Part shown: one piece after another, positions 1 to 64,000 of the stretch
Layout of the letters: the number at the start of each line of letters is the position of its first letter
Numbering within the stretch: the stretch's first letter is position 1
Assembly (NCBI GenBank): GCA_028293625.1
Contig: JAQGOL010000035.1
Location: 1-64,000 of the forward strand
Reading direction: 5' to 3'
Length of the DNA: 64,000 nucleotides
Source: Chthoniobacteraceae bacterium
GTDB lineage: Bacteria; Verrucomicrobiota; Verrucomicrobiia; Chthoniobacterales; Chthoniobacteraceae
Notes under the pieces: model-generated
The model's database searches: none
Told to the model about the DNA's origin: nothing
What the model saw: only the letters and a program-made list of their open reading frames with translations
Made by a program: the position numbers and the translations under genes

Positions 1-2
1 AG

Positions 3-557
3 AGCATGCTGGTGGAAGGGGCAGGAGAGGCGCTGGCCACGATGGCCGCCTATATTGATCTGAACCCGATCCGGGCCGGAATAGTAAAGGATCCAAAGGA
101 GTATCGCTGGTGCGGTTACGCGCAGGCGGTGCAGGGCCGGAAGCGTGCCTGGGAAGGATTGCGCATCGCCATCCAGGCGCGTTTTGGTCAGGAGGTTCCC
201 ATGTGGAAAGTGATGCCCTTTTATCGGAAGTATCTTTTTGAAGAAGGCGTGGAGCGGCTGGCCGGGGAGGATGGCACGCCGGCGCGCCGTGGCTTTAGCG
301 AAGCGGCGGTGGAAGAAGTCCTCAAAGCGGGAGGCAAGCTTGGACTGTATGATGCGTTGCGATGCCGGGTGCGTTATTTTTGTGACGGGATGGTTTTGGG
401 CAGCAAAGCGTTTGTGGAGGAATTCTTTCGATCCAACCGCGGGCGATTTAGTGCACGGCGTGAGAGCGGAGCGCGGCCCCTGAAGCGGCTTGATATGCCT
501 GGCCTCTATACGGTCCGCGATTTGCGAAGCGGCGTGATCATGCCCTCTAAAGCCTGA
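3..557 (+). CDS. REP-associated tyrosine transposase (RAYT, IS200-like), 5' partial
   Basis: The reading frame is open to the left window edge, so only the C-terminal about 184 residues are seen. The segment YIDLNPIRAGIVKDPKEYRW followed by GY is the conserved block that follows the HUH nuclease domain in RAYT transposases (Y1_Tnp family), which act on REP-type palindromes. The catalytic HUH and tyrosine residues would lie in the part outside the window, so activity cannot be judged. The tail after about residue 70 is the basic, variable extension common in this family. It stands just before a decayed gene, which fits an insertion-prone border. An internal ATG at position 6 is unlikely to be the true start because the family needs about 100 more N-terminal residues. 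Confidence 0.8.
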   Translation, partial: SMLVEGAGEALATMAAYIDLNPIRAGIVKDPKEYRWCGYAQAVQGRKRAWEGLRIAIQARFGQEVPMWKVMPFYRKYLFEEGVERLAGEDGTPARRGFSEAAVEEVLKAGGKLGLYDALRCRVRYFCDGMVLGSKAFVEEFFRSNRGRFSARRESGARPLKRLDMPGLYTVRDLRSGVIMPSKA

Positions 558-722
558 TTCCGCGAGGAGGCGGCTGGGTGTTTCCCCGGCGCGCGGTTGA
601 TTTCGTGATCGGCAATCGGAATCGACTTGTTAAGTTTCCTTCGTGCACGGTTCCGTCAGATGACCGCCTTTATTTTATGAGCGGCGTTTTTCTTAAGTAA
701 CCTTTCGTTGTAGGCGGGAACA

Positions 723-1213
723 TTGGCAGGCCGCCGCTGGGACGCCTCAAGTGAAGAGTTACTGCACGACCGCGGCACGTCTGCCGAGGTTGGAAGGGCT
801 TCTTTGGCGGCCACCCTTGGACCGGTTAGTTCAGTTAACTACAATCCGGCCGGTTGGGCGCGTCGTTGCAATAAAGTCTCTGTCCCTGATCCGCAGACTT
901 CCCTGATCCGCAGACTGAAGTGCCGCCTCCCGATCCGCAAACTGTCCCCGTGCTTTTAGCCGACTTTTTCGGGAACGGCCAGCCGGAGCTCACCTGCAAA
1001 AAGGGGCCGTTTCAGGGATACGATGTCCGGCTGCGGCGGCCCGGCCAGGAGACAAGGCACATCGGTTTTTCACTCGCCCGCAATTACCGCGTGGAAGAAC
1101 CGCGACCGACACCCGGCACCGCGGAGATCTGGACGTTTGAAGTGCAATACCGCTATCAGAACGCGCCATTCGGGCAGAAAAGCCAGCCGCTCAGCCTGAC
1201 TGTCCGCGGATAG
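723..1213 (+). pseudogene. Frameshifted remnant of a PVC fibronectin-like small protein
   Basis: The last about 90 residues (from 920) look like the C-terminal part of a family of about 230-residue Verrucomicrobiota proteins with an Fn3-like end. The segments KKGPFQGYDVRLRRPGQ and EIWTFEVQYRYQNAPFGQKS are typical as I recall them, without a database check. No start codon in good context precedes it, and its frame meets a stop at 887-889. A 17-bp unit, TCCCTGATCCGCAGACT, occurs twice back to back (883-899 and 900-916). Removing one copy joins the frame starting at TTG 723 to the frame of 917-1213. A third, degenerate copy is at 928-943. The recognisable fold is therefore probably not expressed. 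Whether 723-880 was ever coding is uncertain. Confidence 0.5.
883..943 (+). repeat. 17-bp direct tandem duplication plus degenerate third copy
   Basis: TCCCTGATCCGCAGACT at 883-899 is repeated exactly at 900-916. TCCCGATCCGCAAACT at 928-943 is a degenerate third copy. All three encode PDPQT in one frame. Because 17 is not a multiple of three, the duplication shifts the reading frame of the remnant gene. Confidence 0.85.
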
Positions 1214-1272
1214 AAAGCTGACACGGATTCGCGACGACGATCTGGAAAGGAAGCGGGCGCGCAGGGAACGCT

Positions 1273-2649
1273 TCAGAGAGTCACGAATTTGCCGGGATTG
1301 AGAATTCCGAGCGGATCGAGGGCCGCTTTCAAAGAGGCATGCACCGCGCGGCTGACGGGCGAAGTTGCCTGCGGCCACCACCGTTTTTTGGCCAGCCCGA
1401 TTCCGTGCTCGCCGGTGATCACGCCACCCCAAGTCAGCACCTGGCTGAAAAGCTCATCGAGCGCGTCGCCGACTTTTGCGTGCACCTCGGCGTCCTCATG
1501 ATAATTGGCCGCCATGATGTTGACGTGGATATTGCCGTCGCCCGCGTGCCCAAAACAGGCAACCGGGTAGCCGTATTTTTCCCTTAAATACACGGCGAAC
1601 TCCGCGAGCTCAACCAGCCGTCCCCGGGGCACCACGATGTCCTCGTTGAGTTTGGTCAGCCCGGTCGATTTCAACGACTCCGAAAACTTGCGCCGCAATT
1701 CCCAGAGCCGCTCGCATGCTTCCTCTCCGACCGCGGTATCGAGGTAAAGCGCCCCGAGACTTTTGAGAATGCCCGCAAGCGAAGCGGCCTCCAACCGCAC
1801 CGAGTCCGGTTGTCCGTCGAGATCGATCAGGATATGGCCTTCCCCGGCTGGAACAATCGATTCGCCGAGGTGGGCGCGCGCCGATTTGAGCGTAAAACTA
1901 TCCGCGATCTCGAGCGCGGCGGGAAGGAATCCGGCATGGAATACGGTTTGCACCGCGTTGGCGGCTTCGGCGAACGTGGCGAAGCTAGCCGACAAACTCG
2001 CGCGCGCTGGCGGAAGCGGCAGCAGGCGCAGAGTCGCTTCAGTCACCACGCCCAGCAATCCTTCGCTTCCCACAAAAAGCCCGATCAGATCGAACCCGGT
2101 TTTGTTTTTATGGGTGCGCCCGCCGGTGCGCAGGATCTCGCCGCTGGCCAGCACCACTTCAAGGCCAAGCACATATTGCCGGGTGACGCCGTATTTTAAA
2201 CAGCGCGGTCCGCCGGCGTTGGTTGCCACGTTTCCGCCCAGGCTGCATTCCTTCAGGCTCGCCGGGTCAGGCGGATAAAAGAGTCCCTGGCGGCGCACCT
2301 CCGATTGGAGCACACCGGTGATGACGCCCGGTTCCACGACCGCCACGCCGTCCGCGAAATGGATTTCCTTGATCCGGTTCATCCGCGCGACCGAAAGCGC
2401 GATTCCGCCCTGGGAAGGGACACACCCGCCCACATAACCAACCCCGGACCCGCGCGGCGTCACTGGAATCCGGTTCGCAGAGGCAAACGCCATCAGCTTT
2501 GAGACCTGTTCGGTCGATTCGGCAAAAACCACGGCATCGGGCAGCCGGCTTGCAAACCAGCGATCGGTGCTATGGGTTGCGAGGGTTTGCGGCTCGATAC
2601 TGACCGCATCGGCGCCGAGCAGGTCGGCAAGCTGGCTGGCTAATGACAT
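1273..2649 (-). CDS. glcD: FAD-linked oxidase, glycolate oxidase subunit GlcD type
   Basis: 458 residues, normal for GlcD/D-lactate dehydrogenase-type flavoproteins. The N-terminal FAD-binding domain (about residues 35-215) carries the pyrophosphate loop TPRGSGVGYVGG and the substrate-facing segment GGNVATNAGGPRCLKYGVTR. The C-terminal FAD-oxidase domain (about 215-455) has FGHAGDGNIHVNI and GEHGIGLAKK, and ends with DPLGILNPGK. It would oxidise a 2-hydroxy acid such as glycolate or D-lactate, passing electrons to a partner iron-sulfur subunit. No glcE or glcF is adjacent, so the physiological substrate is open. The ATG at 2649 gives the usual N-terminus. The gene stands alone, 9 bp downstream of the next minus-strand gene. 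Confidence 0.9.
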   Translation of the reverse strand: MSLASQLADLLGADAVSIEPQTLATHSTDRWFASRLPDAVVFAESTEQVSKLMAFASANRIPVTPRGSGVGYVGGCVPSQGGIALSVARMNRIKEIHFADGVAVVEPGVITGVLQSEVRRQGLFYPPDPASLKECSLGGNVATNAGGPRCLKYGVTRQYVLGLEVVLASGEILRTGGRTHKNKTGFDLIGLFVGSEGLLGVVTEATLRLLPLPPARASLSASFATFAEAANAVQTVFHAGFLPAALEIADSFTLKSARAHLGESIVPAGEGHILIDLDGQPDSVRLEAASLAGILKSLGALYLDTAVGEEACERLWELRRKFSESLKSTGLTKLNEDIVVPRGRLVELAEFAVYLREKYGYPVACFGHAGDGNIHVNIMAANYHEDAEVHAKVGDALDELFSQVLTWGGVITGEHGIGLAKKRWWPQATSPVSRAVHASLKAALDPLGILNPGKFVTL

Positions 2650-2658
2650 AAGAATTGG

Positions 2659-3333
2659 CTAACGGGTGTTGCGTCCTCCAAAAAGCTTCCGGAAGCTCGC
2701 GGCGAGCCGTTTGAAAAATCCGGGCCGATGCGTGTCCGGCCCAAGATGCGCGTCGGAGACCGTGTTGAAAACGGCTTTTTTCCCTTTGCTTGGTTCCACC
2801 GCAAAACCCGGATGCGAGATGACGCTTCCTTTTGCCGCGCTGATTACCACGCTGCCGAGTTCATTGCCGGAATCATCCGCCCCGGTGACCTGCCAGAGCG
2901 CGGCGGCATCCGGGCCATCCTTTCTTAACTCATAGTTCAGCGTGCTGACGGTCACGTTATTGGCGGAGGCATATTGCTGGAGCGCTTTGGCCACGCGGCC
3001 CGAATCGACGCGGATTGCCTGGCCGCCGATCACCTCGTCGCGCGTCAGTTTATCGGCAAATTGCGAGATGGTCCGCGACGTAATCACTTCGCCTCCGGCG
3101 ACCACATACTCGCGCAGCCCGTTGAAAACCGTCCTGTCGTAAACCAGAAGATACCACCGCTCCGGGGCCGGCGTCCCTTCTCTTCCCACCATGCGGACCA
3201 GCGATTTGGCCTGCCCCTTCGGCAGTCTTTTGATGGCATCAAGTGCGCCGCCCCGTTCAGCTGGCAGCGCGGTGCCACCGGTGAGCAGGATCAGCAGGGA
3301 AAAGAAAAATAACGGGCGCATTGGCAAGGCCAT
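2659..3333 (-). CDS. Hypothetical secreted protein
   Basis: Start chosen at 3333 (MALPMRP), or possibly 3321, because this places a clear signal peptide first: a short basic n-region, the hydrophobic core LFFFSLLILLTGG, and a likely cleavage after TALPA. The open frame extends further upstream, but that part is low-complexity and basic and looks untranslated. The mature protein of about 200 residues belongs to no family I recognise. It has alternating polar and hydrophobic stretches that suggest a mixed alpha/beta fold, and a basic tail (FFKRLAASFRKLFGGRNTR). It lies 9 bp upstream of the glcD-type gene on the same strand and divergent from fabV (104 bp between starts), so the two minus-strand genes may be co-transcribed. 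Confidence 0.65.
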   Translation of the reverse strand: MALPMRPLFFFSLLILLTGGTALPAERGGALDAIKRLPKGQAKSLVRMVGREGTPAPERWYLLVYDRTVFNGLREYVVAGGEVITSRTISQFADKLTRDEVIGGQAIRVDSGRVAKALQQYASANNVTVSTLNYELRKDGPDAAALWQVTGADDSGNELGSVVISAAKGSVISHPGFAVEPSKGKKAVFNTVSDAHLGPDTHRPGFFKRLAASFRKLFGGRNTR

Positions 3334-3437
3334 GGAGTGTGGATTGAACTCGGAAAGGAGAAAGGAGAAATTCCGCCCGCCGGCGCCCTGCTTTTTCCTC
3401 TTCCCACCTCCCGGTTTCCCCGCGCACATTCACCCCC

Positions 3438-4631
3438 ATGATCATCAAGCCAAAAGTCCGTGGATTCATTTGCGTTACGGCTCATCCCGAGGGATGCGCG
3501 GCGCATGTCGGCCAGCAGATTGAATTCGTCCGCGCCAAAGGGCCTTTGAGCGGGATGCCAAAACGGGTGCTCGTGATCGGCTCCTCAACGGGCTACGGAC
3601 TGGCGAGCCGCATCGTGCCGGCGTTTGCAGGCGGCGCGGCCACTTTGGGCGTCTTTTTTGAAAAAGCAGGCGAAGAGGGACGCACCGCAAGCGCCGGCTG
3701 GTATAACTCGGTGGCATTTGAAAAAGCGGCGCACGCCGAGGGGCTTTACGCCAAAAGCATCAATGGCGACGCATTCTCCGATGAGATCAAACGGCAGGTC
3801 ATTGAGACGATCAAAGCCGATCTGGGCCAGGTTGACGCCGTCATTTACAGCCTCGCTTCGCCCCGCCGCACCCATCCAAAAAGCGGGGAGACATTCAAAT
3901 CGACCCTCAAACCAATCGGCGACTCGTTTACCGCCAAAACCGTCGATACCGACAAAGGCCTTGTCACCGACATCACCATCAATCCGGCAAGCGAGCAGGA
4001 AGTCGCCGATACCGTCGCTGTGATGGGCGGGGAAGATTGGGAAATGTGGATCGACGCCCTTTCTGAAGCGGGCGTGCTGGCCCCCGGTGCATTGACGGTC
4101 GCTTACAGCTACATCGGGCCTGACCTGACCTGGGCCATTTATCGCAACGGCACGATCGGGCGCGCCAAGGAAGACCTGGAAGCCACCGCCAAACGCCTGG
4201 CCGGCAAACTCGCCCCGAACGGCGGGCGCGCTTTGGTTTCAATCAATAAAGCGCTGGTGACCCAGGCAAGCTCAGCGATCCCGGTCGTGCCGCTCTACAT
4301 CTCAATGCTTTATAAAGTGATGAAAGCGCATGGCACCCACGAAGGTTGCATCGAGCAGATCGAGCGTCTTTTCGCCGGCCACCTGGCCAATGGCGCCACG
4401 CCGCAGCTCGATGAAGCGGGCCGCATCCGGCTCGATGACCTGGAAATGCGCCCTGAGATTCAAAAAGAAGTCGCCGAGATCTGGCCCCAGGCCACGACGG
4501 AAAATCTGGCCGCGCTTTCAGACATCGCCGGATACCGGTCCGAGTTTCTGCGCCTGTTCGGCTTTAGCCTGCCCGGCGTGAACTATGAAGCCGAGTCGGA
4601 TCCGATCGCCCCGATGCCCTCGCACGGATGA
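3438..4631 (+). CDS. fabV: Trans-2-enoyl-CoA/enoyl-ACP reductase (NADH), FabV
   Basis: 397 residues, the normal FabV length. It reduces the enoyl intermediate in the last step of the fatty acid elongation cycle. The N-terminus [20 protein letters not shown] is diagnostic, followed by the NADH-binding loop [16 protein letters not shown] (about residues 44-59). The catalytic pair with FabV spacing is present: Tyr235 and Lys244 in [10 protein letters not shown], that is Y-x8-K rather than the Y-x6-K of FabI. The C-terminal [15 protein letters not shown] is also conserved. FabV enzymes are typically insensitive to triclosan, which is family knowledge and untested here. The ATG at 3438 has no strong Shine-Dalgarno sequence. 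It converges with nth, leaving 16 bp between stops. Confidence 0.96.
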
Positions 4632-4647
4632 GCAGGGCCGCCGCCGG

Positions 4648-5325
4648 CTATTTCACTCCCACTCTCGGGCACAAATGCAGCACTTCGCAGTGCGCGCAGT
4701 CCGGCTTTCTGGCATAACAGCGGCGGCGTCCATGCCAGATCAGCCAGTGGCTGAAGATCGCCCATTTGTCGCGAGGCAGGAACCGGACGAGATCGAGTTC
4801 GATTTTTTCCGGAGTCAGCTCTTTGGTAAGACCGAGCCGGCGTGAAAGCCTGAGAACATGGGTGTCGACCACGATTCCCTCGTTCAAACCAAACGCATTG
4901 CCGAGCACCACGTTTGCCGTCTTGCGCCCGACGCCGGCCAGCGCGGTCAACGCCTCCATCGTGCGCGGTACTTCTCCCTGATGTTTGGCGACGATGTCAG
5001 CGCAGCAGGCCCGGATGTTCCGCGCCTTGGATCGGAAAAAACCGGTCGATTGCACGATCTTTTCAAGCTCCTCCCCTGAGATCTCCGCGTAATCGGTCAC
5101 GGTGCGGCACCGGGCAAAAAGGCTTTTGGTTACAATATTGACCCGTTTATCGGTGCATTGCGCCGAGAGGATCGTGGCAACCAGAAGCTCGAGCGGATTG
5201 GAGAAATCGAGTTCGCAATGCGCGTCGGGATAGATCCGGCCCAACGCCTCAAGAAGCTGTGCCGCCCTTTCGCCACGCGCTTTTAGCGACCGGCCAACCG
5301 CCAATCCTGCCGCGGGTAATAACAC
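4648..5325 (-). CDS. nth: Endonuclease III (DNA glycosylase/AP lyase)
   Basis: 225 residues, family-typical. It removes oxidised pyrimidines in base excision repair. The helix-hairpin-helix is LAGVGRKTANVVL with the catalytic lysine (GRKTA). The catalytic aspartate lies in VVDTHVLRLSRRLGL. The C-terminal [4Fe-4S] loop is C-x6-C-x2-C-x5-C (CYARKPDCAHCEVLHLC), complete. The start is GTG at 5325, five bases after the stop of the preceding small lipoprotein gene, so translation is probably coupled. No ATG lies in a better position. Third gene of the TPR protein/lipoprotein/nth minus-strand run. Confidence 0.95.
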   Translation of the reverse strand: MLLPAAGLAVGRSLKARGERAAQLLEALGRIYPDAHCELDFSNPLELLVATILSAQCTDKRVNIVTKSLFARCRTVTDYAEISGEELEKIVQSTGFFRSKARNIRACCADIVAKHQGEVPRTMEALTALAGVGRKTANVVLGNAFGLNEGIVVDTHVLRLSRRLGLTKELTPEKIELDLVRFLPRDKWAIFSHWLIWHGRRRCYARKPDCAHCEVLHLCPRVGVK

Positions 5326-5330
5326 GGGCG

Positions 5331-5576
5331 TTATTTGCCGCCGGCCGGCTTGAGCACCTGCAGGCGCTTTTTGGCCTCTTCGGCATGGGGCGAATCGGGA
5401 TAATCCTTCACGATCTTCTCATACGCGCTGATCGCGTTGAGCTTAAGCTTGGCTTTTTCTTCCACGCTCAATTCGCCCGCCTTGAGCGGGACCTCTTTTT
5501 TCTTGCAAGCCACACCGCCCGTGGCGAGCGCAACGCCCAGGATGAGAAGGAAAAACTTTTTCACGATGAGAGCCAT
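5331..5576 (-). CDS. Small TPR-like lipoprotein
   Basis: 81 residues. The N-terminus is a lipoprotein signal: basic start, hydrophobic core FFLLILGVALATG, then a GVAC lipobox with likely acylation of Cys24. The mature part holds about one tetratricopeptide-like hairpin (AISAYEKIVKDYPDSPHAEEAKKRLQ is the pattern, residues about 48-74). This resembles single repeats in BamD/YbgF-type periplasmic proteins. Its ATG overlaps the TAA of the 990-residue TPR gene by one base (TAATG), indicating translational coupling, so the two products probably act together at the envelope. Exact function unknown. Confidence 0.75.
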   Translation of the reverse strand: MALIVKKFFLLILGVALATGGVACKKKEVPLKAGELSVEEKAKLKLNAISAYEKIVKDYPDSPHAEEAKKRLQVLKPAGGK

Positions 5577-8548
5577 TACTTGTTAATCTTTTTTTCGAGC
5601 AACTGCGCCCCGCGCCAAAGCCCTTCCGGCGCGAGCTCCGATTCGGCCGGAAAGAGCGTGCCGAGTTTGATGTAATTGTTGATCGCCCCATCGGGCTGAC
5701 CCTTTGCCTCGGAGATCTCACCCACAAGCAGCATGGCGCGGGCGCGAAGGTTGGTTGAGGCGCGGTCGGCCCGGGTCACCGGCTGCAAACGGCCAAGCGC
5801 TTCATCGTAGCGTTTGCTTTGGAAATCCGCTTCCGCCCGTCCGAACGCCGCTTCAAAGAGCTTGGGCGAACCCGGGAAGTTCTTCTCGAGCTCCTCGAAT
5901 TTTTTGCCGGCCTGTTCTTTTTTGCCCTGGTCCTGAAGAATCTTCGCGAAACCAAAGAGCGCCATCGATTGCGCATCGCTCACGGCGCCGCGCGGCAATT
6001 TTTCAGGCGGTGTATTGGCGGGAATCGGATAGTCAGCCGCCAGCTTGTTAAATACCGCAAAGGCCGGCTCATACTGTTTGGCTTTGATTAGAGCCGAACC
6101 ATACAAATCAAGGTCCGCCGGGGCGTAAACGAGTTTGTCGTCATACGCGCCTTTCATAATCTCCACGGCCTTTTTTTCGTCCTTTTCAGCCAGATACGCT
6201 GCGAGGGCGAACAGAATCTTGCTGCGGGTTTCGGGCTTGGCGTCGAACTTTTTGGCGAACCCCTGGAAATACTCCTCCACGGCGGCCGGCGTTTTGAGTT
6301 TTACGCGCAGCATCACCTTCTGGCAGGCAAGCAGCCCCTGAAGGGCGAGGGAGACGTCGTTGCTTTCGGGATACTTCTCAAGCACCTGCTCGTAAGAACG
6401 GACCGCGTTATCGAGTCCCTTGGTCCATTCCTCACGACGCGCCGGATCCAGGGTAAGATAGGGGCCCTGGTCTTCGCCGTATTTTTTCCAGAGGCCTCCG
6501 CTCTTTAAAAGCGCCTTGGGAGCGGAAGGCGACTCGGCGTTTTTGACGACGAAATCCTCATACGTGGCGATCGCTTCCTTTACCTTTTTCTGGCTGACCT
6601 GAACCTGGCCGATGTAATCGAACGCGCTGAACAGCTCTTCGCTCTTTGGATGGCTCGCGATGAACTCCGTCATGACGGCCGTGACCTGGTCGAGCTCGTT
6701 ATCCTTTTGATGAAGCGCCGCGCGCTGAAAATAACCGGAGACGGCCGGCCGGCTTTCCGGGAACTGGGCGGCAAGCTCCTTGTAAGTGGCAATCGCGCCG
6801 GCTTTATCACTGAGGGAAGCCTGCGCCTGCGCCATGCTAAGCAAGGCCGCCGGAGCCAGATCACTTTTCGGGCTCTTTGCCAGAAACGCTTTCATTTCCG
6901 TCAGGGCGCCCTTTGCGTCGCCTTTATCCAAGGTCATTCGTCCCACCCAAAAGCCGGCCTGCTCAGCCTCGTTGCTTCCAGGATACTTGTCGCGCACTGA
7001 AGTAAAACCTTTCAGCGCATCCGCGGCTTTCCCGGTTTTTTGATCAATCGTCGCGATGCCAAGTTCGGCTCCGGCCGCCTGTTCCTTGGTAGGATTGGTT
7101 TCAAGGAACTTGACCAGTGCCGCGCGGCCTTCATCAAAACGTCCCATGTCGACCAGCGCGAGTCCCTGGCGCATCGCCGCCCCCGCTGTCGCATTCGATT
7201 TGGGATAAAGCTCGGCCTGTTCGTTAAAATATTTGATGGCCTTTTCGGATTCACCGTGCGCCAGAAAAGCCGCGCCCACGAGCAACGGGAGATTTTCACC
7301 AATCGGATCGCCCTTATATTGCGCCATGAACTTGTCGTAAGTTTCAACGGCTTTATCGGTGAGATTCTGGGCCGCGTAAGTGAGCGCGGTAAAATAAGCG
7401 ACCTGCTTTTTGTCCTCCTCACTCTGCACCTGCGGCTCCAGATAACGCATCAGGACCCGGGTTTCATCATAGCGTTCCAAGGCCAGAAAAATCTGCGCGC
7501 ACTTGATCCGGGCGGTGAGCGTTTGATCGCCACGCTGCTCAATGGAAGCGGTTTTCTCCTGCTCCTTTTCCAGATAACGCTGAAGCTTTTTGAATTGGCC
7601 CACATCCTGTCTGCGCAACGCGTCGGTTTTCGCCACTCCAATCGCCGTAATCCGCGCCTGCTGCGCCTTGACGATCAATTCCTTGGGCAACACGGCCCGG
7701 TAGGCGTCGAGCGCACGCCGCAGGAGCGGTTCGCGCGCCTCCTTTTTTTCAAAGTTGCCGTGCAAAAAGAGCATTTCGCCAAGCTGGAACTGCGCATCGT
7801 TGGCAAGCGCGATGTCGGTGCGTTTTCCAATAATGTCGCCCAGCAGCTTTGTCGCATCCTGGTAAGCGGTTTCCGCGGCCGGATCCGGCGCGGTGGCATG
7901 CTGGAGCGAAGTGTTGGCCAGCGTGCCGAGCACCACCGCCAGCATGAACTGCGAGTCCATGATCGACGGGCTTTGCGGGAACTTTTGCATGTTGGCACGC
8001 AAGGCCACCGCCGCCCCTTCATACTGCTCAATGGAATAAAGCGCGCGCGCCTTCCCATAATTGGCCGCTTCCACCTCTTCACTTTGGGGAAACTTCTGAA
8101 TAAACGTGTCAAATTCCTTGATCGCCGCCTGGAACGCTTCTTTGCGGCCCGGATCGTTCGCCTGCAGTTTGCCCGCCTTGGCGGCGGAAATCTGCGGAAT
8201 ATAACTGTAGGAGAGCTCGAGGATATCGGGCGGCACATTTTTGCCCGTGACGTTTTTCTGCAGAGCCGAAAGCCCGCGATCATAATCGCCGGTCACATAC
8301 CCGATGTAACCGAGCCGGAAATTGGCTTCCGGGATCAGCGGCGAAGTGGGGTAATTGGTCGGAATGCTTTCGTAAAGTTTGGCCGCCTCGGCAAAATTGC
8401 TTTGGCTCAAAAATTGCAATGCTTTCTGGGAGTCTTGCACATCAAGACCAACGGGCGCCTGCGCGATCCCGGCAGCCGAACCGCTCAAAACGAGCGCTGC
8501 AGCAGACCAGACGATACGGGTAGACGACAAGGAACGGACAAAGTTCAT
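5576..8548 (-). CDS. Large periplasmic TPR-repeat protein
   Basis: 990 residues from the ATG at 8548, chosen because a signal peptide then starts directly (MNFVRSLSSTRIVWSAAAL, cleavage likely after GIAQA). An upstream ATG at 8578 would only add ten residues. The rest is an almost unbroken array of tetratricopeptide/Sel-like helical hairpins with the recurring pattern FxLGxxxxxxGDxxxAxxxYxxxxxxYPxSxxxPEA. Such arrays scaffold protein complexes. Similar long TPR proteins in related bacteria are linked to Tol-Pal, BamD or gliding and secretion machineries, but nothing here fixes the partner. The first gene of a coupled operon with the small lipoprotein and nth. Confidence 0.85.
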   Translation of the reverse strand: MNFVRSLSSTRIVWSAAALVLSGSAAGIAQAPVGLDVQDSQKALQFLSQSNFAEAAKLYESIPTNYPTSPLIPEANFRLGYIGYVTGDYDRGLSALQKNVTGKNVPPDILELSYSYIPQISAAKAGKLQANDPGRKEAFQAAIKEFDTFIQKFPQSEEVEAANYGKARALYSIEQYEGAAVALRANMQKFPQSPSIMDSQFMLAVVLGTLANTSLQHATAPDPAAETAYQDATKLLGDIIGKRTDIALANDAQFQLGEMLFLHGNFEKKEAREPLLRRALDAYRAVLPKELIVKAQQARITAIGVAKTDALRRQDVGQFKKLQRYLEKEQEKTASIEQRGDQTLTARIKCAQIFLALERYDETRVLMRYLEPQVQSEEDKKQVAYFTALTYAAQNLTDKAVETYDKFMAQYKGDPIGENLPLLVGAAFLAHGESEKAIKYFNEQAELYPKSNATAGAAMRQGLALVDMGRFDEGRAALVKFLETNPTKEQAAGAELGIATIDQKTGKAADALKGFTSVRDKYPGSNEAEQAGFWVGRMTLDKGDAKGALTEMKAFLAKSPKSDLAPAALLSMAQAQASLSDKAGAIATYKELAAQFPESRPAVSGYFQRAALHQKDNELDQVTAVMTEFIASHPKSEELFSAFDYIGQVQVSQKKVKEAIATYEDFVVKNAESPSAPKALLKSGGLWKKYGEDQGPYLTLDPARREEWTKGLDNAVRSYEQVLEKYPESNDVSLALQGLLACQKVMLRVKLKTPAAVEEYFQGFAKKFDAKPETRSKILFALAAYLAEKDEKKAVEIMKGAYDDKLVYAPADLDLYGSALIKAKQYEPAFAVFNKLAADYPIPANTPPEKLPRGAVSDAQSMALFGFAKILQDQGKKEQAGKKFEELEKNFPGSPKLFEAAFGRAEADFQSKRYDEALGRLQPVTRADRASTNLRARAMLLVGEISEAKGQPDGAINNYIKLGTLFPAESELAPEGLWRGAQLLEKKINK

Positions 8549-8655
8549 AGGCGGCGGAAGGGGAGTGTCGCGCAACATACCGGAGGCATTTTGAGCTGAC
8601 TACCATTTATTGACGCCGCGCCCTCCAACCCGCTCCACTAACGCCCTTTTTCCCG

Positions 8656-9336
8656 ATGATCGCCGTTACCTTTGCATTGCCGCAGGAAAGCCACGACTTT
8701 ATCCGCGCCCTCAAAAACCGTCAAAAAGTGGACGGCCACGTGAGGGGCACCCTTGGCGCCGTGGAAGTGTGTGTCGTCCATATCGGCGTGGGGCCGGAGA
8801 TGGCGGCCAGGCAAACCAAGGTGTTCCTTTTGGAAAACCGTCCCGAATGGCTCCTGAGCACCGGGTTCGCCGGCGGCCTTCATACGCGGCTCGCGGTCGG
8901 CGCCCTTCTGGCTGCTGAAAACTTTTCCGCTCCGGAGCTTCTGCAGAAATGCAAGGCGCTCCCGTCCCGGCTGGTTTTTGGAAAGCTGACCACGCACCCC
9001 ACCGTAGTCGATTCCACCGCTCACAAAACCAGGCTCGCCCAGGAAACCGGCGCCCTGGCCGTCGATATGGAAACCGGCGCCGTGGCCGAGGCGTGCGCCG
9101 CGGCCGGCGTGCCGATGCTCGCCATCCGGGTGATCAGTGACGCGGCCACTGATCCATTGCCGGTGCCGATGGAAAAATGGTTCGATCTTAAACAGCAACG
9201 TCCACGGCCGTTTGCGCTCGTCGGGTTCCTTGTAACTCATCCCGCGGCCATCGCACCATTTGCCCGGTTTATCTCCGGACTCGGCCCGGCCCGGCGCAAT
9301 TTGACCCGGCTCCTGCTCGAAATCGTCCGCGCGTAA
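8656..9336 (+). CDS. Nucleoside phosphorylase/nucleosidase family protein (MTAN-like)
   Basis: 226 residues, similar in size to MTA/SAH nucleosidases. Family marks are the ribose/base pocket segment VDMETGAVAEACAAAGVPML, with the purine-contact glutamate, and AIRVISDAA, the C-terminal catalytic-aspartate region. STGFAGGLHTRLAVGALLAA matches the conserved glycine turn in the N-terminal half. It would cleave a nucleoside such as methylthioadenosine or S-adenosylhomocysteine, although the substrate loop is divergent and a hopanoid-associated or futalosine-type phosphorylase is also possible. It is divergent from the TPR gene (107 bp between starts) and 84 bp upstream of the nitrilase-family gene, with which it may be co-transcribed. 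Confidence 0.8.
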   Translation: MIAVTFALPQESHDFIRALKNRQKVDGHVRGTLGAVEVCVVHIGVGPEMAARQTKVFLLENRPEWLLSTGFAGGLHTRLAVGALLAAENFSAPELLQKCKALPSRLVFGKLTTHPTVVDSTAHKTRLAQETGALAVDMETGAVAEACAAAGVPMLAIRVISDAATDPLPVPMEKWFDLKQQRPRPFALVGFLVTHPAAIAPFARFISGLGPARRNLTRLLLEIVRA

Positions 9337-9420
9337 TTCGGATGCCGGCAGCTAAATACCGCGGCACTCCTTAAAAAGGCGGTCTTGCGGTTTTCGTGCC
9401 GATTCGGGAAACCTCCTTTC

Positions 9421-10221
9421 ATGTCCGACATGCACGTGGTGGCTCTCCAGCTTGATATTGTTTGGGAAGAGAAGGCCGCCAACTTCTCACAAGTCCGCGC
9501 GCTTCTTGAAAAGCAGCCTCCCAGGCCGGGCTCATTGATTGTGCTGCCGGAGATGTTTTCCACCGGGTTTTCCCTCAATCTCGCGATCACAAGGCAAACG
9601 CCGGAGCGCGAAGATGAACAGTTTCTCTCCGCGCTCGCCGTCGATTACGCGAGTTTTGTGGTTGGCGGAGTGGTCAGTCCCGGCACCGGGGAAAAGGGAG
9701 CCAATGAAGCGGTTGCCTATTCTCCCGATGGCGCTCTGATTGCCCGCTACAGAAAGATCCATCCGTTCAGCCTTGGCGGGGAAGCCGGCGTGCATGAGGC
9801 CGGTTCGCAGATTGTGACCTTCAAATGGGGCCGGTTCACAGTCGCTCCTTTTGTTTGTTACGACCTTCGGTTTCCCGAGATTTTCCGGGACGCAAGCCGC
9901 CAGGGCGCGGATTTATTCATCGTCATGGCGCTCTGGCCGGTCAAACGCCAGCAGCATTGGCTCACGCTATTGCAGGCGCGTGCGATTGAAAATCAGGCCT
10001 GCGTCATCGGGGTCAACCGTACCGGCAACGATCCCCTTTACAGTTATGCGGGCCGCAGCGTGGCGATCAATTGCCATGGAATTATTACCGCCGACGCAGG
10101 CGAACAGGAAGGCGTTCTCACGGCCGCGCTTGATCCCGAGGCAACGGCTGCCTGGCGGCGTGATTTCCCGGCCCTTCGGGATGCGCATCCGCCCGTGCCG
10201 GCCGCGGTTCCCGCCGTTTAG
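9421..10221 (+). CDS. Carbon-nitrogen hydrolase (nitrilase family), omega-amidase-like
   Basis: 266 residues from the ATG at 9421; the frame is open 36 bases further up, but the added residues are basic and not conserved. The nitrilase catalytic triad is complete: Glu in LPEMFSTGF, Lys in YRKIHPFS, and Cys in FVCYDLRFPE. EMFSTGF and CYDLRFPE are the signatures of the YafV/Nit2-type omega-amidase branch, which clears alpha-ketoglutaramate and similar amides in methionine salvage. A neighbouring nucleosidase of MTAN type fits such a salvage role, but that link is inference. Cytoplasmic, no signal peptide. Confidence 0.88.
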   Translation: MSDMHVVALQLDIVWEEKAANFSQVRALLEKQPPRPGSLIVLPEMFSTGFSLNLAITRQTPEREDEQFLSALAVDYASFVVGGVVSPGTGEKGANEAVAYSPDGALIARYRKIHPFSLGGEAGVHEAGSQIVTFKWGRFTVAPFVCYDLRFPEIFRDASRQGADLFIVMALWPVKRQQHWLTLLQARAIENQACVIGVNRTGNDPLYSYAGRSVAINCHGIITADAGEQEGVLTAALDPEATAAWRRDFPALRDAHPPVPAAVPAV

Positions 10222-10231
10222 GAAAGCGGCT

Positions 10232-10684
10232 TTATCCTTTGGAATCGGGCGATTGGTTAAGCAAAAGCCAGTACATACCGAGTTGCTGCACCGCCGTGGT
10301 AAAACTTTCGAAGTTCACCGGCTTGATCAAATAACTGTTCACCCCAAGCTCATAGCTCTCCACAAGGTCGCTCTGTTCTTTGGAAGAAGTGAGGACAACG
10401 GTCGGGATATTCCGGGTGCGCGGATCGGCTTTAATTCGCCGCAATACTTCGAGTCCGTCGACTTTGGGCAACTTCAAATCGAGCAGGATCAGCTTCGGCT
10501 CATCTTCAATGTTCCGCTCCGCATGGGGGCCCTCGCAAAAGATGAACTCCAGCGCCTCCTCCCCATCACGGGCCACATGGATCCGGTTGGTAAGATTCGA
10601 CTTTCGCAACGCACGCAATGCCAGCGCGAGATCTTCGGGGTTATCTTCAACGAGCAGGATTTCAACGATCGGGTGATCACTCAT
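10232..10684 (-). CDS. Single-domain response regulator (Rcp1/CheY-like)
   Basis: 150 residues. The start at 10684 ([18 protein letters not shown]) is fixed by the receiver-domain N-terminus; longer frames add unrelated residues. The acidic pocket is VEDNPED, the phosphoacceptor Asp is in [13 protein letters not shown], the Thr/Ser is in VVLTSSKE, and the Lys is in [11 protein letters not shown]. The insert between the first helix and the Asp ([15 protein letters not shown]) is typical of Rcp1-type regulators that pair with phytochrome or PAS kinases. No output domain. Its ATG overlaps the end of the upstream kinase gene by eight bases, so the two are translated together and this is the likely phosphorylation target. 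Confidence 0.93.
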
Positions 10685-12704
10685 GAGCGGCTTTGGAGGA
10701 AAGGGTGAAATAGAAGGTGGCGCCGCAACCAGGCTGCGATTCAGCCCAGACGCGCCCGCCATGACGATGGACAATCCGCTGGACAATCGCGAGGCCAACC
10801 CCGGTTCCCTCGTACTCCTCGGCACGATGAAGGCGTTGGAACACTCCAAAGAGTTTGTCCGCGTATCGCATGTCAAAACCCGTGCCGTTGTCGCGCACGA
10901 AATAGACGTTTTCCATCGTGGACACCAAACAGCCTACCTCGATCACAGCCGTTTCGCGCTTCTGCGAGTATTTAAGGGCGTTTGAAAGCAGATTAACCCA
11001 GACCTGTTTAAGCAACGCAATGGCGCCGTTGCAGGGTGGCAGCTCGCCAATGCGGAAATCAATCAGGCGGCCGTTCCGTTCGGCGTGCAATTCTTCAATC
11101 ACCGATTGCACCAGCCTGCCGGTATCCACTGTGTGGCTGGTAAGCGGCGCGCGGCTTAACCGGGAAAAGGCGAGCAGATCATCAATCAGGCGACCCATTT
11201 TTTGCGCCCCTTTCCGGATCGTTTCAAGATAGCGGCGTCCCTCCTCCGGGAGCAGCTCGCCATAATCCTCAATCACCGCCACCGAAAATCCGTCCACGGC
11301 CCGCAGCGGGGCGCGCAGATCATGGGAAACCGAATAAGAGAATGCCTCCAGCTCTTTGTTGGCAGCTTCAAGCTGCGTGGTTCGATCGCTGACGCGCCGT
11401 TCGAGATCGGCATTGAGCAAACGAATCTTTTCCTCCGATTTCTTTCGCTCAGTGACGTCGTAGGAAAGGATCAGGATTCCTTCCACCACGGGCAGGATGC
11501 TCAGTTCAAACCACGCGTTGGACCCGTCGACATAAGCAAACTCATTGTCGAGCACGCAGGGAATCCTTTGCTCCATGCAGACCTGAAGGGTCTTGAACAT
11601 CTCGCTCTCCTCAATGCCCGGATAAACCTCCATCATCGTGCGTCCGAGCAACTCTTCCTTTTTTTTATGCCCGTGCAGGCCCGCCCGCGCATTGACATAA
11701 CAATACGTCCATTGGGAATCGACGATCTGGCACCCTTCAAAAAGATTGTCGAGCGTGGTGCGCAGCCGCGATTCGCTCTCCTTTAGCGCGGCTTCCGTCA
11801 GTTTGTGCTCCGTGATGTCAGTCAGAGTTACAAACGCCAGCGTCTTCCCACTCACATATTCCGCGATCAAACCACTGCAACTCAGGATGCACTCCCACCC
11901 GCTCCCGATCCGCTTAAGCCGGAACTGCACGTCGTGCAGCGACTCTCCCCGCAGGATCCGGGCAAGCGGCCATTGATCCAATGGCAGCTTCACCCCTTCC
12001 AATGTTACGAGCTCAAACATTTCTGCGAATTCAGGAAGCTTCCGGCGGCCTTCCTCTTCGCTTTCAAAACCGTGCATTCTAAGGCTTGCCCGGTTCCAAT
12101 GAAGCGCCTGTCCTCCCAGATCGGAAACCACGAGCCCTTCCGTGAGATGATCAACAACGGTCTGCAGCCGCCCCTCGCTTTCGCGAAGCGCTTCCTCGCG
12201 GCGAAGCAGAGACTCGTTTGCAGCTTGCAACTGCGCGGTTCTTTCCATGACCCGCTTCTCAAGCTCCATGTTGGTTTCATGCAAATCTTCCGCCGCACGG
12301 CCCCGGCCTTCCTCTATTATTGATGCAGCTGGCTGCTTCGCCGCCGCCACGAGCCGACAAAGCAGGATCGACGCTGGCACCGACATCAATGCGGTCAGCC
12401 CCTTCAGAGCGCCCGAAAGCCAGTAGTCGGCGTGCCATATATTCCAGACTTCAAACAGATGCGTGATGCCGCAGCCAAGAATGAAGAACGCAAGCCAAAC
12501 AAACCCCGGGCTGAAAGAGGGAGCTTTGCGTTTCCCGATACAATAAACGAGCGCTACAAGCATCGAACAGAAAGCCGATGCAATCAGCGTATCAGATATA
12601 GCGTGGAGCCATACAAGCGATGCACTCCAGAAATAACAGTCGCCTCGCGGCATCAAACCGTCTGCCAGCAACGAACCGTTTATAACCTCTTTTAAATAGC
12701 TCAT
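10677..12704 (-). CDS. Sensor histidine kinase with ethylene-receptor-like membrane domain and two PAS domains
   Basis: 675 residues from ATG 12704; an upstream ATG at 12785 is possible, but the family start is just before MPRGDCYFW. Residues about 30-115 form three membrane spans matching the ethylene-binding domain of plant ETR1 and bacterial homologues: the ISD aspartate (Asp38) and the GCGITHL copper ligands (Cys78, His82) are kept. The usual Tyr, Ile and Pro of the second contact (AxAYxSIP in ETR1) are Phe45, Met48 and Leu49. After a coiled linker follow two PAS domains (about 165-290 and 295-410), a second coiled linker, HisKA with the H-box [19 protein letters not shown], and HATPase_c ([26 protein letters not shown]). 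It is transcribed ahead of an overlapping Rcp1-type regulator. The ligand is not known. Confidence 0.9.
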
Positions 12705-12871
12705 TGGGGTGGCCGATAAGCCGCATACTACCATCTTTGTCCATAGACGATAAGTGACCCCAGGACGGCATGCTTTCTCCTGCAAGCCCCAAAACAGTCC
12801 ACCACGGCATCCCGAGCCGCGTTTTCAAGCACGCATTACAACGAGCCCACTAATCGCTAGCCTTCACCTTC

Positions 12872-15800
12872 TTATGGCGGAGTCAGCAACCAGTTGATTG
12901 CGTCATCATCCCGGAGAAAAAAGCCGGAGAATTCCTGCTGCGCCTGCAAGGTCACACCCTCGAGTCTGCGCTTCTTGCCTGTGCCCGGTTCGCGGAAGGT
13001 TCCCCGCACGATTCCCGTTGCCGGATCCAATGTCAGCTTCATCTGGGTGGGATTAGGCAGGTCGGTTAAAAACCGGTTGGCAGCGGTAAGATGCACCATG
13101 GTTGCATTCTCCTGGGCGTTCGCCCTGAACCCCAACGTATCATTCGCAGGCAGATTAAGGACTCTTTGGCCACGAAGCGGCGAAGAGTAAAACGAGCCTT
13201 CCACGGTCAGCATCCGGGTAAATCCAAGCGGCCAAAACTTCTCTTTGGCCCTCGCCGGCTTACTCCATTCGAGCGTCCCTTCGACTGCTTGCAACGCTCC
13301 CTGGCGGGCGAATCGCAGGGAACCCGCCAAATAACCCGCATTGGGAAAAACAGTTTTATAAAGGGCGTCGTAGCATGCCGCAGAGCCATCTTCATGCAAC
13401 AACGCCGAATTACTTAGGAGGGAGCCATCCGGCAACCTGCCTGTTATTCTTACACTCCCCGGCGCGCCAATCACAACAACTGCGTATCCAGCCGCTTGCG
13501 GTTCGCCATCGAAAGAAGGATTCATCCGCACCGTGTAGCGCCCTGATTGCTGGTTGGAGTAACCAGGCTGCTGAAATAAGAGAGAGCCGCTCTGAAACAC
13601 TCCGGCTGGCAGAGTCTCTTTGAGCGCAGCCATAAGAGTATGCCCGGAGGCATCAAGATGCATTTGGAGCTCCAATGCCTCCTGACCTTTCCGTGCGATT
13701 GTCCTCTGGAAATTGAGTTCCGGAGTGAATTTACCCGTAAACGAATAAGCAAGACCCTTGTAATCAAGCTTGGCGCTAAGCCCTCCGCCGCCGCTCACGG
13801 TCACGGTTAAACGTCCGGGATAAGCAGGCTCTTCCGGATTGAGGGTATTATCATGGAGCAGGAGTGACTGATAGGTGCCATCAACATCAGTCCAGACAAC
13901 AAACCGAAGTTCGGCTCCGGCGCTCTCAATGCTGCTGACTTCGTTTGCGACTGTCACCGAGTAGCGTCCCGCATCAAGCGACGTGACATTGCTGAGAGTC
14001 AGAGTGGAACCGGTTTGCTCCGGCAGTGTCGTGCCGTCCTTTTTCCATTGGTAAGTAATCGGCGAGTAACCCGTTGCCTGTACCGTGAAAACGACATTTG
14101 CATTCGGCTTCACGTCGCTCGACCTCGGCTGTTCCACAATGCGCGGCCGCAACCGTACTTCGAGATTTACGGCATCGCTCAGTGTCGAACCGACCACGTT
14201 GGTAATCGTGCAACGATAGCTGCCGTCATCGCTGGAGACGGCATTTGAAATGGTGAGCGTCGCGCCTATGGCGCCATTTATAGGGCGCCTGTCATGTTCC
14301 CACTGGTAACTCAATGGCGCGCTGCCAGCCGCTGTGACCGTGAAGCTGGCCGTGCTACCCTCGTGCACCACAACCGGAATCGGTTGCACCGTGATTTGAA
14401 TGGGATCATTGACGGCAAGTTCGGCAGGACTGCTCGTCAGATTGCCTGCAATGTTGGTGATGACGACATCGTAGCTCCCTTCATCGCTTTCCAATACCGA
14501 CGAAATCACGTAACTCGCACTGCTGGCCCCACTGATAACCATCCCATTCTTGCGCCATTGGTAAGCAATGGGAGCAGTGCCCTCAACAGTGACACTGAAA
14601 CCAGCGGAGGCCGCCGGGTTAACCGTAATGGGCATCGGTTGCATTATGATCCGGATGGGGTCATTGACCGCAAGCGCAACCGGTTTGCTCGTAACACTTC
14701 CCGCGATATTGGTAACGACAACTTCATAGGTTCCTTCATCGCTTTTCATGACCGAAGGAATTGCGTAGTTCTCATTGACTGCCCCGCTGATGGCCATCGT
14801 ATTCTTCCGCCATTGGTAAGCAATCGGGCCGGTTCCCGAAGCCTTGACACTCAAGCTCGCTGAAGCCGCCGGATTTACCGTCATTGCAAGGGGTTGGACG
14901 GTAATCTGAATCGGATCATTCACAGCCAGGATCGCCGGATTGCTCGTCACACTGCCAACGATATTGGTTACCACCACATTATAAGCGCCCTCGTCATTTT
15001 CTGACACAGTGGGAATAGAATAGCTCGCGCCCGTGGCACCGCCGATCGCCACCTCATTCCTTTTCCACTGATAAGTCATGGGGCCGGTCCCCATCGCGGT
15101 GACACTGAAGCTGGCCGCAGCCGCCGGGTTCACCGTTTTTGCAAGCGGTTGCGCCGTGATCTGGATTGGATCATTGACGATGAGCGCCGCCGGATTGCTC
15201 GCCACGCTCCCTACTATATTGCTTGCCACGACATCGTAGCTGGCTTGATCACTCTCAGTCGCCGAAGAAATAGTATAGCTCGCATCGATCGCTCCGCCAA
15301 TTGGGACCGTGTTCTTGCGCCATTGATAATTGATCGGTCCAGTGCCTGCCACTGTAACGCTAAAGCTGACTGAAGCAGACGGGTTGACCGTTTTTCCAAT
15401 GGGTTGAGCGGTGATCTCAAGCGGGCTATTGACCGCGAGCGTAGCGAGGGCACTTGTTACATTGCCCACGATGTTGCCCACCACAACGTCGTAGCTGCCT
15501 GCCGCGCCCTTTGATACCGAAGGAATGAAGTAACCTGCACTGGTGGCGCCAAGAATTGACACTCCGTTTTTCCGCCATTGGTAAGTCAGCGGCCCGGTGC
15601 CCGCAGCCGTGATACTAAAACTGACCGGAGCAGCCGGGTTAACTATCATGGAGAGTGGTTGCGTCGTGATCTGGATTGGATCATTGACGGCAAGAAGCGC
15701 CGGATTGCTTGTCACACTACCTGCAATGTTGGTCAGTACGACATCATAGCTGGCTTGATCATTCTCAGCCGCCGTGGAAATCGTATAGCTGGCGCTGATG

Positions 15801-18100
15801 GCTCCATTAATCGGTATTGTGTTTTTGCGCCATTGATAATTGATAACCCCCGTGCCTGTCGCCACCACGCTGAAGCTCGCGGCGGTGCCCGGGTTGACAG
15901 TTCGGTCGAGGGGTTGGTTTGTAATCGCCGGACCAATGGAGAGTTCGGCGCCCGTGGTCGTTACCGTTCCCACCACGTTGGAGACTGCACATACATAAAT
16001 GCCTGCGTTGACGGAACTCACGCTGGCAATTGAATAAATCGAATTAGTAGCCCCCGCTATGTTAACACCATTCTTTTGCCACTGATAAGCAAACGGGGCT
16101 GTGCCGGTCGCGGTGAGAGTAAAACTCGCGGCGCCGCCCGGCATTTGGACCATCGATTGCGGCTGGCTGGTCAGCACGACCGGATCATTCACGGTAAGGA
16201 TCGCCCGGTTGCTTGTGACGGTTCCGGCGGCATTGGTAACCACCACGTCGTAAGCCCCCTCTTTTTCCTCACTCAGAAAGATCAGGTAAGTGTTGGAAAA
16301 CGCGTTGGCGATATTAATGCCATTCCGGCGCCACTGGTAGGTTGCCTGAACGGCCGCCGTACCCACGGTAAAATGGACAGGGACCCCGGGACTCGCTGTG
16401 ATATCTTCAGGTTGAAGATAAATCACGGGCGGATCAATCACCACGAGGGCGGCCGCGTTGCTAAGCACGGGGCCGACAATATTGCTTACCTCACATTGGT
16501 AGGTTGCGGTGTCAGAAAGTTGCGCGGAAGAAATGTTTAAAGTTGTCCCGCTTGCGCCGTTGATGTTGATCCCGTTTTTCTTCCATTGATAAGCCAACGG
16601 TGCCGTGCCGATGGCAGCCACGGCGAAGTTCGCGCTTTGATCCTGATTGACAGTAACCGGCTGCGGTGAAGCCGTGATGATTACCGGATCGTTGATACTC
16701 AAAGTGGCAACGTTGCTTGTGGCACTTCCCAATTCGTTTGTAACCACGACATCATAGGAGCCTTCATGGCTTTCCTGCGCCGGGCTGATGGTATAGCTGG
16801 CCGAAGTGGCGTTCGGAATACTCTGCCCGTTTTTCCGCCATTGATAAGTCAACGGGAACGAACCTGTCACGGCTACGCTGAAAGTAACGTCTGAACCGGG
16901 GTTTTTAATCTGGCTGCCGGGATGCGCTGCAATGATCACCGGCGAAAGCTGGGTGATTGCAAGATTAAAGGTGCTAAAGCGTGCGACGCTGGGGATGATG
17001 GACTTTACACCCGAAAGCCCATCCGGCAGGGGAAGGATTTTGAGCCCAAAGAAATCTGCAGTCCAGCCTACGACGGTTCCATCAGACTTGATAGCATAGT
17101 TTTTCGAGCTGACTGCCGCAATGCTGACTATTCCAGTAAGTCCCGGAGGCGGCGTGGAAGGCGCGCCGCTTGAGGTGGCACTCCAACCAATCACGGTTCC
17201 GTCGGATTTAAGTGCAAGGCCGTGAAAATCGCCCGCTGCAATAGCCACTATGCCGGAGATGCCAGCCGGCAAGGTATGTGGTATGCCCCATGAAGCAACA
17301 GTTCCATCGGTTTTCAGTGCGACATGCATCGAACCTCCCAATGCGAAAGCGGCAATATCAGGAATGCCGTCAGGAATATAAGGTATGCCAAGAAAACTCG
17401 TGTAAGTGCCGTCTGCTTTAAGCGCGATTCCGACTCGCTCTCCCATGGCCAGAGCAACAACGCTGGAGAGGCCGTTAAGTCTGTTTACGTAGAACGGAGA
17501 CCCCCATCCGACCACGGTGCCATCGGATTTAAGCGCAACGCTAAGCATGTCGGTTGTCACAATATCAACAACGCCGGAGAGCCCGGCCGGTATGCTCAAT
17601 TCGCCGTCGGAATTATCGCCCCACCCAACCACCGTGCCGTCTGATTTAAGCGCAAGCGTGTGATCTTCGTTGGTCGCAAGAGCAACAACGTCCGTAAAAC
17701 CTGCAGGGAAGGTGACAGCGCCAGTGAGGCTGTCCTTCCACCCTCGAAGGCCGAGAGGGCTCACAAGAACATTGAGAAATCCCGCGCTGCTGCGGGTGGT
17801 TCCTGTCGCATCGCTCACCTTGACCAAATAATGACCACGATCATTATACTGAACATTTGTTATTATGAGCGAATTTTCAGTCTTCCCGGCCATTGGCAGC
17901 CCGTTTCGCGACCATTGATAGCTCAGGTTGTCGCTCCCCACCGCCGACACACTCAACGTCACGCTCCCTCCAAGCGTGGCAACCTGCCTTTGCTTGGGTT
18001 GAACCGTAATCGTAGGCGCTGCCCAGCCTGCCGAAACCGCAAAAAAGAACACGAGACGCAGGATTTCGCGAAAGCGCACAAGTGGATAGGAAGCAGACAT
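12872..18100 (-). CDS. Secreted RCC1-repeat and Ig-like-repeat surface protein
   Basis: 1742 residues. A signal peptide (core LRLVFFFAVSAGWA) is followed by one Ig-like module (about 30-112). Next comes a seven-bladed RCC1-like propeller (about 115-385) with repeats of the form ALKSDGTVVGWG. Then there are twelve tandem I-set Ig modules of about 84 residues (about 387-1398), each with QPxxxTVNPAAxxSFSV, YQWRKNG and GxYxVVVTN marks. A unique C-terminal domain (about 1400-1742) follows, with no PEP-CTERM, LPXTG or type IX sorting tail that I can see. Such architecture suggests an extracellular adhesin or matrix protein. No neighbour explains its export. The gene stands alone behind about 310 bp with its own promoter region. 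Confidence 0.9.
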   Translation of the reverse strand: MSASYPLVRFREILRLVFFFAVSAGWAAPTITVQPKQRQVATLGGSVTLSVSAVGSDNLSYQWSRNGLPMAGKTENSLIITNVQYNDRGHYLVKVSDATGTTRSSAGFLNVLVSPLGLRGWKDSLTGAVTFPAGFTDVVALATNEDHTLALKSDGTVVGWGDNSDGELSIPAGLSGVVDIVTTDMLSVALKSDGTVVGWGSPFYVNRLNGLSSVVALAMGERVGIALKADGTYTSFLGIPYIPDGIPDIAAFALGGSMHVALKTDGTVASWGIPHTLPAGISGIVAIAAGDFHGLALKSDGTVIGWSATSSGAPSTPPPGLTGIVSIAAVSSKNYAIKSDGTVVGWTADFFGLKILPLPDGLSGVKSIIPSVARFSTFNLAITQLSPVIIAAHPGSQIKNPGSDVTFSVAVTGSFPLTYQWRKNGQSIPNATSASYTISPAQESHEGSYDVVVTNELGSATSNVATLSINDPVIITASPQPVTVNQDQSANFAVAAIGTAPLAYQWKKNGININGASGTTLNISSAQLSDTATYQCEVSNIVGPVLSNAAALVVIDPPVIYLQPEDITASPGVPVHFTVGTAAVQATYQWRRNGINIANAFSNTYLIFLSEEKEGAYDVVVTNAAGTVTSNRAILTVNDPVVLTSQPQSMVQMPGGAASFTLTATGTAPFAYQWQKNGVNIAGATNSIYSIASVSSVNAGIYVCAVSNVVGTVTTTGAELSIGPAITNQPLDRTVNPGTAASFSVVATGTGVINYQWRKNTIPINGAISASYTISTAAENDQASYDVVLTNIAGSVTSNPALLAVNDPIQITTQPLSMIVNPAAPVSFSITAAGTGPLTYQWRKNGVSILGATSAGYFIPSVSKGAAGSYDVVVGNIVGNVTSALATLAVNSPLEITAQPIGKTVNPSASVSFSVTVAGTGPINYQWRKNTVPIGGAIDASYTISSATESDQASYDVVASNIVGSVASNPAALIVNDPIQITAQPLAKTVNPAAAASFSVTAMGTGPMTYQWKRNEVAIGGATGASYSIPTVSENDEGAYNVVVTNIVGSVTSNPAILAVNDPIQITVQPLAMTVNPAASASLSVKASGTGPIAYQWRKNTMAISGAVNENYAIPSVMKSDEGTYEVVVTNIAGSVTSKPVALAVNDPIRIIMQPMPITVNPAASAGFSVTVEGTAPIAYQWRKNGMVISGASSASYVISSVLESDEGSYDVVITNIAGNLTSSPAELAVNDPIQITVQPIPVVVHEGSTASFTVTAAGSAPLSYQWEHDRRPINGAIGATLTISNAVSSDDGSYRCTITNVVGSTLSDAVNLEVRLRPRIVEQPRSSDVKPNANVVFTVQATGYSPITYQWKKDGTTLPEQTGSTLTLSNVTSLDAGRYSVTVANEVSSIESAGAELRFVVWTDVDGTYQSLLLHDNTLNPEEPAYPGRLTVTVSGGGGLSAKLDYKGLAYSFTGKFTPELNFQRTIARKGQEALELQMHLDASGHTLMAALKETLPAGVFQSGSLLFQQPGYSNQQSGRYTVRMNPSFDGEPQAAGYAVVVIGAPGSVRITGRLPDGSLLSNSALLHEDGSAACYDALYKTVFPNAGYLAGSLRFARQGALQAVEGTLEWSKPARAKEKFWPLGFTRMLTVEGSFYSSPLRGQRVLNLPANDTLGFRANAQENATMVHLTAANRFLTDLPNPTQMKLTLDPATGIVRGTFREPGTGKKRRLEGVTLQAQQEFSGFFLRDDDAINWLLTPP
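13907..16942 (-). repeat. Array of twelve tandem Ig-module repeats (about 253 bp each)
   Basis: Inside the RCC1/Ig gene, twelve units follow one another without linkers; most modules end in a short bridge such as NDP before the next begins. Modules 6-10 (about 14.4-15.7 kb) are the most alike at the DNA level: phrases such as GATCTGGATTGGATCATTGA recur with few changes. This suggests recent unequal-crossover expansion, and such a block is prone to length change and to assembly collapse. Confidence 0.85.
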
Positions 18101-18412
18101 TGTAATCGATGAAAAATATTGCGGGATCGGGTCACGGAGAGGATGACCACGCCTGATTGATTCGCGGGCAGATCACTTCGAACGGAAGGAACTTTGCTTG
18201 CGAGACGTATTGAAAGCCTGTTACGCCGCCGTACTGGGTCCATTTCCGGCAGGAGAGATCTCCGGGTTCGTTCCGTAAATCAAGGCTAAACAATGCGCGG
18301 TTTCTTTTACACGAATGCGCGACCGTTTATAATCAATATGCAAACGTTATACTATACTCAGCAGATTTCCGACTTACAGGCCCGCGCAACTGAAAACGTT
18401 TACCCGCAATTT
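18101..18412. other. Intergenic region upstream of the RCC1/Ig gene
   Basis: 312 bp without a credible gene between the STAS stop and the RCC1/Ig start. The segment 18300-18365 is strongly A+T-rich compared with its surroundings (it includes GTTTATAATCAATATGCAAACG and TTATACTATACTC), which marks it as the probable minus-strand promoter region of the large gene. I see no clear -35/-10 pair and no terminator hairpin. Confidence 0.4.
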
Positions 18413-18751
18413 TTACATACAAGCCGCGGCACGGGCGTCCTCAAACGAATTATAGAGTCTGAAAAACTGTCCAAGACCCGTAATTGTAAAAAGCTCCATG
18501 ATTTCCGCGCGCGCCCCGGCAATGAAAAAGGAACGGCCTTGCTCGCGCGCCGCATGTTGATAGCGGATCAATTCTGAAAGTCCGCTGGAATCAACAAAAG
18601 AGACTTCGCTGATGTCGAGGATAAGGACCGGATGGTTGGCGCCGTTTTTGGCCTCCAGCAGGAGACGCAGCTTTGGAGCTTCCAACAGATCGATTTCGCC
18701 ACTGATGACAAGGACCGAATAATGTGACTGATCGTGGTTTGAAAATTCCAT
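18413..18751 (-). CDS. STAS-domain protein, anti-sigma factor antagonist type
   Basis: 112 residues from ATG 18751. One STAS domain: beta strand YSVLVISGEIDLLEAPKL, helix, then VLILDISEVSFVDSSGLSEL, in which the serine after Asp (DSSGL) is the site phosphorylated in SpoIIAA/RsbV relatives. It lies four bases downstream of the treY stop on the same strand, so it is probably in the same transcript. No RsbW-like kinase or PP2C phosphatase is near, so its partners must be coded elsewhere. The pairing with trehalose synthesis suggests a link to general stress control, which is inference only. Confidence 0.9.
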   Translation of the reverse strand: MEFSNHDQSHYSVLVISGEIDLLEAPKLRLLLEAKNGANHPVLILDISEVSFVDSSGLSELIRYQHAAREQGRSFFIAGARAEIMELFTITGLGQFFRLYNSFEDARAAACM

Positions 18752-18755
18752 GCGG

Positions 18756-21569
18756 CTAGTTAGAGAAATAAACCGCAAAGGGGAAATCGCGGAGGGCGGC
18801 ATCAAGGGTCACGGATTGCCCATTGCCAAGCGGTCTTCCGGTAAAGAGATCAATCAAGCCGCCGTTTAATTCGCCAAGTAACCGTGTATCCCGCCACGAC
18901 GCGCCCACTGGCGGGGTGGCGACCTTGCTTGTCAGTCGCGGCACGATAACCAGAAGGCGCTTTGTCCCGTGCCGGCGTTCGAATGCAATGCAGCAATCGG
19001 CAAACTCTCCCTCCACCGCGACCGGTTCGTAGCTGCCGTTTTTAAACAGCTCGGCATTTTCCTTTCTGAAGGAGAGAAGTTTGTGCGTGATAAAGAGCTT
19101 GATTCGCCCGTCAGGCCAATTAACGAGCAACTCGGCGGGATTAAAAGGCTCCTTCAAAGCAGCCAATCGGCTGATCCGCTGGTTGTAATCAACTGGACGC
19201 CGATTATCCGGGTCAACCAAGCTGAAATCCCAGAGCTCTTCTCCCTGGTACAGATCGGGCACGCCGGGCACGGTGAATTTGAGAACGATCTGAGCCAGGG
19301 AATTAAGCGCCCCGAGTTCCGCCACGCGAGCTGCCAGGGGCGTGAAACCGCTCAGGAACCGGTTGCCGGTGGAAGGGGTCAGAATTTGCTCAACAAAATC
19401 GCCGACGGCTTTGTCCCAAGGCTCGTTTGGCTCCATCCAGCTACTGTTGACTTTGGCTTCATGCAAAGCTTTGACCATGTATTCCTTAATCCGGCGGATA
19501 TAGGTGGCGAGTTCCTCAGCTGACATTGGCTCAAGCGGCCAGCATCCTAAAAGAGTCTGATAAAGCAGATATTCTTCATTGGCATCGGGAGCAAATTCGC
19601 CGTCAATTTCTTTGCGAAACTTGCTATTGGTCCGCTGCCACTGCCTCACAGCGCGACCCCATTCCCGTGGCATCTCCGAAAGCGCGGCGAGACGGGCCCG
19701 CACATCTTCGCTCCGTTTTGTATCGTGTGTGGAAGTTGCAAGAAGCGAATGTGGAAACTGAGCGGCCCGGGCGGCGTTTTGATCGTGAAACTGGGCGATG
19801 CTGCTCCCGAAACTACCCGGCTCGCAGCCGACTTCATTCAATGCAATAAGCCGGTTATAAACGTAGAAAGCGGTATCCTCGACGCCTTTGGCCGTGATGG
19901 GGCCGGTGCATTGCTGGAGCTTTAAAACAAAGCGCCGCCGCGATTCCTCGTCGACGGGATGGGGGTTGGGACTCGGGGGAACCAGCACGTTTCTGATAAA
20001 CTCAAAAACGGAACGCTCAAGCGCCGGGTTCCTGCGCCGCGCATGCGCGATGGCTCTGAGGATGATCCTCACATCTTCATCGCGAATCTCCCCATCGGGA
20101 GTGACATAGGTGCGGTAGACTGGGAAGCAGGCAATCACCTCGCGAATGGCGGTTGCCAGGGAGTTGGCCGTGAAATCGCGATACCAGCGGTTGGTTTCCG
20201 AAAGGCCATTGAGCATGTGGGCAAGCACGTTGACCTCACTCGCCATCGATGCGCGCATCGTGAGAAGTTTCCCGCGATAGACCAGTTCCGGATACGAGGG
20301 AACAGTTCCAATGAATTGTTCGTATATCTCCGTCAACGCCTCCGCGGCACGGGAATCAATCAGCACATTGATTACCTGGGCGCCGAACTCATACCCGGTG
20401 GTCCCATGCACCGGCCAGTCGTGGCGAAGCGATTCACTACGCCCCAGAATCTTTTCAACCAGAAGATAAAGCGGTTTATCGTCCGCTGAAGCCGAATAGA
20501 ACGCGGCGTAATTCTGCTGGAGTTTATGCAAGTACTCGCGTGGGTCCCAGAGGCCGTCAACATGGTCGATCCGCAAACCCGTCACCGAACCCGAAGCGAT
20601 CAACTTCATGACCAATTGATGGGTCGCCTCGAAGACTTCAGGCAGTTCCACGCGGATCGCCGCCAGATTGTTAATATCAAAAAACCTTCGATAGTTAATT
20701 TCCTCGGCGGCAACCCGCCAGAATGCGAGCCGGTAGGGCTGCGCTGTAAGAAGCGAGTCGAACAGTTCAAAATCGCGGTTTCGGCCGCCGCTCTGCACTT
20801 CTTCAATTGTGCCGGCAATCGCTTCCGCAAGCTCGGGCGCTTCGTCGCACAACTGCGCCAGCCGTTTTTTGATGATCTCCTTTTCTCGGAGCCGATCGGC
20901 AACCGCGACTTCGCCTGTTTCCACGAAACTCGGCAAATAATCCAGGGCAAACACGATGCTTTCAAGTTCGGAGGGAACCGTGTGTCCCGAGGCAAGGAGG
21001 CGTGTGGCAGACTCTTGAAGCAACGGCTTGATGGTGCGCGGAGCCAGGGGAAGACGATGATCAAAGTAGTCCAGAAAAAATGCGCCATGCTCAAAAGCCA
21101 GCTTCAAAGCGCCTCCCTCCAGAACGTGCCCGTATTGGTCGCCTAAAATTGGAAGCAAAACTTTGTTTTCGAGCTCCCGTTTAACCGGCGACCATTCGAT
21201 GTCAAAAAAGCTCGCATAAATCGAGCTGGGCCCATTTTCCAGAACATCCATCCACCATCGGTTGCTCGCCTCCGCGATGCCCATGTGATTGGGCACGAAG
21301 TCGAGTATCAGGCTCATTCCGCAGGCGGCGAGTTCGCGTGTTAGCGCCTCAAAATCGGCCTCGGTCCCCAGCTCGGGATTAAGCTGATTATGATCGCAAA
21401 TATCATATCCGTGCATACTGCCCGGAGTTGCCCGAAAAATCGGGGAGGCGTAAAGATGACTTACTCCTAATTCTGCCAGATAAGGCACGATGGATTTTGC
21501 GTCAGCAAACGTAAATCCCTTGTGGAACTGGAGCCGGTATGTTGCAGAAGGAATTGAAGGGTGGTTCAT
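18756..21569 (-). CDS. treY: Malto-oligosyltrehalose synthase
   Basis: 937 residues from ATG 21569 (MNHPSIPSATYRLQFHKGF), the family start; the longer open frame adds a non-homologous stretch. It converts the reducing end of malto-oligosaccharides to a trehalosyl unit. GH13 marks in order: ATYRLQF, YASPIFRATPGSMHGYDICD, LILDFVPNHMGI, GLRIDHVDGLWDPREYL (nucleophile Asp), the general-acid region LVEKILG, GTTGYEF, and STHDTKRSEDVRARL; near the end PGVPDLYQGEELWDFSLVDPDN. Length and order are normal, with no gap. The TreZ hydrolase and TreX debranching partners are not in this window, so the pathway is split. A moderate GGAG lies 12 bp before the start. Confidence 0.96.
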   Translation of the reverse strand: MNHPSIPSATYRLQFHKGFTFADAKSIVPYLAELGVSHLYASPIFRATPGSMHGYDICDHNQLNPELGTEADFEALTRELAACGMSLILDFVPNHMGIAEASNRWWMDVLENGPSSIYASFFDIEWSPVKRELENKVLLPILGDQYGHVLEGGALKLAFEHGAFFLDYFDHRLPLAPRTIKPLLQESATRLLASGHTVPSELESIVFALDYLPSFVETGEVAVADRLREKEIIKKRLAQLCDEAPELAEAIAGTIEEVQSGGRNRDFELFDSLLTAQPYRLAFWRVAAEEINYRRFFDINNLAAIRVELPEVFEATHQLVMKLIASGSVTGLRIDHVDGLWDPREYLHKLQQNYAAFYSASADDKPLYLLVEKILGRSESLRHDWPVHGTTGYEFGAQVINVLIDSRAAEALTEIYEQFIGTVPSYPELVYRGKLLTMRASMASEVNVLAHMLNGLSETNRWYRDFTANSLATAIREVIACFPVYRTYVTPDGEIRDEDVRIILRAIAHARRRNPALERSVFEFIRNVLVPPSPNPHPVDEESRRRFVLKLQQCTGPITAKGVEDTAFYVYNRLIALNEVGCEPGSFGSSIAQFHDQNAARAAQFPHSLLATSTHDTKRSEDVRARLAALSEMPREWGRAVRQWQRTNSKFRKEIDGEFAPDANEEYLLYQTLLGCWPLEPMSAEELATYIRRIKEYMVKALHEAKVNSSWMEPNEPWDKAVGDFVEQILTPSTGNRFLSGFTPLAARVAELGALNSLAQIVLKFTVPGVPDLYQGEELWDFSLVDPDNRRPVDYNQRISRLAALKEPFNPAELLVNWPDGRIKLFITHKLLSFRKENAELFKNGSYEPVAVEGEFADCCIAFERRHGTKRLLVIVPRLTSKVATPPVGASWRDTRLLGELNGGLIDLFTGRPLGNGQSVTLDAALRDFPFAVYFSN

Positions 21570-21961
21570 CGTGGAAGTTCTCCGTCGTTGCAATCGGCCC
21601 CGGTCAAATTGCGGTTCTGAAAACGCACATCTTTTTGGCCAATCAGTGCGCGGAGTTACGGAAAACACGCCGGAAGCACGGGCGGCGGCAATGAACGGCA
21701 GCACTAACAAGCGGCAAAAGGTTTTTCCCAGGAATTAAAGTTCCCTTTTCCTCTGTTTGATCGGCAGGTAAAAAACGGGCCGGTTATACCGCTTCGCGAT
21801 TACTGTGATCGCGAGACTCTATTTCCATCGCCAGAAGTAACCGGGTAGTTTTTGCGCTCCTTCATCGTTTCGCGCAATTTGAGCCTGCCATATCACGGCC
21901 AGGCGGAAGCAACTACCGCCAAAGTGCCGGGACGATATCGGAAAAAACGGGACTTCTTTCA
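21570..21961. other. Divergent intergenic region between treY and the flavoprotein gene
   Basis: 392 bp without a supported gene. It holds the perfect dyad at 21794-21814 and a smaller palindrome CGGTTATACCG at 21781-21791. Both transcription units start from here, so the dyads may control either. I see no clear sigma-70 promoter. Confidence 0.4.
21794..21814. promoter_or_regulatory. Perfect 7+7 inverted repeat, operator candidate
   Basis: TCGCGAT-TACTGTG-ATCGCGA: seven-base arms, seven-base spacer, 21 bp overall. It lies between the divergent treY and flavoprotein starts, about 148 bp upstream of the flavoprotein ATG. Arm length and symmetry suit a dimeric regulator; no T-run follows, so a terminator is less likely. 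Confidence 0.45.
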
Positions 21962-23224
21962 ATGCATCAAGCTTACGACACCATTCTAATCGGCGGCGGT
22001 CCCGCCGGTTCCACCGCCGCTGCCATTTTAGCCGAGTATGGGCACCGCGTGCTTGTAATTGAGCGCGAGAAGTTTCCCCGCTTTCATATCGGCGAATCGC
22101 TCATTCCTTTTACATTCGGGCCGCTGGAGCGAATCGGAATGATTCCAAAGATGAAGGCGTCGTGTTTTGTCAAAAAATACAGCGTCGCGTTTGTTCAGCC
22201 CGATGGGCGCCGCTCGCAGCCGTTCTATTTTTTCAACCGCTACGATCGCGAAACCGTTGCCCAGACATGGCAGGTCGTGCGGTCCGAATTTGATCAAATG
22301 CTCCTGGATAATGCCCGTGAAAAAGGGGCGGAGGTCCGCGAGGAAACCAAAGTGAGCCGATTGCTCATGGAGGAAGGCCGGGTCATCGGAGTGGAAGCGG
22401 TGGATAAGAACGGCCACAAGTATGAGGTGCACGCACCGATCACGATTGACTGCACTGGCAAGGAGGCGTTCGCGGCCAATCGCCAGGGATGGCGCATGAG
22501 CGACCCTTACCTGAACAAAGTGGCAGTCTGGACTTACTATCGAGGTTCAAAACGCGAGGCCGGTATTGAAGAAGGGACAACAACGGTTGCTTATGTTCCA
22601 GACAAGGGCTGGTTCTGGCACATCCCACAGCATGAGGACATGGTCAGCGTCGGTGTGGTGGCTGAAGGCAAGTATCTCACGCGCGGCGGCGTGAAGGACC
22701 TTCGCGAAATCTTCAATCGCGAGGTGGAAGAAAATGAGTGGATCAAGAGTCATCTTTCCACGGGCGAATCGACCGGCGATTATTATATCACCAGCGAGTA
22801 CAGCCGCCATTCCCGCCATTGCGCTGCGCCGGGCTTGCTTCTGGCCGGAGATGCCTTTGCGTTCCTTGATCCTGTTTTCAGCAGCGGGGTGATGCTCGCA
22901 TTAAAAAGCGGGCATCTCGCCGGTGAAGCCGTCCATGAAGCGCTTCTGGCCGGGGATCTTTCACCCGGTCGCTTTGCGGAGTATGGGGCCGTCCTTCGAG
23001 CGGGCGTCGAGAATATGCGGAAGCTTGTTTATGCTTTCTACGACCCTAACTTTTCGTTTCGCGAAGTCATCAAGGCCCACCCTGAAGCCGGCGATCAAAT
23101 CACCGATTGCCTTTCCGGCGACGTCAACAAAGACTACACCCAACTCTGGAACTGGATCCGCGAATATGTGCCGTTGCCGGAGGATCTTCCGTACGGCGCG
23201 CCTCTTGAAATGGCCTCCGTTTGA
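21962..23224 (+). CDS. FAD-dependent oxidoreductase, tryptophan-halogenase/geranylgeranyl-reductase superfamily
   Basis: 420 residues. The N-terminal Rossmann FAD motif is IGGGPAGSTAAAILAEYGH, ending with the acidic residue in VLVIERE. FPRFHIGESLIP is the signature after it in flavin-dependent halogenases and related hydroxylases. The second FAD motif is LLAGDAFAFLDPVFSSGV. The halogenase WxWxIP motif is only partly kept (GWFWHIPQHE), and a lysine in the halogenation tunnel cannot be placed by eye, so halogenation is not claimed; a hydroxylase or reductase role is as likely. The substrate is probably a lipid, polyketide or aromatic. No biosynthetic genes adjoin it. ATG 21962 has no strong Shine-Dalgarno sequence. 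Confidence 0.85.
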   Translation: MHQAYDTILIGGGPAGSTAAAILAEYGHRVLVIEREKFPRFHIGESLIPFTFGPLERIGMIPKMKASCFVKKYSVAFVQPDGRRSQPFYFFNRYDRETVAQTWQVVRSEFDQMLLDNAREKGAEVREETKVSRLLMEEGRVIGVEAVDKNGHKYEVHAPITIDCTGKEAFAANRQGWRMSDPYLNKVAVWTYYRGSKREAGIEEGTTTVAYVPDKGWFWHIPQHEDMVSVGVVAEGKYLTRGGVKDLREIFNREVEENEWIKSHLSTGESTGDYYITSEYSRHSRHCAAPGLLLAGDAFAFLDPVFSSGVMLALKSGHLAGEAVHEALLAGDLSPGRFAEYGAVLRAGVENMRKLVYAFYDPNFSFREVIKAHPEAGDQITDCLSGDVNKDYTQLWNWIREYVPLPEDLPYGAPLEMASV

Positions 23225-23374
23225 ACGTGCACGCCAGCCCGTGAATGCGGGACGAGTGTCGCCGGATAAATCAGGACACCCGAAAGATGGCTCCTGGGGT
23301 GCGGGCGGCGGATCAAAGCTGAAAAAATTGCGAATGACTGAGTGATCGACGCGGGTATTCAATCGACACTGCAT

Positions 23375-23398
23375 AACAACCAGCTCCTCGCGGTTGTT
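23375..23398 (+). promoter_or_regulatory. Hairpin in leader of the NTF2/DUF1559-like gene
   Basis: AACAACC and GGTTGTT pair over a ten-base loop (AGCTCCTCGC), ending 31 bases before the ATG at 23430. It could be a leader structure or a protein site. No T-run follows it. Confidence 0.3.
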
Positions 23399-23429
23399 CA
23401 ATCCGCTCAGGAACCAAAAAAATCATCCT

Positions 23430-24470
23430 ATGCTCCCCGCAATCCCAATGGTCCAATTCCATACAATCAAGCGCCAAATCCGTGCTTCCGGCATGCGCGG
23501 CGCGTTTGTGGCGTTCACGATAAGCTGCGCGGCGCTTGCGCCCTTTGCGGCGGCGCAATCGAGCGAGCCTTCGCCCCCGGCGACTGCAATCGCACCATCC
23601 GCCGCGGAATTGGATCTTTCCAATCCGGATGCCGCGGTGAAGTCATTTATAGCGGCGTTAAATCGCGCCGACCTGAGCACCGCGACGCAGTGCGTGCAAG
23701 GTGGCGCGAATGGGGGCCGCTCGATTTTGACGGCACGCTTTGAACAAGGGCACCCGCGTTTTGCCATCTCAGGCGTAAACATTGCAATAGAAGGAGAGAA
23801 AGCCACAGCCACCATTGCAGAGCTGAACGTGAGCGTCACGGCATCGCCCAAAGCCACTGGCGCGGAGGATAAGATGAAAGACGAACAACTCTCCCTGCAA
23901 CGCGAAGGCGGGAGCTGGAAGATTGTGTCGGCAAAAGGCAAGGAGTTCGGCCGGGGAGCGCGTCCGCAAATCCTTGAAGGGATCGCGACCATGCTGACAC
24001 TTAACGACACGGAGCTTTCGGGCGTGGCGGAAAAGGCGGATCAAAGCCGCTGCACAAATAACCTAAAGCAACTTGCGCTTGCCACTCAGCTCTATGCGGA
24101 CAAGCACGAAGGCCGCCTGGATTTCACCGCCGAGACAGCTTCACAAGCGCTGCTTCCCCTTTTGGAGGGGAACAACAAACTCTTTACCGGAGTGGAAGGG
24201 AAATCGCGTTTTGTTTTCAATGGCAGGCTATCCAATGCCAGTCTTCAGAAGATCAAGGACCCGGCGGCCACGGTGCTTTTTTATGAAGCGATCTCAAGCG
24301 ACGCCACCGCAGCTATCAAAAAAGAGGGATCCGGGACCCCCGGCACCGTTCCCCCTGAATCCGGCATGCTCTATTTTGGATACGGCGGGCGTGCGAACGT
24401 GGCGTTTGCCGACGGCCACGTGCAATTGGTAGATCAGGCCGAGGCGGCCAAACTCCGCTGGGAGCGCTGA
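23430..24470 (+). CDS. Exported NTF2-like/DUF1559-like hybrid protein
   Basis: 346 residues from ATG 23430; a TTG at 23394 is less likely and ATG 23448 is an alternative. A signal peptide (core GAFVAFTISCAALAPFAAAQ) precedes a segment resembling an NTF2/DUF4878-like domain (NPDAAVKSFIAALNRADLSTATQC, about residues 64-180). The C-terminal half has the marks of the PVC pseudopilin-like family: RCTNNLKQLALATQLYADKHEGR (shown here as the NNLKQL and YADKHEG blocks) and the H-x9-DG-type ending GGRANVAFADGHVQLV. The prepilin N-terminus GFTLIELL that normally begins this family is absent and replaced by the signal peptide and extra domain. First in a plus-strand run of exported proteins, 42 bp before the GH127 gene. 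Confidence 0.75.
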   Translation: MLPAIPMVQFHTIKRQIRASGMRGAFVAFTISCAALAPFAAAQSSEPSPPATAIAPSAAELDLSNPDAAVKSFIAALNRADLSTATQCVQGGANGGRSILTARFEQGHPRFAISGVNIAIEGEKATATIAELNVSVTASPKATGAEDKMKDEQLSLQREGGSWKIVSAKGKEFGRGARPQILEGIATMLTLNDTELSGVAEKADQSRCTNNLKQLALATQLYADKHEGRLDFTAETASQALLPLLEGNNKLFTGVEGKSRFVFNGRLSNASLQKIKDPAATVLFYEAISSDATAAIKKEGSGTPGTVPPESGMLYFGYGGRANVAFADGHVQLVDQAEAAKLRWER

Positions 24471-24512
24471 GGCAATCCGCGTGGTTTCTTTGTAGTTCAA
24501 ATCGTATCCCCC

Positions 24513-26789
24513 ATGAACAGATTCCCACTTTCCGGGAGAATAATCCGGGCCACACTCGCGATGGCTCTTTTCTCGCTCATACACGGTTTTGCATTGAGCG
24601 AGGAACCGGCAGGTAGCATTCAGGCGCCTGCCGCATTGGACCGCGCCCCGAAGACCTCCTCGATTCTCACGGGTCCGGTGGGCGGCCGGGTCAGGGCTGT
24701 GATTGACAATTGGCTGCTACTCGCACCGGATCAAAATCCGGCAATGCTCGCCATGTTCGCTGACCGGGATCGTGAGCCGTATCGCTCCCTGCTGCCGTGG
24801 TCCGGGGAATTTGCGGGAAAATATCTCACCGCATGCGCAGAGGTCATCCGCCTTACCGGCGACATCGCTTTGAAGGAAAAGGTCCAAAATTTTGTGAATC
24901 GTTTCATCCAGCTTCAGGATGATGACGGCTATCTGGGTCCTTTGCCGCGGCCTTACCGCCTGGCGGCGGCCGCGCCGAATGTTTCAGGTGGAACCTGGGA
25001 TGCGTGGGGGCACTATCACGCGATGCTTGGGCTGATCATGTGGCATGATTTGACCGGCGATGACCAGGCGCTCCATTGCGCGAAGAAAATCGGCGATCTT
25101 CTCTGCAACCATTTCCTGGGCGGCGGCAGGCACGTTGCGGACATCGGGTCGCCGGACCAAAACCAGGCGGTCATCCATGGGCTCTCGCTTCTTTATGAAA
25201 AGACCAATACCAAACGCTACCTTGAACTCGCCGAGCAAGTAGCCGCGGAATTTGAGATACCAGGTGCCGGCGATTATCTTCGCACCGCGCTTGCCGGAAC
25301 GGAATTTTACGCCACACCAAAACCGCGCTGGGAAAGTCTGCATGCAATCATGGGACTTGCCGAGTTATACCGGATCACAGGCAAGGAGAGTTATCGCCGT
25401 GGGTTTGAACAGATCTGGTGGAGTATCGTTAAGCTTGACCGGCACAACAACGGCGGATTTTCCTCAGGCGAACAGGCGGTCGGTAATCCTTATAATGGCG
25501 CGCCCATTGAGACCTGTTGCACGATAGCGTGGCTCGCCAGCAGCGTGGAGATGCTGCGCATCACGGGCAATTCGGTCGTTGCCGATGAGATGGAACTTTC
25601 AACGCTGAATTCCATCCTCGGATTACATTCACCGGACGGCAAATGGAGCACTTATAACACGCCAATGGATGGCCGCCGTGTTCCCAACACGGAGGACATC
25701 AGCTTCCAGATCCGTCCGGGCGCTGAGCAGTTGAATTGCTGCAGTGTGAATGCGGCACGCGGCTTTGGAATGATCAGCGATTGGGCGCTGATGAACGACC
25801 CGGGCAGACCCGCTTCATTGATCTTAAACTGGTATGGCCCATCGACCTTCTCTTCCACGATCGCCGGCACGCAAGTTACGCTTCGCCAGCTAACTGATTA
25901 TCCCCGCAACGGCCGCATTGAGCTTATTGTTGACCCGGCCGTGCCCGCGAAGTTCGCGCTCAAACTTCGCATTCCTTACTGGTCGACCGCCACCCGCCTG
26001 AAAGTAAACGACAAGGAAATTTCCACTCAGGCCGGAACCTATTGCACACTCGATCGCATTTGGGCCCCGGGCGATCGCATCATTATGGAACTCGACATGC
26101 GGTTGCGCGCGTGGTCGGGCGAGCGCGAGTGCGCCGGCAAAGCGTCGCTTTACCGAGGCCCTTTATTGCTGGCTTTTGAAGAGCCACAAAACTCTGCGAC
26201 CCAGCGTCCCGGCAAATGGAAGGCATTCGGCAAACTCTTCGCCTCAAAAGAGAAAGGAGCGGTATTCGAAGCCGGTTTTGAAGGGGAGGGCATCAAATGG
26301 TTTGGTCATTATTTCGATGACGCCGGCAAAGCGCGCGTTGTCATCGACGGCCAGGAGGTGGCCGTCGTGGATCAGTATGGACCGGTTCGCGAGACCCCGT
26401 TTTCCTGGGAAAAGAACGGACTGCCACCGGGCAGGCATACCATCCAAATCAGTGTGACAGGTGACAAAATAACCGGGTCACGCGACACTTGGTGCAACGT
26501 GCTTGGCTTTGGTAAACCCGGATCCAATGCACCTGGCGATTTTACGCCGCTCGATCTGACTGCATTGAGTGCCCGGCTGATCGAATCCGGCGTCCCTGAG
26601 AGCGCTTTTGTTGCCATCGATGTTAGCGATTCCAGCGGACACACGGTTCGTCTTCGAGACTTCGCCAGTGCGGGCCGGGACGGTCTGAGCTATATCTCGT
26701 GGCTTCCCGCCGAGCATGCTCAGGCGACCGCCTTCTCGCTTTCCAATCCGCTGCGGAGCGCCGTTCTTACATCGCCGTCCGCTCCCTAA
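24513..26789 (+). CDS. Exported GH127-type glycosidase (beta-L-arabinofuranosidase-like)
   Basis: 758 residues. Signal peptide: core ATLAMALFSLIHGFALS. Residues about 50-560 form the (alpha/alpha)6 barrel and beta-sandwich of the DUF1680/GH127 family. Barrel marks are GEFAGKYLTACAEVIRLTGD, LQDDDGYLG and WGHYHAMLGLIMWHDLTGD. The zinc-cysteine centre is recognisable: Glu333 and Cys335 in PIETCCTIAW and the CysCys pair 409-410 in QLNCCSVNAARG, which includes the catalytic cysteine in characterised members. Glu320 may be the acid/base. An additional C-terminal module (about 560-758) may bind carbohydrate. It probably releases arabinofuranose or related sugars from plant polysaccharides in the periplasm; the substrate is not certain. 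Confidence 0.88.
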   Translation: MNRFPLSGRIIRATLAMALFSLIHGFALSEEPAGSIQAPAALDRAPKTSSILTGPVGGRVRAVIDNWLLLAPDQNPAMLAMFADRDREPYRSLLPWSGEFAGKYLTACAEVIRLTGDIALKEKVQNFVNRFIQLQDDDGYLGPLPRPYRLAAAAPNVSGGTWDAWGHYHAMLGLIMWHDLTGDDQALHCAKKIGDLLCNHFLGGGRHVADIGSPDQNQAVIHGLSLLYEKTNTKRYLELAEQVAAEFEIPGAGDYLRTALAGTEFYATPKPRWESLHAIMGLAELYRITGKESYRRGFEQIWWSIVKLDRHNNGGFSSGEQAVGNPYNGAPIETCCTIAWLASSVEMLRITGNSVVADEMELSTLNSILGLHSPDGKWSTYNTPMDGRRVPNTEDISFQIRPGAEQLNCCSVNAARGFGMISDWALMNDPGRPASLILNWYGPSTFSSTIAGTQVTLRQLTDYPRNGRIELIVDPAVPAKFALKLRIPYWSTATRLKVNDKEISTQAGTYCTLDRIWAPGDRIIMELDMRLRAWSGERECAGKASLYRGPLLLAFEEPQNSATQRPGKWKAFGKLFASKEKGAVFEAGFEGEGIKWFGHYFDDAGKARVVIDGQEVAVVDQYGPVRETPFSWEKNGLPPGRHTIQISVTGDKITGSRDTWCNVLGFGKPGSNAPGDFTPLDLTALSARLIESGVPESAFVAIDVSDSSGHTVRLRDFASAGRDGLSYISWLPAEHAQATAFSLSNPLRSAVLTSPSAP

Positions 26790-26926
26790 GAATGCAGACG
26801 TCTTTTCCTAATGCTCGCAGGCCTTGCGCAGGCAGCGTCGCCAAACATTAGTGTTCATCTCTATCCGGACTATGATGGGCCGGGTGCAATATTGACTGGC
26901 CAATTCGCCGGTTATACAGATTGTCG

Positions 26927-28699
26927 ATGTTTCCCTCGCGTGCCTGTTTTAATTTGCCGACGCACCGGTCCGCCGCGCCCGTTATCCGGACAGCGATTTG
27001 CTGCCTGATGGCAGCATTTCACTCGTTGTTCGCCGCAGAGGTTCCCAACTTTACTCTGCTGGATTACAATGGAGCCCCGCATGAGTTGCATCGGGCGGAC
27101 GGTCGCGCGGTAGTCCTTTTTTTCACTGGAATCGGCTGTCCGGTTGCCAGGAAAAACGCGGGAAAACTCGTTGAGCTAAAAAAACAATTCGGCCCTGAAG
27201 TTACAGTCTGGATGGTCGATTCCGAAGCGGGAGTGGATCGTGACAGTGCTCGCAATGAAGCTCAGGAGTTGGGCGTAAGCGACTTGCCATTCCTGCTCGA
27301 TGGCAATCAAGCGCTCGCCCTCGCCCTCGGTGTCGAGAGGACGGCGGAGACAATCGTCATTGATGCAAAGGAATGGTCGGTTATCTACCGCGGCGCCTTG
27401 GATGATCAGTTTTCCGAGGGAAACGAAAAAGCCGAGCCGGGAACCAGGTTTGCCGCGCTAGCGGTGGCGGCGCATCTTGGTGGCAACCCTGTTTTAACAG
27501 CCAGAACGCCTGTGAAAGGTTGCCTGATTAGTTATGAAAAAACAGCAGCGCAATCGGGCGAACTCATTTCTTATTCGAAGCAGATCGCGCCAATCCTCCA
27601 AAAGCATTGTGTAGATTGCCATTCTGAAGGCGATATCGGGCCATTCGCATTTTCGAACTACAACGTCGTCAAAAGAAAGGCGCGGATGATCGAGGAGGTG
27701 TTGTTAACCCAAAGAATGCCGCCATGGCATGCCGATCCGCATTATGGAAAGTTCGCCAATGATGTCTCGATCGCCGCTCCGGATGTGCAAACGCTTTTGG
27801 GCTGGATCAGGCAGGGAGCGCCACGGGACGAAGAAAAGGATCCTTTAAGCGAGCCTCTTGCAGCCAGGCCGGATTGGCAATTGGGCGCGCCCGATTACAT
27901 CATCAAGCTGCCGCAACCGGAACAGATCCCCGCGACTGGCGTGGTGAACTATCGCCATATCAAACTTGATTCGCCGGTGCCTGAAGATGCGTGGCTGGCT
28001 GCAACCGTTGTGCGGCCAGGAAACAGGAAGGTGCTTCATCATGCGATTGTGTATGCCAAGTTCGAAGGGTCCGGGGATGAACCCGGAGGCACCGGAGTAA
28101 AAATTGCCGGATGGGCGCCAGGCCGCCTGCCGCGGCGTCTGCCCGAAGGAACCGGCATCTTTCTTGGCAAAGGTGCAAAACTCGACATCGAGCTTCACTA
28201 CACCACCAACGGAACGCCTCAGACCGACCAGACAGAAATCGGTCTTTATCTGCTGCGTGAAAAGCCAAAATCCGCCTACAAGACAGGGATGGCAATCAAG
28301 CTGGATTTTTCCATTCCAGCCAATGAGCCCAACGCACAGACCTCGGCTGCATTTGTCTTCCAGCGCGACTCGTTTCTTTATGCGCTGACGCCGCACATGC
28401 ATGTGCGCGGTTCATGGATGAAGTATGAGGCGCAATTTCCCGATGGACGCCGTGAGACATTGCTCTCGGTGCCGCGTTTTGATTTCAACTGGCAAACCAG
28501 CTACGGCCTGGCAAAACCGCTGAGGATGCCCGCAGGCACCAAAATCATTTGCACGGGAGCCTTTGATAACTCTGTAAAAAATCTTTCCAATCCGGACCCC
28601 AACAAGGTCGTGCATTGGGGCCAGCAATCGTGGGATGAGATGTTCATCGGCTATGTTGGTTATGTCGAAGTGCCGGTCGAACCGGCTTGTGACAAGTAA
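26927..28699 (+). CDS. Redoxin - cytochrome c - copper type II monooxygenase fusion protein
   Basis: 590 residues from ATG 26927 (TTG 26921 and ATG 27008 are alternatives); exported (hydrophobic core TAICCLMAAFHSLFA). Three parts follow. A thioredoxin/AhpC-type redoxin (about 40-185) has GIGCPVARKN, where one cysteine replaces the CxxC pair. A c-type heme motif CVDCH (about 228-232) opens a small cytochrome-like region with RMPPWHADP. A C-terminal part (about 310-590) resembles the ascorbate-dependent copper monooxygenases (PHM/DBM): KVLHHAIVY for the first copper, HYTTNG, TPHMHVRG with the His-x-His pair, and WDEMFIGY supplying the methionine ligand. The substrate is unknown. Operon with the next gene (8 bp gap). 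Confidence 0.85.
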   Translation: MFPSRACFNLPTHRSAAPVIRTAICCLMAAFHSLFAAEVPNFTLLDYNGAPHELHRADGRAVVLFFTGIGCPVARKNAGKLVELKKQFGPEVTVWMVDSEAGVDRDSARNEAQELGVSDLPFLLDGNQALALALGVERTAETIVIDAKEWSVIYRGALDDQFSEGNEKAEPGTRFAALAVAAHLGGNPVLTARTPVKGCLISYEKTAAQSGELISYSKQIAPILQKHCVDCHSEGDIGPFAFSNYNVVKRKARMIEEVLLTQRMPPWHADPHYGKFANDVSIAAPDVQTLLGWIRQGAPRDEEKDPLSEPLAARPDWQLGAPDYIIKLPQPEQIPATGVVNYRHIKLDSPVPEDAWLAATVVRPGNRKVLHHAIVYAKFEGSGDEPGGTGVKIAGWAPGRLPRRLPEGTGIFLGKGAKLDIELHYTTNGTPQTDQTEIGLYLLREKPKSAYKTGMAIKLDFSIPANEPNAQTSAAFVFQRDSFLYALTPHMHVRGSWMKYEAQFPDGRRETLLSVPRFDFNWQTSYGLAKPLRMPAGTKIICTGAFDNSVKNLSNPDPNKVVHWGQQSWDEMFIGYVGYVEVPVEPACDK

Positions 28700-28707
28700 C
28701 CAAGCGA

Positions 28708-30078
28708 ATGAACGTTCTGTTTGGCTTCGCGTATTTTATCTCCGGTCTTGCGGCCACGAGTCTTGGCATGACGCCGTGCCGGATTGAAGTGGTTGAAAAA
28801 GGAAGCGGCTGGCCGGTGCCGCTGGTCGAATTGCGCACCACGCATAACGCACGATTTGTCAGTGATAACGCGGGAGTGATTGCCGTGGACCTTCCGGAAT
28901 TGATGGAGCGCGAGATTTGGTTTGATGTGATCGGACATGGCTACGGGGTGCCGGTCGACGGACTCGGCTCGCATGGAGTGCGGCTGGTTCCTCGTCCAGG
29001 GACGACGCTAAAGGTGGAGGTCACCCGCACCAATATTGCCAAACGACTCGGCCGCCTGACTGGAAGCGGCCTCTTTGGGGAAAGCCAGAAGACAGGAGAG
29101 GAGCTGGAGTGGCGCGAGTCGGATGTATTCGGCTGCGATAGCGTGCAGAACGCCGTCTATAAAGGAAAGATGTTCTGGGCCTGGGGCGACACTGTCCTGG
29201 CAAGGTATCCGCTTGGTATTTTTGATATGTCGAGCGCGGTGACCTCCGTGCGGCCGCTTGATTCGTTTGAACCGCCGTTGCGGCTCGCGTTTGAGCATTT
29301 TCGCGATCAGAAAGGAGCGCCCCGGGGTGTGGCAAAGATGCCCGGCAGCGGTCCGACCTGGGTCGATGGCTACGTCAGCCTCACTGATAAAACCGGCGCG
29401 CAGCGCTTGGTAGGCACATACGCGAAGATCCGCGGCCATCTTGAGGAATACGAATGCGGGCTTTGCGTTTGGGACGACGAGAAACAGAACTTTGAGCAGC
29501 TTCGCGTGGTTTGGACCAAATCGGACGCGATGCCTAAGCGTCCACCGATGCCCTCGGGACATCCCAGTTTTTTGAAGGATGAAGCGGGCAAGGAGTGGGT
29601 GTTTTTTGGCAATCCATTGCCGACCCTGCGTTGTCCGGCAACCTTTGAGGCGTGGCAGGATTCTTCCACGTGGGAAGTGCTTAAACCAAAGGAGACCCTT
29701 CTCTCCGCGCTCAATGGAAAGCCGGTTAAACCACACTCGGGTTCGATTGCGTGGAATGGTTTTCGAAAACGCTGGGTTGCAGTTTTTATGGAAGCTTTCG
29801 GCAAACCCTCCGCATTCGGCGAGCTCTGGTATGCGGAGAGCAATACGCCGATGGGGCCGTGGGGCAAGGCTATCAAAATTCTTACCCACGAGAATTATAC
29901 CTTCTACAATCCCCGGTTGCATCCCGAGTTTACGCCCGCCGAATCACCGATCCTTCTATTTGAAGGGACGTATACCGCGGAATTCGCCGATCACGCGAAT
30001 CCGACCCCGCGGTATAACTACAACCAGATACTCTATCGGCTCGATCTGGACGACGACGCCCTCGCGCCGGCCCGGTAA
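28708..30078 (+). CDS. Exported predicted beta-propeller protein, DUF4185-like
   Basis: 456 residues, with a weak signal peptide (core LFGFAYFISGLAATSLG). Residues about 25-100 resemble a carboxypeptidase-regulatory or Ig-like fold. The rest looks like a five-bladed propeller of the GH43/DUF4185 kind: WRESDVFGCDSVQNAVYKGK, WAWGDT, GTYAKIRGHLEEYECGLCVW, WYAESNTPMGPW and ENYTFYNPRLHPE. Catalytic acids cannot be assigned, so a glycosidase role is not claimed. It follows the fusion protein with an 8-bp gap and ends 12 bp from the convergent phosphodiesterase stop. I do not recognise a named function. Confidence 0.7.
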   Translation: MNVLFGFAYFISGLAATSLGMTPCRIEVVEKGSGWPVPLVELRTTHNARFVSDNAGVIAVDLPELMEREIWFDVIGHGYGVPVDGLGSHGVRLVPRPGTTLKVEVTRTNIAKRLGRLTGSGLFGESQKTGEELEWRESDVFGCDSVQNAVYKGKMFWAWGDTVLARYPLGIFDMSSAVTSVRPLDSFEPPLRLAFEHFRDQKGAPRGVAKMPGSGPTWVDGYVSLTDKTGAQRLVGTYAKIRGHLEEYECGLCVWDDEKQNFEQLRVVWTKSDAMPKRPPMPSGHPSFLKDEAGKEWVFFGNPLPTLRCPATFEAWQDSSTWEVLKPKETLLSALNGKPVKPHSGSIAWNGFRKRWVAVFMEAFGKPSAFGELWYAESNTPMGPWGKAIKILTHENYTFYNPRLHPEFTPAESPILLFEGTYTAEFADHANPTPRYNYNQILYRLDLDDDALAPAR

Positions 30079-30090
30079 AATTGTTGGCGC

Positions 30091-30894
30091 TTACTTCAGC
30101 TGTTCGCGCAGCCATGCCGGCCGGTTGGTCGTGATCCCATCTACTCCGGCGGCGGCAAGTGTTTTGGCAACAACAGGATCGTCGACTGTCCATGTGTAAA
30201 GTTTAAGGCCGCCGGCTTTGACCTTGTTCACGAAGCTGCCATCGATCGGAAAATGGAAATCGAGGTTCAGGCCGGTGAGTTTGGCGGCCTTGGTTTTCAC
30301 GAGGAGATCATCCAGGGTGGGAAGTTCGCCGGTCGACTTGTTAATGCTGTAAGAAGCCAGCCAATAGATTGCCAGCTCCGGAAATTGAATCCTGGCCTGG
30401 CGCATTGTTTCATAATCAAAACCAATAATGACAAGCTGTTCGGACTTCTTGCCGGATACTTTAAGCACACGCTCAAGCTCAGGCAGGATCTCCGGGCCGC
30501 ATTTGATTTCGATAAAGAAACGTTTGCCATCGGGCATCGTGGCAAGCGCTTCAGCTAAAGTCGGGAGCTTTTCGCCCGTCCATCGCGGATCCTTCCAACT
30601 TCCGGCGTCCTGCGCGCGCAGCTCGGCGAGTGTTTGCTGGACAACGGCTTTGTTCACGCCGGTGATGCGCTTGGTGTTTTTGTCGTGCAGGACGACAATT
30701 TGGTTGTCCTGTGAAAGATAGATGTCGAGTTCATCGGCATCGGCATTTTGCTCCCAGCCAAGTTTAAAGGACGCGACGGTATTTTCAGGAGCATCAAATG
30801 AAGCGCCCCGGTGGGCGATAATTTCAACCGCATGCAGCGAGGAAACGCCGGCCAGCAAAAGCGCGGCCAGCCTGGAAGAGAGAAAAACCTTCAT
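30091..30894 (-). CDS. Exported glycerophosphodiester phosphodiesterase
   Basis: 267 residues from ATG 30894 (MKVFLSSRLAALLLAGVSSL, a signal peptide ending near LHA). The longer frame to 30963 adds an unrelated stretch. GDPD domain motifs are HRGASFDAPENTVASF with the catalytic His and Glu, DELDIYLSQD (the metal-binding E-x-D), VVLHDKNTKRITG with the second His, FIEIK, and the C-terminal YTWTVDDP. It would cleave glycerophosphodiesters in the periplasm to sn-glycerol-3-phosphate and an alcohol, for phosphate or carbon recovery. It stands alone on the minus strand. Confidence 0.93.
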   Translation of the reverse strand: MKVFLSSRLAALLLAGVSSLHAVEIIAHRGASFDAPENTVASFKLGWEQNADADELDIYLSQDNQIVVLHDKNTKRITGVNKAVVQQTLAELRAQDAGSWKDPRWTGEKLPTLAEALATMPDGKRFFIEIKCGPEILPELERVLKVSGKKSEQLVIIGFDYETMRQARIQFPELAIYWLASYSINKSTGELPTLDDLLVKTKAAKLTGLNLDFHFPIDGSFVNKVKAGGLKLYTWTVDDPVVAKTLAAAGVDGITTNRPAWLREQLK

Positions 30895-31320
30895 AGAAAA
30901 GGGAGATAAAAGGAGGGGCGCCTTTTTGTAGCGGAGTGGTTCTGCGAAAACAAAGAATTCCACGGAGGCTCAAAGCGGAGCGCGCCGTTTTTGTCGCGGG
31001 AATATCGGCATGCTTGCACAATGAAATATTCCGGCATTAAACAAATAAAAAGTAGATGACGTGTTTCTTAAGGCCTTTTAAACCAATCCCATTTTGGAAA
31101 TAAAAAACCGCAACGTGGAACATCATTTTAGCAATCCCGCGAAAGCCCTTCCGTCCCGATGCCGCCATATTGCGTGCATGTTATTGCCCCCGCCGGATGA
31201 CTTCATTTGTGCCGATCAGGCAGGCGCTCTGTGCCGTCTTTATGCAGTGATCGATATTCCGATTGGCAGTGATAAAAAATCAGTCCTGAAAGCGTGGAAA
31301 TTTGCCATCGCATTGATCCA
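30895..31320. other. Intergenic region, A+T-rich, no gene seen
   Basis: 426 bp between the divergent phosphodiesterase and small exported protein. The stretch 31010-31110 is poor in G+C relative to its surroundings. Short frames here show no family marks. I see no clear promoter pair, dyad or terminator. Confidence 0.4.
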
Positions 31321-31668
31321 ATGAAACGGCGCGCTTTAATTGTTACTCTCGCAGCGGGTGCAGCTCTGGCCAGCCAAGGGGCCAGGCCTGCCGTGCTTTC
31401 TTTCAATGACGCCATTGAGATTGCCCGGCACGAGATCGAGCGCCGCGGCCTGGCATCCACCCATCACGCGGCGGCACTCTATGCAGGCGAGGACAAGCAT
31501 ACCGAAGGAGCGGCATTCGCGGTGATTATCCGGCCGCGCATGGACGCGCCCGCAAAGCTCAAGCGGACGGCAGCCTCGAAGTTAAAGCTGCTCATTCAGG
31601 AAGATGGCCGCACGAGCCTTCAACGGATTAAGAGCCGCATTTCACGGCGCACAACCCAGGCGGCTTAG
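31321..31668 (+). CDS. Small exported protein of unknown function
   Basis: 115 residues from ATG 31321 (MKRRALIVTLAAGAALASQG), a signal peptide with cleavage near ARPA. The mature part begins SFNDAIEIARHEIERRGL, an amphipathic helix, and contains a strand-like stretch AAFAVIIRPRM and a basic tail. That order (helix, central strands) recalls PepSY-like small domains, but no motif fixes it. Its stop overlaps the tonB stop antisense by three to four bases, so the two transcripts converge. Confidence 0.6.
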   Translation: MKRRALIVTLAAGAALASQGARPAVLSFNDAIEIARHEIERRGLASTHHAAALYAGEDKHTEGAAFAVIIRPRMDAPAKLKRTAASKLKLLIQEDGRTSLQRIKSRISRRTTQAA

Positions 31669-32483
31669 TTGCGCAATGAAAACCGGATCGGCACGATAAA
31701 CTCGCTCGCCACCGGCAATCCGCCGATTCGCGCGGGCTTGAAGCGCCACTCGGCTCGGACCACGGAAAGGGCGCGCTCATCGAGCAGCGGAAAGCCTGAG
31801 CTGCTCCCAAGCGAGACGGATGCGACACTGCCATCCGCATTTAAGCGGACTCGCAATTTCACCACGCCTTCCTGTTTTGCGCGCCGCGCCGCTTCGGGAT
31901 AAGCGGGATGGGGGTTGCGCAGGTAAGCCGGCTTTGCATTGTCGCCGCTGGCAGGCTGCGCGCTGGTTGCATCGGAGCCACGTCTGGCGGAGCTGCCATC
32001 GCCGGCAGCCGCCGAAGGGGCCGCATTGCGTGGCGGCATCGGTTTTTTTTGAACAACGGGTTTGGCGGTAAACGGCTTTGCCGCCACCACGGCGCGCAGC
32101 GGCGGCATCGGCTTGATCATTGCCTCCGGAGGCGCGGGAATCGGCGGAGGTTCCTCCGGTGGCGGCGGCTCGGATGGAGGCTCCGGCTCGGGCGGCTCAG
32201 GTGGCTCGGTTTCATCGCCGGGTTCAAGCGACTCTTCCGCCGCGGCCTCTTCGGCTGGCAGGGCGGCAACCAAGGTCATTTCCACGCTCTGGCCGCCCGC
32301 ATTGATGGCAATCTCCGGGCCTTCAAACTTTCCCGGGCTGGAGAGAAGGAGAAGCGCGCCGTGGAGCAACGCGGCACCGGCAAACGCGAGGAGATAAACG
32401 GCACCGCGATATTCCCGTGGAGATCCGGCGGGATTGGGCTTGGAGGATCCGCCATGCGGGGTCACGGACTCAACCGTGTTCAT
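31665..32483 (-). CDS. tonB: TonB energy-transducing protein
   Basis: 272 residues: N-terminal cytoplasmic segment, one membrane span (about 28-47, YLLAFAGAALLHGALLLL), a long Pro/Glu-rich periplasmic linker (about 85-130, PEPPEPEPP type), then the C-terminal TonB domain (about 190-272; NPHPAYPEAARRAKQEGVVK, LDERALSVVRAEWRFKPARIGG). The canonical YP is present as AYPEAAR. It couples the proton motive force from ExbBD to outer-membrane receptors. The ATG overlaps the exbD stop in ATGA. No TonB-dependent receptor is in the window. Confidence 0.95.
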   Translation of the reverse strand: MNTVESVTPHGGSSKPNPAGSPREYRGAVYLLAFAGAALLHGALLLLSSPGKFEGPEIAINAGGQSVEMTLVAALPAEEAAAEESLEPGDETEPPEPPEPEPPSEPPPPEEPPPIPAPPEAMIKPMPPLRAVVAAKPFTAKPVVQKKPMPPRNAAPSAAAGDGSSARRGSDATSAQPASGDNAKPAYLRNPHPAYPEAARRAKQEGVVKLRVRLNADGSVASVSLGSSSGFPLLDERALSVVRAEWRFKPARIGGLPVASEFIVPIRFSLRN

Positions 32484-32887
32484 TTCGGTTTTGTCTCAAA
32501 GGCGACCTTGCTGATTCCGCAGCGGCGTATCTCATCGAGCACGCCAATGGTCACGCCAAGGCGAGAGTCGGCATCTCCATTGAGGAAAATTTTTGGATCG
32601 GGGCTGCCGGCTTTGAGTTTTTCGAGCGCCGCGGTGAGTTCAGCAGCCGTGACCGGCAGGCGATTAAAAAGAATCGTGTTATCGGCGGACACGGTGATGG
32701 AGGTGAAATCGCTGCGGTCTTGTTTTTCGCCGGTGGCAGCGATGGGAAGATTCACGGGCAGCCCTTTGCTTTTAACCATCGAGAGCGAAACCATGACGAA
32801 CGTCGCGAGCAGAAAGAAAATGATGTCGATCAGCGGGATGATCTCGATGCGCGCTTTCCTGGTGCTGCGTGGAGAGGGGATATCCAT
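32480..32887 (-). CDS. exbD: Biopolymer transport protein ExbD
   Basis: 135 residues from ATG 32887 (MDIPSPRSTRKARIEIIPL), one base after the exbB stop. One N-terminal membrane span with the functional aspartate in PLIDIIFFLLATFVMVSLSM; then a periplasmic domain with VSADNTILFNRLPVTAAEL and FLNGDADSRLGVTIGVLDE. It forms the proton channel with ExbB. Confidence 0.96.
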   Translation of the reverse strand: MDIPSPRSTRKARIEIIPLIDIIFFLLATFVMVSLSMVKSKGLPVNLPIAATGEKQDRSDFTSITVSADNTILFNRLPVTAAELTAALEKLKAGSPDPKIFLNGDADSRLGVTIGVLDEIRRCGISKVAFETKPK

Positions 32888-32888
32888 T

Positions 32889-33491
32889 TCAAGCCGGTTC
32901 GAGCATTCCTTTGACGTGTGCCTCCAGCTGGGAAGCTGCGTCGCTGACTTCGTGGCGTGCCTGTTCGAGCTGCGCATTCAAATAGTTGAATGGAAGCAGC
33001 GCGACGATCGCCACACCCAGGCCAAATGCCGTCGCGATGAGCGCTTCTGCAATTCCGCCTGAGACAGCCGCGGGCGCGCCGAGCTCCTGGTCTCCGAGCA
33101 GGCTGAATGAGCCAATCATCCCGGTGACCGTGCCGAGCAATCCAAGCAAGGGGGCGATGGTGATGGCCGTATCGAGGAGGGCCAGTCCGCGATTGTAACG
33201 CTGCAATTCACGGCCCGCTGCGCGGACAACGGCGTTGAGCTTATCCTCGTGGGAAAGTGCGTAGCAAATGGTGCGCGCAATGAAGTCGCGGGAATTGCGG
33301 CCCAGCCGCTGCGCCTCCTGCATCTCGCCGCGTTCCACCGCCGTTAGCATCGCCTCGATCAACTCGGGATCACGCCGCATCTTTTCACGGATAATAAAAA
33401 AGAGGCGCTCCAGCACGACAGTCAGCGCCATGATGGAAGTAAGAAGAATGGGCCACATGATAGGGCCGCCTTTGTGAAAGAGTTCTAGCAT
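32889..33491 (-). CDS. exbB: MotA/TolQ/ExbB proton channel protein
   Basis: 200 residues from ATG 33491 (MLELFHKGGPIMWPILLTSI); the longer frame upstream is not conserved. Three membrane spans: about 11-35, 100-125 (TITIAPLLGLLGTVTGMI region), and 145-170 (IAEALIATAFGLGVAIVALL). The TolQ/ExbB signatures GLLGTVTGMI and EALIATAFGL are clear. It opens the exbB-exbD-tonB operon. Confidence 0.96.
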   Translation of the reverse strand: MLELFHKGGPIMWPILLTSIMALTVVLERLFFIIREKMRRDPELIEAMLTAVERGEMQEAQRLGRNSRDFIARTICYALSHEDKLNAVVRAAGRELQRYNRGLALLDTAITIAPLLGLLGTVTGMIGSFSLLGDQELGAPAAVSGGIAEALIATAFGLGVAIVALLPFNYLNAQLEQARHEVSDAASQLEAHVKGMLEPA

Positions 33492-33649
33492 GGGAGGATT
33501 GGGTCGCCGGCGACTTTTATGTCCATCCAAAAGGCAGCCAAGGATAAAGGCGCGAAAGAAGCAGGACAAGAAACGCCAGGTTTCGCGAGCGCATGCCGCG
33601 ATGCCCAACACATACATCCTGCTCCGCGGCTTAGAAAAGGGCACCGGCT

Positions 33650-34720
33650 TTACTTTTTCCCGGGCACGGCCAGCAGCGTTTGCTGAAGCATCAGCATGAC
33701 GGCAGCCTCTTCAATTTTAAGGCGGGAAAGCGAACTGCGCCCGTTTCGGAGCAGGGCGATTGTTTCTCCCTTGAGATAATTGGCGAGGACAACGGGATGA
33801 ACGTAACATTTCCGGCAAATCGCCGGGGTATTGCCAAGGATTTGCGACACCGCTTTGATGGCCTGGCTGATGTTTCGTTTGGCTTCACGCACGCATCCGC
33901 ATTTTTCGAATTCGCTGAGCGCCTTGGCGGCAAGCACCGTTCCATTCCAGGTCCGGAAATCCTTGGCGGTAAATTCCGCCCCGGTGATTTCGCGAAGGTA
34001 CGAATTAACGTCCTCGGAAGTGACGTCATGCACGTTGCCATCTTCATCGGTGTATCCGAAAAGCTCCTGCCCTGGGAGATCCTGGCAATGGCGCACGATT
34101 TTGGCCAGTTCAGGATCTTCCAGGCCAATCAAATGGCGTTTACCGCTTTTGCCGACAAACGAGAACTTGATATGCGCGCCCCGGACCGAGACGTGCTTAT
34201 TTCGGAGCGTCGTCAATCCGTAACTTTTATTTGTCTGGGCGTACTCGTCGTTTCCAATGCGGATCAGTGTGGTTTCCAAAAGGCGCACTACGGTGGCGAG
34301 CACTTTTTCACGCGGCATTCCGCGAAGCCGCAGATCGCGGCTCGTGCGCCGGCGGATCTTCGGCAGCGCTTCGGCAAACGCCATCATGCGCTCATACTTG
34401 GATTCGTCGCGGGTCTCGCGCCAGCGTTCGTGGTAACGATATTGTTTGCGGTCCCGGGCGTCGCGGCCCACTGCCTGGAGATGGCCGTTTTTGTGAGGAC
34501 AAATCCAGACCTGGGTCCAGGCAGGCGGGATGACAAGCGCCTTGATCCTATCAAGCGTGGCGGGATCGGTGACCGGCTCGCCCGCGGGGCTCCAATAAGA
34601 AAAGCCGCCCTCTTCAACCCGCCGGCTGATGCCCGGTTGTGTGTCGCTAACGTATCGAAGTCCGGCTGCGCGCGCACTTTCCACGGGGGCCGGCGAAGGA
34701 GTGGTTTCGCAAGAAATCAT
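33650..34720 (-). CDS. DNA topoisomerase IB (poxvirus/eukaryote-like)
   Basis: 356 residues from ATG 34720; ATG 34783 would add 21 residues. Relaxes supercoils through a 3'-phosphotyrosine. Family marks: the N-terminal GGFSYWSPAGEPVTD, IPPAWTQVWICPHKNGHLQA, the catalytic Arg and Lys region (GMPREKVLATVVRLLE, KSYGLTTLRNKHV), FRTWNGTV and the active-site tyrosine in CRKCYVHPVVL. Length fits the short bacterial TopIB class. Confidence 0.95.
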   Translation of the reverse strand: MISCETTPSPAPVESARAAGLRYVSDTQPGISRRVEEGGFSYWSPAGEPVTDPATLDRIKALVIPPAWTQVWICPHKNGHLQAVGRDARDRKQYRYHERWRETRDESKYERMMAFAEALPKIRRRTSRDLRLRGMPREKVLATVVRLLETTLIRIGNDEYAQTNKSYGLTTLRNKHVSVRGAHIKFSFVGKSGKRHLIGLEDPELAKIVRHCQDLPGQELFGYTDEDGNVHDVTSEDVNSYLREITGAEFTAKDFRTWNGTVLAAKALSEFEKCGCVREAKRNISQAIKAVSQILGNTPAICRKCYVHPVVLANYLKGETIALLRNGRSSLSRLKIEEAAVMLMLQQTLLAVPGKK

Positions 34721-34872
34721 ACACGGAAGAAAACGTGGCTCGAAGGGGATGCACGTGAATGGGCGGGCCACATTTAGCGGCATTTTTTTGGCAGGCGTGA
34801 CGCAGGTTTTTCAAAGAGAGATTCTAGGTTAATAGACGAGGCAGGGTTGTTGCTGCGCATCACTGCGTTTCC

Positions 34873-37800
34873 ATGAAATTCTCCCCCTTTGGACTACTCA
34901 CACTTGTATCTCTGACAACCTCCGCGCTGGCGGCCGGAGCGGATCCTTTCCAGGAACTTGTCAGGCCAACCGAACCACTCACTCCCGCTCAGGAACAGGC
35001 TGCATTCCATCTGCCGGCGGGCTTTGAAATCCAGCTCGTGGCCAGCGAACCGGACCTTCGCAAGCCGATGAATATGCAGTGGGATGTGCTCGGCCGGTTG
35101 TGGATTACCGAATCGCGCGAGTATCCTTTTGCCATCAAGGACGGCTCGCCGGGCCGCGATACGGTGCGGATTTTTTCGGATTTCGGCGCCGACGGCAAAG
35201 CGCGCAAGGTGGAGATCTTTGCCGACGGATTAAATGTGCCGACGGGCCTTTACCCGTTTCGTTCGGCCAATGCGGCCGGGAAGCTGACCTGGAAATGTGT
35301 GGTCTGGAGCATTCCCAATATCTGGTTGATGGAAGACACCGATGGCGATGGGAAAGCGGATAAACGCGAGCCGCTCTACGGGCCGCTCGGTTGGGAACGC
35401 GATACGCACGGCAATCTCTCCTCGTTCCGGCGCGGCCAGGATGGCTGGCTTTACGGCACGCACGGGTTCAACAACGAAAGCACGATTCGCGGACGCGACG
35501 GCAGCGAGCTGCATATTCAAAGCGGCAATACGTGGCGGATCCGCCTCGATGGAACACGGGTGGAAGGCAATACATGGGGACAGGTCAATCCGTTTGGCCT
35601 TTGCTGGGACGATCGCGGCAATCTCTTTAGCGCTGACTGCCATAGCTCGCCGATTTATCAGCTTCTGCGCGGCGCTTATTATCCGAGTTTTGGCAAACCG
35701 CACGACGGGCTTGGATTCGCCCCTCAGACGATCCTTCATTCCCATGGGAGCACTGCCATTTGCGCGCCGATTTATGTGAGCGACCCGGCCTGGCCCGCTG
35801 AGTTGCAGGATCACATGTTCGTGGGCAATGTGCAGACAAGCCGCATCAATCACGATGAGATCACGTGGCACGGCTCTTCTTCAAAAGGGAAGGAGATGCC
35901 CGATTTCCTCAGCACCGACGACCCGTGGTTTCGCCCGGTGGACCTTAGCTGGGGACCCGATGGCGCACTTTATGTCGCTGATTTTTATAACAAAATCATC
36001 GGCCATTACGAAGTTCCGCTCAATCACCCGGGCCGGGACCGTGAACGGGGACGGCTTTGGCGGATTGTTTATCGTGGCGGAAAGCCCGGACCAGGGACCG
36101 CGTTGCCCGCTGAATTGGCTGGTTTGATTGGAGAGCTCGGCAATGGGAATCCGACCCGCCGCACGCTGGCTTTAAATGAAATCTGCGATCGGTTCGGCGC
36201 ACAAGCCGTTCAACCGTTGAAAGACGCACTTCCGGCCAATTCTTTGCAAAAAGTCAACGCTCTCTGGGCGTTGAGCCGCCTGGGCGGACTTGAAGCCTCG
36301 CAGTTGCTGGCGGCAACCAAGGATGCCGATGCCTTGGTGCGTGTGCATGCCTTCCGCCTCGCCCGGGAATGGTGCGTCACCAAAACGACTCAGGGCAAGA
36401 TGCCTCAAACTGATGCGCTGGCCGCTGCCGCGCGCGCCGGTTTGAAAGATACCGATGGGTTGGTGGCCCGTTGCGCGGCCGAGGTGCTCGGCGCAAATCC
36501 GGCTTCAGAAAATATCCGTCCGTTGCTCGATCTGCTGCGGCGCGCGCCAAAGGATGACGATCATCTGATTCACCTCACCCGGCTGGCGTTGCGCGATCAA
36601 TGCCGCGCGGCGGATGTCACCGCCGATCTGGATGGATTCAGCGCCGAGGAGCTGCGTCCATTGCTTGAGATCATGCTTGCGGTGCCGGGAGAACAGACCG
36701 CCCTGTTGCGGTTTGCCTTGTTTGAAAAAATGGAAGTGCCCGCCGATTTGCTGGCCAAACAGCTGCCGAGCCTTGCCAAAAACCTGCCGCCCGCACGGAT
36801 CGATTCCCTGGTGGCACTGGCGCGCAAACGGCTGGGAGGAGATCGTGACGCCCAGGCCGCCGTTATTCAAAGCGTGCTTGAAGCGCTCGCCCAGCGCGGA
36901 ACCGAACCCGGACCGACATTGCGCGAATGGGGCGCTGAAGTCGCCACCGCGCTGCTTGAAGCAAAAGAAAACGCGCGTGAGGAATGGACCTTTGCGGCCC
37001 TGGACGGCTCGGCCGTGGCGCAATCGCCGTGGGTCATCCAGGAGCGTCCGTGCGCCGATGGCCAAAAAGCCCAGGTAATCTCCAGTTTTCCTCGCGGCGA
37101 ACAACTCACCGGCGTTCTCCGAAGCGCTTCCTTTGCGCTCCCGGAGACGCTCCGTTTTTATCTGTGCGGCCACGATGGACAACCTGAGCAGCCCGCTAAA
37201 AAGAAAAACGGGATCCGGTTGCGCGATGCCGCCGATGGCAAGGTGCTGCGGGAAGCGGCTCCTCCGCGCAATGATACCGCCCAGCGCATTGAATGGAAGC
37301 TTCAGGAATTCAAAGGACGCTCCGGATATATTGAAATCACCGACGGCGACACCGGGGCCGCGTATGCATGGCTGGCGGCGGGTCGTTTTGAACCGGCATT
37401 GCCACAACTGGCACTGCGTGATCCGAGCGCGGGGGCTTATGGCAAAGCGCTGGCCGCCGACCTTGCGCGCGGCCTCCATTTAAAAGCCGTCGCGCCTCAA
37501 CTCTCCATTTTGCTGGCTGATCGCAAAATCGATGGCGCTTCCCGGGTTTCCGCAGCCCGTGCGCTGCTTTCCATCGACACAGCTTACAGCGCAGAAGTCG
37601 GCGCGGTCCTCGGCAACGATGCCACGCCGCTTGATCAGCGCGAAAAACTTGCCGCCGCGCTTGGCGAAGCAAAATCGCCCGCGGCCGACTCGGCATTGAT
37701 TGCCGGGTTAAAAGCCGCACCACACCGGCTTCAGCTCACGCTGGCCACGGCGCTGGCCGGCACCCGCAATGGGGCCGAAGCGCTTGTCTCTGCGTGCGCC

Positions 37801-38391
37801 GATGGACAGGCAGCGCCCGCGTTGCTTCGCGACAAGGCCCTGAGCGACCGGCTGAAGGCGATCAACAACGCGGCACTCAATACCCGGATTGAGCAATTGA
37901 CGGCCAATCTGCCTCCGGCCAATGCGGAACTCGACAAGCTGATTGCCGCGCGCCGGGCCGCCTTCGCTCCGGCGCAGGCAAATGCCGTTCGTGGAGCGGA
38001 TGTATTTGCCCGCAACTGCGCTGTCTGCCACGCGATCGACAACAAAGGCGGAAACATCGGTCCGCAGCTCGATGGCATTGGCGGGCGCGGGCCCGATCGG
38101 TTGCTTGAAGATATTCTCGACCCGAGCCGAAACGTCGACCGGGCTTTCCGGTTGCTGGTTGTCACCAAGCGCGATGGCAGCCTTGCCAGCGGCCTTTTCC
38201 GTCGCGAAGAAGGCTCGCAGCTCGTGCTTGCCGATCTCGCCGCCCAGGAAACGCGGATTGATAAAAACGACATTGTCACAAAGAAAGAGACTGAGACTTC
38301 GCTGATGCCGCCCAGTTTCGGCGAAGTCATCCCGGCCGCTGAACTGAGCGATTTGCTGGCTTATCTTTTAAGCAAGCAACCCAACAAATAA
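34873..38391 (+). CDS. PVC-type exported heme protein: propeller, HEAT repeats, C-terminal cytochrome c
   Basis: 1172 residues. Signal peptide (core FGLLTLVSLTTSALAAG). Residues about 45-400 are an NHL/glucose-dehydrogenase-like propeller (LWITESREYPFAIKDG, VPTGLYPF, HGFNNESTIRGRDG, LYVADFYNKIIGHYEV). A HEAT-type helical region follows (about 415-700, LNEICDRFGAQAVQPLKDAL). There is a galactose-binding-like stretch, and a C-terminal cytochrome c (about 1035-1172) with CAVCH and the downstream LMPPSF methionine. This order is the family often called the PVC-type heme-binding CxxCH or membrane-bound dehydrogenase protein, found in many Verrucomicrobiota and Planctomycetota. The electron donor is unknown. 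Confidence 0.92.
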   Translation: MKFSPFGLLTLVSLTTSALAAGADPFQELVRPTEPLTPAQEQAAFHLPAGFEIQLVASEPDLRKPMNMQWDVLGRLWITESREYPFAIKDGSPGRDTVRIFSDFGADGKARKVEIFADGLNVPTGLYPFRSANAAGKLTWKCVVWSIPNIWLMEDTDGDGKADKREPLYGPLGWERDTHGNLSSFRRGQDGWLYGTHGFNNESTIRGRDGSELHIQSGNTWRIRLDGTRVEGNTWGQVNPFGLCWDDRGNLFSADCHSSPIYQLLRGAYYPSFGKPHDGLGFAPQTILHSHGSTAICAPIYVSDPAWPAELQDHMFVGNVQTSRINHDEITWHGSSSKGKEMPDFLSTDDPWFRPVDLSWGPDGALYVADFYNKIIGHYEVPLNHPGRDRERGRLWRIVYRGGKPGPGTALPAELAGLIGELGNGNPTRRTLALNEICDRFGAQAVQPLKDALPANSLQKVNALWALSRLGGLEASQLLAATKDADALVRVHAFRLAREWCVTKTTQGKMPQTDALAAAARAGLKDTDGLVARCAAEVLGANPASENIRPLLDLLRRAPKDDDHLIHLTRLALRDQCRAADVTADLDGFSAEELRPLLEIMLAVPGEQTALLRFALFEKMEVPADLLAKQLPSLAKNLPPARIDSLVALARKRLGGDRDAQAAVIQSVLEALAQRGTEPGPTLREWGAEVATALLEAKENAREEWTFAALDGSAVAQSPWVIQERPCADGQKAQVISSFPRGEQLTGVLRSASFALPETLRFYLCGHDGQPEQPAKKKNGIRLRDAADGKVLREAAPPRNDTAQRIEWKLQEFKGRSGYIEITDGDTGAAYAWLAAGRFEPALPQLALRDPSAGAYGKALAADLARGLHLKAVAPQLSILLADRKIDGASRVSAARALLSIDTAYSAEVGAVLGNDATPLDQREKLAAALGEAKSPAADSALIAGLKAAPHRLQLTLATALAGTRNGAEALVSACADGQAAPALLRDKALSDRLKAINNAALNTRIEQLTANLPPANAELDKLIAARRAAFAPAQANAVRGADVFARNCAVCHAIDNKGGNIGPQLDGIGGRGPDRLLEDILDPSRNVDRAFRLLVVTKRDGSLASGLFRREEGSQLVLADLAAQETRIDKNDIVTKKETETSLMPPSFGEVIPAAELSDLLAYLLSKQPNK

Positions 38392-38395
38392 CGCC

Positions 38396-38608
38396 GTGCC
38401 GGAGACGCCTTTTTTCAAGCGGTGCATCCCTGGAATTCCATGCGTGCCAGCCGCCCTTCTGTTTTCTCCGGAAGCGAAGGCGGTCACGGCGGGCGAGTTT
38501 TACAGCGATCCGCCCACGCTCCATTCGCTGGCGTTGCGGTGGTTTGTGGAGGGCGATGAGAACGGCAATGCCACGGTTGCCGTCGACTATCGCGAAACGG
38601 TCAGATAA
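38396..38608 (+). pseudogene. Truncated N-terminal fragment of an exported PVC protein
   Basis: 70 residues from GTG 38396, five bases after the heme protein stop. The segment EFYSDPPTLHSLALRWFVEG followed by DENGNATVAVDYRETV resembles the N-terminal Ig-like module of large PVC proteins (PPTLxxLGFxWxIEGDDNRNA in my recollection). Those proteins are many hundreds of residues, so this stops far too early. No continuation of the domain is visible in other frames downstream. It is probably the remains of a deleted gene. Confidence 0.4.
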
Positions 38609-38855
38609 AACACAATGTTCACATTGCAAGAGAGGCGAATGAACGCTATTCGATTATCTGTCCGGCAAAGCCGTTGAAGGAAGTGCCCACGTTTGAACTT
38701 GTGCACTGAACGATGCTCAAACTCCTCCCGTTGAACAGCAACCGCCCTTAAGCCGATGAGTTGTTCGCATTGCTGATGAGAGAGTATTTGAGCCTCCTGC
38801 TTTCCCTGGAAAGAAGTCGACGCCGTAACAAAAGACCTCCACCCTAAAAACGCTC
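38609..38855. other. Intergenic stretch, no gene seen
   Basis: Non-coding, between the gene fragment and the response regulator. It may contain decayed sequence of the truncated gene. It must hold the regulator promoter, although no clear pair is visible. Confidence 0.35.
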
Positions 38856-39236
38856 ATGGCTCGTATTTTACTTATTGAAGACGACAATCACCTGCGTCCG
38901 TTGCTCTTTGGAATGCTTCAGGCAGCAGGCCATGAGGTCGCGCAGGCGTCCAACGGCAAGGAAGGGCTGACGGCCTTTAACGAATGGGAGCCGGAGATTG
39001 TGATTACCGATCTCATGATGCCGGAAAAGGATGGCCTGGAGATCATCATGGAGTTGCGGCGCAAGAACCCGAAACTGCAGATCATCGCGATGTCGGGCGG
39101 CATCGAACTGACCAAGCTCAATTTGCTGCCGGTCGCTCAAAAGCTGGGCGCCGTGCGTACCCTCGCCAAGCCATTCCGCCCGCGACAGCTTCTTGAAGCA
39201 GTAAGCGAAGCGCTTGAGATGGCGTCAAAAAGCTGA
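38856..39236 (+). CDS. Single-domain response regulator
   Basis: 126 residues, a receiver domain only. The acidic pair is in LLIEDDNHLRP, the phosphoacceptor Asp in IVITDLMMPEKDG, the switch serine in IIAMSGG and the conserved Lys in LAKPFRPRQLLEAV. It has no output domain and no adjacent kinase, so it may work as a phospho-relay or protein-interaction switch with a kinase coded elsewhere. It is followed by a strong hairpin at 39282-39308, indicating a single-gene transcript. Confidence 0.93.
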   Translation: MARILLIEDDNHLRPLLFGMLQAAGHEVAQASNGKEGLTAFNEWEPEIVITDLMMPEKDGLEIIMELRRKNPKLQIIAMSGGIELTKLNLLPVAQKLGAVRTLAKPFRPRQLLEAVSEALEMASKS

Positions 39237-39281
39237 CCGCCTCGCTCCACCGCGATAAGCACATTACCCTGGCATGCAGAA

Positions 39282-39308
39282 ATAGCCGCCTCGGAATGAG
39301 GCGGCTAT
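39282..39308 (+). terminator. Intrinsic-terminator-like hairpin after the response regulator
   Basis: ATAGCCGCCTC and GAGGCGGCTAT pair perfectly (11 bp) over the loop GGAAT, 45 bases after the stop of the response regulator. No long T-run follows, only ATTT, so a bidirectional or Rho-assisted stop is possible. A second imperfect hairpin lies at about 39336-39366 (TTCCCTTTTTGC with GCAAAGGGAA) between the two convergent genes. Confidence 0.7.
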
Positions 39309-39375
39309 GAAATTTCATGCGCTTTGGAAACGCCCTTCCCTTTTTGCAAAAGGCAAAGGGAAAAACCGGACTGCC

Positions 39376-39609
39376 TTAAAGCTTGCCTTCAAACTCCACC
39401 AAGCGCTGGAGCGCTTCGAGAAAATCGCGGAAAGCAGCGGCGGGAAGCATGATCGTGTCGCGCCGGCCACCGACGTCTTCGGTGATCTTCAGGAAACGGC
39501 CGCGCTGATTCTCTTTGAGATCGAGAAAGAACATCTTCCGCTCGATGGCCACCTTCTCGGATGCGATCGGTTCGGACCCCATTCGTTCCCCTGGATTCTG
39601 GTTCATCAT
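39376..39609 (-). CDS. PUR-alpha-like nucleic-acid-binding protein (DUF3276 type)
   Basis: 77 residues. One PUR repeat: SEKVAIERKMFFLDLKENQR, GRFLKITEDVGGRRDTIMLP, and a final helix AFRDFLEALQRLVEF. The beta-beta-beta-beta-alpha pattern and SEKV...KxxFFDLKEN are the marks of the bacterial PUR/BpuR family, which binds single-stranded DNA or RNA and, in Borrelia, regulates translation and transcription. Two ATG codons stand together at the start. The hairpins in its 5' leader (39633-39690) are noted separately. Confidence 0.82.
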   Translation of the reverse strand: MMNQNPGERMGSEPIASEKVAIERKMFFLDLKENQRGRFLKITEDVGGRRDTIMLPAAAFRDFLEALQRLVEFEGKL

Positions 39610-39632
39610 ATAACAAAGAATTACTGACTCGC

Positions 39633-39690
39633 CCGGTGCTCGTGAGAGGACCGGTCAACGAGGCCAACCACTGTAGGGAGAAATCCTACC
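39633..39690 (-). promoter_or_regulatory. Two hairpins in the leader of the PUR-type gene
   Basis: Read on the minus strand, CCGGTcCTC-TCAC-GAGcACCGG (39633-39654) forms a 5+3 bp stem with one symmetric C-C mismatch and a four-base loop, ending 23 bases before the ATG. Just upstream GTAGG and CCTAC (39674-39690) enclose a seven-base loop. No T-run follows. The pair could be a leader regulating this RNA-binding protein, or part of the end of trpS. It matches no riboswitch family I know. Confidence 0.4.
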
Positions 39691-39741
39691 GGGGCAACAG
39701 GGAAAATGAGGAAAACGCTCGGGGCGAAACCGGAGATGCAT

Positions 39742-40713
39742 TTATCGGAGTCCGATTGCGTGGCGAATGCGTTGCATGGTGATTATCGCCACCGCTTCAG
39801 CCCGTTGTGCGCCTTCTTTTAAAACCCGGTCGACTTCCCCGGGGTCGCGCGCCAATTCTTCCCGCCGGGCGCGCATCGGGGCAAAATAAGCCCAGACCGC
39901 TTCAAAGAGCCGTTTTTTGAACTCGCCGTATCCGATGCCGCCAGCGCGGAAATCGTCTTCCATCCGGCGCAAATCAGCCTCGGAGGCAAAGAGTTTGTAA
40001 AGCGCCACGATGGAGGAGGTTGCGGGTTCCTTGGGCTCCTCGACCGCGGCGGAATCGGTCGTGATGCTCATGATTTTTTTGCGCAGCGCTTTTTCCTCCG
40101 GGAAAAGCTCGATGGTGTTCTCGTAACTTTTGCTCATCTTGCGGCCGTCGAGGCCGGGGATGGTTTCCGTCTCGGGAAGAATGCTCGCTTCAGGCACGGT
40201 CAGGATTTTCCCGTAAAGCGCGTTGATTTTATGGGCGAGATCGCGTGTTACCTCAACGTGCTGTTTCTGGTCCCGGCCAACCGGCACAACATTGCTGTCG
40301 TAAAGGAGGATATCGGCCGCCATCAGGACCGGATACGCAAAGAGGCCGTGCGAGGGGATCTTCTCGTTGGCGAGATGATCTTTGTACGCATGGCAGTTTT
40401 CGAGCATCGGCATCGGCGTCACACAGCTCAGGATCCAGGAAAGTTCGGTGACTTGCGGCACGTCGCTCTGGCGAAAAAGCACCGCCTTGGCCGGGTCGAG
40501 TCCGCACGCGAGGAAATCGAGCGCCACGCCGCGGGAAAATTCCCGGAGTGACTTGGGATCGCGCACCGTGGTGAGCGCATGATAATCGGCGATAAAATAG
40601 AATGCTTCGCCGCGGTCCTGCCATTCGATGGCCGGGCGCATCATGCCGAAGTAGTTTCCGATATGCGGTTTTCCGGTCGGTTTAATGCCGGAGAGAATGC
40701 GAGGCGTGGCCAT
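39742..40713 (-). CDS. trpS: Tryptophanyl-tRNA synthetase
   Basis: 323 residues from ATG 40713 (MATPRILSGIKPTGKPHIGN). Class I marks: the HIGH-type motif KPHIGNYFG and KMSKS in GLDGRKMSKSYEN. Other conserved blocks are FYFIADYHALT, VLFRQSDVP, WILSCVTPM, LMAADILLYDS and VPVGRDQKQHVEVTRDLA. Charges tRNA-Trp. It is 42 bp downstream of the second paralogue on the same strand and might be read through from it, although a housekeeping promoter is expected. Confidence 0.96.
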   Translation of the reverse strand: MATPRILSGIKPTGKPHIGNYFGMMRPAIEWQDRGEAFYFIADYHALTTVRDPKSLREFSRGVALDFLACGLDPAKAVLFRQSDVPQVTELSWILSCVTPMPMLENCHAYKDHLANEKIPSHGLFAYPVLMAADILLYDSNVVPVGRDQKQHVEVTRDLAHKINALYGKILTVPEASILPETETIPGLDGRKMSKSYENTIELFPEEKALRKKIMSITTDSAAVEEPKEPATSSIVALYKLFASEADLRRMEDDFRAGGIGYGEFKKRLFEAVWAYFAPMRARREELARDPGEVDRVLKEGAQRAEAVAIITMQRIRHAIGLR

Positions 40714-40755
40714 AGGAAAAAGAGCGCGCACCTTTCGCGAGGGCACCGGGCGATG

Positions 40756-42249
40756 TCAAGGCCGGGCGGCCTGATAGCTCCAGACCCAATCGCTCTGTTG
40801 CGTGACGGTTTTTTTCAAATCACTGCTGCCCCCATCGTCTTTTTGGTTCAGAGCACGCGAATAAAGGAAAAAGCGTCCGTCCTCGGTTTTGCGGTAAAGA
40901 AATGGCAGATCGGCAAAGAGTTCACGTGGCAGCGAGGGAAGATAGGAGGGGACCAATGCTTCGAGCGTCTCCGGATATTCGTGGGCGCTTCGGAATTGTT
41001 CCAGGGCGATGGCTATGCGTGCCAGTTGCACGACGGTCCAGGTCGACACATACCGCTTTTCAATCCCGCCGTAGACGTTTGCCGAACGAAGAAAGCCAAA
41101 ACAGAACCGACGCGGATTTCTTTGAAGCAACCAGTCACTTGATGCCGGGGATTCGTCGCTCAAGTCGAAACGTTGCGCGGGTAAATCCACCCGGGCGAGC
41201 TGCGTATCTATGCAGTGGTTGGCCGCGAGTTGATTTTGACGATGCCATCCAGCCGGCATCCAGCGCTCAAGCCACGGCTCAAACGGCAATGCGTCGGGGC
41301 CAATGCCAAGGATGTCTTCCGAGGTTGATTTGATCAGCTTGTGCCGCTGCCAGAACGGCGCGGCACCGATTTGATCAAGGTGCTGATTGAGCAGCGCCCG
41401 TTCGCTTTGGACCGCGAACGTGTAATCCTCAAGAACATTGAGGGCTGCAAGATCGGCCGCCATTTTGCCCAACTCCACGGAATCCCACGCCTCGTCTTTG
41501 AGGCCAATTCGAACCGCGCTGCAAAGTTGCGAGAGGAAGCTGATCCGGACCAAGCCGGCAATGAGACTTGGCTCGTTTTGAATCGCGCGATACATCCGCA
41601 AAATATCGTGCCACTCTTCATAAGCAGCGGCGCTTTCTCTTTTGTTTAAGCGGGCTGAAAGCCGGAGCGCCCGCAACGTTGTGGCATTTTGAAAGATTCC
41701 CAAGTGCGAGAGCTCCGCTTCAAAGCCTCGATTCCAAGGCACTGGAAACTGACCCGTCGGCTGTAGGCCGGCTTTATGCAAAGAATCGAGCAAAGGAGAA
41801 AAGCGTTCGAGCGCCAGCAACACATCGCCGGCAGCCGTTGGCCCCGGATCGGCAAGAAATTTGGAATGGACAAAATAGTCGCGCCACACGGTCAAATCGA
41901 CAAATCCCTGCCCGGGAAAACCGCCAAGGAAAGTCGCCGGTTTGCGTTCAGCGGGAAGTGCCAGCTGCGCCTTGGCGAGCATGGCAGCCTTGGGTTTTTC
42001 AAAAATTTCGTTGAAAAGTGGATGCGCCGTAAAGTTCTCCACATCCCGAAGCGGAGCTTGAAGAAACGCGGCGAGATCAAGTTTGGTTCCGTCTCGTGCG
42101 GCCCGGGCGCGATAGGCGGTCCAGACTTTCTCGCCGCGCCAGTTTTCGATCATTGCCAAACCAGCCAGGATTACAGCGGAAAAGGCGCTCAAAAGCAGCG
42201 TCCACTTGAGAATGCCAAACAAGATCGATCGGGAAGATAAAGCAGTCAC
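40756..42249 (-). CDS. Membrane-anchored paralogous protein B of the ECF sigma locus, unknown function
   Basis: 497 residues, GTG start at 42249. An N-terminal membrane span (about 12-32, LKWTLLLSAFSAVILAGLAM) is followed by a large outside domain rich in helices. It aligns end to end with the next upstream gene: WRGEKVWTAYRARAARDGTK, LERFSPLLDSLHKAG, FQNATTLRALRLSARLNKRE, NEPSLIAGLVRISFLSQL, and LNVLEDYTFAVQSERALLNQ. The C-terminus (ALEQFRSAHEYPETLEALVP, YRKTEDGRFFLYS) resembles the end of type II secretion pseudopilins, which suggests an ancient fusion. I recognise no family. 151 bp separate it from the other paralogue, with no clear terminator. Confidence 0.7.
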   Translation of the reverse strand: MTALSSRSILFGILKWTLLLSAFSAVILAGLAMIENWRGEKVWTAYRARAARDGTKLDLAAFLQAPLRDVENFTAHPLFNEIFEKPKAAMLAKAQLALPAERKPATFLGGFPGQGFVDLTVWRDYFVHSKFLADPGPTAAGDVLLALERFSPLLDSLHKAGLQPTGQFPVPWNRGFEAELSHLGIFQNATTLRALRLSARLNKRESAAAYEEWHDILRMYRAIQNEPSLIAGLVRISFLSQLCSAVRIGLKDEAWDSVELGKMAADLAALNVLEDYTFAVQSERALLNQHLDQIGAAPFWQRHKLIKSTSEDILGIGPDALPFEPWLERWMPAGWHRQNQLAANHCIDTQLARVDLPAQRFDLSDESPASSDWLLQRNPRRFCFGFLRSANVYGGIEKRYVSTWTVVQLARIAIALEQFRSAHEYPETLEALVPSYLPSLPRELFADLPFLYRKTEDGRFFLYSRALNQKDDGGSSDLKKTVTQQSDWVWSYQAARP

Positions 42250-42400
42250 AGCCCCTGGGTTATTAATGACGGTGCGGGGCGTGCAACAACCATCGGTGCA
42301 CTAATGTTTGCTCTTCTGTGAAGCCGGGCAGAGTCAGATCCAGCCCTACCTGACGAAAACCAAGTCGTCGAGCGCACTGAAATCGGCGCCTGAAGCCGGT

Positions 42401-43903
42401 CTATTTCCAAAGCGCAACGTTGACAGCGGCCGGGTAACGCCAGACCCAGTCGGGCTGAGAGCGAACGTCCCGTTCGGGTGCAACCATTGCGCTGTCGTCG
42501 CGGCGATTGATGGCGATTGACCAGAGCTCAAAACTCCCGGTTGGGGTGCGGTGATAACGCATCGGCGCGCCGTCCATCACGTCGCGCGGGATCGACGGGA
42601 TAAAGTCCGGGATCAGTTCCTCAAGGCGCTGGGGGAAGCTGCTTTTGGCGCGATGAAACCGTTCCAGAGCACAGGCAATATCGGTTTGTCCGACTCGGGT
42701 ATGGGCGGCAAAATAATTGGCCGCAATCGGCTCATAAGCGGGCAGAAGCAGGTTGGTTGGCGCGTAATAAATCCGGCGCCAGAGCGAGCTGCCGCACATC
42801 CGGTCAAACTCGATTTTTTGGCCGGCATCGGGTTGCACGACGCCGGTTCGGGGGTCGAGACGGTCAAGGGATTGATCAAAAAGCTGGTTGATCAGCACCT
42901 GGTTTTGAAGCCACCAGCCGCGCGGATAGATGCCGGTGAAAAGGGCGGCGCTTGCAGCCTGCGGTTTGCCATCGACTGAAATGGCAACCAGCTCGATGAG
43001 GCCGCTCATTCCCCGGTCGCTGAGCGCGCCGAGAGTGGAATTGAGGCCGCCCCTTTCACTGCCAAGGCTGAAGCTGTAATCCTCCATCAGATTGAGCGCG
43101 CGAAGATCGGTTTGCAGGGCGCGCAACTGCGGCTCGGCCCATTGATGCCCGGCAAGCCCATCCCAGACGCCGTTGATCAGGCGGTTGATCATCGAGATGC
43201 GGACAAGGCCGCAGAGCACGACCGGTTCATTGCGAAGCCCCTGGTAGAGGTTTAAACCATCGGAAAAATCGGCATACGCGGCCTCGCTTTCATTGGCGGC
43301 AAGATGCGCGCTCATTCGCAGGGCAACCAGGGCGGTGGCTTGCTGAAAGGTCGGCAGATGCGGGAGGAGCGCGCTGAACCCGTCGCTCCATTTGACGGGA
43401 AACCGCGAGAATGGACGGGTGCCGGCCTCATGCACCTGTTCTAAAGCCGGTTTATAGTGTTCCAGGGCGCGCAGGACGTCGCGGGCAGCATCCGGCCCTG
43501 GCGCGTCGAGCAGTTTTGCTTTCACAAAAAAGTCGCGCCACGCCGCCAGATCGATCCGTTGGGTTTTAAGCAAATCGGCGGTATTCGGACGGGGATCTTT
43601 GACCGTTGGAAAAGCAAACGTCTGGGGAGCGGGCTTGCCGTTTTGAGCCGCTATGAACGGCTCCTGGAAAACCGGCAGCGCGGCAAAATTCTGCGCGTCG
43701 GGGATATCCGCCGACAGATAATCCTCAAGCACAAGCTTTGTGCCGCGGTGGATGGAGGCGGCCTGGTAAGCGGCCCATGCGCGTCGGCCGCGCCATCCTT
43801 CCTCGACGTAAATTGCGACAAGAAGCGTGGCCACGCAGGCGAAGACAAAGAGCAGGCGCAGCACAATGGTCCTTCTGCACAGGCGGGAGAAAAAGGGTTT
43901 CAT
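42401..43903 (-). CDS. Membrane-anchored paralogous protein A of the ECF sigma locus, unknown function
   Basis: 500 residues, ATG 43903, three bases after the stop of the one-span small protein, so co-translated with it. Architecture as in the paralogue at 40756: an N-terminal span (about 12-30, VLRLLFVFACVATLLVAIYV), WRGRRAWAAYQAASIHRGTK, LEHYKPALEQVHEAGTRPF, FQQATALVALRMSAHLAANE, NEPVVLCGLVRISMINRLIN, LNLMEDYSFSLGSERGGLNS, and a pseudopilin-like end (ALERFHRAKSSFPQRLEELI, RYHRTPTGSFELWS). The outside domain has a conserved NEPxxxxGLVRISxxxxL core. Possibly an envelope stress or cargo-binding protein controlled by the neighbouring sigma factor, which is inference. Confidence 0.7.
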   Translation of the reverse strand: MKPFFSRLCRRTIVLRLLFVFACVATLLVAIYVEEGWRGRRAWAAYQAASIHRGTKLVLEDYLSADIPDAQNFAALPVFQEPFIAAQNGKPAPQTFAFPTVKDPRPNTADLLKTQRIDLAAWRDFFVKAKLLDAPGPDAARDVLRALEHYKPALEQVHEAGTRPFSRFPVKWSDGFSALLPHLPTFQQATALVALRMSAHLAANESEAAYADFSDGLNLYQGLRNEPVVLCGLVRISMINRLINGVWDGLAGHQWAEPQLRALQTDLRALNLMEDYSFSLGSERGGLNSTLGALSDRGMSGLIELVAISVDGKPQAASAALFTGIYPRGWWLQNQVLINQLFDQSLDRLDPRTGVVQPDAGQKIEFDRMCGSSLWRRIYYAPTNLLLPAYEPIAANYFAAHTRVGQTDIACALERFHRAKSSFPQRLEELIPDFIPSIPRDVMDGAPMRYHRTPTGSFELWSIAINRRDDSAMVAPERDVRSQPDWVWRYPAAVNVALWK

Positions 43904-43906
43904 CGG

Positions 43907-44224
43907 TTAGCGGAGGAGACCTTCGACCGCGGCGGGAGTCTGGAGGGCGAAAAGGGTGCTGCTTTGGGTGGCGCGGATCGCGGCGGCGGGGTGCCGGGCC
44001 GGGGAGCGGCCGGCGCCATCGAGTGCGAGCAGGAGCATCCAAATAGCAGCGAGCGACCCCCAGGCAATGGGAGAGGGCCACAGCCAGTTAACCATGGGCG
44101 CCTTTGAATGGCTGCGTTCGACGGCGCGTGCGGCCGATTCCGCTTTATCGAGGATTTCAGCGCGCCAATTTCTTGCGAATTCGCGGAAGTGCTGGCCCTG
44201 GAGTTGCCGTTCGAAGTCGGTCAT
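43907..44224 (-). CDS. Small one-span protein downstream of ECF sigma factor, putative anti-sigma
   Basis: 105 residues from ATG 44224 (MTDFERQLQGQHFREFARNW). A soluble N-terminal helical part of about 65 residues (ERQLQGQHFREFARNWRAEI then LDKAESAARAVERS), then one membrane span (about 70-90, WPSPIAWGSLAAIWMLLLAL) and a short outer tail. There is no ZAS zinc motif (H-x3-C-x2-C). Size, topology and place 19 bp after the sigma gene fit a membrane anti-sigma factor of a divergent family. This is inferred from context, not shown by homology. Confidence 0.6.
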   Translation of the reverse strand: MTDFERQLQGQHFREFARNWRAEILDKAESAARAVERSHSKAPMVNWLWPSPIAWGSLAAIWMLLLALDGAGRSPARHPAAAIRATQSSTLFALQTPAAVEGLLR

Positions 44225-44243
44225 AAGATGTCGGGGTGTGGAG

Positions 44244-44741
44244 TTAAAGCTCCTGATAAACGGGAAGTAAAAGGGCCTGAAGTTTGTCGAGGCCATACCG
44301 GTACCGGCTGGCGGCGGTGTTGGCGCTGATTTCCAGGGCGGCTGCGATTTCCGAGAAGGTCATCTGCTCCCAGAGTTTGAGATGCACGACAGCCCGCTGA
44401 TCGGCCGGCAGCCGCGAGAGCGCCATGCCAAGCGCTTCCCCGAAGCCGGCTGCGTCCGGATCGGATGTCCTGGCAAAAAGGATGACTTCATCGACCCGTT
44501 CCACGTAGCCGTCGCGAGTCGTCCGGCGGCGATGCGCGTCGATCACCAGATTATGCGCGAGCCGGATCAGAAAGCCGCGCACGCTCCGGACGCCATCCAG
44601 CAAATCGGGACGGGTGGCCAGTTTAAGAAAGAGTTCCTGGAGGATCTCGTGTGTCTCGCCTTCACTGCGCGTCACGTTAATCAGGAACGCGGAGAGCGCC
44701 TGGGCGTGGGAATCGTAAATGTGGCGAAGATCGAGGGGCAT
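44244..44741 (-). CDS. ECF-type RNA polymerase sigma factor
   Basis: 165 residues from ATG 44741 (MPLDLRHIYDSHAQALSAFL). A long upstream open frame is rejected because it runs through the 42-bp repeats and has no homology. Sigma region 2: LRHIYDSHAQALSAFLINVT, ETHEILQELFLKLATRPDLL, and SVRGFLIRLAHNLVIDAHRR for the -10 contact. Region 4: GMALSRLPADQRAVVHLKLW, and EQMTFSEIAAALEISANTAA followed by SRYRYGLDKL, a helix-turn-helix. It is followed by the one-span small protein and paralogues A and B on the same strand and is divergent from the giant PEP-CTERM gene. Confidence 0.93.
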   Translation of the reverse strand: MPLDLRHIYDSHAQALSAFLINVTRSEGETHEILQELFLKLATRPDLLDGVRSVRGFLIRLAHNLVIDAHRRRTTRDGYVERVDEVILFARTSDPDAAGFGEALGMALSRLPADQRAVVHLKLWEQMTFSEIAAALEISANTAASRYRYGLDKLQALLLPVYQEL

Positions 44742-45249
44742 CGTTTCAATAGGAAGACGAGCGACTCCCCGGATTTTGTCTACCCTCTCCACAGAGAACG
44801 AAAATTTATCCGCGGTTTTTTTGAATGAAGAAACCGAAGCCGACGAAACTGGCTTACTTTGGCCAAATCCAACGCCTCCTGGACTGTATAAAAAGCTCCG
44901 GCAAGGCTCCCCGGACGCCGGAGGAGCGTTGCCACAGCTTTGGCAACCGATCGCCGGCGGCGGAGGTGGGTTGCCACACTTTCGGGAACGCGCCTCCGGC
45001 TTCGCAGGTGGGTTGCCACAGCTTCGCAAGCCCTTTCACCTCGGCGGACACGCAAGGTAAATGCATCCGGCTGAAGGTCCGTTTACTCTCTATGGATTTC
45101 TCGTTAGTGATATGGCTACGGCGGACACTCGCGCCGGAATCACGTCCACCGCTCTTCCAATACTAAACGGCTTTTGTACAAAATGAGTGCAACAGGATAC
45201 CGCCGCTGCTTGCGAAACCAGGGTTGACGCTTATCGTGCCCCCTTTTTT
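44742..45249. other. Divergent control region between ECF sigma and giant PEP-CTERM gene
   Basis: 508 bp without a supported gene. It holds the three 42-bp repeats (44915-45040), a perfect 12-bp palindrome TTTTGTACAAAA (45172-45183, 66 bases before the giant gene's ATG), and an A+T-rich stretch on the left (44810-44830). Both flanking genes must be controlled from here. No consensus promoter pair is evident. Confidence 0.55.
44915..45040. repeat. Three tandem 42-bp repeats with a GTTGCCA/TGGCAAC dyad
   Basis: GTTGCCACA begins at 44928, 44970 and 45012, exactly 42 bases apart; units share the G+C-rich part around it (CGGAGGTGGGTTGCCAC pattern). Copy 1 (44928-44947) is GTTGCCA-CAGCTT-TGGCAAC, a perfect 7+6+7 dyad. 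Copies 2 and 3 keep the left arm, and their right arms are decayed. The three fill the region upstream of the sigma start and downstream of nothing coding. Confidence 0.85.
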
Positions 45250-48200
45250 ATGCGTCCTCCCTCCAGACCTCCTGTCTTGTCTCTGCGAGTCGCCGTTGCC
45301 TGCATTGCCTGTGTTGCTTCGGTATCCGCGGCGGAGGAAGTCTGGGTCGGAGCCGGGCTCTGGAGCAAAAATTCCAACTGGCTTGACGGCAGCGCGCCGT
45401 TGTTTGGGGTCGATCCGACGCTGGCATTGCGGTTTACAGCGTCCGGGGCAAGCCCGACGATAGCGTCCAATGATCTGGGCTCACAGTTCCCTGTGAATCG
45501 ACTGATTCTGGAGAGCGATTCCTCCGCCAGTTTCACCATCGCCGGCAACCCGATCAAGCTTACCGGCAACAATCCGGTTATTGAGATTGCCGGACTTGGC
45601 GACACGACGATCAGCACTGGTTTGACGCCCGGGCCGGCCGCGGGAACAACCACGATCACCGGCACGGGTCTGGGCAATTTGATTCTCACCGGCAACCTTG
45701 GGCAAACCGGGACGCAATCGGTGACAATCGCCGGGCAAAGCGCTTCTTTGCACACGCAGTTCATCACCTTGCAAAACTCTTTTGCTCCAAGCGGCGGCTT
45801 CACTTTGCAGTCCGGCAATCTGGTCCTGAGTTCGTTTGCAAGCAGCTTGGGGACCGGCCCCCTGGCGGTCAAGGGAGGCAATCTTCGCTTTACCCTTTTC
45901 GGGCAGACTTTCGGAAACACCATTTCCCTGAGCGACAATCTTCTTATCCTTGGAGTTAACAACTCGACCCTCAGCGGAGTGATCTCAAGCGCGGTGGCGG
46001 GATCGGGATTGATTCTACGGCCCGCGGGGGGCGGCATGCTCACGCTCACCGGTGTTTCGACCTACAACGGTGCCACGGTCATCGATTACGGTTCCACTTC
46101 CATTATACCGTATTCCATTGCGTCGACCCTTCGCTTAAACGGTTCCGCATCGGTGCTTAACAGTTCGCGATTTGATATCCGCGGAGGAGGCACTCTCCAG
46201 ATTGACGCCCTTTCAGCCGGAACCACCAATCGGCTTGGCGATTCCGCACCAGTTGCCCTCAGCAACGGCACACTGAGCTTTAACGCCGTCATCGGTTCAA
46301 CTCCGCAGACTGAGACCATCGGGGCGGTGACCGTAACCGGTTATTCGACCCTGAGTGTCGTTGCCGCGAGCGCTGTCAATGCACGGCTCACGGTGGCCTT
46401 GCTTGCGCGGCAGGATCGCGGCACGCTGCTGGCTCGCGGGACGAATCTGGGCGCTGCTTTTGCCGCCAATACCGCAAATGCGCTGTTTACTTCGCTACCA
46501 GCGGGACTTGTCGGCGGCGGAGGAAGCGGCGCTGATGTGAGCATCCTGCCGTGGATAATCGGCGATACCAGCGCCACCGGAACCGGCTCAGGGTTTGTCA
46601 CTTACGATCCCGGCACCGGCCTGCGCCCGCTGAACTTGGCGACTGAATACAGCTCCACGCTGCCCGGCGCCGCCGTGACCCATAACGTCCGTCTCGCCAC
46701 CACACTCACTCACAGCGCGCCGAACACGGTGATCAATGCGCTGGCACTCACGGGCGGCTCACTGCTGGGCAACGGTTCCCTGAATATCACTTCGGGTGCG
46801 GTGCTGAATACCACCAGCGGCGCGCTCATTGAGAACGCGCTCAAATTCGGGAGCGCGGAAGGAATCGTATTTGCCGTGGGCGACCTCACCGTCAGTGGAA
46901 CGATCTCCGGCAGCGGTGGCCTGACCAAATCCGGGGCCGGGAATCTCACCCTGACTTCCAACAATGGTTTTACCGGACCGCTGACCATCAACGCGGGCCT
47001 GATTAGCTTCAACGCGCCTGGCCAGCTCGGGGCCGATTCTTCGGCGATCGCACTCAATGGCCACAACGCGGGGCTCAATTTCACCGGTGCCACGGCGACG
47101 CTCGGGCGCAACCTGGTGATTCCTGAAGCGATCGCACGGTTGCAGGCCAATGGCGGAACGCTGGAGATTTCCGGGACGATCAGCGGGGCGGGCGGACTGC
47201 GCTTAAACAGCGGAGTCACTTCCACCATCAGGTTGACTGGGAATAACACTTTTGCCGGACCGATTTTTCTCACCGGAGGTGAAACCGCGATCACTTCCGA
47301 TGCGTCACTGGGCAACGGAGGCGATCTGAACTTCGGCGGCGGCACACTTCGCCTGCTCGCACCTTGGACTTCAAGCCGGGCGATCCGCGTCAATAGTTTC
47401 GCCACAATCAATACGGACGGTTTTGATGCGACCTGGAATGGACTGCTGCTTGGCTCTTCTTCCCTGACAAAAATCGGGAATGGGACCCTGACGATCACCG
47501 GGGAAAGCCCATTTTCGGGCGCGCTCACGGTGGCCGGCGGAACCGTGCGATTGAGTGGCGCATCCTTGTTAAAAAGTTCAGATATCGCAGCCGTCACCGG
47601 AGGCCGGCTGTTGCTTGACTACAGCGAGACTCCTTTCGGCAACCACGTTAATGACGGGGTGCCGGTCACTCTCAAAGGTGGCGAGCTGGTGATTGCCGGC
47701 AATCCCGGAACCAATGTGTCCAAAGCGCTCGCCGCGATTGTGATCGGGGCCGGCAGGACAGGGACCGGCACGCTGACACTGATACCGGCTGGCAATACTG
47801 GCACTGTGATGCGGCTCGGCACCCTCACCCTGAATGGCGGCGAAGTCGTGATCCGCGGTGACGCGCTCAGCGGCGCGGCTGGCGGCGCTTTTTCCCGTGT
47901 GGTCCTTGCGAATCCGCCGGCTCTGGTGGGCGGTTTGCTGCCGGACGTTTATACCGCTGATTCGGCCACTGGAATCGCAAGTTCTTTTGCCGTTTACGAT
48001 TCTTCAGTTGATTCGGCCGGTGTGGTGGGGATTCGGCCTTTAAGGGATTATGTCACCGGCTCAATCATTCCGGCCAACGGCGGCACAATAAACGTGCTCG
48101 CCGGGGCCGGGACAACCATTTCGGGCTCCGCTGTTACCATCAACAGCCTGACGATTGAAAACGGCGGAAGCGTTTCCATTTCCCCCGGCCAAACCCTTCA

Positions 48201-51200
48201 AGTTTCAACGGGAGCGATTCTCGCCCGCGCGGGAGCGGCTGTCACCACGGTCAATGGCGGAACGCTCGAATTCGGCGCCGCCACCGGCACATTTGCCACG
48301 TTCGGCGATCTCACCGTTTCAAGCGTCCTCTCCGGCATGGGTGGAATCAAAAAATCCGGCCCGGGAACGCTGACCCTTTCGGGCGCCGCAGCCTACGGCG
48401 GCGCGACGACGATCAATTCGGGCGTGCTGCGCATCGGCTCCGGCTCGCTCTTCGCGGACCGTATCGTGACGGTGAATTCCGGAGGCGTATTTGATCTGAA
48501 CGGCGCATCCACGGCGCTTGGCGGGTTGAGCGGCACGGGCTCGGTGTTGTTGGGGGCCAGCACTCTGACTTTGGGGACACTTGGGGTGGACATGCAGTTC
48601 GATGGAATGTTCACCGGGTCGGGGACGATCGATATTGTCGATGGCGGCAACCCGCTGGCGGTGAGGCAACTCTTTGGCTTCACTTCATTTGCCGGGCAAA
48701 TGCGGTTGACCTCCGGGCGGCTTGTCATCTCAGGTGCGTTGCTTTCTTCAGGCACGCTGACGGTGAATGGGGGCTCGATCATGTCCGGGTACGCCTCCAA
48801 TAACGTCATCCTGAATACCAATCTGCGGATTGATGGGGAGTCTTCTTTCACGCTCGCCGGACCTGGCACGCTCACGGGCGCGCATGATGTTTTGTTACAA
48901 GGCAGGGGCGGTTTGACCATTCAATCCGCCGCGGCGCACACCGGCGAAACGCGTTCCACATTCGGCATGGCGGAGCTGCCTTCTTATCCCAGCGGTGCAA
49001 TCACCCTCAACGGTGCGGGCGGGACGCTTACCGTCACCTCCGCCATCCGTATCGCGCCCGGCAGCGCGCTGATCCTCGATGATTCAATCGCCTTTTCCGG
49101 CGGACTCGGCGGCCGGATTCCGGACACAACGCCCGTTTACCTGAGCAGTGCTTCCATGCGGCTGACCGGCAACGCAAGCAATGCGACCACGGAAAACATT
49201 GGTGTGTTGCACGGCAGCGGCTACAACACACTGACGGTGGCACCGGGCGCCGGCGCCATCGCCCGCCTCACGGCGGCCAGCCTTGCTCGCGACGAGCGCG
49301 GCACGTTTTTATTCCTCGCTCCCGGACTGGGCTCGGCGCCTGCAAATGGGATCGGCGCCATTACTTTTTCCACCAGTCTCGCCGCGGACCTCGTGGGCGA
49401 CGCGGGCAGCGGACCCGAGATCAGCATCCTTCCTTACGCCATTGGGGAAACAGCGCTCACCGGCTACGGATCCGGTCTGGTCACGTACGATGCGGCACGC
49501 GGAATCCGCCTGCTGGACACGGCTACCGAATATGCCGCCACGCTTGAAGCGGCCACCTCAACGAGCAATGTGCGGCTCACTGCCGGCGCGGTGGTGAATG
49601 TGCCGCGCACCATCAATTCCCTGGTCATCAGCGGCGGCGCAATCACTGGAAGCGGCACTCTTTCAGTCATCAGCGGCACCATATTAAAGAGCAGCTTTGA
49701 GGGTTTCAGCGTCTCGGTGGACGCGAATCTTGCCTTTGGAGCCGCCGAGGCAAACATCTTTGTGCCCAACAACATTGTGCCTGATTCGACTGCCTCGGGT
49801 GGCCTTTACCTGACCGGGACGCTCAGTGGCACGGGCGGGCTTACCAAATCCGGACAGTACAATCTCATTCTCACGGGAACCAACACGTTCACCGGTCCGA
49901 TCACGATCAACGCCGGGAATCTTCAGTTCAGCTCGATGGCGAATCTCGGAGCGGATACTTCGCCGATTAGAATCAACGCGAGTGTCACCAGCGCCGGGCT
50001 GTTTTACACGGGCTCCGTTCCGCTGGTGCTGACCCGGGGTATTCAGATCCTCGGCGGATACGCCGCTTTAAGAACCGCCAGTGCCACCCTGGAAGTCCCG
50101 GGCACCATCAGTGGGGAGGGCGGCATTGGGATCACAGGATACACTTTTGTAAAACTCTCGGGCGTCAATACATACACCGGACCAACGGTAGTCCAGGGAA
50201 GCCTCGCAATCACCTCCGACGCGGCGCTTGGCAATGGCGGAGCGCTTCAGCTCAAAAACGGCGGATACGACTTGCGGCTGGATGGCCCCTGGACGACCAG
50301 CCGCCGCATCGTGGTCTCGGACCCCTCGGTCATTTCCATCAACGGATTCGAAGCTTTGCTGGGCGGACCGCTTGAAGGCTCCGCGGCGCTTGCCATCAAC
50401 GGGCCGGGCCGCCTGACGCTGACAGGGGCTTCAAACTTCAGCGGCGATCTCTTCACCCAGGCCACGTTGCGCTTTGCTGGTGCCGGCAGCGTGCGCGGCA
50501 GCCGATTCCTGCTTCAGCGGGGAAGCCTGGTGCTGGACAATTCCGCCGCCGTGGTTTCAGACCGGCTCCCGGATAATGCGACCGTGACAAACTACGGCGG
50601 CAGCGTGCAACTGCTCGGAAACGCCACGACGGCAGTCCGGGAAACCATCGGCGCGCTCGTCATTGAGGGCGGCGCCGCCCCAAGCCTCCTGCTGACAGCG
50701 CCCGGCACCACTTCAACCATCCTGGACGCCGCCTCGTATTCCGGGGTCGACAATTTGCCGGCCACCATCCAGGGCGATCAATTGGGCGGATCCTCCGGCG
50801 GTTTTACCCGGCTCACCTTCCGCACGACTCCCATGCTGCGCGGCAGGCTGATGACGGGCACCACCGTGATCGGCGCGGCAACCGGTGCCCCGGAATCCTT
50901 CGCGCTTTACGATACTGCCACCGACGCATCCGGTGTGATTGGAGTGCGCGCATTGAGGCCCGCTGATTACACGGCAACCGCTCTCCTTACGAACCCTTCC
51001 AATGGCGGCGGCACGCCGGTCGACGCGAACTTTCTGGTTGGCGGGAACGTCGCCATGAGCGGTGCGGCCAACACCGTCAACAGTCTTACGTTAAGCGGAG
51101 TCAGCACCGTGACTCTTGGCGCCGGCCAGACGTTAAATGTCTCTTTCCCCTCCATTCTCGCGCAAACCGGCGCCGATGTGGTGTTCAAGGGCGGCCAGCT

Positions 51201-53673
51201 CGTCATGCCCGGCCCGGCGATTTTGGTGGGTAACGGCAGCACTACAATACAAAGCACCCTGACGGCATCCGAACTGCGGAAGCATGGCACGGGTATGTTG
51301 ACCCTAGCTGCCAACAGCTTTAAGGGCGCGCTCCATTCTATTGAAGGGGTCACGCGTTTGGAAGCATCCGGCGCACCGGCCAAGTTCTCCTCCATCCAGG
51401 TGGACTCCGCCGCTTCGATCGACTTGAACGGAATAAATACAGAGGCCGATGGTGTCTCCGTGGATGGGACGCTTGCACTGGGAAGCGCGACCCTTGTGAC
51501 AGGGAGCGCCTTCATTCCCGGCACCATCACGGGAACCGGCGGCCTTGTGCTTCGTTCGACAAACACGGGCAATTCAGCGCATATCGTTTCGGTTTCCGGG
51601 ACGCTCGCCTATTCAGGAACGACGGTGCTTGAGCGCGATCCGGTTCATGGCGCCGACCTGGGCGCCACGCTCATTTTTACCGGCAATGGAACCGCGCTGG
51701 CAACCAGCGGCTTTATGCTTTCGGGGAAAAGCTCCATGCGCCTGGACAATAATGATGTGTTCAACGCGCCGGGAATCCCGCGTATCGCAGGCACGGCGCC
51801 GGTGACCCTCAACGGAAGCACTTTCTACCTGCGAGGCAGCGCTTCCAGCGCTGTGCAGCAAAATGCCGGCACGCTCACGGGAACAGGGTTCTCGATCGTG
51901 CAGATGGAATCAGCCGGCGCGCAATCGACCCGGCTCAACTTCGCCCGGTTGATCCGCTCGGAGCGCGGCACCTTCGGTTTCAGCGGCATCACGGGAAACG
52001 CGCCAGGCGCGGGGATCAACAACCTGTTCTTCGACGCGGGCGTGGCGTTGATCGGGACCGGCACGGGTGCCACGGACGCGCCAATCCTCCCGTATGCTGT
52101 CCATAACCTCAATGGTTACACCGGCAATCCCAGACCCACGCTGGTTACTTACACTTCAGCCAATGGCATCCGTCCCCTCGGCATCGACACGGAATATGCG
52201 CCGACGCTTTCGGCCGGCCAGAATGTGCGGCTGACCGCCGCCGCGATCCTCGATACGCCGGTCACCATCAACAGCCTCGTGCTCGACCAGGGCTCAATCA
52301 GCGGCACCGGCAGGATCACCGTGACAAGCGGCACCGTGCTGAACAGCGGGTTGTATAAAGTCATCGCCAATCCGCTCGAGTTCGGAAATGTGGAAGCGAA
52401 TCTTTTTTGCGCTGAAGGCGAATTGCGGCTCGCCGGACCGGTTTCCGGGACCGGCGGGATCACCGTCACAGGCACCAACACCGTGCCGTATTTTGGAAAT
52501 CAAGTGGTCGCGCTCTCGGGGAGCAATTCCTTTACCGGGCCGATTACGGTCAATGCGGGACGCCTGCGTGTTGAGACGCCGGCCGGCTTCGGCCCGGATA
52601 CAGGCGAAATCATCCTGAACGATGCCGTGCTGGAATACGGCGGCACCATCGGTTTTCCAACGATGTTTACTTTAAACAGGCCCGTGCGGCTTAACGGCAC
52701 AGAGGGAGCCATCGCGGGCAACACCGATCAGTTCACCATGGCGGGCGTGGTTTCGGGAACCGCCGGCCTGCGCATTGAAGGGGTGGTGACGCTCACCGGC
52801 GCCAACACTTACTCGGGTCCTACAAACGTTGTTGGCGCTTTGTCCTTCGCCTCCGATGCCGCCCTTGGCAGAGGCGGCGCGATTCGCTTCAGCGGAACAA
52901 ACGGTTCTGTAAAACTCCTGGCGCCCTGGGTGACCGATCACACGGTGCAATTCGACGGCACAGGCTATGTGAATACCAATGGCTTCGATGCGCGGATCAG
53001 AGGAAGCGTGAGCGGATCCAATAACAGCACCTTTGTGAAAACGGGCGATGGCACGCTCTGGATTGAGGATGCAAACGCGCTCGCATCGCGGATCAGCGTT
53101 TCCGGCGGGACTTTGGCCCTGAAAGGAACCCTCGCCAATGGCTTCGGGGTTTACGTAAGCGCCGGTGCGACCCTGACCGGCGACGTCGATCTTTCGCAGG
53201 CGATCAACGTCAACGGCACGCTCGCCCCGGGCAGCGGACCGGGCACGATGAAGACCCGCGACCTCACCTTTAGCAACGCCACCCTCGCCATTGAACTCGC
53301 TTCGCCGAGTCTCTTTGACCGAATCGTTGTCACCGGGGGCGTCATTCTGAATGGAACCACCAATCTGACTCTTTCCCTCGACTATGATCCGCAGGATAAA
53401 GTTGATTCATTCGTCATCCTTGAAAACGACGGGACCGATCCGTTGATCTCTGCCGGGTTGGGCCGGTTCGCCTTTGGAGGCAGCGTGCTCGATGAAGGCA
53501 CCCGCTTTATGGCCGGCACCCAGGAGTTTATCTTCAGTTACACGGGAGGCGATGGCAACGACGCCACTCTCTACGCCGTCCCGGAGCCTGGCACCGCACT
53601 GTTGCTGCTCGCGGCGGCCCTGCCCGTCCTGGCGTGCCGCTCGCGCCGCGGAACCAAAAGCCGGCGGCGTTAA
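45250..53673 (+). CDS. Giant autotransporter-type beta-strand-repeat protein with PEP-CTERM tail
   Basis: 2807 residues from ATG 45250 (MRPPSRPPVLSLRVAVACIA), a signal peptide ending near SVSAAEE. The bulk is a right-handed beta helix of autotransporter-associated strands: GTISGSGGLTKSGAGNLTLT, NTFTGPITINAGNL, GTISGAGGL and many variants. Three similar super-modules (about 46150-47570, 49040-50500, 51712-53125) share RGTxL, ILPxxIG, GIRxLxxxTEYxxTL and ITSDAxLGNGG blocks. They alternate with a second module type at 47570 and 50500 (RGDALSGAAGGAFSRVVLA and FAVYDSSVDSAGVVGIRPL, and variants). The C-terminus is a PEP-CTERM sorting signal: PEPGT, a hydrophobic segment ALLLLAAALPVLA, then RSRRG. 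A likely exosortase substrate anchored or released at the cell surface. Confidence 0.93.
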   Translation: MRPPSRPPVLSLRVAVACIACVASVSAAEEVWVGAGLWSKNSNWLDGSAPLFGVDPTLALRFTASGASPTIASNDLGSQFPVNRLILESDSSASFTIAGNPIKLTGNNPVIEIAGLGDTTISTGLTPGPAAGTTTITGTGLGNLILTGNLGQTGTQSVTIAGQSASLHTQFITLQNSFAPSGGFTLQSGNLVLSSFASSLGTGPLAVKGGNLRFTLFGQTFGNTISLSDNLLILGVNNSTLSGVISSAVAGSGLILRPAGGGMLTLTGVSTYNGATVIDYGSTSIIPYSIASTLRLNGSASVLNSSRFDIRGGGTLQIDALSAGTTNRLGDSAPVALSNGTLSFNAVIGSTPQTETIGAVTVTGYSTLSVVAASAVNARLTVALLARQDRGTLLARGTNLGAAFAANTANALFTSLPAGLVGGGGSGADVSILPWIIGDTSATGTGSGFVTYDPGTGLRPLNLATEYSSTLPGAAVTHNVRLATTLTHSAPNTVINALALTGGSLLGNGSLNITSGAVLNTTSGALIENALKFGSAEGIVFAVGDLTVSGTISGSGGLTKSGAGNLTLTSNNGFTGPLTINAGLISFNAPGQLGADSSAIALNGHNAGLNFTGATATLGRNLVIPEAIARLQANGGTLEISGTISGAGGLRLNSGVTSTIRLTGNNTFAGPIFLTGGETAITSDASLGNGGDLNFGGGTLRLLAPWTSSRAIRVNSFATINTDGFDATWNGLLLGSSSLTKIGNGTLTITGESPFSGALTVAGGTVRLSGASLLKSSDIAAVTGGRLLLDYSETPFGNHVNDGVPVTLKGGELVIAGNPGTNVSKALAAIVIGAGRTGTGTLTLIPAGNTGTVMRLGTLTLNGGEVVIRGDALSGAAGGAFSRVVLANPPALVGGLLPDVYTADSATGIASSFAVYDSSVDSAGVVGIRPLRDYVTGSIIPANGGTINVLAGAGTTISGSAVTINSLTIENGGSVSISPGQTLQVSTGAILARAGAAVTTVNGGTLEFGAATGTFATFGDLTVSSVLSGMGGIKKSGPGTLTLSGAAAYGGATTINSGVLRIGSGSLFADRIVTVNSGGVFDLNGASTALGGLSGTGSVLLGASTLTLGTLGVDMQFDGMFTGSGTIDIVDGGNPLAVRQLFGFTSFAGQMRLTSGRLVISGALLSSGTLTVNGGSIMSGYASNNVILNTNLRIDGESSFTLAGPGTLTGAHDVLLQGRGGLTIQSAAAHTGETRSTFGMAELPSYPSGAITLNGAGGTLTVTSAIRIAPGSALILDDSIAFSGGLGGRIPDTTPVYLSSASMRLTGNASNATTENIGVLHGSGYNTLTVAPGAGAIARLTAASLARDERGTFLFLAPGLGSAPANGIGAITFSTSLAADLVGDAGSGPEISILPYAIGETALTGYGSGLVTYDAARGIRLLDTATEYAATLEAATSTSNVRLTAGAVVNVPRTINSLVISGGAITGSGTLSVISGTILKSSFEGFSVSVDANLAFGAAEANIFVPNNIVPDSTASGGLYLTGTLSGTGGLTKSGQYNLILTGTNTFTGPITINAGNLQFSSMANLGADTSPIRINASVTSAGLFYTGSVPLVLTRGIQILGGYAALRTASATLEVPGTISGEGGIGITGYTFVKLSGVNTYTGPTVVQGSLAITSDAALGNGGALQLKNGGYDLRLDGPWTTSRRIVVSDPSVISINGFEALLGGPLEGSAALAINGPGRLTLTGASNFSGDLFTQATLRFAGAGSVRGSRFLLQRGSLVLDNSAAVVSDRLPDNATVTNYGGSVQLLGNATTAVRETIGALVIEGGAAPSLLLTAPGTTSTILDAASYSGVDNLPATIQGDQLGGSSGGFTRLTFRTTPMLRGRLMTGTTVIGAATGAPESFALYDTATDASGVIGVRALRPADYTATALLTNPSNGGGTPVDANFLVGGNVAMSGAANTVNSLTLSGVSTVTLGAGQTLNVSFPSILAQTGADVVFKGGQLVMPGPAILVGNGSTTIQSTLTASELRKHGTGMLTLAANSFKGALHSIEGVTRLEASGAPAKFSSIQVDSAASIDLNGINTEADGVSVDGTLALGSATLVTGSAFIPGTITGTGGLVLRSTNTGNSAHIVSVSGTLAYSGTTVLERDPVHGADLGATLIFTGNGTALATSGFMLSGKSSMRLDNNDVFNAPGIPRIAGTAPVTLNGSTFYLRGSASSAVQQNAGTLTGTGFSIVQMESAGAQSTRLNFARLIRSERGTFGFSGITGNAPGAGINNLFFDAGVALIGTGTGATDAPILPYAVHNLNGYTGNPRPTLVTYTSANGIRPLGIDTEYAPTLSAGQNVRLTAAAILDTPVTINSLVLDQGSISGTGRITVTSGTVLNSGLYKVIANPLEFGNVEANLFCAEGELRLAGPVSGTGGITVTGTNTVPYFGNQVVALSGSNSFTGPITVNAGRLRVETPAGFGPDTGEIILNDAVLEYGGTIGFPTMFTLNRPVRLNGTEGAIAGNTDQFTMAGVVSGTAGLRIEGVVTLTGANTYSGPTNVVGALSFASDAALGRGGAIRFSGTNGSVKLLAPWVTDHTVQFDGTGYVNTNGFDARIRGSVSGSNNSTFVKTGDGTLWIEDANALASRISVSGGTLALKGTLANGFGVYVSAGATLTGDVDLSQAINVNGTLAPGSGPGTMKTRDLTFSNATLAIELASPSLFDRIVVTGGVILNGTTNLTLSLDYDPQDKVDSFVILENDGTDPLISAGLGRFAFGGSVLDEGTRFMAGTQEFIFSYTGGDGNDATLYAVPEPGTALLLLAAALPVLACRSRRGTKSRRR
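46150..53125 (+). repeat. Alternating A-B-A-B-A super-modules within the giant protein gene
   Basis: A modules at about 46150-47570, 49040-50500 and 51712-53125 each encode about 475 residues; B modules begin at 47570 and 50500. The protein blocks are alike, but the DNA has drifted, so the expansion is older than the Ig array in the window. Confidence 0.7.
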
Positions 53674-53675
53674 GA

Positions 53676-56459
53676 TTATCCCGTGGTGCGCAGGCCGCTG
53701 GCAATCGCATTGATGGTGAGCTGGACGGCGGGAAGGAGCGCGTCGGCTTCCGCATCGCGTCCCACGGCCCGGAGCCGGCGCCATTGACGCAGCAAATGGA
53801 TTTCCTGCAGATGGAGAATCCGGAGGGCGTCGCTGCGCAGGGCAAGGGTTTTCAGCATGCGCGGCCGGCGTTCGCTCATGGGAAGGCCGCGCACCTTTTC
53901 GAGCATCTGTTTGGTGAGTTCGCGTTCATTGTTGATCATCGTCCAGAAGCGTTCCCTCAAAGCTTCATCCTCAACGAGGTCGGTGTAGGCGCGCATCAGC
54001 TCGGGATCGGAGCTGGCAATGGACGACTCGATATTGGTGAGCACGTACCGCAGGAATGGCCAGGAGGGAATATGCTCGCCCAGGGTCGCGCATTCCTCGG
54101 CGGAAAGCTGGCTGAGCGCCGTGCCCGCCCCATACCATCCCGGCACATAAAAGCGCGCCTGATTCCAACTGAACACCCACGGAATCGCCCGCAAATCAGC
54201 CAGGCTCGGCTGACCGGTCCGGCGCGAGGGGCGCGAACCGATCCGGCTGTGTTCCAGGGCGTCGATCGGCGTGGCCTGGCGGTAAAAGGTGAGGAACCCG
54301 TCGGCGTCGAGCAGGGAGCGGTAAGCAAGCCGGCTCGATTCGGCCAGGCGCTCCAGCAACGGCTCAAGCGGATGCGCGCCTTTTGAAGCGACGGCGTGCC
54401 GGAGCGTGGTCGCAGTCACGCCCGCCAGCAGGAGCTCCAGATTATAACCAGCGGTCGCGTTATTGCCGAACTTCTGCGCAATGGTCTCGCCTTGTTCGGT
54501 AAGCCGGATATCGCCGCTTAAGGAGCTCTGCGGGAGTGCCTCCAAAAACCGATGCGTGGGACCTGCCCCGCGGCTGACCGTGCCGCCGCGTCCATGAAAA
54601 AACCGAATCGCGACATCGAATTCGCGGCCGACCGCCGCGAGCTTGGACTGCGCCTTTTGCAGCGCCCATTGGCTGGCGAGAATGCCGGCGTCCTTGTTGC
54701 TGTCGCTGTATCCGACCATGACCTGCTGCACGAGTTCGCCGGGACGGCCGGCGCGGGTGGCATGGTATGCGAGGCTGGTGTGGGTGACATTGGTTTCCAG
54801 GAAAGCCTGGAGAATGCCGGAGCCCTGCTCAAGGTCGTCGATGGTTTCAAAAAGCGGCACGACAGGCAGCAAACAGACCATCCCTTCAGGCAGGCTGCGC
54901 AACAATCCCGCTTCGCGCGCAAGCACATAGACCACCAGCAGATCGCTAAGACGGCGCGTCATGCTGACAATCAGCGCGCCGAGCCCGTCGACCCCGTGTT
55001 TCTCAATATGGCCGGTCAGCACCCGGTAACACGCCAGCACCGTGTCAGCTTCATGACCGGCTGAAGCGTTCGGATGCAAAAACGGACGCGGCGATTGGAG
55101 TTCCTTGGATAAAAAACGGAGCCGCTCGGTCTCGCTCCATTCCTCCCAATCGCTGCCGTCGAGGCCCGCGGCGCTCATGAGCTGGATGAGCGCTTTGGAA
55201 TGAAATGCCGAATTTTGCCGTACATCGAGTTGGGCCAGATGAAAACCGAAAACCTCCAGGGCGCGGAGAACGGGCTGCACGTCGGATTCAATGAGCCGCT
55301 GGGCGCCGATGTCGCGCAATGAAGCGCACAACGCGTCAAGATCGGTGCGCAATTCAGATGGCCATTGGTAAAGGGCGGCGCCTTTGCGCATCTGGGCGAG
55401 CTCTCCGGGCACCACTTCCACCGGAAGCCGCGCCAGCATGAGCCGGACAAATTGCCGCCACGGTTCGTTCTGGTTGGCGGCGAGTAAAGAAACCGCGTCG
55501 ACTCCGAGCAGTGCGGCGATCCGGTCGCGCGCGGTGGTGAGCGAAGTGGGCGGGGGTTGAAGCCATTCCGAAAGGCTCAATCGCTCGGCCAGCGAGGAAA
55601 GCTGCCGATACAACACCACGAGCGCATTGGCTCGCAGCCGGCTCAGGGTTTCGGCCGTCACCTCGGCTGTCACGCCGGGATGCCCATCACGATCGCCACC
55701 CACCCACGTGCCGAACCGGATCTGCGGCATGTGCGCGGTGTTTTGGAGAATTTTTAAATCAAATCCGGTCGCGTTCCAGGCGTGGCGCAATCGTTCATCG
55801 AGCTCGGGAAGAACGGTGGGGAAAACATCGCGCAAATAGTGAAGCAGATTGCGCCGCTCATCAGTAAGGGTCGGTTTTTCGAGCAGGATTTCGCCGGTCC
55901 GCCAAAGCCGTTCAAGCCCGGCCTTCATATTGGAACGGAGCGAGGCGGCTTGGCTGGGAGTCATCTGGCCGCGATCCCGGGTGACGAGCATCGCGAAAAG
56001 AGCCCGGTGTTGGTCAAGGACGGAAAGGCGCTTGGCCTCGGTGGGATGCGCAGTGAGAACCGGTTCCACGCGCACCTTTTGAAACGCACCGGCGATCTGC
56101 TCGGCGCTGAACCCGGCTTTGCTCAATTGCTCGAGCTGATTGCCCCAGAGCCCGCGCTCGGCTGCCACCCCTTCATAACACTCGCGTTTGTCGCGCATGG
56201 CGGCGGCGGCATTTTCCTCCACCATATTGAGGAGCTGAAACGCCATGGCATAAACAAGGCCAAGATGCGGGGGCACATCTTCCACCAACGTCTTGGAAGG
56301 CGTTTTGGACCACGGCAAATTGGTGGCGAGATCGTGGCGTCCGAGCCCTTCAAGCACCTCCTTGAGGCACTCCATAAGAAAGCCAAGGTCGTCGCCGATT
56401 TTATCAAAACCGATAGTGAGATAATCCGGCGGGTTAGAACTCGCGGTGGTGGTGTGCAT
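53676..56459 (-). CDS. ppc: Phosphoenolpyruvate carboxylase
   Basis: 927 residues, bacterial type. Converts PEP and bicarbonate to oxaloacetate to refill the TCA cycle. Marks in order: VLTAHPTEAKR with the catalytic His, GTWVGGDRDGHPGVT, DVRQNSAFHSKAL, VMVGYSDSNKDAGILAS, RFFHGRGGTVSRGAGP (catalytic Lys/Arg loop), and LRAIPWVFSWNQARF. The end is LTINAIASGLRTTG: the usual C-terminal tetrapeptide of PEPC is (Q/R)NTG, so here Asn is Thr. ATG 56459. Divergent from aroB (133 bp between starts). Confidence 0.97.
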   Translation of the reverse strand: MHTTTASSNPPDYLTIGFDKIGDDLGFLMECLKEVLEGLGRHDLATNLPWSKTPSKTLVEDVPPHLGLVYAMAFQLLNMVEENAAAAMRDKRECYEGVAAERGLWGNQLEQLSKAGFSAEQIAGAFQKVRVEPVLTAHPTEAKRLSVLDQHRALFAMLVTRDRGQMTPSQAASLRSNMKAGLERLWRTGEILLEKPTLTDERRNLLHYLRDVFPTVLPELDERLRHAWNATGFDLKILQNTAHMPQIRFGTWVGGDRDGHPGVTAEVTAETLSRLRANALVVLYRQLSSLAERLSLSEWLQPPPTSLTTARDRIAALLGVDAVSLLAANQNEPWRQFVRLMLARLPVEVVPGELAQMRKGAALYQWPSELRTDLDALCASLRDIGAQRLIESDVQPVLRALEVFGFHLAQLDVRQNSAFHSKALIQLMSAAGLDGSDWEEWSETERLRFLSKELQSPRPFLHPNASAGHEADTVLACYRVLTGHIEKHGVDGLGALIVSMTRRLSDLLVVYVLAREAGLLRSLPEGMVCLLPVVPLFETIDDLEQGSGILQAFLETNVTHTSLAYHATRAGRPGELVQQVMVGYSDSNKDAGILASQWALQKAQSKLAAVGREFDVAIRFFHGRGGTVSRGAGPTHRFLEALPQSSLSGDIRLTEQGETIAQKFGNNATAGYNLELLLAGVTATTLRHAVASKGAHPLEPLLERLAESSRLAYRSLLDADGFLTFYRQATPIDALEHSRIGSRPSRRTGQPSLADLRAIPWVFSWNQARFYVPGWYGAGTALSQLSAEECATLGEHIPSWPFLRYVLTNIESSIASSDPELMRAYTDLVEDEALRERFWTMINNERELTKQMLEKVRGLPMSERRPRMLKTLALRSDALRILHLQEIHLLRQWRRLRAVGRDAEADALLPAVQLTINAIASGLRTTG

Positions 56460-56592
56460 GCCGGGCGGTTTTCTTGCCTTTAGAATTTGCGCGCGGCAAG
56501 CACCTTCCTAGTAGATTGCACGGCGCGGCAGGATTGTTGGTCAAAAACGCTTCCCCAATTCGGGATCGGCCATTCACACTCCACCCCCTTCT

Positions 56593-57717
56593 ATGAATTC
56601 CGTCGATGTCGACCTTGGCCCGCGCAGCTATCCCGTCCTGATCGGCACGGGCCTTCTTGAAAACGCTGGCTCGCTCCTGCGCGAACATGGGCTTTGCCAG
56701 ACCAACGCGTTTGTCATCACCAACCCGCAGGTCGGAGCCCTTTACTTTGAGTCATTGCAGCAGGCACTCGGGAAGGCCGGGTTTATGCGCATTGTCCGGC
56801 ACGAAATCCCCGCCACTGAAGAAGGGAAAAACTGGGAGGAATTTTCAGGCTGCTGCTCGGCATTGCTTGAAGCCTTTCCCGATACGGGGTCGATTCCGCT
56901 GGTCATCCTGCTCGGGGGCGGCGTGGTGGGCGACCTGGGCGGATTCGCCGCCGGCGTGTTCCGGCGCGGCGTTCCCTTTGTCCAGATCCCGACGACACTG
57001 CTAGCGGCGGTCGATTCGAGCGTCGGTGGAAAAGTCGCCGTCAACTTCGGCGGGGTAAAAAACATCATGGGCATCTTCAATCAGCCGCGGCTGGTGATCT
57101 GCGATCTGGCGCTGCTCAAAACGCTTTCCCCCCGTGAGTTGCGAAGCGGCGCGGCCGAAGTCATCAAATACGGCGTCGTTTGCTCGGAAGCGCTTTTTGA
57201 GCAGCTCGAGGGTGGGCTGGAAAAGCTGCTGGCCCTGGACGGGGCGGCGCTCATCGACATCGTGACACAATGCGTCGGATTGAAAGCGGGCGTCGTGGCC
57301 CGGGATGAGTTCGATAAAAAGGGGATCCGCAACGTGCTTAACTTCGGCCACACAATTGGCCATGCGCTGGAACTTTCGGCCAATTACACGCTCACCCACG
57401 GGGAAGCCATTTCAATCGGGATGATCGCCGCCACCCGCCTTTCCATCGCGCTCGGTCTCTCTTCCCCGCTGCTTCTGGAACGGCTCGAAACCTTGTTGCA
57501 CCGCGCAAACCTGCCGACCCGCCACCCCGATGCACCAGGGCTCTTCGACAAAATAGTGCGCGCCATGCAGATGGACAAAAAGTTCAGGGACGGGAAAAAC
57601 CTCTTTGTTCTGCCAACCCGAATCGGCGGCTGGCAGCAGCAGGAAAATGTGCCATGGGAGCTTGTGTATGAAGTGGTGCGTTCGGTGTTGACGGTCTCTG
57701 AAACCCTACCTTCCTGA
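56593..57717 (+). CDS. aroB: 3-dehydroquinate synthase
   Basis: 374 residues, normal length. Second step of the shikimate pathway. NAD-binding GGGVVGDLGGFAAGVFRRG, VQIPTTLLAAVDSSVGGK, the zinc ligands Glu in SGAAEVIKYG, His in NFGHTIGHALE and His in THGEAISIGM. MQMDKKFRDGKNLFVLP follows. ATG 56593 with a weak ribosome site. Single gene, 96 bp before glpX, so co-transcription is possible. Confidence 0.97.
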   Translation: MNSVDVDLGPRSYPVLIGTGLLENAGSLLREHGLCQTNAFVITNPQVGALYFESLQQALGKAGFMRIVRHEIPATEEGKNWEEFSGCCSALLEAFPDTGSIPLVILLGGGVVGDLGGFAAGVFRRGVPFVQIPTTLLAAVDSSVGGKVAVNFGGVKNIMGIFNQPRLVICDLALLKTLSPRELRSGAAEVIKYGVVCSEALFEQLEGGLEKLLALDGAALIDIVTQCVGLKAGVVARDEFDKKGIRNVLNFGHTIGHALELSANYTLTHGEAISIGMIAATRLSIALGLSSPLLLERLETLLHRANLPTRHPDAPGLFDKIVRAMQMDKKFRDGKNLFVLPTRIGGWQQQENVPWELVYEVVRSVLTVSETLPS

Positions 57718-57813
57718 GTTTACGCTCCGAAAACTCAATCCCACCCGTGGGCAGCGTGCATTTTAAACAGCCGGTGCCTTGCCAAGGACGGAAAGGTTTT
57801 TAAGACTTCACCC

Positions 57814-58872
57814 ATGAAATCCCTTCGTGAACAGTACGATGGCGTAGAACGTCTTCTGGAATTTGACTTTGTCCGCGCAACGGAAAACGCCTCGCTCAAT
57901 TCGCTTCAATGGCTCGGACGCGGGGAGAAAGAACTCGCGGACGCGGCTGCCTGCGACGCCATCCGCGGGATGTTCGACAACATGGACATCAGCGCCGAAG
58001 TGGTCATCGGGGAAGGGATCAAGGATAACGCGCCGGGCATTTTCAAAGGCGAACATCTCGGCTCGTGGATCCCGGGAACCACGCGGTTTGACATCGCGCT
58101 CGACCCGATCGATGGGACCACCAATATCGCCAAAGGGGCGCCGAATTCGATTTCGTGCATCGCGGCGGCTATCGTGCAGGAAGGCGAGAAATATTCGCTA
58201 AAGGACATTCCTTCCTTCTATATGATGAAACTGGCGTACGGGCCCCAGGCCGTCACGCACATGAATCGCACCGGCGTCCGTTCACTCGCGCTGCTCAGCT
58301 CGGTGGCCGAGATGGTGCAGGCGATCGCCGACATCATGAAAAAAAGGGTGCAGGATGTCGTCGTGCTCGTCATGGATCGGCCACGGCACGCCAAACTCGT
58401 CGAGGAAGTCCGCGCCACCGGAGCCGCCTTGCGAATGATTTCCGATGGCGACATCGCCGCCGCCATTGCCCCTTCCATTCCCGACTCCGGCATCGATCTC
58501 TTTATCGGAGTCGGCGGTTCCCCGGAGGCGGTGCTCGCTTCCGCCGCGCTCAAATGCCTGGGCGGCGACATGCAATCGATGATGTGGCCGCGCGATGAGG
58601 TTGAACGCCGCGAGTTGATCGAGCTTGGGTACGGCGACGAGATCGAGCGGATTTTCTTTGCCGATGATCTGGCGCATGGTCCCAACATTATTTTTTGCGC
58701 GACAGGGATCAGCGACAGTCCGTTGCTGCGTGGCATCCGGGTGCAGAAACGGCGCGCTGTCACCCACTCGGTGCTGATGCGGGCCAAGACTCATTCGCTG
58801 CGTTACATCGAGACGCATCACGAATTACGCACCAAGAAGATTCCGTTGCGCTCAGAAAACCGGGACCGGTGA
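57814..58872 (+). CDS. glpX: Fructose-1,6-bisphosphatase class II
   Basis: 352 residues. Gluconeogenesis and, in autotrophs, the Calvin cycle: hydrolyses FBP to F6P. GlpX marks: the opening LEFDFVRATENASLNSLQWL, VVIGEGIKDNAPGIF, the metal/phosphate motif DPIDGTTNIAKG, DRPRHAKLVEEVRATGAALR, and IDLFIGVGGSPEAVLASAAL. ADDLAHGPNIIFCATGIS is also present. ATG 57814. Confidence 0.96.
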   Translation: MKSLREQYDGVERLLEFDFVRATENASLNSLQWLGRGEKELADAAACDAIRGMFDNMDISAEVVIGEGIKDNAPGIFKGEHLGSWIPGTTRFDIALDPIDGTTNIAKGAPNSISCIAAAIVQEGEKYSLKDIPSFYMMKLAYGPQAVTHMNRTGVRSLALLSSVAEMVQAIADIMKKRVQDVVVLVMDRPRHAKLVEEVRATGAALRMISDGDIAAAIAPSIPDSGIDLFIGVGGSPEAVLASAALKCLGGDMQSMMWPRDEVERRELIELGYGDEIERIFFADDLAHGPNIIFCATGISDSPLLRGIRVQKRRAVTHSVLMRAKTHSLRYIETHHELRTKKIPLRSENRDR

Positions 58873-59164
58873 TCGGGCGGCGGCGGCCGCGCGCGGAGCT
58901 TCCCTGGAACGCGTTGCCCTGAGAACTCTTTCAGGAGAGAAACGAGTGGGAAACTATTGACGAAACTTTTTCTGTTCTAATAGTCGAACCAACGAATATC
59001 CAACGGTATGTTTCACACATAGCATATATGATCTTAGACAATGCGCGCACGCTAAAAGGTTTCTTTCAATACAGAAGCTGCACGTTGTTTTGGATTTATA
59101 GTATGATGCGGGCACCCGGCATCGACCGTTTCTCTCCAAAAGTGCGGTTGCCGGGAGGTTTTCA
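58873..59164. other. Intergenic region with possible promoter of the PAS histidine kinase
   Basis: 292 bp without a gene between glpX and the kinase. It turns A+T-rich after 58945. TTGACG (58957-58962) and TAATAG (58978-58983) resemble a -35/-10 pair, but only 15 bases apart. A clear GGGAGG at 59153-59158 serves the downstream GTG start. Confidence 0.4.
59153..59158 (+). promoter_or_regulatory. Strong ribosome binding site deciding the GTG start
   Basis: GGGAGG lies six bases before GTG 59165. It is one of the few good Shine-Dalgarno sites in the window and fixes the non-ATG start of the kinase. Confidence 0.75.
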
Positions 59165-61078
59165 GTGAGCCAGAAAGTCCGGAGCCAGGCGATGGAGCTG
59201 CTCTCCACGCTCGTGGACACCGTCGGCAGCTTGGTGGTGGTGCTCGATCGGGAGGGCCGTATCGTGCGCTTTAACAAAGCTTGCGAAGAGTTGAGCGGTT
59301 ATTCGTTTAACGAAATCAAAGATCAGGCGTTCTGGGGTTTGATTCTGGTTCCCGAGGAACTGGAGATGGTCAGGAGAGAGTTTGACCACCTCCTTGGAGG
59401 CGCTCTTCCACGGCAGTTTGAAAATCAATGGCTAAACAGGCAGGGGGAACGCCGCTGGATCACGTGGTCTAACACAGCTCTGTATGATCAAAATGGGGCG
59501 GTGGAATTCATCGTGGGAGTCGGCTGCGATTTCACGGAGCGGAGGCTTGCCGAGGCCGAGCTCCTTTATCAGCTGCGGCTGACCCGGGCCATCACCGATC
59601 AGGCTACGGATTCAATCTTTGTGACCGATAAAGCCGGGCGGATCCTTTTTCTCAATCAAAAGGCTGAGCGCGCTTTTGGATTTGGCGCGGATGAGCTTAA
59701 GGGGCGGATGCTGCATGATTTTGTGCATCGGCATGGCGAGGGGGATTCATCGCTGGCCAGTGAGTGTCCACTGGCAAAAATCTGCAACCCCGAGGGAGCG
59801 CGGCGCCATTGGGAAGATTTGTTTTTTCGCAAGGACGGAACGCCGGTGACGGTGACCTGTTCGTTTCTGGAAATTGACGATAAACGGACCGGATCGGTTT
59901 TGGTGGTGCACGACACGACCGAGCGCAAACAGACCCAGATGGAGCTGGCGAGCCGCGGCCTTCAACAAGCGGCGGTGGCGAAACTGGGCGAACACGCATT
60001 GGCGGGAGGCGATCTCAATGCGTTGCTCAAAGAGGCGGCGCTGCTGGTGGCCAGCACCTTGAATGTGGAGTATTGCAGCGTGCTTGAGGCGCTCCCCAAT
60101 GAGGCGGGTTTTTTGTTAAAAGAAGGGTTTGGCTGGGACCCGGGCGTGCTTGGCCACGTTATGCCAATTGGTTTTGGCGCCAGCTATGCGTTGAGCTGCA
60201 GCGAGCCGGTTGTCTCAGCCGACATCGCCAGGGAATGCCGGTTTAAAATCACCTCCGTTCTCCGGGATCACAAAGTGGCGAGCAGTATGAAAGTGGTGAT
60301 CGCCGGCCTTCAGCGGCCTTTCGGCATCATCGCCGCCCATACCACCCGCCCGCGCACGTTCACCCAGGATGACATCCATTTTCTTCAGTCCATCGCCAAT
60401 GTGCTTGCGATGGTGATCCGACGTAAATCGCTGGAAAGGGAGGTGCTCGAAATCTGCGATGCCGAGCGGCGCCGGTTGGCGCGCGATTTGCACGACGGCG
60501 TTTGCCAGCACTTCACCGGGATTGGAATGATGGCGATGGTGCTGGAGAAAAAACTCGCGGCCAAACAGCTTCCCGAAACCAGGCAGGCGCAGGAAATCTC
60601 GCGGCTTTTGCGCGATGGCAGCGAGCTCGCGCGGGAAGTCATGGAAGGGCTTTCACCGGTGAATATCGAAAACGGCGGATTGTTCACGGCGCTGCGCGGG
60701 CTGGCTGAAATGGTGGAAAAACGGCTCGGGTTTAAATGCCGCTTTGTCCATGAACGCGAGGCGGTCATTCACGACAGCTTTATCGCGGGCCATTTATTGC
60801 GAATCGCGCAGGAAGCCGTGGAAAACGCGGTAAAGCATAGCCAGGGCAGGAACATCGGCATCACACTTGCCACCGCCGGCTCGCACCTGGTTTTAAAAAT
60901 CAAGGATGACGGCATCGGTTTGCCCGAAAGCAAACACGAGGCCACCGGAATGGGGCTTCAGGTGATGCGGTATCGCGCGGCCTTGATAAACGCTTCGCTT
61001 TCCATCAGCCGCGCCGGAAAACGCGGGACATTGCTTAGCTGCTCCATCCTGATTCCAGGCGGGGCGAAGGGAAATTAA
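59165..61078 (+). CDS. PAS-PAS-GAF sensor histidine kinase (NarL-type HisKA_3)
   Basis: 637 residues, GTG start with a good ribosome site. PAS 1 (about 10-130, VLDREGRIVRFNKACEELSG) and PAS 2 (about 135-265, ILFLNQKAERAFGFGADELK) are followed by a GAF domain (about 275-420, LLKEAALLVASTLNVEYCSV). The HisKA_3 dimerisation domain has the phospho-site in DAERRRLARDLHDGVCQHF. HATPase_c follows (RIAQEAVENAVKHSQGRNI, KIKDDGIGLP). No membrane span, so cytoplasmic. This class normally pairs with a LuxR-type regulator, but none is nearby; its downstream neighbour is a convergent aldo/keto reductase. Confidence 0.93.
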   Translation: MSQKVRSQAMELLSTLVDTVGSLVVVLDREGRIVRFNKACEELSGYSFNEIKDQAFWGLILVPEELEMVRREFDHLLGGALPRQFENQWLNRQGERRWITWSNTALYDQNGAVEFIVGVGCDFTERRLAEAELLYQLRLTRAITDQATDSIFVTDKAGRILFLNQKAERAFGFGADELKGRMLHDFVHRHGEGDSSLASECPLAKICNPEGARRHWEDLFFRKDGTPVTVTCSFLEIDDKRTGSVLVVHDTTERKQTQMELASRGLQQAAVAKLGEHALAGGDLNALLKEAALLVASTLNVEYCSVLEALPNEAGFLLKEGFGWDPGVLGHVMPIGFGASYALSCSEPVVSADIARECRFKITSVLRDHKVASSMKVVIAGLQRPFGIIAAHTTRPRTFTQDDIHFLQSIANVLAMVIRRKSLEREVLEICDAERRRLARDLHDGVCQHFTGIGMMAMVLEKKLAAKQLPETRQAQEISRLLRDGSELAREVMEGLSPVNIENGGLFTALRGLAEMVEKRLGFKCRFVHEREAVIHDSFIAGHLLRIAQEAVENAVKHSQGRNIGITLATAGSHLVLKIKDDGIGLPESKHEATGMGLQVMRYRAALINASLSISRAGKRGTLLSCSILIPGGAKGN

Positions 61079-61087
61079 GAGCCTTTT

Positions 61088-62080
61088 TCAGCGGTGGACG
61101 GCTGGCATGCCGCTGGCCGCGTAGCGGGTTCCGGCGGAGGCGCCTTTTGGAAAAGCTTCATCGATCCGGTGCAGATCCGCGGCGGTGAGGGTGACATTGA
61201 GGGCGGCCAGGTTTTCCTCCAGATATTCGCGGCGTTTGGTGCCGGGAATCGGGACGATGTCGTTGTTGCCTTGCGCAAGCACCCAGGCAAGCGCGAGCTG
61301 GGCAGGAGTGCATCCTTTTTGAACGGCAAGCGCTTCCACGCTTTTCACCAGGTCGAGATTGCGCTCGAAATTTCCGCCCTGGAAACGCGGATTGTTGCGG
61401 CGGTAATCGTCGCTGGCCAGATCCTCAAAGCGCCGGATCCGGCCTGTCAGCATGCCGCGTCCAAGCGGGCTGTAAGCAACAAAGCCGATGCCGAGTTCGC
61501 GGCAGGTCTCAAGGACTCCGTTATCCTCGGGATCGCGCGTCCAGATTGAATATTCGGTTTGCAGAGCCGCGATGGGATGGACCGCGTGCGCCCGCCGCAC
61601 CGTGCCGGGCGCCGCTTCCGAAAGCCCGAGGAAACGCACCTTGCCTTCGCATACCAGCTCGGCCATTGCGCCGACGGTTTCCTCAATGGGAGTCTCGGGA
61701 TCGACCCGGTGCTGATAATAGAGATCAATCACATCGACGCCCAGCCGCCTGAGGCTTCCTTCACACGCGGCTTTGACGAACTCAGGCTTCCCGCTAAAGC
61801 CTTTGCGCATCGGATCCGATGGATCGCGCAGGAAACCGAACTTCGTGGCCAGAACCACTTCGCCGCGCCGTCCGGCAATCGCTTTTCCAATCAGGATCTC
61901 ATTGGTATGCGGGCCGTAGGCATCCGAGGTGTCGAGGAACGTGACCCCGGCATCGAGCGCGCGATGGATGGTGGCGATCGATTCGGTGTCATCGCGCGTG
62001 CCGTAAAACTCCGACATCCCCATGCAGCCGAGACCGAGAGGGGAGGTTTCAAGGGTACCAAGGAAACGCGCTGGGAACAT
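61088..62080 (-). CDS. Aldo/keto reductase
   Basis: 330 residues from ATG 62080 ([20 protein letters not shown]). Marks: [20 protein letters not shown] with the catalytic Asp and Tyr, VLATKFGF with the Lys, [20 protein letters not shown] with the His, [24 protein letters not shown] and [18 protein letters not shown]-dependent reduction of aldehydes; closest to the AKR13/YhdN-type group. The substrate is unknown. The longer frame to 62167 adds a basic, unlikely stretch. Convergent with the kinase (9 bp). Confidence 0.93.
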
Positions 62081-62250
62081 GGGCGGATGATTAATGGTTC
62101 GCGCATTTTGGCGAGCGCGTTCCTTTTGAATGTTTCCATTTTTCCGCTTGCGCGACCGGGGAGCCAACGGCTGGAAGCGAGCAGATGAAGATTAAGAGCA
62201 AGAGAAGATGGACGTGGTCACTGGAAAGTGGCTCAGTCCCATTCCCTTGA

Positions 62251-63780
62251 GTGAAATCCAAGCGCCCTTCCTTAGTGAAGAAACCACATAAACCGGAACC
62301 GGACCCAGCGGCGAAGCACTACGTGCTCGATACCAACGTGCTCATCCACGAGCCCCAATCGATGTTTAACTTCGAGGAGAATTCCGTTTGGATTCCCGTG
62401 GAGGTTCTGGAGGAACTTGACCGGTTTAAATCCGAATCGACCACGCGCGGAGCGAATGCGCGCGAGGTCCACCGGCGGTTAAGCGGCCGGTTTTCCACGG
62501 CCGAACAGATGAAAAACGGCGTGGAACTGGAGAATGGCGGCACATTACGGGTCTGCATTAATCCGCATGTGAAATTTGAAAATCACGGCTGGCAATTGCT
62601 AAACGATTCGCCCCGATTCAAGTTGGTACGCGCCCTTTTCCCTGATCTTTCGTTAACAGACAACCGCATTCTAGCCAGTGCTGTTTATCTGGCGGACACT
62701 CAGGTTGGGCAGACCGTTCTGGTGACAAAAGACATCAATATGCAGCTCAAGGCGCGTACCCTTGGGCTTGATGCCGAGGATTACCGCACCGACCGGGTCG
62801 AGGATAGCGACATCCGGCGCACCCAGCGGCGCAGCGGCCCCGATGAAGTCGAGACGCTTGATCTGCCCGGCCACACACTCCAGGCGTTTGCCAGCCAGGA
62901 ACAGATCACGCTTCCTTTAGCCGAAAAGCTGTTGCCCAACCAATACGTCTTTCTTCGCAACGAAGAGGAGCATTCCCACGGCGTTCCCGCCCGGCATCTG
63001 CGCGACGGCTACTTCCGCAAGCTGCGCATCGATCACATCAATATCCGCGGCGGCCGCACTTTTCAGGCCGCCAATCTGGGCCAGCGTTTCCTTCTCGATG
63101 CCCTTTACGATCCCGACATCTCGCTTTTGACGGTTTATGGAAAAGCGGGGACCGGTAAAACGCTTTTGAGCGTCGGCGCTGCCCTTGAGCAGGTCCAAAA
63201 CGGCGATTACGAAAAAATGCTGATCACGCGGGTGATCATGCCGACCGGACGCGACATTGGTTTTCTTCCCGGGAGCAAGGAGGAAAAGATGCAACCATGG
63301 CTTCAACCCGCCTACGATGCGCTGGAGCAACTCCTGGCGCGGCCCCGCAAACCCGAGCAATTTGACAAACGCAAACAGAGCGCGCGCAAGAGTTCTCCCA
63401 GCTCCACCAAGAGCCCGGCTGCTCCCGTGCAAAGCAAGGTGGTGCGGCCGTATGAGCCATTGATGGCGGCCGGATTGCTTGAAATTGAAGCGATCGCCCA
63501 TATTCGCGGCCGCTCGATTCCGAAGGCGATTTTTATCGTGGATGAAGCCCAGCAATTGACACCGCATGAGGCCAAGACGCTCGTCACGCGGATGGGCAAA
63601 GGAAGCAAGATCATCATGATCGGCGACCTGGCCCAGATCGATAATCCGTATGTCGACGCCCATACCAACGGACTCGTCTACACGCGGAACCGGCTTCAGG
63701 GGCAGTCGTTCATGGCGCACGTTAATTTGTTCAAAGGCGAGCGAAGCGAAATGGCCGACGTCGCCGCCAACCTGATGTAA
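62251..63780 (+). CDS. phoH2: PIN-PhoH family ATPase/ribonuclease
   Basis: 509 residues, GTG start. The N-terminal PIN domain (about 20-165) has HYVLDTNVLIHEP, then acidic residues in EELDRFK and DNRILASAVYLAD, matching the metal-bound RNase site. The C-terminal PhoH ATPase (about 240-509) has Walker A VYGKAGTGKTLLSVGAA, Walker B AIFIVDEAQQLTP and IMIGDLAQIDNPY. The fusion is the PhoH2 type, where the ATPase drives RNA unwinding and PIN cleaves. A Lys/Ser-rich insert (about 370-390, KRKQSARKSSPSSTKS) sits inside the ATPase region. It ends 20 bases before the next gene and may be co-transcribed with it. Confidence 0.94.
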   Translation: MKSKRPSLVKKPHKPEPDPAAKHYVLDTNVLIHEPQSMFNFEENSVWIPVEVLEELDRFKSESTTRGANAREVHRRLSGRFSTAEQMKNGVELENGGTLRVCINPHVKFENHGWQLLNDSPRFKLVRALFPDLSLTDNRILASAVYLADTQVGQTVLVTKDINMQLKARTLGLDAEDYRTDRVEDSDIRRTQRRSGPDEVETLDLPGHTLQAFASQEQITLPLAEKLLPNQYVFLRNEEEHSHGVPARHLRDGYFRKLRIDHINIRGGRTFQAANLGQRFLLDALYDPDISLLTVYGKAGTGKTLLSVGAALEQVQNGDYEKMLITRVIMPTGRDIGFLPGSKEEKMQPWLQPAYDALEQLLARPRKPEQFDKRKQSARKSSPSSTKSPAAPVQSKVVRPYEPLMAAGLLEIEAIAHIRGRSIPKAIFIVDEAQQLTPHEAKTLVTRMGKGSKIIMIGDLAQIDNPYVDAHTNGLVYTRNRLQGQSFMAHVNLFKGERSEMADVAANLM

Positions 63781-63800
63781 TAGCAAGCGAGTGCCAAGCC

Positions 63801-64000
63801 ATGCGACCCGAGCCAAAAAAACGCCTCGATACCGCTGCCTCGGAACGCCCGGGCCTTAACAGCGCATTTGCCGGCCTTGATATTCCCAACCTGCCGGCAC
63901 CCGAGCCGCCCGCCGTTCCGCTGGAAACCAAGCAGGTTTGGAAGCTGGGCCGCGTGGTGTTGCGAAAAGAAAAAGCGCATCGCGGCGGCAAGACCGTGAT
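63801..64000 (+). CDS. SUI1/eIF1-like translation factor (YciH type), 3' partial
   Basis: ATG 63801, 20 bases after the PhoH stop; the window edge cuts it after about 66 residues. The visible sequence starts MRPEPKKRLDTAASERPGLN, then a Pro-rich linker, then GRVVLRKEKAHRGGKTV, the beginning of the SUI1 domain (the R-x-GGK element is characteristic). Bacterial members influence start-codon choice; the remainder of the domain is outside the window. Confidence 0.85.
   Translation, partial: MRPEPKKRLDTAASERPGLNSAFAGLDIPNLPAPEPPAVPLETKQVWKLGRVVLRKEKAHRGGKTV

Follow-up and report, generated by a model that had tools for sequence, protein, structure and literature searches.

A 42-bp tandem array between an ECF sigma factor gene and a giant surface protein gene of a Chthoniobacteraceae bacterium shares its layout with arrays that precede one family of unnamed genes

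Phased operator arrays and plasmid iterons consist of direct repeats placed at whole helical turns before a gene which possibly encodes the binder, usually with one site sequence per regulator and with units of about 20 to 22 bp. The REP and BIME elements, as they are presented in excerpts of two papers, are short intergenic palindromes which are sometimes clustered, and those associated with RAYT carry a GTAG (or CGTC) tag at one palindrome end (PMC3733652, PMC8266576). The BrickBuilt elements of Porphyromonas gingivalis are described in the excerpted text of PMC4596501 as intergenic tandem repeats of one species, with degenerate units of 23 nt which form one unit family at 19 loci, and with a leader and a tail that have inverted-repeat ends.

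The array analyzed here lies in a window of 64,000 nucleotides, by which we mean the whole stretch of DNA under study. Together with the arrays related to it by layout, it is similar to the phased operators and iterons in that direct repeats stand at whole helical turns before a gene; that gene may encode the binder, as in those systems. Here, however, what is kept is the 42-bp period, the sequence being variable, and any binder is hypothetical. The arrays share with REP and BIME elements their palindromic and intergenic nature, while the key differences are that they are untagged, were found as two arrays in this genome, are not seen beside the RAYT fragment of the window where its flank is visible, and are tied to an unrelated gene family. 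They also share with BrickBuilt the intergenic tandem repetition, the leader, the degenerate units and the fact of being known from one species, and are distinguished from it by a 42-bp period, by units which are mostly locus-specific, by the position before one gene family, and by ends at which no inverted repeat was noticed. The features of the window are as follows.

44244 to 44741, minus strand: ECF sigma factor gene (Pfam Sigma70_r2/r4; start taken at 44741)
44756 to 44782, minus strand: TAGACAAAA-N13-TCGTC, candidate ECF promoter through which the sigma gene would regulate itself, separate from the array
44885 to 44894, plus strand: leader TGTATAAAAA, -10-like, common to the window array and the second array on contig C3
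44900 to 44941, plus strand: 42-bp unit W0
44942 to 44983, plus strand: 42-bp unit W1
44984 to 45025, plus strand: 42-bp unit W2
44928 to 44947, no strand: perfect 7+6+7 dyad over the W0/W1 junction
45250 to 53673, plus strand: giant PATR autotransporter-type gene (2807 aa, 224 bp beyond the array; the start is assumed at ATG 45250, and the reading frame opens at GTG 45187)

The three units occupy positions 44900-45025, and it is the whole 42-bp unit that is repeated in tandem. TRF reported the array at 44899-45024 with 3.0 copies, and its score of 129 tops the 13 rows returned for the 64 kb. The identity at a lag of 42 was 0.63, in comparison to a maximum of 0.51 in 1000 dinucleotide shuffles and to 0.53 for the next-best 143-bp stretch of the window at lags 20-69, and the array is thus genuine. 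On the plus strand of the window, GTTGCCACA was found at positions 44928, 44970 and 45012 only, and GTTGCCAC has one occurrence besides those in the array units, at 2222. These results agree with an earlier note on this DNA, which had described a unit recurring at the three positions with exact 42-base spacing, one copy being a perfect 7+6+7 dyad, between an ECF sigma gene (minus strand) and the gene of a giant surface protein (plus strand). The dyad reads GTTGCCA-CAGCTT-TGGCAAC and is perfect at the first unit junction only, and the window consensus unit GGCAACGCGCCTCCGGCGCCGGAGGTGGGTTGCCACAGCTTT gave a 14-pair hairpin when folded. The leader TGTATAAAAA, absent from the earlier description, also belongs to the array.

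A search of the genome for the unit, which the same note had proposed, found a second array at G000:C3 with a leader and three units of 42 bp, so that the array is not single-copy. BLAST of the window array against the 6.83-Mb genome returned C3:64305-64344 with an E value of 1.3e-5, and a non-circular model, built from the window units alone, found the C3 array with an E value of 7.5e-8 in 884 kb of this genome. The two arrays are 66% identical across 132 positions in an ungapped alignment. Their units are not position-matched (85-89 matches for each pairing). At the GTTGCCAC core the two arrays agree in 23 of 24 positions, in comparison to 62 of 102 elsewhere (Fisher p 0.0004), a core which was picked after inspection and for which a best-8-column test that allows for the choice gave p 0.04. 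No third array was found in this genome by BLAST or by two models among the best-scored candidates, and none further in the 884 kb; the genome search with model R1 scored the best 112 of 2597 first-look candidates, and weak single units could escape it. At C3 a histidine kinase gene (HisKA_3) ends shortly before the array begins, and 176 nt beyond the array comes a gene for a 241-aa protein whose family is unnamed. The promoter scan reported no sigma-70-type promoter at either array. A terminator on the minus strand, where the leader's TTTTTATACA follows the hairpins, was considered and set aside: the terminator scan reported none of this kind at the window array and one at C3, with the T run after CCGTAC.

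The C3 protein was then used as query against 38 genomes and gave 10 matches, namely the protein itself, six near-full-length homologues and three partial or weak matches. The six homologues, with E values of 1e-27 to 6e-17, belong to two other genera, one being from genome G025 and five from genome G013. All six have a 42-bp array upstream (one was reported as 84-bp), at distances of 76, 59, 177, 35, 138 and 140 nt from the start codon, and the array therefore precedes the gene at 7 of 7 near-full-length family genes when C3 is included, five of the seven being in G013 and two of these being close paralogues. Two truncated family genes which lack the N-terminal part (L137 and L143) have no array, and the third partial match covers 26 residues on contig C26 of this genome. 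In the window the leader and the array are present and the family gene is absent, its place in the other modules being taken here by the giant PATR gene. In 1.68 Mb of comparison sequence (this genome, G018, G025, G028 and G011; G053 was left out, having been picked for an array), TRF found two period-42 arrays with at least 2.8 copies, which were the window array and one in G025. Because such arrays are rare there yet precede all six homologues, the association between array and gene family is solid and greatly exceeds chance, although one genome holds five of the seven loci.

The family proteins are 241 to 357 aa long with 20 invariant columns across the seven sequences, and the C3 protein is without the C-terminal part. 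No match at E ≤0.001 was obtained from Pfam and NCBIfam for 6 of 7 family members scanned or from PHROGs and PADLOC for 4 of 7, and no DNA-binding domain was recognised. Only hints come from one member with a weak C-terminal signal for fibronectin type III (E 0.069) and from weak matches to coiled coils in PDB sequences (E 0.12 and above). The member at L182 was absent from the plasmid and phage records searched. An A/C-rich stretch was seen by eye immediately before the start codon at several family genes.

The results showed that it is the spacing which stays constant across the eight arrays. All 29 of the unit-to-unit steps tested were best at a lag of 42 among the lags 36-48 compared, which corresponds to whole helical turns (42/10.5 = 4.0), the spacing of a phased operator array. 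Units from different loci are mostly unrelated in sequence, and only 4 of 28 array pairs exceeded all 200 shuffles (window-C3, L186-L187, L182-L183 and L183-L184). The leader TGTATAAA is found at five arrays (window, C3, L185, L186 and L187) and is absent at L182, L183 and L184; in 884 kb of this genome it has 8 occurrences in total on both strands, and TGTATAAAAAGCT is common to the window leader and the L185 array of another genus. The dyad of the consensus unit beat at least 98 of 100 shuffles at the window, C3, L182 and L183 arrays and was no better than shuffles at the remaining four. CCGGA/TCCGG half-sites occur in 7 of the 8 arrays and exceed all 200 shuffles in five, a test which is inflated by the repetition within arrays.

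Periods in multiples of 21 bp are frequent in some genomes and not general. The fraction of TRF arrays with a period of 21, 42 or 63 bp was 5 of 5 in G025, a sample not chosen for arrays, 1 of 6 in G018, 1 of 6 in this genome (the window array), and 3 of 7 in G053, which was chosen for such an array, while no TRF arrays were found in G028 and G011. The five G025 arrays (L363 8374-8660, L364 16845-17054, L372 3963-4090, L370 4660-4790 and L368 7101-7247) are degenerate and almost indel-free, each has a different sequence, and no family gene was found beside them. In genome G010, a different kind of gene, of 148 aa, is preceded at a distance of about 109 bp by a 42-bp array of 4.9 copies (L161 2480-2684).

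The sequence of the array, as distinct from its layout, does not appear to be credibly present outside this genome. Searches of plasmids (BLAST and tblastn) and phages (BLAST) gave no match, and in viral contigs no relative came from two pattern scans or from two protein scans (tblastn). The first viral pattern scan yielded 6 stretches, which were rescored with 48 genome-contig stretches to a best R1 E value of 0.22, and the second yielded 85, of which 80 were rescored and none reached E 0.5 or better. In a scan of 387 genomes of the phylum a GTTGCCAC pair was present in 28, this genome included, and a single pair at spacing 42 was present in two other genomes (G144 and G363); a scan of 40 genomes of the family gave one other genome with a single pair. 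R1 had two weak matches among 56 relatives (G002 and G043), with no tandem repeat by eye. Within the order, 212 other genomes were searched with model R2, and 16 of them gave 17 weak matches. Fourteen of these 17 were checked for lag 42, and only L312 was repetitive, with a 21-bp array of unrelated letters which was not counted as a relative of the window unit. The scan of genome contigs (48 stretches, of which the genomes behind 11 were read) gave 21- and 42-bp GTTGCCAC arrays in distant bacteria, and their interpretation as homology across phyla was rejected as ascertainment because the scan pattern had selected both the 8-mer and the spacing. These tandem arrays (L054, L065, L066, L052, L053, L059, L076, L039 and L062), selected by that pattern, were judged non-coding by eye and have a spacing of mostly 21 or 42 bp, which is variable in the deltaproteobacterial genome behind L062. 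Since the layout recurs, the array is not an isolated locus without conservation, though its sequence was not found beyond this genome. Neither these arrays nor the gene family was described in the titles and abstract beginnings of the open-licence literature searched, and the recurrent layout to which the array belongs did not come up there.

At the start of the contig, positions 3-557 of the window (plus strand) hold a C-terminal fragment of a REP-associated tyrosine transposase, which scored 20 bits with NCBIfam REP_Tyr_transpos, where the cut-off is 80. In its 3' flank there is a 17-bp tandem TCCCTGATCCGCAGACT at 883-916, and a resembling repeat, TGTCCCTGATTCC, is found on C3 (L114). Beside the fragment, a protein represented by its C-terminal half is encoded at positions 890-1213 (plus strand). 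It is related to the 228-aa L312 protein (35% over 94 residues), and at L312 the 228-aa gene is intact with the 21-bp array 75 nt upstream. Proteins of the L312 type were rejected as members of the C3 family by a profile comparison with a probability of 0.3%.

Of the 38 genomes searched, 36 gave matches to the sigma gene. The 42-bp array was absent upstream of sigma in all 8 orthologues read and in the paralogue of this genome, and the neighbour upstream of the sigma gene differs among the loci read. In seven orthologues (one with a spacer of 12), as in this genome, a slightly variable two-block motif, TAGACAAA-N13-GCGTC, lies near the start of sigma, and TAAACAAAT...GCGTC was recognised by eye in the eighth (L177), while the paralogue of this genome is without the second block. 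The motif looks like an autoregulated ECF promoter and is a candidate for one; in the window it is about 100 bp from the array leader. It is not present ahead of the giant gene on that gene's own strand. The second-best match to the motif in the window, with 17.1 bits in comparison to 22.8, is at 45252-45226 on the minus strand, at the start of the giant gene, and reads toward the array and the sigma gene. A sigma-linked operator was rejected because the eight orthologues have no array and sigma has its own conserved promoter motif, and the array is probably not a part of the ECF sigma control region. The phased regulator array proposed in the earlier note is still the best interpretation, with exact 42-bp steps at eight arrays, and its link to the sigma gene is not supported. 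In the region of the L181 sigma orthologue, single weak model matches 1.8-2.6 kb from sigma (R1 E 0.14; R3 E 0.02) were counted as chance.

The other origin suggested earlier was a RAYT/REP-like repeat family, in which the RAYT now present as a fragment at the window's left edge would have spread REP palindromes. The unit is indeed palindromic and the fragment is present, but the comparison with RAYT palindromes showed no GTAG or CGTC tag at the units, the tag position of the six units reading GAGC, GTGG, GTGG, GCGG, GAAG and ACGG; REP elements are moreover expected in many dispersed copies, whereas two arrays with six units were found in the 6.8-Mb genome, and no unit occurs in the visible 3' flank of the fragment, the 5' part being beyond the contig end. 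This origin is therefore hardly credible. An element of minisatellite type, dispersed and with no binder dedicated to it, self-copying or copied into intergenic sites in the manner of BrickBuilt, deserves more weight and is still doubtful. It would account for two copies in one genome at unrelated loci, for the absence of arrays at the eight orthologous sigma loci and for units which are not position-matched, as slippage would turn the units over and each locus would therefore have its own sequence; an element with a leader, tandem units and intergenic placement has been published (excerpt of PMC4596501), and the window array has these three properties. It leaves unexplained why the array stands before all 7 near-full-length genes of one family and why the spacing stays at 42 though the sequence is replaced, and only two arrays were found in this genome. 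No terminal inverted repeat or target duplication was noticed by eye at the outer ends of the window and C3 arrays, and no inverted pairs were listed in 44600-45400 by a repeat search which also missed the direct repeats of the array.

Two further explanations concern what might be read from the array. As an RNA element, the array would be transcribed from the leader into tandem hairpins, which would work within a 5' untranslated region or make up a small RNA. The plus strand folds far better than shuffles in both copies (z of -7.0 and -4.8, in comparison to -2.7 and -2.5 for the other strand), the window and C3 folds share 26 pairs of 46 and 44, with three double changes that keep the pair, and at 5 of 8 arrays it is the gene strand that folds better. 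Against this, 12 of the 19 window pairs that have changed no longer pair in C3, the covariation pair test on six units was no better than shuffles, the other strand folds equally well or better at 3 of 8 arrays, and there was no Rfam match. The variation of the better-folding strand among loci leans to a role at the DNA level, and we consider the RNA element quite unlikely. Since 42 nt is 14 codons, the repeat might also be coding, either for a small protein or for additional N-terminal residues of the protein downstream. Stop-free frames pass through the window array, the translated window and C3 copies are similar in two frames, and at 3 of 7 family genes the open frame of the gene extends through the array; at the other 4, however, it stops short of the array, and an excess of third-position changes is not clear, the largest share in any frame being 20 of 50 differences, which makes a coding repeat very improbable. 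Because the folding strand varies and neither covariation nor a coding signal is clear, a phased array acting at the DNA level in a promoter-proximal region is favoured, in which the binding, the regulation and the identity of the binder are inferences.

We give a probability of roughly 0.45 to the window array being an orphan copy of an array-plus-gene module with phased, promoter-proximal dyads. The module would comprise a promoter-like leader (G)TGTATAAA, exact 42-bp units, a spacer of 35-177 nt and the family gene. The C3 copy has its gene, and the six homologue loci are alike (with the leader at three), all with exact 42-bp steps. Transcription would start just past the leader, and the array would therefore lie in the promoter-proximal leader region. 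A protein may bind the dyad of each unit, and the bound dimers would stack on one face because 42 bp makes four turns of B-DNA at 10.5 bp per turn; the stacked dimers could then set the expression of the downstream gene. A candidate for the binder is the family protein, in which case each paralogue would read a unit of its own, and in the window the giant surface protein gene would come under a C3-type regulator.

As the spacing is constant while the sequence is replaceable, the module may go further and act as a ruler, with the 42-bp spacing inherited, the unit letters replaceable, the codes specific to paralogues, and a solo array recoding its neighbour gene; this extension is unlikely. Intergenic tandem repeats in bacteria are often dismissed as slippage products. 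A period that is equal across mostly unrelated sequences and tied to one gene family makes selection on the spacing itself testable, for example by 5-bp insertions. The arrays offer a first handle on an uncharacterised gene family which has five copies in one genome. If the ruler module is true, arrays and proteins would form mutually distinct address codes within one genome, and through the solo array of the window the code belonging to the C3 paralogue would extend to the giant surface protein.
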